Virus record (IMG/VR): IMGVR_UViG_3300009136_000038
Span: 1 to 22,712 of that record
Source of the DNA: a virus
Length of the DNA: 22,712 nucleotides
Strand: one strand, 5' to 3'
The notes below the pieces were generated by a model. It saw only the letters and a program-made list of their open reading frames with translations, was not told the origin of the DNA and searched no databases. A program made the translations under genes and the position numbers. Positions 1 to 22,712 of the stretch are shown here, one piece after another (positions within the stretch are counted from its first letter, which is position 1; every line of letters starts with the position of its first letter).

Positions 1-184
1 CTATGTTGGCAGCTTCCCGTTAAATGACTCGACAGTGGCGCAATACATTACAATGGACATTGGTTTGCCTAACTCGGCTACATCACAACAGTATGAGTTC
101 TATGTAGAGAATACATCAGGGCAATCATTACCAGCGGGATGGGATATTTACGTAACACCTAAAGCTATTGGTCCTCACGCATAA
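1..184 (+). CDS. C-terminal end of an unidentified, probably virion, protein (partial)
   Basis: An open frame enters from the left edge (first full codon at base 2) and runs about 60 codons to a TAA at 182-184. The visible residues (YVGSFPLNDSTVAQY... ending in TPKAIGPHA) have no motif I recognise; the composition is polar and beta-like, with no membrane segment. It ends 10 nt before the start of the repeat protein, and its stop codon overlaps that gene's ribosome binding site (AAGGGG), so the two are almost certainly co-transcribed. Its place next to adhesin-type and small structural genes suggests a virion component, but that is inference from position only. Confidence 0.6.
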   Translation, partial: YVGSFPLNDSTVAQYITMDIGLPNSATSQQYEFYVENTSGQSLPAGWDIYVTPKAIGPHA

Positions 185-194
185 GGGGTAGTTT

Positions 195-1700
195 ATGGCT
201 ATTAATAAACTACCTAAACTTTACAGCACCGACTTTAGGGCTCTTAATAAGAAGCCTATAGGTGCATTTGAAATTGACCCCAACCACCCACTAGCCGAAT
301 ACGTTAACAGTGTTCAGGCGGTGGGGTACGATGGCAGGGAAGTTTCAGGCCCAGACGCATTCATAAGCACAGCAGGTGCTAACCAAGGTTATGAGTCAAC
401 CAGCGCGAACACAGCAACCAATTGGAGCTTCCCAGAGTCTAAGCCAGTCAGTGTTCTTGATACTTACTCAGTGTTTACGGTATTTCACAAAAATTTAGGG
501 ACTCATTCACAAAGCGGAGCTATCTACGGAGAAAGACCAAACGGCAATCAGTTATTTTGGGTGTTTATATCTGGGACAAACGTAAACTTTTGGACAAGAA
601 ACAACGCAGGCGGTGGACTGATAGTTAACGGAGCTACAGCACAGCTAGACACTAGCAAGCGCGTCCATACAACCATGTTTGTTAAGGAAAGTGATAGCAG
701 CAGATTAATCTATGCGGATGATGACATATCAACCAATACCGCAAACTCAGGTGGTACATACATACCATCAACACCCAACTTGGTTGGTGATGGATTTGAA
801 GCAAGTAGAGCAGTAGCATTTACAAGTGTAATGTTAAACATTACGTTTAATAAAGCATTAACACCCTCTGATTATAGGATGTTAAAAACATCACCTTACG
901 CAATATTTAGACCCAAATCTGAACCTGTGTATTTCACTGCTGATGGTGGTGGCTCAACGATAACAGTACCCGCAACACTTGGAACAATATCCTATGCAGG
1001 TCAAAGCACGACTGTATCAATCACAGGCTCGATTGATGTAACCGCTACACTCGGAACAATTGCATATGCATCAAACAATGCAACGGTTGATATTAGCGGT
1101 TCAGTAGATGCAATAGCCACATTAGGCACGATAGATTACACAAGCAATAACACGACGGTTGGCATTACAGGTTCAGTAGATGTACTAACAACACTAGGTA
1201 CAATTACTTATACAAGCAATGACACGACTGTATCTGTATCGGGTGCGGTAGATGTCACGGCAACGCTAGGAACAATCAACTATGCTAGTAATGATGCTGT
1301 CGTAGGTGTTACCGGCTCAGTAGATGTGGTTGCCACGCTAGGTACGATTAATTACACGTCAAATAGTCCGGTGGTTTCAATTGGTGGTGTCGTAGTTGTA
1401 CAAGCAACGCTTGGAACAATTAGTTATGCAAGTAATGACACGGTAATCAGTCTGCAGGGTGTTGTTAGCGTACCGGCTACACTAGGAACGATATCATATG
1501 CAAGCAACGACACAGTTGTATCACTAGCTGGATTAATCGACGTTAATGCAACACTTGGAACAATCAGTTATACTAGTAATAATACAACCGTAACGGTTGC
1601 AGCGGGTCAAACTTTCGGTGTTGTCGGTGTAGGCTTTGCTGATGACTTATACAGTTCAACATTTAAACCAAATTCAATAACAGTTAATTTTAGAGGATAA
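195..1700 (+). CDS. Virion-associated adhesin or fibre-like protein with nine 24-aa tandem repeats
   Basis: This 501-residue protein starts at an ATG six bases after AAGGGG. Residues 1 to about 255 form a non-repetitive, mixed beta domain that could be a concanavalin/LamG-like carbohydrate-binding fold, judged only from its strand-rich pattern. From about residue 260 to 475 there are nine tandem copies of a 24-residue unit built on (A/T)TLGTIxYxSNxxxV followed by a Gly- and Val-Asp-containing link. The last ~25 residues (ending SITVNFRG) differ. There is no signal peptide or membrane segment. Regular short beta repeats of this sort usually make extended stalks or solenoids in phage fibres and bacterial surface proteins. 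Its position before the terminase genes, among small structural genes, suggests a virion decoration or receptor-binding protein; the exact role is not proven. Confidence 0.75.
   Translation: MAINKLPKLYSTDFRALNKKPIGAFEIDPNHPLAEYVNSVQAVGYDGREVSGPDAFISTAGANQGYESTSANTATNWSFPESKPVSVLDTYSVFTVFHKNLGTHSQSGAIYGERPNGNQLFWVFISGTNVNFWTRNNAGGGLIVNGATAQLDTSKRVHTTMFVKESDSSRLIYADDDISTNTANSGGTYIPSTPNLVGDGFEASRAVAFTSVMLNITFNKALTPSDYRMLKTSPYAIFRPKSEPVYFTADGGGSTITVPATLGTISYAGQSTTVSITGSIDVTATLGTIAYASNNATVDISGSVDAIATLGTIDYTSNNTTVGITGSVDVLTTLGTITYTSNDTTVSVSGAVDVTATLGTINYASNDAVVGVTGSVDVVATLGTINYTSNSPVVSIGGVVVVQATLGTISYASNDTVISLQGVVSVPATLGTISYASNDTVVSLAGLIDVNATLGTISYTSNNTTVTVAAGQTFGVVGVGFADDLYSSTFKPNSITVNFRG
972..1619 (+). 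repeat. Nine in-frame 72-bp tandem repeats (24 aa each)
   Basis: Nine units of exactly 72 bp follow one another without spacers, each beginning with codons for (A/T)TLGTI. The protein core TLGTI is invariant and Y-x-S-N nearly so, while codons differ widely between copies (for example CTT, CTC, TTA and CTA for the same leucine). No two units are near-identical DNA, so the array looks old and held by protein-level selection instead of being recently expanded. Confidence 0.9.
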
Positions 1701-1704
1701 ACAC

Positions 1705-2166
1705 ATGGCACGCGGCGACTTAAAAACATTCGACTATTACCCTTATAATGCGGGTTTAAAGCTTTACAACAATTCAACAGATTCATTTAAGTATGCAATT
1801 GTTACAGATACATATGCATCAGTATTAAAAGCAACGGTTGATCCTGTATTAACTTCATTTACAGAAGTTGGTGCTGGTGGTAACTATAGCGCAGGCGGTA
1901 ACGCATTGGCTGGGGCAGCTTGGACAATTGGCGTAGTCTCTGCTGGTGTGACAGCGTTAGACTTTACTGATGTGAGTATGTTAAAAGCTGCAGGAAACCC
2001 AACCACAGGGAAGACTGTATTGATCATAAACTCAACAGCAACTAATCGCGGCTATCATGCAATTGATTTAACTAGTGATGGCACTACTGCAGTTGACCTA
2101 GTGAATAACGATTTAACAATTACGTTTAACGCTAACGGTACAATAAACGCAACCGTCACAGCATAA
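1705..2166 (+). CDS. Small phage structural protein of unknown role
   Basis: A 153-residue protein starting four bases after the repeat-protein stop, with GAGG eight bases upstream of the ATG. The middle (about residues 50-115) reads as a Thr/Tyr segment, a GGNYSAGGNAL stretch, then a TALDFTDVS strand and a TGKTVLIINS strand. This layout (about 130-150 aa, 'GG-N-Y/G-A-G-G-x-L' followed by 'DxxDV' and a 'TxxALLI'-like strand) occurs in a widespread group of small uncharacterised phage virion proteins encoded near tail-fibre or head genes. It has no signal peptide, membrane segment or catalytic motif. A decoration, cement or fibre-associated protein is possible. The function is inferred from family resemblance and position. 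Confidence 0.65.
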   Translation: MARGDLKTFDYYPYNAGLKLYNNSTDSFKYAIVTDTYASVLKATVDPVLTSFTEVGAGGNYSAGGNALAGAAWTIGVVSAGVTALDFTDVSMLKAAGNPTTGKTVLIINSTATNRGYHAIDLTSDGTTAVDLVNNDLTITFNANGTINATVTA

Positions 2167-2172
2167 GTTTAA

Positions 2173-2191
2173 AGCCGCTGTAATGGCGGCT
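2173..2191 (+). other. GC-rich hairpin between structural and terminase genes, possibly a weak terminator
   Basis: AGCCGC (2173-2178) pairs perfectly with GCGGCT (2186-2191) around a 7-nt loop, seven bases after the stop of the preceding gene. The following bases (AATATCTCTT) are only moderately U-rich, so this is either a leaky terminator or a 3'-end stabilising hairpin. Confidence 0.4.
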
Positions 2192-2214
2192 AATATCTCT
2201 TAAGGGGATTAAGC

Positions 2215-2685
2215 ATGGCAAAGCCACTAGGCAGAGGACAGCCAACAAAATACAACAATAAGATAGGTGAAGAAGTTTGTAACCTGATTATGACGGGCCT
2301 TTCAGTAACCAAAATTTGCCAATTAAAAAACATGCCTCCGCGTTCAACGTTGAATGGTTGGCTTGTTAAGAATACAGATTTCTCGTACCGCTATGCACAG
2401 GCACTTCAATTTAGAACCCATTTAAAAGCAGAAGAAAGACACGAGCTAATAGAATCGGCCTTTCTTGATATTGCGTCATTGCCAGAGGGTGTAAACGGTA
2501 ACGCATGGATCACACTGGTTAAAGAACAGATTAGGGCTATAGAATGGGACGCTGAAAGATTAGCGGCTAAAAGATATAAATGTAAAGAAGATGATACCGA
2601 CAAGGGCGCGGCACAACCATTAACAATCAATTTTGAAGTATCGGAAGCGGTTAAGGATATTAAAGTGACGAATGCCGACACTTAG
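2215..2685 (+). CDS. terS: Terminase small subunit (TerS)-like DNA-binding protein
   Basis: A 156-residue protein starting after AAGGGG. Residues about 8-55 form a helix-turn-helix region (PTKYNNKIGEEVCNLI, then SVTKICQLKN and STLNGWL), the N-terminal DNA-recognition domain typical of phage small terminases and 'terminase small subunit-like' proteins. Residues 60-125 are charged and helical, suitable for oligomerisation. TerS recognises the packaging site on the phage DNA and recruits the large subunit. The gene overlaps the large-subunit gene by 14 nt, the usual translational coupling. Identity rests on the HTH pattern, the size and the downstream terL. No cos or pac site could be identified. 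Confidence 0.85.
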   Translation: MAKPLGRGQPTKYNNKIGEEVCNLIMTGLSVTKICQLKNMPPRSTLNGWLVKNTDFSYRYAQALQFRTHLKAEERHELIESAFLDIASLPEGVNGNAWITLVKEQIRAIEWDAERLAAKRYKCKEDDTDKGAAQPLTINFEVSEAVKDIKVTNADT

Positions 2686-3913
2686 CGCACCGCAAAACAT
2701 ATTCCTTAATGGTTTAAAAACCAAGTACAGGGCGTATGTTGGTGGATTTGGTAGCGGCAAAACTTTCGTTGGTTGTGTTGACTTACTTACATTCTTTGGT
2801 AAGCATCCAGGCACAGTACAGGGTTACTTCGGTATATCTTACCCATCAATGAGGGATATATTTTATCCTACGTTTGAAGAAGCGGCTCACATGATGGGAT
2901 TTACTGTTGTGATACGTGAGGCTAACAAAGAGGCTCATGTATATCGTAACGGGTTTTATTATGGGACAGTTATTTGTAGGTCAATGGATAACCCAGGCTC
3001 GATAGTTGGTTTCAAGATATCCAGAGCGTTAGTTGATGAGATTGATGTATTACCAAAGGTGAAGGCTAACAACGCATGGAATAAGATTGTCGCCCGTATG
3101 CGCTTGAAGATAGACGGCGTTGAGAACAGCATCGGTGTTACGACTACGCCCGAGGGTTTTTTATTCGTCTATTCTAAGTTCAAGAAAGAGCCGACCAAAT
3201 CTTATTCTATGGTGCAGGCTTCAACGTATGAAAATGCAAAGTACTTACCTGATGATTATATTGATACGCTAAAAGAGACTTATCCAGGTGAGTTGATCAA
3301 CGCATATATTGAAGGCGAATTTGTCAACCTTACCAGCGGCACTGTTTATAGTGAATTTGATAGGGTGATAAACAATACTAATGTGGTATGGGATAAGCGC
3401 GAACCACTGCATATAGGAATGGATTTTAACGTCTGCAACATGAGCGCAATTATATCTGTTATTAGAAAGGGTGTTTGCTATGACGTAGACGAAATAACAG
3501 GCGGGTACGACACACCGAGCATTATTAATTCAATACAGGAGAGATACCAGAATTGTCAAATAAACATATATCCTGATGCAAGCGGCAAAAACAGAAACGC
3601 ACAAGGTGCTTCCGAGTCATCAATCCAACTGTTAACACAGGCAAGATTTCAAGTATTTGCAAAGAACAAAAACCCGTTTGTTAAAGATAGAATTTTATCA
3701 ATGAACAACAGCTTTACTAAACGACAACACTTTGTAAACGTTAAACGATGTCCAACTCATACGGCAAACCTAGAACAGCAGGTTTACAATACAGCAGGTG
3801 AGCCAGATAAGACGGCAGGCAATGACCACACAAACGACGCTAATGGGTATTTGATATGCTATAAATTCCCAGTTGCCAAGCCAACTACCACAGCGGCTCG
3901 ATTAATAGTATAA
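2672..3913 (+). CDS. terL: Terminase large subunit (DNA packaging ATPase/nuclease)
   Basis: This 413-residue motor protein translocates DNA into the procapsid and cuts it at start and finish. The Walker A motif GGFGSGKT lies at residues 24-31 and Walker B RALVDEID at 118-125, with the catalytic Glu in the VDEID. The C-terminal RNase H-like nuclease is marked by HIGMDFNV (Asp about 251), IYPDASG (Asp about 302) and the NDHTNDANGY region (Asp about 385/389), the three acidic positions expected to bind metal. Length is at the short end of the TerL range but all core motifs are present. The chosen ATG lies inside the small-subunit gene in another frame (14-nt overlap). The assignment is firm from motifs alone. 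Confidence 0.96.
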   Translation: MPTLSAPQNIFLNGLKTKYRAYVGGFGSGKTFVGCVDLLTFFGKHPGTVQGYFGISYPSMRDIFYPTFEEAAHMMGFTVVIREANKEAHVYRNGFYYGTVICRSMDNPGSIVGFKISRALVDEIDVLPKVKANNAWNKIVARMRLKIDGVENSIGVTTTPEGFLFVYSKFKKEPTKSYSMVQASTYENAKYLPDDYIDTLKETYPGELINAYIEGEFVNLTSGTVYSEFDRVINNTNVVWDKREPLHIGMDFNVCNMSAIISVIRKGVCYDVDEITGGYDTPSIINSIQERYQNCQINIYPDASGKNRNAQGASESSIQLLTQARFQVFAKNKNPFVKDRILSMNNSFTKRQHFVNVKRCPTHTANLEQQVYNTAGEPDKTAGNDHTNDANGYLICYKFPVAKPTTTAARLIV

Positions 3914-3924
3914 TGCTAAAAATA

Positions 3925-3962
3925 TTCGGTTAAGCCGAAACTCTAATAAACTGAAGGCTTAA
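3925..3962 (+). promoter_or_regulatory. Alternative stem-loops in the portal leader overlapping the Shine-Dalgarno
   Basis: The 50-nt gap before the portal gene can fold two ways. TTCGG (3925-3929) pairs with CCGAA (3935-3939). Alternatively TTAAGCC (3930-3936) pairs with GGCTTAA (3956-3962), which covers part of the portal ribosome binding site (GAAGG, 3953-3957). The two stems share bases and exclude each other, so one would expose and the other hide the ribosome site. This is a structural reading of the sequence, untested. Confidence 0.4.
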
Positions 3963-3963
3963 T

Positions 3964-5394
3964 ATGACACAAGTGACCCAACCCAGAAAAGAACACATAG
4001 ACCAGCTAGAAGATGTCGAGCGCAACCGCGCAGCCGTAGCCGGTGAGCGTGAAGTTAAGCAAGGTACTATTACATTCTTGCCTCCACTCGCTTCAATGTG
4101 TTGTTCGACAGAGACGGATGCTAACGGCTTCCAGATGATACGTCAATCACATGCACTAACATCAGAAGGACGAGCAGCTTATACAAAGTATTTGGCTCTT
4201 GCTTCATTCTATGGTGCAACAGGTAGAACTGTTGATGGTTTGGTGGGTTTAATATTCTCTAAAGAGGCCGTTTGTGAAATACCGTCTAACGTTGAATATT
4301 TAAAAACCAACGCAGACAGTAAAGGCAGCACCCTAAGAGATTTATCTAAAAGGGCTACCACTGAAGCATTTATATCACCGCGTTCTGGCGTCTTGGTAGC
4401 AAGGCCATCAACGCCAGAGGGTGCGAGCGAATTATTAGTTGAGACGATGAATTTAAGACCAAAAATATTACACTATCGTTTTGAGTCGGTCATCAATTGG
4501 GATTATGAAGTAATAGACAATGTCGAAAAGCTTTCAATGGTCATACTCAAAGAGCAAACGACAACCCGTAAAGGTTTTGAAGTTACTGTGGAGAGTCAGT
4601 ATAGAGTCTTAGAATTAATCAACGGTGTATACCATCAGTCGTTGTACGGTGAGGGCGGATCATTAATAGATAAGGCTTTACCCGTTGTGATTAATGGCAA
4701 TACATCAAATGAAATACCTTTTTACTTTATCGAAGTAGGCGCGGAAGGTAAGGCCATTATTAACGATCTAGTTGATATGAACTTCCACCACTACCAGGTT
4801 AGCGCAGACTATAATAGTAAAAACCATTTTTCATCATTTATAATCTGGTATGAAACCGGTGCTGAATCAGGTCATAACATGCTAATGGGTAACGGCGTTA
4901 AATGGTCAAACAGAAGCACTGACGCGACATTTGGTATATTGCAGCCAGACGGCAATGCTGATGCTTTACGCATATCATTACAAGACGATGAACAGCGTAT
5001 GGCAGCATTAGGCGCAGAAGCGTTAAAGCCTCGTCAAAGTGGAGCAGAGAGCGCAGAAGCTAAGAGCCTTGATCAAGTTGCTCAGAACTCAACAACAGCC
5101 AATGTGGCAATTACAGTAAGTGAAGCATTAACCAAAGCTATCAACTTTGCCTCGCGCTGGATGGGTGGTTTAGAAGATGCCGTTTATCAATTGAACACAG
5201 ATTACAACCCTACTGGCATGAATGCACAAAGCTTAACCGCTATGGTAGCAGCGTTTCAAGGTGGCGCTATTTCATATGACACATTGTACGAGAATTTACA
5301 ACGTGGTGAGATTGCAAGCACTGAGCGCACAGCAGAAGAAGAGCGCGCATTAATCACACTCGCTGATACTGGTATGGGTGACATCATCGAATGA
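3964..5394 (+). CDS. Portal protein, DUF4055 type
   Basis: A 476-residue protein placed directly after terL. Its sequence matches the pattern of the DUF4055 phage portal family: an N-terminal SEGRAAYTKYLALASFYGATGRTVD-like region that leads into GLVGLIFSK (residues about 70-105), a TEAFISPRSGVLVARP segment and a helical C-terminal third. The portal dodecamer forms the DNA entry channel at one capsid vertex, docks the terminase during packaging and later the neck. The ATG follows GAAGG by six bases. The stop overlaps the methyltransferase start as ATGA. I am confident in 'portal' from position and family pattern; the subfamily name is from recall. Confidence 0.88.
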   Translation: MTQVTQPRKEHIDQLEDVERNRAAVAGEREVKQGTITFLPPLASMCCSTETDANGFQMIRQSHALTSEGRAAYTKYLALASFYGATGRTVDGLVGLIFSKEAVCEIPSNVEYLKTNADSKGSTLRDLSKRATTEAFISPRSGVLVARPSTPEGASELLVETMNLRPKILHYRFESVINWDYEVIDNVEKLSMVILKEQTTTRKGFEVTVESQYRVLELINGVYHQSLYGEGGSLIDKALPVVINGNTSNEIPFYFIEVGAEGKAIINDLVDMNFHHYQVSADYNSKNHFSSFIIWYETGAESGHNMLMGNGVKWSNRSTDATFGILQPDGNADALRISLQDDEQRMAALGAEALKPRQSGAESAEAKSLDQVAQNSTTANVAITVSEALTKAINFASRWMGGLEDAVYQLNTDYNPTGMNAQSLTAMVAAFQGGAISYDTLYENLQRGEIASTERTAEEERALITLADTGMGDIIE

Positions 5395-6092
5395 TTAATT
5401 TAATGCAAGGCGATTGCCTCGAAAGAATGAAGGAAATACCAGACGGATCAGTCGATATGATATTGACTGATCCACCATACGGCACAACAGCATGTAAGTG
5501 GGATTCAATCATACCGCTAGAGCCAATGTGGGAGCAGTTGAAGCGTATTATTAAGCCTAATGGAGCTATTGTAATGACAGCCGCACAACCTTTTACTAGT
5601 ATATTGGTGAGCAGCAATCTAAAAATGTTTAAATATTCTATGTACTGGAAAAAAGCACCAATTGGATTCCTTAACTCAAAGAAAAGACCTTTGGTTAACG
5701 TTGAGGATATAGCAGTTTTCTCTGGAAAGACTTACAACCCACAAGGTTTAATAGAGTGCAACAAAAAGATAAAGAGAGGGGAGCAAAGTATTAGTGTCGG
5801 GCATGATGGCGGTAGGTTGGATGCTACCCCGTACACTCAAAAATACACCAATTACCCGACTCAAGTGGTAGAATTTAAAGGTGAAAGAGGTTTGCACCCA
5901 ACCCAAAAACCAGTTGCATTAATGGAGTACCTAATCAAAACCTACACCAACGAAAGCGAAACAGTTTTAGATTTTACAATGGGTAGTGGCAGCACTGGAG
6001 TAGCAGCTAAAAACCTAAACCGTAAGTTTATAGGTATTGAAATGGATGAAAATTATTTTAATATTGCAAAGGATAGGATTAGCCAAGCATGA
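5391..6092 (+). CDS. Beta-class DNA methyltransferase (N6-adenine or N4-cytosine)
   Basis: This 233-residue enzyme should transfer a methyl group from S-adenosylmethionine to a base amino group in DNA. The catalytic motif IV, DPPYGT, is at residues 27-32. The SAM-binding motif I, DFTMGSGSTG, is at 194-203 and is followed by FIGIEMDENYF. Motif IV preceding motif I with a target-recognition region between them (about 90-170) is the beta-class order. HPTQKP, typical of the step just before motif I, is present around residue 168. It is complete and has no restriction partner nearby. Its start overlaps the portal stop and its stop overlaps the next gene's start, both ATGA, so it is expressed with the head genes. 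Self-protection or regulation of late DNA is plausible; recognition sequence unknown. Confidence 0.92.
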   Translation: MINLMQGDCLERMKEIPDGSVDMILTDPPYGTTACKWDSIIPLEPMWEQLKRIIKPNGAIVMTAAQPFTSILVSSNLKMFKYSMYWKKAPIGFLNSKKRPLVNVEDIAVFSGKTYNPQGLIECNKKIKRGEQSISVGHDGGRLDATPYTQKYTNYPTQVVEFKGERGLHPTQKPVALMEYLIKTYTNESETVLDFTMGSGSTGVAAKNLNRKFIGIEMDENYFNIAKDRISQA

Positions 6093-7186
6093 CAGATCTA
6101 ACAATACAGCAATCTTCGCGTCATGCTGTTTATGTTCAACGTTTTGCTGGTCATTTGGCGAATATGTTTGATCCTTACTTGGCTCAACTGCAGCGTGAAC
6201 TAAAGATAATTATGATTGATGCGCCAGAAGGTATGACAAGCATTAGGCGTATTAATAGGTTATTAGCTAAATATAAAATAGAATCAGCAGCTATCTATGG
6301 TGAATACAATAGTAATGTTCTGCTAGCTCAATTAAAAGAATTTGCAGGTGATGAGGCATCATGGCAGGCAGTCGCATTAGATAAAGCAATAGACTCTAGC
6401 TCTGTTAGTTTAGCCACCGCTTCAACCTCTCAAGCTTGGGCGGCTGTTATTTCAGAGCCGTTAGTGTTTCCTGATAGCGCAGGCGTTAAAATGCTAGAGC
6501 CGTTTGTTAAAGGTTGGGAATCGAAACAGATTGAAAAGGTTAGCGACATAATCAGGACGGGATTTGTTACGGGTAGAACTAACGCGCAAATCACACAAGA
6601 CATTGCAGGCAAGGGCGGTTATCTCGATAATCAAAACCGCAAATCAATTAAATCAATGGTACGTACAGCAACCACACATACAAGCAACCTAGCACGACAG
6701 GCAACGTTTGAAGCTAATGACGATGTAATACTGGGTTATGAGTGGGTTTCTACGTTAGACAACCGTACAAGCTCAGTATGCAAAGGGTTAGACGGGCAGA
6801 TATTTAAGAACTCAGACACAAACAAACGTTACCCACCCGCACACCCTAACTGCAGAAGCAGCACAGCGCCCGTATTAGATGCACGTTACAAACTAGATGA
6901 CAGCGTCAATACGAGAGCGTCAAGAGGTGTCGAGGGCGGCCAACAGGTTAATGCTGACTCTACTTATTACGGTTGGTTAAAAGAGCAAGGTGCGCAAGGG
7001 CCGAATGGTAGAGCGTTTGTTATGGATATCTTAGGCAAAGAGCGAGGGAAGTTATTTTTAGATGGTGGGTTATCGGCTGATAAGTTCAAGCAGTTAACAC
7101 TTGATGAAATGTTTCAGCCGATACCGTTAGACGTATTACGAAAAAAACAGTCGTTACAGTTGGCATTTGACCAGATTGGTGGCTAA
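6089..7186 (+). CDS. Minor head protein, MuF / SPP1 gp7-like head morphogenesis protein
   Basis: A 365-residue protein following the portal module. Residues about 188-260 carry the MuF-type signature: RTATTHTSNLARQATFE, then a YEWVSTLDNRTSSVC segment, GLDGQIF, and PPAHPNCRSST with conserved Cys/His. In SPP1 and Mu relatives this protein associates with the portal and a few copies enter the capsid with the DNA. The N-terminal 180 residues are helical and less conserved. MuF proteins sometimes carry C-terminal toxin domains; here the ~100 residues after the signature show no recognisable toxin or enzyme motif. The ATGA overlap with the methyltransferase implies coupled translation. Confidence 0.88.
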   Translation: MTDLTIQQSSRHAVYVQRFAGHLANMFDPYLAQLQRELKIIMIDAPEGMTSIRRINRLLAKYKIESAAIYGEYNSNVLLAQLKEFAGDEASWQAVALDKAIDSSSVSLATASTSQAWAAVISEPLVFPDSAGVKMLEPFVKGWESKQIEKVSDIIRTGFVTGRTNAQITQDIAGKGGYLDNQNRKSIKSMVRTATTHTSNLARQATFEANDDVILGYEWVSTLDNRTSSVCKGLDGQIFKNSDTNKRYPPAHPNCRSSTAPVLDARYKLDDSVNTRASRGVEGGQQVNADSTYYGWLKEQGAQGPNGRAFVMDILGKERGKLFLDGGLSADKFKQLTLDEMFQPIPLDVLRKKQSLQLAFDQIGG

Positions 7187-7187
7187 G

Positions 7188-7255
7188 TGTTAAACTGTAA
7201 ACTTAAATATTAGTGCTAAGCACTCAACTTACCCAAAGGGTTTAACATGTTAAAC
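7188..7255 (+). promoter_or_regulatory. Structured leader with a 16-bp palindrome over the scaffold start codon
   Basis: GTTTAACATGTTAAAC (7240-7255) is a perfect palindrome whose centre is the scaffold gene's ATG (7247-7249). A third copy of the half-site, TGTTAAAC, is at 7188-7195 and can pair with 7240-7247. Between them AGTGCT (7212-7217) and AGCACT (7219-7224) form another near-perfect inverted repeat. In RNA the start codon could be enclosed in a stem; in DNA the palindrome could be a protein-binding site. Neither is shown by the sequence alone. Confidence 0.4.
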
Positions 7256-7864
7256 GGATTAGATAAAATTGAAGGGTTAACGCCTGAGCAGATGGAAGCG
7301 ATTAATGGTCTAGCTGGTGGATTAATTAACAAGAAAACCGAGCTTGAAGAAAAGTTATCAAGAACTAAATCAGTTGCTAACGAGAATCAATCAGCAGTTG
7401 AAAAACTGGCAGCACTTGAAGCACTTCAAGAGCAAAAAGAGCTAGAGAATAAACAGAATTACGATCAAGCGTTGTCGTTAAACGCTGATAAGTACACCAA
7501 ACAAATAAATGAGCTATCTGAAAAGGTTGGCTTATTTGAGCAGAAAGAGCGCAACACGCTAATCGGCACAAGTCTCTCAGAGGCATTGACCGAAGCCCGT
7601 GTTAATCCACTGCATTCTGAATACGTTACATCGTATTTCAAGCAGCAAGCGCAACTGATAGACGGCAAAGTCGTAATCGGGGATAAATCGCTAAGTGATG
7701 CAATCAAGGAATGGTCTGATACAGATCAAGGTAAGGCGGTGCGGTTAGCGCCCGAAAACGTAGGAGGCAACTCCAAAGGAAGCACACAAGTATCTGGCTC
7801 AGGCAAAAACATGTCTGCAGAAGAGCAGCGTGCTTTCGATATTAACAAACGATTTAACAAGTGA
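7247..7864 (+). CDS. Capsid scaffolding-like coiled-coil protein
   Basis: A 205-residue, highly charged, Gln/Glu/Lys-rich protein immediately upstream of the major capsid gene. Residues about 25-110 have continuous heptad-like coiled-coil character (KTELEEKLSR, ALEALQEQKELENK, QINELSEKVGLFEQKE). The C-terminus ends in a basic helix-like stretch (EEQRAFDINKRFNK), which is where scaffolds such as those of P22 and phi29-type phages contact the coat protein. Scaffold proteins guide capsid shell assembly and are then removed. Charge, coiled coil and gene order support the call. No protease motif is seen in this or the neighbouring genes, so exit by release and not cleavage is possible. SD-like AAAGGG lies 8 bases upstream. 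Confidence 0.82.
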   Translation: MLNGLDKIEGLTPEQMEAINGLAGGLINKKTELEEKLSRTKSVANENQSAVEKLAALEALQEQKELENKQNYDQALSLNADKYTKQINELSEKVGLFEQKERNTLIGTSLSEALTEARVNPLHSEYVTSYFKQQAQLIDGKVVIGDKSLSDAIKEWSDTDQGKAVRLAPENVGGNSKGSTQVSGSGKNMSAEEQRAFDINKRFNK

Positions 7865-7874
7865 GTAATAAATA

Positions 7875-8843
7875 ATGGCTTTAACGAATATGCAGGTATA
7901 TAACGATGAGATTGTAGGTAATACAATCGAGTTACTAGGGCAGAAGATTGATATGTTCAATGCTGCTTCAGGTGGTTCTATTTTGCTTAACTCTGCGACC
8001 TTTCGCGGTGATTTCTCGAAAGAATCTTTCTTCAATCAAATAGCAAGCGCACAACGTCGAGTTGATCGCTATGCTGCTAACGGCGCGCAAGCTGCCACCA
8101 CATTAAGCCAAGGCCAGATGGTTGGTGTTAAAGTTGCTGGTGGATTTGGGCCAGTATTGTTTGAACCGGCTCAGTTGACGTATTTGCAAGAAGACCCAGG
8201 TAGCGCGATCACAGCTATTGCCCAAGGTTTTGCTGATGCACTATTAGCCGATCAGTTGAATACCGCCGTTGGTTGTGGTGTTGCTGCTGTTGAGAACGTG
8301 GCCGCATTGGTCAATGATGTTTCTGGATCTGCTGGTGTTACTCAGGGTGGGTTAAATAACTCTCATCGTAAGTTTGGTGATATGAGTTCCATTCTATCTG
8401 CTGATGTTATGACGGGTGATGTTTACCACCGCTTAGTAGCTGAAGCTATCACGAATGGTAATCGTCTATTCTTGTCAACCAATGTTCAAGTTGTAGACAT
8501 TCTTGGTAAGATTGTGATCATTTCTGATATTCCAGCATTGTTTACAGCCGGTTCGCCTAACAAAGACAAAGTATTGTCTGTTACGGCTGGTGGTATCATC
8601 GTTGATAACTCAAGTGATATTGTTTCTAATATGGAAACTAGCAACGGCAAAGAGCGCATTGAAACCACTTGGCAATCTGACTACACCTTCGGCGTTAAGC
8701 TTAAAGGTTATGCTTGGGACGTTGCTAACGGCGGTGCTTCACCTACTGATGCTGAATTGTTCCTTGGCTCGAATTGGGATAAGGCAGTTACCGAAAATAA
8801 ACATACATTAGGTACGTTATTAATCGGTAGCGCAGACGTTTAG
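7875..8843 (+). CDS. Major capsid protein
   Basis: A 322-residue protein after the scaffold and before a strong terminator, the expected place for the coat gene. It begins MALTNMQVYNDEIV and contains an alternating helix and strand pattern compatible with an HK97-fold coat (helical segment about residues 95-135, a long strand-rich middle with FLSTNVQVVDILGKIVII, and a glycine-containing C-terminal domain with TFGVKLKGYAWDV). It has no signal peptide or catalytic motif. It forms the icosahedral shell together with the upstream scaffold. Codon choice includes many GGT/GCT codons, in keeping with high expression. The ribosome binding site is weak: only GTGAG about ten bases before the ATG, so translation may depend on coupling to the scaffold gene that stops 10 nt upstream. 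Confidence 0.9.
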   Translation: MALTNMQVYNDEIVGNTIELLGQKIDMFNAASGGSILLNSATFRGDFSKESFFNQIASAQRRVDRYAANGAQAATTLSQGQMVGVKVAGGFGPVLFEPAQLTYLQEDPGSAITAIAQGFADALLADQLNTAVGCGVAAVENVAALVNDVSGSAGVTQGGLNNSHRKFGDMSSILSADVMTGDVYHRLVAEAITNGNRLFLSTNVQVVDILGKIVIISDIPALFTAGSPNKDKVLSVTAGGIIVDNSSDIVSNMETSNGKERIETTWQSDYTFGVKLKGYAWDVANGGASPTDAELFLGSNWDKAVTENKHTLGTLLIGSADV

Positions 8844-8863
8844 CATTAAACATTTGCAAAATC

Positions 8864-8892
8864 AAAAGGGCGCTAAATAAGCGCCCTTTTTT
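8864..8892. terminator. Strong Rho-independent terminator after the capsid gene, probably bidirectional
   Basis: A perfect 10-bp stem, AAAAGGGCGC (8864-8873) with GCGCCCTTTT (8881-8890), encloses a TAAATAA loop and runs into T's. The A-rich left arm gives a U-tract on the opposite strand as well, so it can also end transcripts of the minus-strand HNH gene whose stop codon is at 8891-8893. Confidence 0.93.
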
Positions 8893-9388
8893 ATATCGTG
8901 CATCCTTTGTGAAGGTTTCTTTTTTCCGTTATATACGCATCCCTAGCTTCAATCTCTGATGTAAAATAACCCAAAAAATAATATCTTTTATTGTGGTATA
9001 TTTTAGCCCTCCACCTTCCTTTGAATAATGAAACGCCTATATACTTACTTGTATTATTTCTTGAGTGCGGCTTAGTTTGGTTTTGCTGATTAAGTGAGCT
9101 AATACCACTTCTTAAATTTAATATTTTATTATTTGTTTTATCACCATCTATATGGTCTATTATTTTTGGAGGCTGTTCATTATAGTACAAAGCCCACACA
9201 ACCCTGTGATGTAATAAAGTCCTACCCAATACAGTGAGCCTTTTGTATCCATTTTTATGCATAGAACCTGGCTCTTGTTTTTTCTTACCTCTGCCGGTAA
9301 TATCCTTCCATTTCAATAGTCCATTGTTTTTGTTATACTCAATCAAAGTAACAAGTAAATCAATATCTAATGCTTTGCTTTTTGCCAT
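8891..9388 (-). CDS. HNH homing-type endonuclease with AP2-like DNA-binding domain
   Basis: A 165-residue protein on the strand opposite to the head genes. The N-terminal part has GYKRLTVLGRTLLHHRVVW, and the nuclease core is HHRVVWALYY ... IIDHIDGDKTNNKILNLR (residues about 60-95), the classic H-N-H metal-binding finger of phage free-standing homing endonucleases. Residues about 115-158 (YIGVSLFKGRWRAKI ... FLGYFTSEIEARDAY) form an AP2-like domain that binds DNA. The start is supported by AAGG eight bases upstream on the minus strand. These selfish genes cut an allele lacking them and spread by repair. It sits in the gap between capsid terminator and a small head gene, interrupting no reading frame that I can see. 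Confidence 0.92.
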   Translation of the reverse strand: MAKSKALDIDLLVTLIEYNKNNGLLKWKDITGRGKKKQEPGSMHKNGYKRLTVLGRTLLHHRVVWALYYNEQPPKIIDHIDGDKTNNKILNLRSGISSLNQQNQTKPHSRNNTSKYIGVSLFKGRWRAKIYHNKRYYFLGYFTSEIEARDAYITEKRNLHKGCTI

Positions 9389-9442
9389 AATTAAACCTTG
9401 TGTAATAGGGTTGTGTTTAATGACATGCTACTGGGATACTCC

Positions 9443-9634
9443 ATGAAAGTCAAAGATGATAGAGAAATTATTTACTTAAAACATCCTTTGGAATACAAAG
9501 ATAAAATGCACTGGGTTGGTAAAGGTTATAAAATTAACGACCTAAAATTTGCGCCTAACGGATATAAAAATCCAGATCAAATCGAAGCTGCAGAAGAAAA
9601 GCCTAAGCGCAAAACCAGAGTTAAAAAAGTCTAA
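9443..9634 (+). CDS. Small charged head/neck-region protein of unknown function
   Basis: A 63-residue protein if started at the ATG at 9443 (MKVKDDREIIYLKHPL...), with GGGAT eight bases upstream; an in-frame ATG at 9425 would add six residues, and the frame is open further upstream only from a TTG. It has a compact N-terminal half (EYKDKMHWVGKGYKINDLKF) and ends in a very basic tail (KPKRKTRVKKV). Small proteins with a charged tail are common just after the capsid gene in siphoviruses, but I do not recognise this one. Its stop overlaps the next gene's start (TAATG). The HNH gene next door ends its own reading frame only 54 nt upstream, so the original promoter or leader may have been replaced by the insertion. 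Confidence 0.7.
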   Translation: MKVKDDREIIYLKHPLEYKDKMHWVGKGYKINDLKFAPNGYKNPDQIEAAEEKPKRKTRVKKV

Positions 9635-10188
9635 TGCCCTATTTACCAATTGACCTTATGACCAGTGAGCGCCGAGCATACAGGCGCTTAAAAGTTGAGC
9701 AAGAAGATGCTAGCTATGTTATAGGCACTCAATTTAGAATTAGTGTTCCACTCACTGTCTCCAGTGCTGACCCTGTTACTTTAAGATTCACAAGTCCAAT
9801 TAATTTCGAACTAATAGCTCAAACACTATCGACTTATCAAAGCGGCATTAAGCTAGAAGTATATCGAGGCATTCAAGGCACTGAGACAGGAATATTTGAC
9901 GTTCAAATTCCAATATATAAAAACAACTTTCAATCAACGGTTATTGATTATACCGGACAGGTTGCTATTGAAACCGGAGGAGGGTTTACGCCTAATGTCG
10001 GCCAAACTTCAGTGGAAACACTAAACGTATTATCAGCATCATCCACAGCTCAGAAGTCTAGCATTGAATCAGGTGCGCAAGGTAAGCGAGGGTTAGCGGC
10101 AGGAGTTTATTATTTATACTTTTCAAAGCTAGGTGGCTCTGGTGATTCGCTTGGGGTGTACACTTTAATTTTTAACGAGAAACCATAA
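9634..10188 (+). CDS. Probable virion structural protein, function unknown
   Basis: A 184-residue protein linked by TAATG overlaps to both neighbours. After a short polar N-terminus (ERRAYRRLKVEQEDASYVIG) it is strongly beta-rich, with alternating hydrophobic strands (FRISVPLTVSS, VTLRFTSPINFELI, KLEVYRGIQG, VYYLYFSKLGG) and no signal peptide or membrane helix. Such sequences are typical of capsid decoration proteins or jelly-roll/Ig-type virion components. Gene order (after the capsid, before the connector) supports a head-associated role. I do not recognise the family. Confidence 0.7.
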   Translation: MPYLPIDLMTSERRAYRRLKVEQEDASYVIGTQFRISVPLTVSSADPVTLRFTSPINFELIAQTLSTYQSGIKLEVYRGIQGTETGIFDVQIPIYKNNFQSTVIDYTGQVAIETGGGFTPNVGQTSVETLNVLSASSTAQKSSIESGAQGKRGLAAGVYYLYFSKLGGSGDSLGVYTLIFNEKP

Positions 10189-10988
10189 TGTCACAAAATT
10201 TAGTAATACCTAACAAAGATAACAAAGTTGTTTTTGTATTTACCGGCATTGATTTAACTCAGTCAACTAATATCGTGGTTGATTTTGGTGCGGAGTCATA
10301 CAGTACTACACTAAACCCCACACTAGTCGTCGTATCAAGCGCAACAGAGTTAAGCTTAGACTTATCAAGCACCGCCGAAGTGGGCAAGGTGTTTGCAACG
10401 GTTACATACATTGACGGCGCGAGTGTTAACGGTACTGACATCACTAGTCAAGAATTGGGCAACTCCACGAAAATAGTTGTAGCAATCGGAACACAGTTAA
10501 TTATTGAAGACGGAACGATTGTGGCCAGCGCCAATAGTTTTGCGACAGACGCAGAGTTTAAGTTATACGCTAACATTAGAAACTTTGACGTACCAGCCAC
10601 ACAACCAGATAGAGAGGCTTTGCTAATCCTAGCTATGGATTATTTGCAAGGCAAAGAACTTGAGATGAAAGGTTCAAGGGTTAGTGCAACACAAGAGTTG
10701 ATGTATCCCAGAATCGGAGTGTGTACAAATAACTTCACGGTTGCATCTACTGACATTCCAAGCTCATTAAAGAAGGCTCAGATGGAATTAGCGGCACAGG
10801 CTAACGAATCATCACTGTTGGTTAATGGCACATCTCAAAACTTGGCATCATTCAGCGTAGACGGTGTTTATTCTGAATCTTATCATAGTGGAGGAAGTTG
10901 GGAGCAGGTCAGAACAGATAGAGCGGATGTATATCTTGACCCGCTATTAGTTAATAACGGATCAAGTAATTTAATGGTTAGGGTCTAG
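10188..10988 (+). CDS. Head-tail connector protein with N-terminal Ig-like and C-terminal DnaT-like/connector domain
   Basis: A 266-residue, apparently two-domain protein. Residues 1 to about 105 are beta-rich (KVVFVFTGIDL, VVDFGAESYSTTL, SLDLSSTAEVGKVFATVTYIDG) and look like an Ig-type accessory domain. Residues about 115-220 (FKLYANIRNF, DREALLILAMDYLQGKEL, KGSRVSATQELMYPR, PSSLKKAQMELAAQA) match the phage 'DnaT-like' head-completion/connector family, in which the order YxxxR..., AxxYI, WPR and P..vkxAxxelA is conserved. The last part (SYHSGGSWEQVRTDRADVYLDPLL) is the usual C-terminus of that family. The connector ring joins portal and tail. The join to an extra N-terminal beta domain is less common. 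The stop lies inside the convergent minus-strand gene by 11 nt. Confidence 0.75.
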   Translation: MSQNLVIPNKDNKVVFVFTGIDLTQSTNIVVDFGAESYSTTLNPTLVVVSSATELSLDLSSTAEVGKVFATVTYIDGASVNGTDITSQELGNSTKIVVAIGTQLIIEDGTIVASANSFATDAEFKLYANIRNFDVPATQPDREALLILAMDYLQGKELEMKGSRVSATQELMYPRIGVCTNNFTVASTDIPSSLKKAQMELAAQANESSLLVNGTSQNLASFSVDGVYSESYHSGGSWEQVRTDRADVYLDPLLVNNGSSNLMVRV

Positions 10989-11160
10989 TGAGTACAGCGC
11001 CAAAAAATACAAATAGGTAGATTAATATTGAAAGCGGGGCGAATACAAGCCATATCGAATCAGCCCCGCTAATTTCGCCATCTTCTTTCCATGTCTTAAA
11101 CGACACCAAGCCATGTATCAAATAAGCTAAAAAACAATATCCTATCAGAATATCAAGCAT
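10978..11160 (-). CDS. Small two-helix membrane protein in a minus-strand cassette
   Basis: A 60-residue protein with two hydrophobic segments, about residues 2-20 (LDILIGYCFLAYLIHGLV) and 36-57 (SIWLVFAPLSILIYLFVFF), joined by a charged loop (SFKTWKEDGEISGADS). The start is supported by AGGGGA eight bases upstream and a TAATG overlap with the preceding minus-strand gene. Its 3' end overlaps the 3' end of the convergent connector gene by 11 nt and no terminator lies between. It could be a membrane-acting phage protein such as a superinfection-exclusion or holin-like protein. There is no motif to decide; it lacks an adjacent endolysin, which argues against a holin. Confidence 0.7.
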   Translation of the reverse strand: MLDILIGYCFLAYLIHGLVSFKTWKEDGEISGADSIWLVFAPLSILIYLFVFFGAVLTRP

Positions 11161-11720
11161 TATAATTTCCCCTGTAGTTTTGCTATCTGCTCTTGTAGTG
11201 CTTTGGCTTGCTCTTGTAATATCTCCATTTCTTTCTGTGCTTCTGTCTGCTCTGTTCGTTCCCAGATAATCTTTAAGCGCTGCCCTTCCAAATAATCAGA
11301 TAGGCAGCCACCCTTAATGCGCTCATATACCGCTACAATATCAAGCGCCGCGAAACCTCTGCTTTTTTTCAGTATGCCGTCGTCGTAGTTAGAAAGATCA
11401 CTCCAAGAGTTGCCACCGGAAATTACATCATCTAAAACAATCTTAAACTCTCCGCCTCTTTGTTTAACAAACATACCTGTTTTTAAATCTGATTTAGTAA
11501 ATTGCATTGCCTTTCCTTTTTTAACTAATGTTAAGTCGCATGCTTTGTAATTGTTTGATTTTCCGCTTTCCCACTTCACGACGTGCGTGTGCAACATGCC
11601 TCCTAGAGCGTCAGTACAAACACCATCACATCGCGGGTCATACTCATTCTCCAGTGTGCGGTTGTAATACTCGCTAGTCGCGGCAATCCTAACAGTGTCA
11701 CCTACCTCTATTTCAAGCAT
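11160..11720 (-). CDS. Two-module cytoplasmic protein with C-terminal coiled coil, minus-strand cassette
   Basis: A 186-residue soluble protein. The start at 11720 is chosen because GGAGGG lies 6 bases upstream and the ATG overlaps the previous stop (TAATG); a more upstream ATG would place the SD inside the gene. Module 1 (about residues 1-67; EIEVGDTVRIA, YDPRCDGVCTDALGG) is a small beta domain containing two Cys. Module 2 (from MQFTKSDLKTGMFVKQRGGEFKI to ALDIVAVYER) resembles a widespread uncharacterised phage domain with 'KxDLKTGMxVxxRxGxxYxV ... DIVxVY'. The last ~25 residues are a leucine/glutamine heptad coiled coil. It is neither nuclease- nor polymerase-like; function unknown. It is flanked by two membrane proteins and presumably works with them. 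Confidence 0.75.
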   Translation of the reverse strand: MLEIEVGDTVRIAATSEYYNRTLENEYDPRCDGVCTDALGGMLHTHVVKWESGKSNNYKACDLTLVKKGKAMQFTKSDLKTGMFVKQRGGEFKIVLDDVISGGNSWSDLSNYDDGILKKSRGFAALDIVAVYERIKGGCLSDYLEGQRLKIIWERTEQTEAQKEMEILQEQAKALQEQIAKLQGKL

Positions 11721-11971
11721 TATTTTGCCCTCCAAAAGCTTTCTTGAGACTTAGTATTAGTTGGGCTAGGCTGGCAATCATTACCCTTCAGCGCTTCAGG
11801 CTCTTTGTTAGAGTTCGCATACTTGTTAGCCTGTATTAACGCATCTTTAATATCAGACAAGAGCTTTACCCGCTTATTGATTTTGAAATACCAGCAAAAC
11901 ACCTCACGCAACAATAAGAATGTGGCCACTATGAATATTGCAAACACTATTAATCTCTCTACACTTTCCAT
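11720..11971 (-). CDS. Small single-span membrane protein, first gene of the minus-strand cassette
   Basis: An 83-residue protein with one N-terminal transmembrane helix (about residues 6-27, RLIVFAIFIVATFLLLREVF), then a basic and amphipathic cytoplasm-facing segment (KINKRVKLLSDIKDALIQANKYA) and a hydrophilic Ser/Asn/Pro-rich tail. The ATG follows AAAGAG by eight bases on the minus strand. There is no cleavage site or lipobox, so it should remain membrane-anchored. It leads a three-gene run oriented against the surrounding virion operon and is preceded by its own promoter-like sequence. Function unknown. Confidence 0.72.
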   Translation of the reverse strand: MESVERLIVFAIFIVATFLLLREVFCWYFKINKRVKLLSDIKDALIQANKYANSNKEPEALKGNDCQPSPTNTKSQESFWRAK

Positions 11972-12003
11972 TTTATTTACTCTTTGGTTGATTGATTAAA
12001 TTA

Positions 12004-12012
12004 AATATAGCA
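12004..12012 (-). promoter_or_regulatory. Extended -10 promoter for the minus-strand cassette
   Basis: On the minus strand the sequence TGCTATATT is an extended -10 element (TGn plus TATATT) 33 bases upstream of the first cassette ATG. There is no good -35 box; the corresponding position is occupied by the palindrome at 12028-12040. Confidence 0.45.
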
Positions 12013-12027
12013 CATATAAATAATCAT

Positions 12028-12040
12028 CTGGTATGACCAG
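12028..12040. promoter_or_regulatory. Operator-like palindrome between divergent promoter-like sites
   Basis: CTGGTATGACCAG is an inverted repeat of CTGGT/ACCAG about a 3-bp centre, flanked on both sides by TAATCA (12021-12026 and 12042-12047). It overlaps the -35 position of the minus-strand promoter, a typical repressor position. The binding protein is unknown and is not encoded in the window. Confidence 0.4.
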
Positions 12041-12063
12041 TTAATCAGGTATTTCAAATTTAT

Positions 12064-12092
12064 TTAAGAATTAAAGCAATAAGTGATACAAT
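12064..12092 (+). promoter_or_regulatory. Possible plus-strand promoter restarting the neck/tail operon
   Basis: TTAAGA (12064-12069), a 17-bp spacer and TACAAT (12087-12092) preceded by TGA give a plausible extended -10 promoter 28 bases before the next gene. It would restart plus-strand transcription after the minus-strand cassette. The -35 match is weak. Confidence 0.4.
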
Positions 12093-12119
12093 CGCACAAT
12101 ATAAACTAGGGGTTTAATG

Positions 12120-12485
12120 ATGAGCGCGTCAAGCATACAAGCAAAGGTTAAGAAGGGTTTAGCTAAGGCTATAGCAGCAACGGGATCACCTACTAGCGAG
12201 CCAGTGTATTTAGTTGTCAAAACTCAGGCAGGCACACCGCTAGCGCCATCGGTCACAGAATCAACAACCTTATTAGTCAATGCTATTTTCAAATCTTATG
12301 ATAAATTCTTGACTGACATAAATATACAAGCGGGTGATAGACAACTCGTAAGCAACTCAGACGTTACAGTGTCACAGAATGACATAATCAGACAGGGTTC
12401 AACTGATTACCTTGTAGTGGCTGTTGACGCTCGCATACCAGCATCAGAAGCGTTGGTTTATATCTCACAATGTAGGCAGCAATAA
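12120..12485 (+). CDS. Head-tail joining (neck) protein, probable head closure/stopper
   Basis: A 121-residue protein, first plus-strand gene after the minus-strand cassette. Two adjacent ATGs exist (12117 and 12120); AGGGG ends four bases from the first and seven from the second, favouring 12120. The N-terminus is helical (SSIQAKVKKGLAKAIAATGSP), followed by a beta barrel-like region: VYLVVKTQ, a variable loop, then ADRQLV-like 'IQAGDRQLVSNSDV' and 'GSTDYLVVAVDARIPASEALVYISQCR'. A 'I.aGDrxl ... v..gdxi...g..y.Vv.v....pag..v.Y..q.R' layout is characteristic of phage head-closure/neck proteins. Order before the gp10-like gene fits. Confidence 0.75.
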   Translation: MSASSIQAKVKKGLAKAIAATGSPTSEPVYLVVKTQAGTPLAPSVTESTTLLVNAIFKSYDKFLTDINIQAGDRQLVSNSDVTVSQNDIIRQGSTDYLVVAVDARIPASEALVYISQCRQQ

Positions 12486-12487
12486 GA

Positions 12488-12943
12488 ATGCCGTTAATAG
12501 GTCGTGAAAACTTTAACAAGCTAACTAGTGAAGGCTTAGAGCGTGTAAATAAAGATTTGCGCGGCGTGCATTTATCAGGGTTATTCAACGTTGTAAAAGG
12601 AACGCCAGTTGATGAGGGTAGAGCTAGAAACAATTGGTTTTTTACTATTGGCACACCGTCGAACAAGACCACTACAAGTAAAAGCAAGGGGCTTGGCGCT
12701 CTTCGATCAGTTAGACAAATGCCTGATTATGTATTAAACAAGAAAATGTATTTCACTAACAACCTGCCATACATTGAATCACTTGAGTATGGCGGTTATC
12801 CTCAGCCCGTTAAACTTGGCTCATGGGATAAGAAAAAGAAAGCTTATGTCAAAAAGTCTGACGGCGGGTTTAGTAAGCAAGCGCCAAGTGGATGGGTTAG
12901 AGCTACATTAATTGCAATGCGAAATAAGATAAAAACATTATGA
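12488..12943 (+). CDS. Tail completion / neck protein, HK97 gp10-like
   Basis: A 151-residue basic protein two bases after the previous stop, with coupled translation. It contains KGTPVDEGRARNNWFFTIG (about residues 37-55), YFTNNLPYIESLEYGG (about 90-105) and a terminal SGWVRATLIAMRNKI helix, which is the familiar layout of gp10-like neck/tail completion proteins (TPVDTGRxRxSW ... NxxxYAxxLExG ... ap.Gmv). These proteins act at the head-tail interface. The central Thr/Ser/Lys segment (NKTTTSKSKGLG) is a probable disordered loop. Confidence 0.85.
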   Translation: MPLIGRENFNKLTSEGLERVNKDLRGVHLSGLFNVVKGTPVDEGRARNNWFFTIGTPSNKTTTSKSKGLGALRSVRQMPDYVLNKKMYFTNNLPYIESLEYGGYPQPVKLGSWDKKKKAYVKKSDGGFSKQAPSGWVRATLIAMRNKIKTL

Positions 12944-12960
12944 GCTATTCTTTATAATTT

Positions 12961-13029
12961 AAAATAAATTATGGCTAGGTTTAGCGACTGAAAACCTGAA
13001 TCCGAACAGGCCGCCATAATTATTATTTT
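12961..13029 (+). ncRNA. Long imperfect stem-loop region in front of the second HNH gene
   Basis: AATTATGGC (12967-12975) pairs perfectly with GCCATAATT (13013-13021), and AAAAT (12961-12965) with ATTTT (13025-13029) extends the stem across a small internal loop. Inside, AGGTTT (12977-12982) can pair with AAACCT (12992-12997), or alternatively CCTG (12995-12998) with CAGG (13007-13010). This is a structured region of about 70 nt in an otherwise non-coding gap. It might be a leaky terminator, the target-site scar of the endonuclease gene or a regulatory RNA; only base pairing is seen, and the RNA itself is not demonstrated. Confidence 0.35.
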
Positions 13030-13055
13030 CGGAATTAACGCTATCGGTGGTGTTT

Positions 13056-13517
13056 ATGCTTAGTATGGAATTAGTAAGAAATACATTTGAATATAATAAC
13101 GGTGATTTATTAAGGTTGACCACCAGAAAAGCGTCGGGGTCAGTGAATAGTAGGGGTTATATTAACGTATATTTAGACGGTAGATTGTACTTGGCTCACA
13201 GGCTCGTTTTTATGTACCACTATGGATACCTTCCTGAATTTATAGATCATATTGATGGAAACCGCCAGAATAACAAAATAGAGAATCTTAGAGGCACCAC
13301 AAAATCTTGCAATTCTCATAATATGGCAATTACAAAAAGAAATACCTCCGGCGTAAAAGGTATTCATTGGTGCAAGCAAAAAAATAAATGGTGCGCTAGA
13401 GTAAGCGCTAAAGGTCAAGTTTCGTGCAGAAGGTACTTTAACTGTATAATTAAAGCAGAAAAATTTATAATAGAAAGAAGGCTAATAATGCACGGCGAAT
13501 TCGCTAGGGATGAATAA
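13056..13517 (+). CDS. Second HNH homing-type endonuclease with AP2-like domain
   Basis: A 153-residue protein using the ATG at 13056, with GGTGG five bases upstream; GTG codons at 13047 and 13050 and an ATG at 13065 are alternatives. The nuclease core is AHRLVFMYHYG ... FIDHIDGNRQNNKIENLR (about residues 46-78), followed by NTSGVKGIHWCKQKNKWCARVS and a C-terminal helical stretch, the AP2-like DNA-binding part. It shares the family of the HNH at 8891-9388 but is clearly diverged and lies on the opposite strand. It sits between two conserved tail genes (gp10-like and tail terminator) without breaking either, as expected for a free-standing homing endonuclease. Confidence 0.9.
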   Translation: MLSMELVRNTFEYNNGDLLRLTTRKASGSVNSRGYINVYLDGRLYLAHRLVFMYHYGYLPEFIDHIDGNRQNNKIENLRGTTKSCNSHNMAITKRNTSGVKGIHWCKQKNKWCARVSAKGQVSCRRYFNCIIKAEKFIIERRLIMHGEFARDE

Positions 13518-13521
13518 TTAA

Positions 13522-13941
13522 ATGTCATATTTAGATACTAGACAAGCACTAATACAAAAGTTGATTAATACGTCGATCACCGGCATAACATCTAATGACA
13601 TTAGTTACGAAAACAGCGGGTTTAATCCGAAGGGAAAAAACAAGTTTATTGCGGGTTACTTCATCCCAGCCACATCTGAAACTACAGGCAAAGAGCTTGC
13701 AGCTACTCAGGAAAGGCGCGGGATATTTCAGGTTAGCGTTTATGTGAAGTTAAACGGCGGTAATTATGACATAACACAACTTCAGATTGTGGATGATATA
13801 TTGAGCGGTTTTGTGTATGGGTCGGAGGCGGTGTATAATGGACAAACAATAAGCATATTAGAATCGACGGTTAACTCTGGCTCTGAGAATGAATCATGGT
13901 TTAAACGAGATGTATCAATTAACTACTTAACAATTATTTAA
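13522..13941 (+). CDS. Tail terminator protein (DUF4128-like)
   Basis: A 139-residue protein between the gp10-like gene (with the HNH inserted) and the tail tube gene, which is the canonical place for the tail terminator. Features: N-terminal helix (DTRQALIQKLINTSI), then FNPKGKNKFIAGYFIPATSE, an ERRGIFQVSVYVKLNGG strand (about residues 63-80), a helix with DITQLQIVDDILSGF, and a final RDVSINYLTII strand. This helix-strand layout corresponds to phage DUF4128 terminators that cap the tail tube and stop its growth. The call rests on pattern and gene order. Confidence 0.8.
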   Translation: MSYLDTRQALIQKLINTSITGITSNDISYENSGFNPKGKNKFIAGYFIPATSETTGKELAATQERRGIFQVSVYVKLNGGNYDITQLQIVDDILSGFVYGSEAVYNGQTISILESTVNSGSENESWFKRDVSINYLTII

Positions 13942-13954
13942 AAGGGTATTAAAA

Positions 13955-14368
13955 ATGGCTGGATCAAACGATTACATTATCAAATTAGGCGCAAGTGCAT
14001 CAGAGCTTGTTATAGCTGGGCAACTTGACGGCACAATGACACAGAACGGCGCACCAGTTGACGTCACAAACAAAGCTGACGGTGGTAAAGTTAGATTGTT
14101 CCCTGGCTTTGTTGCAGGACAGCAGATCACATTTGCTGGCACATTCACGCTATTAAGCGAAACTGTCCAGAACACTATTAAAGCGGCTATTGAATCTGGT
14201 GCTCAAATACCTGGCATTGTTGAAACCGCTGTTGGTGGTGAAACTTTCCAGTGCGATACATGGAGTATCTCAGGCCGTAGTGATGCAGCGCCGGTTAACG
14301 GTATTCCTCAAATGTCTGTCACGTTCAGCACCTCAGGTGATTACACCTATACAGCACCAACGGTTTAA
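13955..14368 (+). CDS. Major tail tube protein
   Basis: A 137-residue protein after an AAGGGT ribosome site, placed between the tail terminator and the tail assembly chaperone genes. Strands with GAPVDVTNKADGGKVRLFPG, QQITFAGTFTLLSE and a terminal MSVTFSTSGDYTYT match the beta-sandwich tube protein fold of siphoviruses (TP901-1/lambda gpV-like 'vdvtnkd..g' signature). Hexamers of this protein stack into the tail tube through which DNA passes. No additional Ig-like C-terminal domain is present. Confidence 0.87.
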   Translation: MAGSNDYIIKLGASASELVIAGQLDGTMTQNGAPVDVTNKADGGKVRLFPGFVAGQQITFAGTFTLLSETVQNTIKAAIESGAQIPGIVETAVGGETFQCDTWSISGRSDAAPVNGIPQMSVTFSTSGDYTYTAPTV

Positions 14369-14370
14369 AT

Positions 14371-14796
14371 ATGAAGTTTAGCCTTTGTTATAAGGATTAT
14401 GACTATAAAGTTACTTGGGCGGCGAAGCGTGAATTTAAGCGTGAAACCGGCCGAGGGCTTTGGTCTACAATTCAAGGCGTAATGGGTATTGTTCATGCTA
14501 ATAGTGAAATGCCAGCACTTGATTTAATGGCGGCTATTGGCAAGCATATTGATGATGTGGATGGCGCGATCTTATTATGGGTATTAGCTAAACAATGCAA
14601 CTCAGCTTTAACACTTGCAGAGATAGCTGACGCATGTGATCGCGTTGGCTGGCGACCAGTTTCTAGTGATTCTGCATATGCCCAACCCTACACGTATGTT
14701 ATTTATTTAATGTTGCTAGACATTGATAAAATGTATGAAGAGGAGGCAATCAAGGCAAAAAAGGATTTATGCCCCTCCGAGGACGGGCAAGACTAG
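14371..14796 (+). CDS. Tail assembly chaperone, short product (lambda gpG-like)
   Basis: A 141-residue helical protein between tube and tape measure genes. The zero-frame product would help keep the tape measure soluble during tail assembly. It has no enzymatic motif. Near its 3' end, codons GCA AAA AAG contain the slippery heptamer A AAA AAG (14757-14763), and the -1 frame is open from there through the next gene. The gene therefore should give two products, the short G-like protein and a G-T fusion. Ribosome binding is weak, two bases after the tube gene stop, suggesting coupled translation. Confidence 0.85.
   Translation: MKFSLCYKDYDYKVTWAAKREFKRETGRGLWSTIQGVMGIVHANSEMPALDLMAAIGKHIDDVDGAILLWVLAKQCNSALTLAEIADACDRVGWRPVSSDSAYAQPYTYVIYLMLLDIDKMYEEEAIKAKKDLCPSEDGQD
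14757..14763 (+). promoter_or_regulatory. Programmed -1 ribosomal frameshift site, A AAA AAG
   Basis: In the reading frame of the chaperone gene the bases read as GCA AAA AAG, so A AAA AAG is correctly phased for simultaneous -1 slippage; it is among the most efficient bacterial shift heptamers. Seven bases downstream GCCC (14771-14774) can pair with GGGC (14785-14788), with a short inner pairing TC/GA, a possible stimulating hairpin. No stop codon intervenes in the -1 frame. Confidence 0.88.
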
Positions 14797-15008
14797 AAGA
14801 TTCATTTATCATTCAAGATTTTGATTATTTTGGCTGGTGGAAAGCATTAGTTAAAGCTGGTGTCTCTCCACCTGACGCATGGTCAATGGATTTTATAGAA
14901 ACAACTTACATCTTAGATATAGAGCCGTCAAGGGTTGATATCTCTCTAGCTTTATTTCATGAGCGAAAACAAAACGGGGCTTCAGGCGAATGTCTACAGA
15001 ACAGTTAA
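14763..15008 (+). CDS. Tail assembly chaperone T-like extension, made by -1 frameshift
   Basis: This frame (GFMPLRGRARLEDSFIIQDFDYFGWWKALV ... LQNS) has an internal ATG at 14769 but no Shine-Dalgarno in front of it, so it should be translated as the C-terminal part of a fusion of about 212 residues after the slip at 14757-14763. Its sequence has a DYFGWWKALVKAG segment, helical and aromatic, in keeping with the GT-type extension that contacts the tape measure protein. It overlaps the tape measure start by 19 nt. As in lambda G/GT, both proteins are needed for tail assembly and are not part of the finished virion. Confidence 0.83.
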   Translation, partial: GFMPLRGRARLEDSFIIQDFDYFGWWKALVKAGVSPPDAWSMDFIETTYILDIEPSRVDISLALFHERKQNGASGECLQNS

Positions 15009-16837
15009 TAATAGAGCTTGACGCTAGAACAGCCAAGCTTGATGCCAAGTTGAAAAAGGTTGAAAAGCAACTTGATGGCGTGGACGACTCAACAAAAAAA
15101 GTGGATGGGTCATTAAGTAAGCTTGGAAATGTGGCGATTGCTGCAGGCGCGGGAATATTAAAAGTAGGCGCGGCAGTTGTGGCGTTAGGTACTGCTATTG
15201 GAGTTATGACATTAAAGGCGGCAAGCTCTAGAAAAGAACTTGAGCTTTTTTCTAGGCAAGCAAAAACAACAACCAATGATTTTATGTCTTTGGCATTTGC
15301 CACTAAACAATATGGAATAAATGCCGAGCAAATTGCAGATATAAGTAAAGATATTTCAGATAAAATTGGAGAGTTTGCAGCAGCAGGGACAGGGACTTTC
15401 CAAGATTATGCCGATGTAATGAAGCTAACAAAAGAAGAAGCTAGACTCACGGCTATAGAATTCCAGTCTCTAAGCAGTGAGGAGGTGATCGGTAAAATGG
15501 TTTCAGAAATGGAGGCCGCAAACGTTACCGGATCTAAAATGACTTTTGTTTTAGAGTCAATGGGTAATGACCTTTCAAAACTCGCGCCTTTATTTTCAGA
15601 TAATTCAAAAGAGCTAAACACATTAAAAGCAAGATTTGACTCAGTTAACGCCAGCATGAATATCACGGCGGGGCAAGCTGAAGGGCTGAAAGGTGTGGCG
15701 GTGAGCTTTGACCTAGTACAAGCTAGCTTAGGCAAATCCGCAACAGTTATAAGCGCCACTCTCGCGCCTGTGATTGATGACTTTTTTAATGACGTAATAG
15801 AAGTAGTGCCAACAGCAACACAGACAATTATTGACTTTGCTAACTCATTTCTTGACGCTGAAAACATCTCATCTAAAGCCGGCGTAATGAAAGAGCTTGT
15901 AATATCACAAGAAAGAGTCGCCCTATTAACTGAAAAGCAAGAAAACTCAATTGGACGAATGAACAAAAGTCATACTATGGCTTTAAATTTAGAGCAGGAA
16001 AGACTGGAAAGCTTGGAGGCTCAACTTTTAGTCTTAGGCGAGCAAGAAAAAATTGCAGAGGCTAGAAGGTTAAAAGGAGGGCAGATTGGTGGTGAGGTAG
16101 GGGCCGATCTTGATGCCGGCTCATCCTCTGGGCTTGGCACTGGCGACGAGATGCAAGCAATAGAAGACAGGTTTAAAACTGAAGAACTATTATTATCTGA
16201 AAAACTCGTCAATGAACTTCAAATTATTGGAGATAATAACGAGTTAAAAATTCAACTCGAACAGGAATTTGCCGACAACATAAACGAAATACGAGAAAAG
16301 GCCAGCAAAGATAAATTAAAAATTGACGAGCAAAGACAAAAAGCAGAGCAATCATTAGAGCGTAAAAACATCAGTTCTATTATGTCAATCGTTAGCGCAT
16401 TAGTTGGCCATAATAGTGATGTTGGAAAGGCTCTTTTCATTGCATCACAAGGCTTGGCAGCTAGTGAGGTTTTCTTCAATACTCAGGTGGCATCAATGAG
16501 GGCGCTTGCTGAATTAGGCCCAATTGCAGGCCCACCCGTCGCGGCTGGCATACAAGCATCAGGTAATCTAAGCATAGCCGCTATAGCAGCTACAGCATTT
16601 GGATCGCTGGCTTCTTCAAGTGGTGGCGGTGGTGGCGGCGGTGCGGGGTCTATATCTGCCCCGTCCACATCATCAGAGCAACAACCAGACTTCCAACCTG
16701 AAACAAGCTCACTTGAATTAAGCGACTCAACAGAAGGCGGTAGCCAATCCATTAATATTACCGTACCAGACGGCGACGAAATAGGGCAAGCAATAGCCAA
16801 TTGGTTAACGAAAGCACAAAGTGAAGGCAGAGCGTAA
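14990..16837 (+). CDS. Tape measure protein
   Basis: A 615-residue protein after the chaperone pair. The N-terminus (residues about 1-42) is a coiled coil (DARTAKLDAKLKKVEKQLDG), and 47-79 is a hydrophobic helix (VAIAAGAGILKVGAAVVAL). Long helical stretches follow, with strong coiled coil around 300-365 and 390-460. A second hydrophobic region is at about 480-545 (ALFIASQGLAASEVF, SIAAIAATAFGSLA), followed by a Gly-run linker (SSSGGGGGGGAG) and an acidic C-terminus. It sets tail length and may help DNA entry across the membrane. At roughly 0.15 nm per residue the tail would be near 90 nm, short for a siphovirus. It overlaps the upstream extension frame by 19 nt. Confidence 0.9.
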   Translation: MSTEQLIIELDARTAKLDAKLKKVEKQLDGVDDSTKKVDGSLSKLGNVAIAAGAGILKVGAAVVALGTAIGVMTLKAASSRKELELFSRQAKTTTNDFMSLAFATKQYGINAEQIADISKDISDKIGEFAAAGTGTFQDYADVMKLTKEEARLTAIEFQSLSSEEVIGKMVSEMEAANVTGSKMTFVLESMGNDLSKLAPLFSDNSKELNTLKARFDSVNASMNITAGQAEGLKGVAVSFDLVQASLGKSATVISATLAPVIDDFFNDVIEVVPTATQTIIDFANSFLDAENISSKAGVMKELVISQERVALLTEKQENSIGRMNKSHTMALNLEQERLESLEAQLLVLGEQEKIAEARRLKGGQIGGEVGADLDAGSSSGLGTGDEMQAIEDRFKTEELLLSEKLVNELQIIGDNNELKIQLEQEFADNINEIREKASKDKLKIDEQRQKAEQSLERKNISSIMSIVSALVGHNSDVGKALFIASQGLAASEVFFNTQVASMRALAELGPIAGPPVAAGIQASGNLSIAAIAATAFGSLASSSGGGGGGGAGSISAPSTSSEQQPDFQPETSSLELSDSTEGGSQSINITVPDGDEIGQAIANWLTKAQSEGRA

Positions 16838-17623
16838 ATGACAATTATAAATAATGGGGCGGCTGTAGGTGCAGCAAGTGACGGTTTATCAATATCAACT
16901 AGCAACTTGCTTTTTGCTGTAGTGCCAGCCGTCACATCTGCTGGGGTTGGTGAAGTGCCGGCTAATATATCATCACCTGATCACTCCTTAAACTACACTA
17001 GCAGCTCTGCTGCTGAATACTTCAGCGTTATCTATGGCGCTGTACCGAGCATTAGTTATGTTGCCATTTCAGGCCATACGGGAGCGAATAATTTAGGCGT
17101 AACAATAGAGCTTTATGACAACTTAACACTGATTGATTCGGTGACTATAACTAGAAACAACAATGTTATGTTTACATTTGCAGAAAGATCATTCACAAAT
17201 CTAATTGTAAAGTTTTCTACTGCAACAATAACAAATCAAGTAACAGTTTCATTTATAGCCGCAGGTAAACATATACGCATAGCAGAAGGCGAACAGGCCG
17301 GCTATTCTCGCAACTGGCTATTAAGAAGTAACATAGAAAAAGTTACCACCAATCTTTTAACAGCGCCGGTTAGTGTTACTCAAAAAAGTAAAGCGCTTAA
17401 AGGTACGCTATCAGCGCCAAATTTAACCGCTACATTTGCTGAAACGTTATGGCAAAGCTTCATTGATTTTAGTTATCAAGAACCTTTCTTTATCAAAGAA
17501 GTATCGAGTAAACCCGAATCGTCATATATATGCTTCAATCCAAAGCATAGCGTCAAAGCGCACCCACAAACAAGACTACTTGATTCTGTAACTGTATCAT
17601 TCAACGCATTCAACGGGTTATAA
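16838..17623 (+). CDS. Distal tail / baseplate protein
   Basis: A 261-residue, beta-rich protein that starts at the base after the tape measure stop and ends one base before the hub gene. Its N-terminal half (about 1-140) has Ig-like strand patterns (ISYVAISGHTG, GVTIELYDNLTLIDSVTITR, NQVTVSFIAAGKHIRIAEG). The C-terminal half has ALKGTLSAPNLTATF, LWQSFIDFSYQEPFFIKEV and DSVTVSFNAFNGL. Gene position between tape measure and hub is where the distal tail protein (DIT-type) or lambda gpM/gpL analogue occurs. I recognise the position and overall layout more than a sequence signature. It would link the tail tube end to the hub and fibre. Confidence 0.7.
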   Translation: MTIINNGAAVGAASDGLSISTSNLLFAVVPAVTSAGVGEVPANISSPDHSLNYTSSSAAEYFSVIYGAVPSISYVAISGHTGANNLGVTIELYDNLTLIDSVTITRNNNVMFTFAERSFTNLIVKFSTATITNQVTVSFIAAGKHIRIAEGEQAGYSRNWLLRSNIEKVTTNLLTAPVSVTQKSKALKGTLSAPNLTATFAETLWQSFIDFSYQEPFFIKEVSSKPESSYICFNPKHSVKAHPQTRLLDSVTVSFNAFNGL

Positions 17624-17624
17624 C

Positions 17625-19949
17625 ATGGCATCATTTGAAGCAACTAGGCTGCAATATAATCAAGAACAGTTTGAGGTACTAGAAATAGATTTGCCGGTCA
17701 TAACTGGCACTTGTACATTTGGCGCGTCCGATGGCTTTGGGACTCCATTAACATGTGATCAAGCTTGGACTAGTGAATATAAAACGTACAAATTTACTAA
17801 TCAAAACGCACCCATATTGCCAGCTTCAAATATTTATAGGGTAATGACTAGCGTTAGAGAAACAACGACAGAACTAAAGCCTGGCAATGGACTTTCTGCT
17901 CGAGGCTCTATGTCAATCATGTTAACTGATTTCTTAGGCGACCCGAACGAAGGCGCAACTGGCGTGACATCTGCAGTAGAATTACAGGGTACATTTTTAG
18001 GTAAACTAAACGCTCGTCAAGTGATGGAAAATAAAGCGGTGAGGCTTAAACTTTACAGGGTCGAGTCTGACGGATCAATCGACTTAGCTGGCGGTGCTGA
18101 AACACATCACTATGTAACTGAAGCGTTTAAATCAAACGACAACGGCACATGGTCGCTTCAATGCAAGGACGTAATGTCATTAGCTAAGTTGAATGAAAAA
18201 ACATGGCCACCAACCGTAGGCGGGTTTTTACGTCAAGACATTGATGACGCAGTGGTAGCAATACCAGTTAATGCTGATACAGATTACAGTGCTGCCTTCG
18301 CTGTCAGGATAGGTGATGAGCATTTAAGAATAATTAGTGTGACTGACAATCTTACAGCAACCGCTGTTTTAAACGTGGCGGCTAGAGGCTCATTAATTAC
18401 AGCGCCGGTTTCAGGTGTTAGATTAACAACAACAAACGCAGACGATCATAGCTCAGGTGATGAGGTTTTCGTGTGCGAATTGTCAGACAATGAAACAATT
18501 GACGCATTACTGACAAGAATATTGGTCGCTTCTGATTTTGATGTGGCGTTGATACCCGCGGCGGCTTGGGCGGCTGAGGTTGCCGAATGGCACTCAAGCG
18601 ATAAAATCAACACTCTACATAGTGAGCCTGAAGACGTTAATAACTTATTAACTATGATCCTAACTGGTTTCTTGATGGATCTATGGTTTGACCAGATTGA
18701 CAACTTAGCAAAGTTATCAGCAATCAGCGTGTGGAAGCAATCAACAGCGGCTTTGACCGAAGGCAAAGAGATTGATGCATACACGTTAAAAGACTCCGCT
18801 AATGAAGCTATACGCGCAAGCAGGGCGCTAGTTGTTTATGATAAAAAGAATCTATCTGATAATGATGATGTGTCTAGCTTTTCAAAAGCTTCACAATTCT
18901 CAGATAATCAAATAATTAGCGAGGCATTATACAAAGAGCATAAAGACAAATTGTTTGATAACAGCACAGTTATAGGTACCAATGCGGCTGATCTTCTAGT
19001 CCAAAGATACGTGTCAAGATTTAAGTTTACACCGTTTAATTACAAATGGACAACGCAAGAACGATTCTTAACGTTTAAAACTGGCGATGTTGTAGATTTA
19101 AACTCAAGCTCTATCCAGTCTGCAAGCGGGCTGCCATCCGGTGATTTACGCGCACAGATTACAAAGATAATGCCAAAGTATACAAATGCTGGTCGCATGT
19201 ATGAATGTACAGCTATGAGTTATGAGGCGGCATTTAATAACAACTCTGAAATTGTTCTGGATGAGCCACTAGGCGGCGTTAACTTCTACGTTTTAGCAGG
19301 CGCACCATCAACAGCAGTAACATTAACATTTATTCTAAAGGGCACTTATTCACACGGGCAGGTATCAATGGTCGGCGGCGGATTTCCTTCAGGCTCTAAA
19401 ATAATACTGATATTAGTTGACGGCTTTGACGGCCAAGCGGTTGGCGGCAAGGGTGGTGATAATGAGCAGAATGGAGTTGGTGGCGGTATTGTTTATGATG
19501 CGCAGGGTGTTGACACTGATATTTATTTCAGCGGTGCTACAAGTTCAGCGGCTTACCCAATAGCGGATGGATACATCAGAGCGCCAGGCGGCGGCGGTGG
19601 TGGCGGCTCAGATTATGAAGTGTTAGACCAGCAGTTTAACGGCGGCGGTGGTGGCGGTGGTGCAGGTCGTGCGGGTGGCGTGGGTGGTGAATCAAGTGGA
19701 TTGCCATTAGATATAGACTCGCCCGATGGGGCAAACGGTGATATCATAGGTAACGGCGGGGCTGGTGGCGGTGGCATCAGTGGCGCGGGAGATGGAGGTA
19801 ACGGTGGCGACTGGGGTCAACCTGGTGCAGTAGGTCAGACGGGGCAGTTTGGCGGCTTGGCTGGTAGCGGCATTTTTGACAGCGGCGCAACGGTCACTCT
19901 TTTTGGTTCAAACGCCACTAGATATATAAACGGGAATGGTGATCACTAA
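17625..19949 (+). CDS. Tail tip hub protein with glycine-rich C-terminal domain
   Basis: A 774-residue protein. Residues 1 to about 545 form a tail-hub-type body: strands with YKFTNQNAPILPASNIYRVMTSV, a QCKDVMSLAKLNEKTWPP segment, an SSGDEVFVCELSDNETIDALLTRIL segment, and a late LTFKTGDVVDL ... QITKIMPKYTNAGRMYECTAMSYE stretch like the end of tail tip/hub proteins. Residues about 550-585 are a linker sandwich. From about 585 to 760 the sequence is extremely Gly-rich, with Gly runs at about 655-664 and 672-680 and GGN, GGD and GAG triplets, resembling polyglycine II-type domains of phage adhesins. The gene overlaps the tailspike start (TAATG). The Gly-rich end could be a host-binding or fibre-attachment domain. 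Confidence 0.78.
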   Translation: MASFEATRLQYNQEQFEVLEIDLPVITGTCTFGASDGFGTPLTCDQAWTSEYKTYKFTNQNAPILPASNIYRVMTSVRETTTELKPGNGLSARGSMSIMLTDFLGDPNEGATGVTSAVELQGTFLGKLNARQVMENKAVRLKLYRVESDGSIDLAGGAETHHYVTEAFKSNDNGTWSLQCKDVMSLAKLNEKTWPPTVGGFLRQDIDDAVVAIPVNADTDYSAAFAVRIGDEHLRIISVTDNLTATAVLNVAARGSLITAPVSGVRLTTTNADDHSSGDEVFVCELSDNETIDALLTRILVASDFDVALIPAAAWAAEVAEWHSSDKINTLHSEPEDVNNLLTMILTGFLMDLWFDQIDNLAKLSAISVWKQSTAALTEGKEIDAYTLKDSANEAIRASRALVVYDKKNLSDNDDVSSFSKASQFSDNQIISEALYKEHKDKLFDNSTVIGTNAADLLVQRYVSRFKFTPFNYKWTTQERFLTFKTGDVVDLNSSSIQSASGLPSGDLRAQITKIMPKYTNAGRMYECTAMSYEAAFNNNSEIVLDEPLGGVNFYVLAGAPSTAVTLTFILKGTYSHGQVSMVGGGFPSGSKIILILVDGFDGQAVGGKGGDNEQNGVGGGIVYDAQGVDTDIYFSGATSSAAYPIADGYIRAPGGGGGGGSDYEVLDQQFNGGGGGGGAGRAGGVGGESSGLPLDIDSPDGANGDIIGNGGAGGGGISGAGDGGNGGDWGQPGAVGQTGQFGGLAGSGIFDSGATVTLFGSNATRYINGNGDH

Positions 19950-22138
19950 TGCAAACATACAACAATAGCGTTGTTCTTAAATTCGATAATGGCACAACGG
20001 GCAACGCAGATAGTGGCGCACCTGTTACAGTTAGATTTGCAGATGTTGCCGCTGGCGCTGGCGCTCTAGCTACAATATATGACAATCAAGGTATACAAAT
20101 ACTCAATCCTCTAACTACTGATTTAAATGGTAATTATACATTTAAAGTTGATGCTGGTACGTATGACATAGTCATCAGAGAGGGTGATGCAAATAAACAC
20201 ATATTACAGTCTGTTGTTATAGGTACACCAGGCATATTCAATATACTTGAGTATGGTGCTGTAGGTGATGGAGTTGTAGATAATAACACAGCTATTCAAG
20301 CGGCGGTTGATGCTGCTATAGCATACGGCGGCGGTCTTGTATTTATTCCGGCGGGTCGTTTCCGGCGTGCCAACAATGACGCATTTGGAGTCAAAAACAC
20401 AACTATTAGCTGCATCGGTGATAACATCACAGTTGCAGGAGTCGGCAAGGCTAGCGTTATATTTCACGATGATAGGATAGGAGAAGATCGCGCAGACTTA
20501 ATTAGATTTGAAGGCAACGGGATAACTCTAAAAGACTTTTGTGTGCAAGGCACGGCAAGTGATTTTGTTATACCTACTGGGTTCTCCCAATCACTAACGG
20601 GTAGCGGCTGCAACAACTTAATAATACAAAATATCACTGTAGAATCTGTGCATTATATGGCTATGACGTTTACGAGTTCAACCGATGTGTCTGTCACAGG
20701 TTGCAGATTGCTCAATGTTGTACGAGATGGTTACAGATTTACAGCAGGGCGCAACATACGAATTATCGGTAACTACGCCAAAAACGTAGCGGATGATGTT
20801 GTAGCTATACACAGTATAGATAGCAGCAGAACTACGGATAGCATTATTGTTACGGGCAATACATTTGAACATTGTCAGTCTATGAAATTTCTCGGAGCTA
20901 AGAACCTTATCGTACAAGGCAACACCATGCGGAGATGCATCCGCACAGCTATCTGGATTGCAAATGACGAGGAAACGGAAGGCAACACGAACATGTTTAA
21001 TATAGACATTCGTGACAATATCATCTTAGATGCGTTTAGCGTATTCGGTAGTAATGCAGCAATTTATATACAAGGTCGCTCAGTTGTCGGAGGCGGGGCA
21101 GTAACGGTAAACCCTTACAGCCAAAACTATTTAAACGACATAGACAAGACCACCGGCGAATTCATGCCAATTCAACGCCTTACTATAGCTAACAACGTTA
21201 TCGCGAGAACATTACCAGACGCTACTGACTATTCTGACTACGGATTTGGTCAGTTCTTTGATAGGGTTACGGAAGCTTTCGGAACACCTACTACGAGTTA
21301 TTTCAGAGCGCAAGAAATAACGGCGAGTGATTTTAACACTTACAGCATCCGAATTAGTGCAGCGGTACGCGATCTCCATATAGAGAACAATCTATTTGGA
21401 GGGCATAGACTTTCAGCTATACGTCTTATACATACAAATAAAGGTACTCCGCTGACTTATGAAAACTGCATAATCCGTAATAACACATTTAAGAATGTCG
21501 GCAGGAGTAGCGGCAACGCAATTGTACTTGAAGACGGTGGCACAGCTAACCCTAATTCATCAGCTATAGAAATCATTGAGAATACGTTTGATGGAGACCC
21601 TTACTTTTTAGCTGCAGGGCATAACGCTGACAATACTTGGGCAGGTGATGATAACTTCACAGCTATAAAGCAAACATCTTTAGGCTTTTTAAATAACGTG
21701 CTTGTGAGTAAAAACACATTTAGAAACGTTTCACAGACAGGTATTTTAGTAAACTCAAACATAAGAACGTTAGAGCCAAACATCATCTATTCTGATTATA
21801 CAAGCGCCAGCAGTTCAGGTAACAAAGGTGTGCGTATCATGCCAGAACCAACAGCAAACATATATGTTAAAATAGACGGAGACCCTACAAGCGCGACGTT
21901 TAACGAGGTTGTGCATTTTCCTGAAATGAGCGCGGCTAGTACATCGTTCCCATTAACAGGGTTTTGGCCGTATGGTCATTACATTAAGAACAGAGCGCCA
22001 GCCCCAGTAACCGACCCATCCACAGGATTATATATAGTTACTGGATGGGTGAAAGGCAGTACTAACAATAACGGCGCGGTGAATCAAAATTCATCAGGTT
22101 TTTACGAGTTGCGTAGCTTTGTACAAAACATAGCATAA
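19949..22138 (+). CDS. Tailspike with pectate-lyase-fold beta helix
   Basis: A 729-residue protein. Residues 1-75 (QTYNNSVVLKFDNG ... IYDNQGIQILNP ... NGNYTFKVDAGTYDIVI) are the familiar Ig-like N-terminal virion-anchor domain of phage fibres and spikes. Residues about 92-135 (FNILEYGAVGDGVVDNNTAI, GGGLVFIPAGRF) are the start signature of the pectate lyase superfamily (Pectate_lyase_3) fold. A parallel beta helix follows with repeated asparagine-containing turns (NxxIxxN, VTGNTFE, RDNIILDA, IRNNTFKN) up to about 610. The last ~90 residues (GHYIKNRAPAP, GWVKGSTNNN) form a separate C-terminal domain, possibly for trimerisation. It likely binds and depolymerises a capsular or O-antigen polysaccharide. 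Catalytic residues cannot be assigned. Confidence 0.88.
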   Translation: MQTYNNSVVLKFDNGTTGNADSGAPVTVRFADVAAGAGALATIYDNQGIQILNPLTTDLNGNYTFKVDAGTYDIVIREGDANKHILQSVVIGTPGIFNILEYGAVGDGVVDNNTAIQAAVDAAIAYGGGLVFIPAGRFRRANNDAFGVKNTTISCIGDNITVAGVGKASVIFHDDRIGEDRADLIRFEGNGITLKDFCVQGTASDFVIPTGFSQSLTGSGCNNLIIQNITVESVHYMAMTFTSSTDVSVTGCRLLNVVRDGYRFTAGRNIRIIGNYAKNVADDVVAIHSIDSSRTTDSIIVTGNTFEHCQSMKFLGAKNLIVQGNTMRRCIRTAIWIANDEETEGNTNMFNIDIRDNIILDAFSVFGSNAAIYIQGRSVVGGGAVTVNPYSQNYLNDIDKTTGEFMPIQRLTIANNVIARTLPDATDYSDYGFGQFFDRVTEAFGTPTTSYFRAQEITASDFNTYSIRISAAVRDLHIENNLFGGHRLSAIRLIHTNKGTPLTYENCIIRNNTFKNVGRSSGNAIVLEDGGTANPNSSAIEIIENTFDGDPYFLAAGHNADNTWAGDDNFTAIKQTSLGFLNNVLVSKNTFRNVSQTGILVNSNIRTLEPNIIYSDYTSASSSGNKGVRIMPEPTANIYVKIDGDPTSATFNEVVHFPEMSAASTSFPLTGFWPYGHYIKNRAPAPVTDPSTGLYIVTGWVKGSTNNNGAVNQNSSGFYELRSFVQNIA

Positions 22139-22148
22139 GGGTTAATTA

Positions 22149-22586
22149 ATGAAACTACCACATTACATAAAAATAACTAATGATACAGAGTACGGTGATT
22201 CTAAGTTTTGCGGCATTCGGTTAAACCCTGAGTACAAAAACGATAAAGGTTTGATCGCGCATGAGTACACCCATGTTAAGCAATGGTATGCCGGATTAGC
22301 TGCTGGTTTAGTGCTGGCTTTGTTTGTCTGCTTGGTATTTGGTCGAGCTGATTATACTTTCTATGCGTTAATGCTAGCGCCGTTTTGGAAAGAAATGGCA
22401 TATACATTTATTAAGCCATGCCGCTTCTTTCTTGAGGTTCAAGCATTTGCGGCACAGATAAGCATTGAGCCAAAGGAGCATCAAGGCGCGTACGTAATAG
22501 CGCACGCAAAAAGTTTAGCTGATAATTACAATCTATCTATTACAAAAGAAGAAGCGGAGCTGAAGTTAAAATCAAGGTTGAATTAA
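22149..22586 (+). CDS. Membrane-associated HExxH protein, putative small metallopeptidase
   Basis: A 145-residue protein 10 nt after the tailspike, with AAGGG as ribosome site. Its motif HEYTH at residues 38-42 (within LIAHEYTHVKQW) is the zinc-binding HExxH of gluzincin-type peptidases. A hydrophobic hairpin follows (about residues 47-80, AGLAAGLVLALFVCLVF and DYTFYALMLAPFW). Glu96 in FFLEVQAFAAQI is a good candidate for the third zinc ligand. Size and the inserted membrane segment are unlike those of the large M48 proteases; I recall similar small HExxH membrane proteins in other phages and bacteria, without known function. Substrate unknown; a role in envelope processing, lysis or exclusion is speculative. 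Confidence 0.72.
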   Translation: MKLPHYIKITNDTEYGDSKFCGIRLNPEYKNDKGLIAHEYTHVKQWYAGLAAGLVLALFVCLVFGRADYTFYALMLAPFWKEMAYTFIKPCRFFLEVQAFAAQISIEPKEHQGAYVIAHAKSLADNYNLSITKEEAELKLKSRLN

Positions 22587-22618
22587 CTAGATGCTAACCT
22601 TATCAATATCGACCAAAG

Positions 22619-22624
22619 TATAAT
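22619..22624 (+). promoter_or_regulatory. Consensus -10 box (TATAAT) of a probable promoter leaving the late operon
   Basis: A perfect TATAAT lies 33 bases after the metallopeptidase stop. No good -35 hexamer is found at 16-18 bp upstream, so it may need an activator. Transcription would begin near 22630-22632, right at the inverted repeat that follows. Confidence 0.42.
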
Positions 22625-22629
22625 ACCGA

Positions 22630-22662
22630 GGGGTATAAAATTAGACGATAATACCCCATCGT
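22630..22662 (+). promoter_or_regulatory. Inverted repeat at the putative transcription start, with an alternative hairpin
   Basis: GGGGTAT (22630-22636) is the reverse complement of ATACCCC (22651-22657), with a 14-bp spacer. A second repeat, ACGAT (22645-22649) and ATCGT (22658-22662), overlaps it. At DNA level this could be an operator; in RNA, alternative hairpins at the 5' end of a transcript. There is no U-tract after it, so it is not a standard terminator. Confidence 0.4.
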
Positions 22663-22709
22663 GAGACAATAACGGCTAAAGGCTAATGATAAATATTAAG
22701 GGTTTCAAA

Positions 22710-22712
22710 GTG
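22710..22712 (+). other. Possible GTG start codon of the next gene at the window edge
   Basis: AAGGG (22698-22702) lies seven bases before a GTG at the last three bases of the window. This is the usual spacing for a ribosome site and start, but no coding sequence can be seen. Confidence 0.3.

Follow-up and report, generated by a model that had tools for sequence, protein, structure and literature searches.

The 22,712-nt window studied here, one whole 22.7-kb IMG/VR virus record (IMGVR_UViG_3300009136_000038) that probably represents part of the genome of a marine siphophage, carries three minus-strand genes, P1, P2 and P3, within its plus-strand virion genes. Comparison with related loci gives good support to their nature as an accessory cassette of the moron type, inserted antisense between the genes for a head-tail adaptor (Ad1) and a head-closure protein (Hc1). 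Taken as a whole, the best explanation is an accessory cassette in antisense orientation, with a P1/P3 pair that alters the inner membrane of the host and does so, most plausibly, for superinfection exclusion; we put its probability at roughly 0.45.

The antisense cassette and its site

The large terminase of the window shares 65% identity with terL of Pseudoalteromonas phage H105/1, and its major capsid protein (MCP) about 70–73% with the capsids of Hafnia TS33, Enterobacter phiEap-2 and the Guernseyvirinae. The three minus-strand ORFs reported by an earlier, sequence-only reading were all found in their place (10978–11971). On the left lies Ad1 (10188–10988, plus strand; phrog_477, E 8e-38), convergent with P3, whose final 11 bp lie within the end of Ad1; on the right, divergent from P1, lies Hc1 (12117–12485, plus strand; phrog_161, E 1e-9). 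Hc1 overlaps or directly abuts Ad1 in relatives without the cassette, and the ORFs of the cassette space include no plausible competing plus-strand gene. The earlier reading rightly set the group against plus-strand virion genes but missed a further minus-strand gene, an HNH endonuclease at 8891–9388. This gene, which adjoins MCP, and a plus-strand one at 13047–13517 are both of the phrog_99 type and sit between virion genes. Several further features of the window were noted. Upstream of the terminase genes, a 501-aa plus-strand ORF (195–1700) contains repeated 'TLGTIxYxSNxTxVxxxGxVDVxA' units; a DNA methyltransferase gene (5391–6092, plus strand) has portal on one side and MuF on the other; and a 145-aa plus-strand ORF (22149–22586), possibly for a membrane metallopeptidase, combines hydrophobic stretches with a HEYTH (HExxH-like) motif. 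Ad1 has an N-terminal extension of ~103 aa that is absent or replaced in several relatives (L024, L026, L027, L033).

P1 (11720–11971, minus strand) encodes 83 aa, with one N-terminal TM helix followed by REVFCWYFKINKR and a basic stretch; by the positive-inside rule, the basic residues after the helix suggest that this tail is cytoplasmic. P2 (11160–11720, minus strand) is soluble and has 186 aa counted from its ATG, in a frame that opens at a TTG (11735), while P3 (10978–11160, minus strand) has 60 aa, two TM helices and a FAPLSILIY core. The set of two small membrane proteins and one soluble protein with a coiled coil was therefore seen as described. Tight coupling of the genes was borne out in part: both internal junctions read TAATG, and GGAGGG and GGGG stand before P2 and P3, respectively, but the SD of P1 (AAAGAG) is weak. 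As dN is low relative to dS among relatives (0.14 vs. 0.58 for P1 of the window and L002; 0.05 vs. 0.80 for P3 of L004 and L006), P1 and P3 are, by their substitution pattern, real genes under purifying selection as proteins.

The claim that none of the three is recognisable as known stands for P1 and P3, for which library scans (PHROG, Pfam, NCBIfam, PADLOC) gave no named family; weak Pfam matches to LHC, Fer4_5 and DUF5320 fell below the cut-off and were discarded. It fails for P2, a common two-domain phage accessory protein composed of a small N-terminal domain (phrog_11307-like) and a C-terminal 'FTKSDLKxGMxV' domain, with a coiled-coil helix at the C-terminus. The family of the C-terminal domain ('FTKSDLKxGM' accessory) was found at 32 viral loci, and P2 belongs to it by homology and by the two-domain layout, which is similar in L160, L166 and L179. 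Used as a single query against the viral contigs, P2 found no relative; its relatives there were recovered only with an alignment including isolate homologues. In the structure model of P2 the C-terminal domain alone was confident (pLDDT above 90) and the N-terminal part low, and comparison of the model with the PDB gave no match with E below 0.8.

Relatives of the Ad1|Hc1 site were found with Ad1 and the capsid gene as bait. About 18 of them are free of a cassette, the two genes being joined directly or nearly so, and seven records hold minus-strand cassettes (the window, L002, L004, L005, L006, L007 and L011). The genes are missing from the same site in close relatives, which is the mark of a moron or accessory cassette. 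Cassettes with P1 or an HTH gene lie antisense at no fewer than four places in the head operon, namely terL|portal, MuF|scaffold, MCP|next structural gene and Ad1|Hc1. Among 49 P1 loci examined, 42 have a large ORF downstream, the nearest of which is opposite in 34; 35 of 42 HTH loci, a set overlapping the P1 loci, have one or more adjacent large ORFs on the other strand. With several sites, a divergent promoter region nearly always, often a repressor-like gene and an empty site in many relatives, the comparison lends good support to the proposal of a moron-like antisense cassette with predicted expression of its own. Whether a lysogen would express it is doubtful, and a lysogenic role should not be assumed, because an integrase was found in one of 21 records searched (18 with a P1 match), all of which may be incomplete.

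Putative promoters, candidate operator and regulator genes

The minus-strand extended −10 that had been placed upstream of the cassette is present as a sequence match (TGCTATATT, 12004–12012); the promoter regions of the window and L002 are 98% identical, so L002 gives no independent conservation of it. Present too is the 13-bp palindrome over the −35 position (CTGGTCATACCAG, 12028–12040, minus strand), a candidate operator, but by itself it is at chance level, as the same 161 bp contain two others equally good. Its position is comparable to that of the HTH-subtype-specific repeats of other cassettes. A generic scan for terminator-like sites gave 1 vs. 1.2 expected.

For the possible plus-strand promoter before Hc1 (TGATACAAT, 12084–12092), agreement with the consensus is not above chance in the window, but related cassettes conserve the element. 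Matches to a plus-strand extended −10 (TGnTAnnAT) were found upstream of 29 of 31 cassettes vs. 3.0 expected from dinucleotide shuffles, these loci being mutually related and not 29 independent events; a perfect TGnTATAAT occurs in 15 (0.4 expected). The distance from this −10 to the first start codon of the cassette is mostly 85–93 nt, with a mode of 87; it is 112 nt in the window, where TGATACAAT lies 25 bp before the Hc1 start. The near-fixed distance at which the plus-strand −10 is conserved suggests a single unit made up of the cassette and a promoter serving the virion genes downstream, and this promoter could restart those genes, beginning with Hc1.

Many other cassettes carry a tiny HTH or Phd-like gene first or near the front. 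The HTH protein has 54 aa and, in an AlphaFold model with a pLDDT of 80, four helices; its nearest solved folds are Xre- or lambda-repressor-like (including Aca1, TMq 0.54–0.61), with Foldseek E values all above 0.4. The TTGAACTACG-type promoter sequence accompanies the TWW subtype in 11/11 cases and other subtypes in 0/40. Two copies of TGCAAA are present in the promoter for 10/16 of the RWYR subtype, two copies of TGnCAA for 10/19 of the R[TS]YR subtype, and a GGCAAATTGCC-like palindrome, recognised by eye and clearest in L025, for the VWR subtype. This covariation, which is weakened by the subtypes being also kin groups and by the motifs having been picked after viewing the sequences, fits autorepression of the HTH genes.

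In L004–L006 the first cassette gene is Phd/YefM-like (PF02604, E 3e-9). These genes (L004:3689-3853, L005:5169-5333, L006:7002-7166) are solitary, with no toxin gene recognised nearby; L006 has one extra small sigma-r4-like gene. A type II toxin-antitoxin system was rejected, as Phd is followed in L004–L006 by P1/P3 with no space for another toxin and the window is without Phd. No regulator gene was found in the cassettes of the window and L002. Because the HTH gene is absent, the regulation of the window cassette is unreadable from that cassette itself.

The P1/P3 pair, its swapped membrane segments and the P2 cargo

P1 belongs to an unnamed family with one TM helix and then a nearly invariant R-E-x-x-C-W-Y-x-K-x-N (REVxCWYFKIN), found at 57 viral loci (48 distinct sequences) and 33 loci in bacterial genomes. 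Two of the latter, from Colwellia and Robiginitomaculum MAGs, lie on phage contigs, with portal and terL on either side of an antisense P1. Other P1-like bacterial proteins occur outside a phage context, and some have zinc ribbons: in L122, L128 and L140, for which no family name was found, the P1 helix and a CWYFKIN hinge are followed by zinc ribbons, and we read helix plus hinge there as a membrane-anchor module. All but one of the 18 records with a match contain just one copy of P1. The sole exception among those searched, L112 (record G020, 47.8 kb), has two P1 and two HTH genes, which may reflect a pair of cassettes, or else an assembly or end effect.

P3 proteins share two TM helices and an AP-L-S core. 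The order P1-then-P3 was observed in 13 distinct cassettes (the window, L002, L004, L005, L006, L011, L013, L023, L041, L060, L078, L095 and L188; one gene intervenes in L078), the P3 alignment being too divergent for a collection-wide scan. Joint travel of the three genes, which the earlier reading proposed to check, holds for P1 with P3 but not for P2, which was sought in the other P1 cassettes examined, the nearest relative L002 included, and found in none. In the window P2 is bounded by a direct repeat, TAATGCTTGA, with one copy at the P2 start (11713–11722, minus strand) and the other at the P3 start (11153–11162, minus strand). L002, whose promoter region and Ad1 are 98% and 93% identical to those of the window, is without P2 and joined exactly across TAATGCTTGA. 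Given this junction and the absence of P2 from the other cassettes, P2 is, on the sequence evidence, dispensable and exchangeable cargo.

Pairwise comparison of close relatives revealed a patchy divergence within P1 and P3. Between the window and L002, nucleotide identity is 0.98 in the promoter, 0.90 in the P1 tail, 0.99 in P3 and 0.93 in Ad1, vs. 0.48 in the P1 TM segment. L005 compared with L004/L006 is similar in the promoter (0.94–0.95), Phd (0.90–0.95), P1 tail (0.87–0.89) and Ad1 (0.91–0.94) and divergent in the P1 TM segment (0.63) and P3 (0.54–0.56). At terL|portal, L067 and L075 share 0.95 of the P1 tail and 0.98 of the downstream 400 bp, with 0.65 in the TM segment, and a similar pattern of TM divergence was seen between L041 and L095 at MuF|scaffold. 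Recombination appears to replace the membrane helices beside a conserved hinge. A few pairs show the reverse, with different P1 tails on similar TM segments; hence, as an alternative to specificity-driven swapping, the conserved hinge may be a mere recombination joint.

Proposed working of the cassette and rival explanations

We propose a moron-like, self-contained accessory unit at Ad1|Hc1 with three components: a divergent promoter region, a conserved membrane pair (P1 and P3) and exchangeable soluble cargo, here P2. Its minus-strand promoter would fire alone, either ahead of the late programme or apart from it. In related cassettes a tiny repressor encoded by the cassette itself probably keeps expression down; in the window the repressor gene is absent, with a candidate operator left. 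Late plus-strand transcription through the region would then work against the antisense genes. P1 is predicted to place one helix in the inner membrane and to have both its REVxCWYFKIN hinge and its tail, where some bacterial relatives have zinc ribbons, on the cytoplasmic side; P3 would contribute two helices. The pair would alter the host inner membrane such that a competing phage fails to complete DNA entry. We would place the specificity of exclusion in the membrane helices, since these are what recombination swaps, and the target itself may vary.

Superinfection exclusion as the function is a tentative assignment, for which we would not quite give even odds. It is favoured because SieA of P22 and gp15 of HK97 are inner-membrane exclusion proteins that block DNA entry (PMC10883804), and because the related Guernseyvirinae keep, on the minus strand of the virion operon, a gene annotated for immunity. 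SieA has diverged sequence types (PMC10883804) and in this resembles the pair; unlike P1 and P3 it has 162–164 aa and three TM helices, and no relation was recognised in library searches. The gp15 moron, too, is a small accessory gene amid virion genes, with its own promoter, as is predicted for the cassette, and a product predicted to be in the inner membrane (PMC10883804). In contrast, the window cassette is antisense with two or three coupled genes, its relatives often have an HTH/Phd-like gene and a paired plus-strand promoter, and library searches recognised no homology between gp15 and the cassette proteins. Guernseyvirinae, related phages, have a minus-strand short membrane protein of 'immunity to superinfection' (Imm) type in the virion operon, e.g. 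ORF21 of Escherichia phage K1G, but it is sited in tail genes and is a different protein from P3. Assignment of P3 to the T4 Imm/superinfection immunity family was rejected: hhalign against K1G Imm gave a probability of 22% over 17 columns, and Pfam matches of P3 up to E 10 included no superinfection-immunity family. The isolated relative H105/1 also has antisense cassettes among its head genes (gp21-22 and gp31-34; gp31 and gp33 are small and hydrophobic), but no P1 or P3 family member was detected in it. A tblastn search of phage isolates with P1, P3, a second P1 and HTH gave nothing significant, and that collection has no isolate known to carry P1 with P3.

Counting against exclusion, library searches detected no homology of P1/P3 to any known exclusion protein. 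P1-like proteins are encoded by bacteria as well, in some cases with zinc ribbons and away from phage genes, so the P1 module may serve generally as an anchor to the membrane. The cargo of many HTH cassettes is soluble only, and the class taken together is therefore no exclusion system.

One rival is host takeover, in which P1/P3 bind an inner-membrane protein of the host (transport, division, envelope stress) and aid phage production with no anti-phage role. Consistent with this, P1 also occurs in bacterial proteins and in longer runs of small early-type genes that share one strand (L094, L104, L111, L112). Against it, swapping of TM alleles is expected of a contest over specificity more than of a constant host target, although a host target that varied would have the same effect. 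We regard this explanation as unlikely.

Another main rival, which we also hold to be improbable, is a counter-defence island of the acr-aca type, with the HTH protein as an Aca-like autorepressor, variable cargo inhibiting host defences and P1/P3 countering a membrane-acting defence. The cassettes resemble Acr loci in their short variable cargo, small HTH regulator with probable autorepression, putative own promoter and head-gene location; moreover, the HTH model resembles Xre-type regulators including Aca1, and its subtype tracks the promoter repeats. However, the Foldseek E values all exceed 0.4, the fold is generic, the scanned proteins matched no anti-defence family and no known Acr or Aca homologue in the general libraries PHROG, Pfam, NCBIfam and PADLOC, and most of the window cargo consists of membrane protein. 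In known loci aca usually stands behind acr on the virion strand, whereas the cassettes are antisense and their HTH gene is often near the promoter.

That the cassette is a selfish or regulatory element, persisting via homing or recombination and acting mainly by antisense interference with the late operon, is highly improbable. HNH endonuclease genes do lie in the same region (8891–9388 and 13047–13517), and several cassettes end inside or beside the stop codon of the upstream gene, but purifying selection acts on P1 and P3 at the protein level and no common ends were noticed beyond the promoter region. Least likely of all is a lysis accessory pair (spanin-, holin- or antiholin-like), to which two small membrane proteins and the K1G spanin genes between Hoc-like and scaffold genes, near the cassette site of L008/L041, could point, but the charge pattern of P1 predicts a cytoplasmic tail, opposite to an inner-membrane spanin, antisense orientation with a separate promoter is ill-suited to late lysis genes, and an Rz/Rz1 pair was rejected on the same tail prediction and on the lack of a lipobox in P1 and P3, both judged by eye from the sequences.

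The antisense accessory cassette with a membrane-modifying P1/P3 pair belongs to a known kind, morons being own-promoter accessory genes in the virion operon; new are the antisense placement with a restart promoter, the exchangeable regulators with matching repeats and the modular P1/P3. A narrow literature search, mostly of titles and abstracts, gave no description of such a cassette. It is possible, but doubtful, that these are an undescribed class of antisense, self-repressed cassettes moving among head-operon sites with a restart promoter, in which P1/P3 would be a new exclusion system with TM-allele specificity at the hinge. The HTH subtypes with their promoter repeats, the divergent promoter and the P1 motif provide a sequence handle for accessory genes in uncultured marine phages. 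A two-gene membrane module is named, and its recombined helices predict a test of specificity. Finally, the arrangement suggests how phages may fit antisense genes into a late operon without silencing the downstream virion genes.
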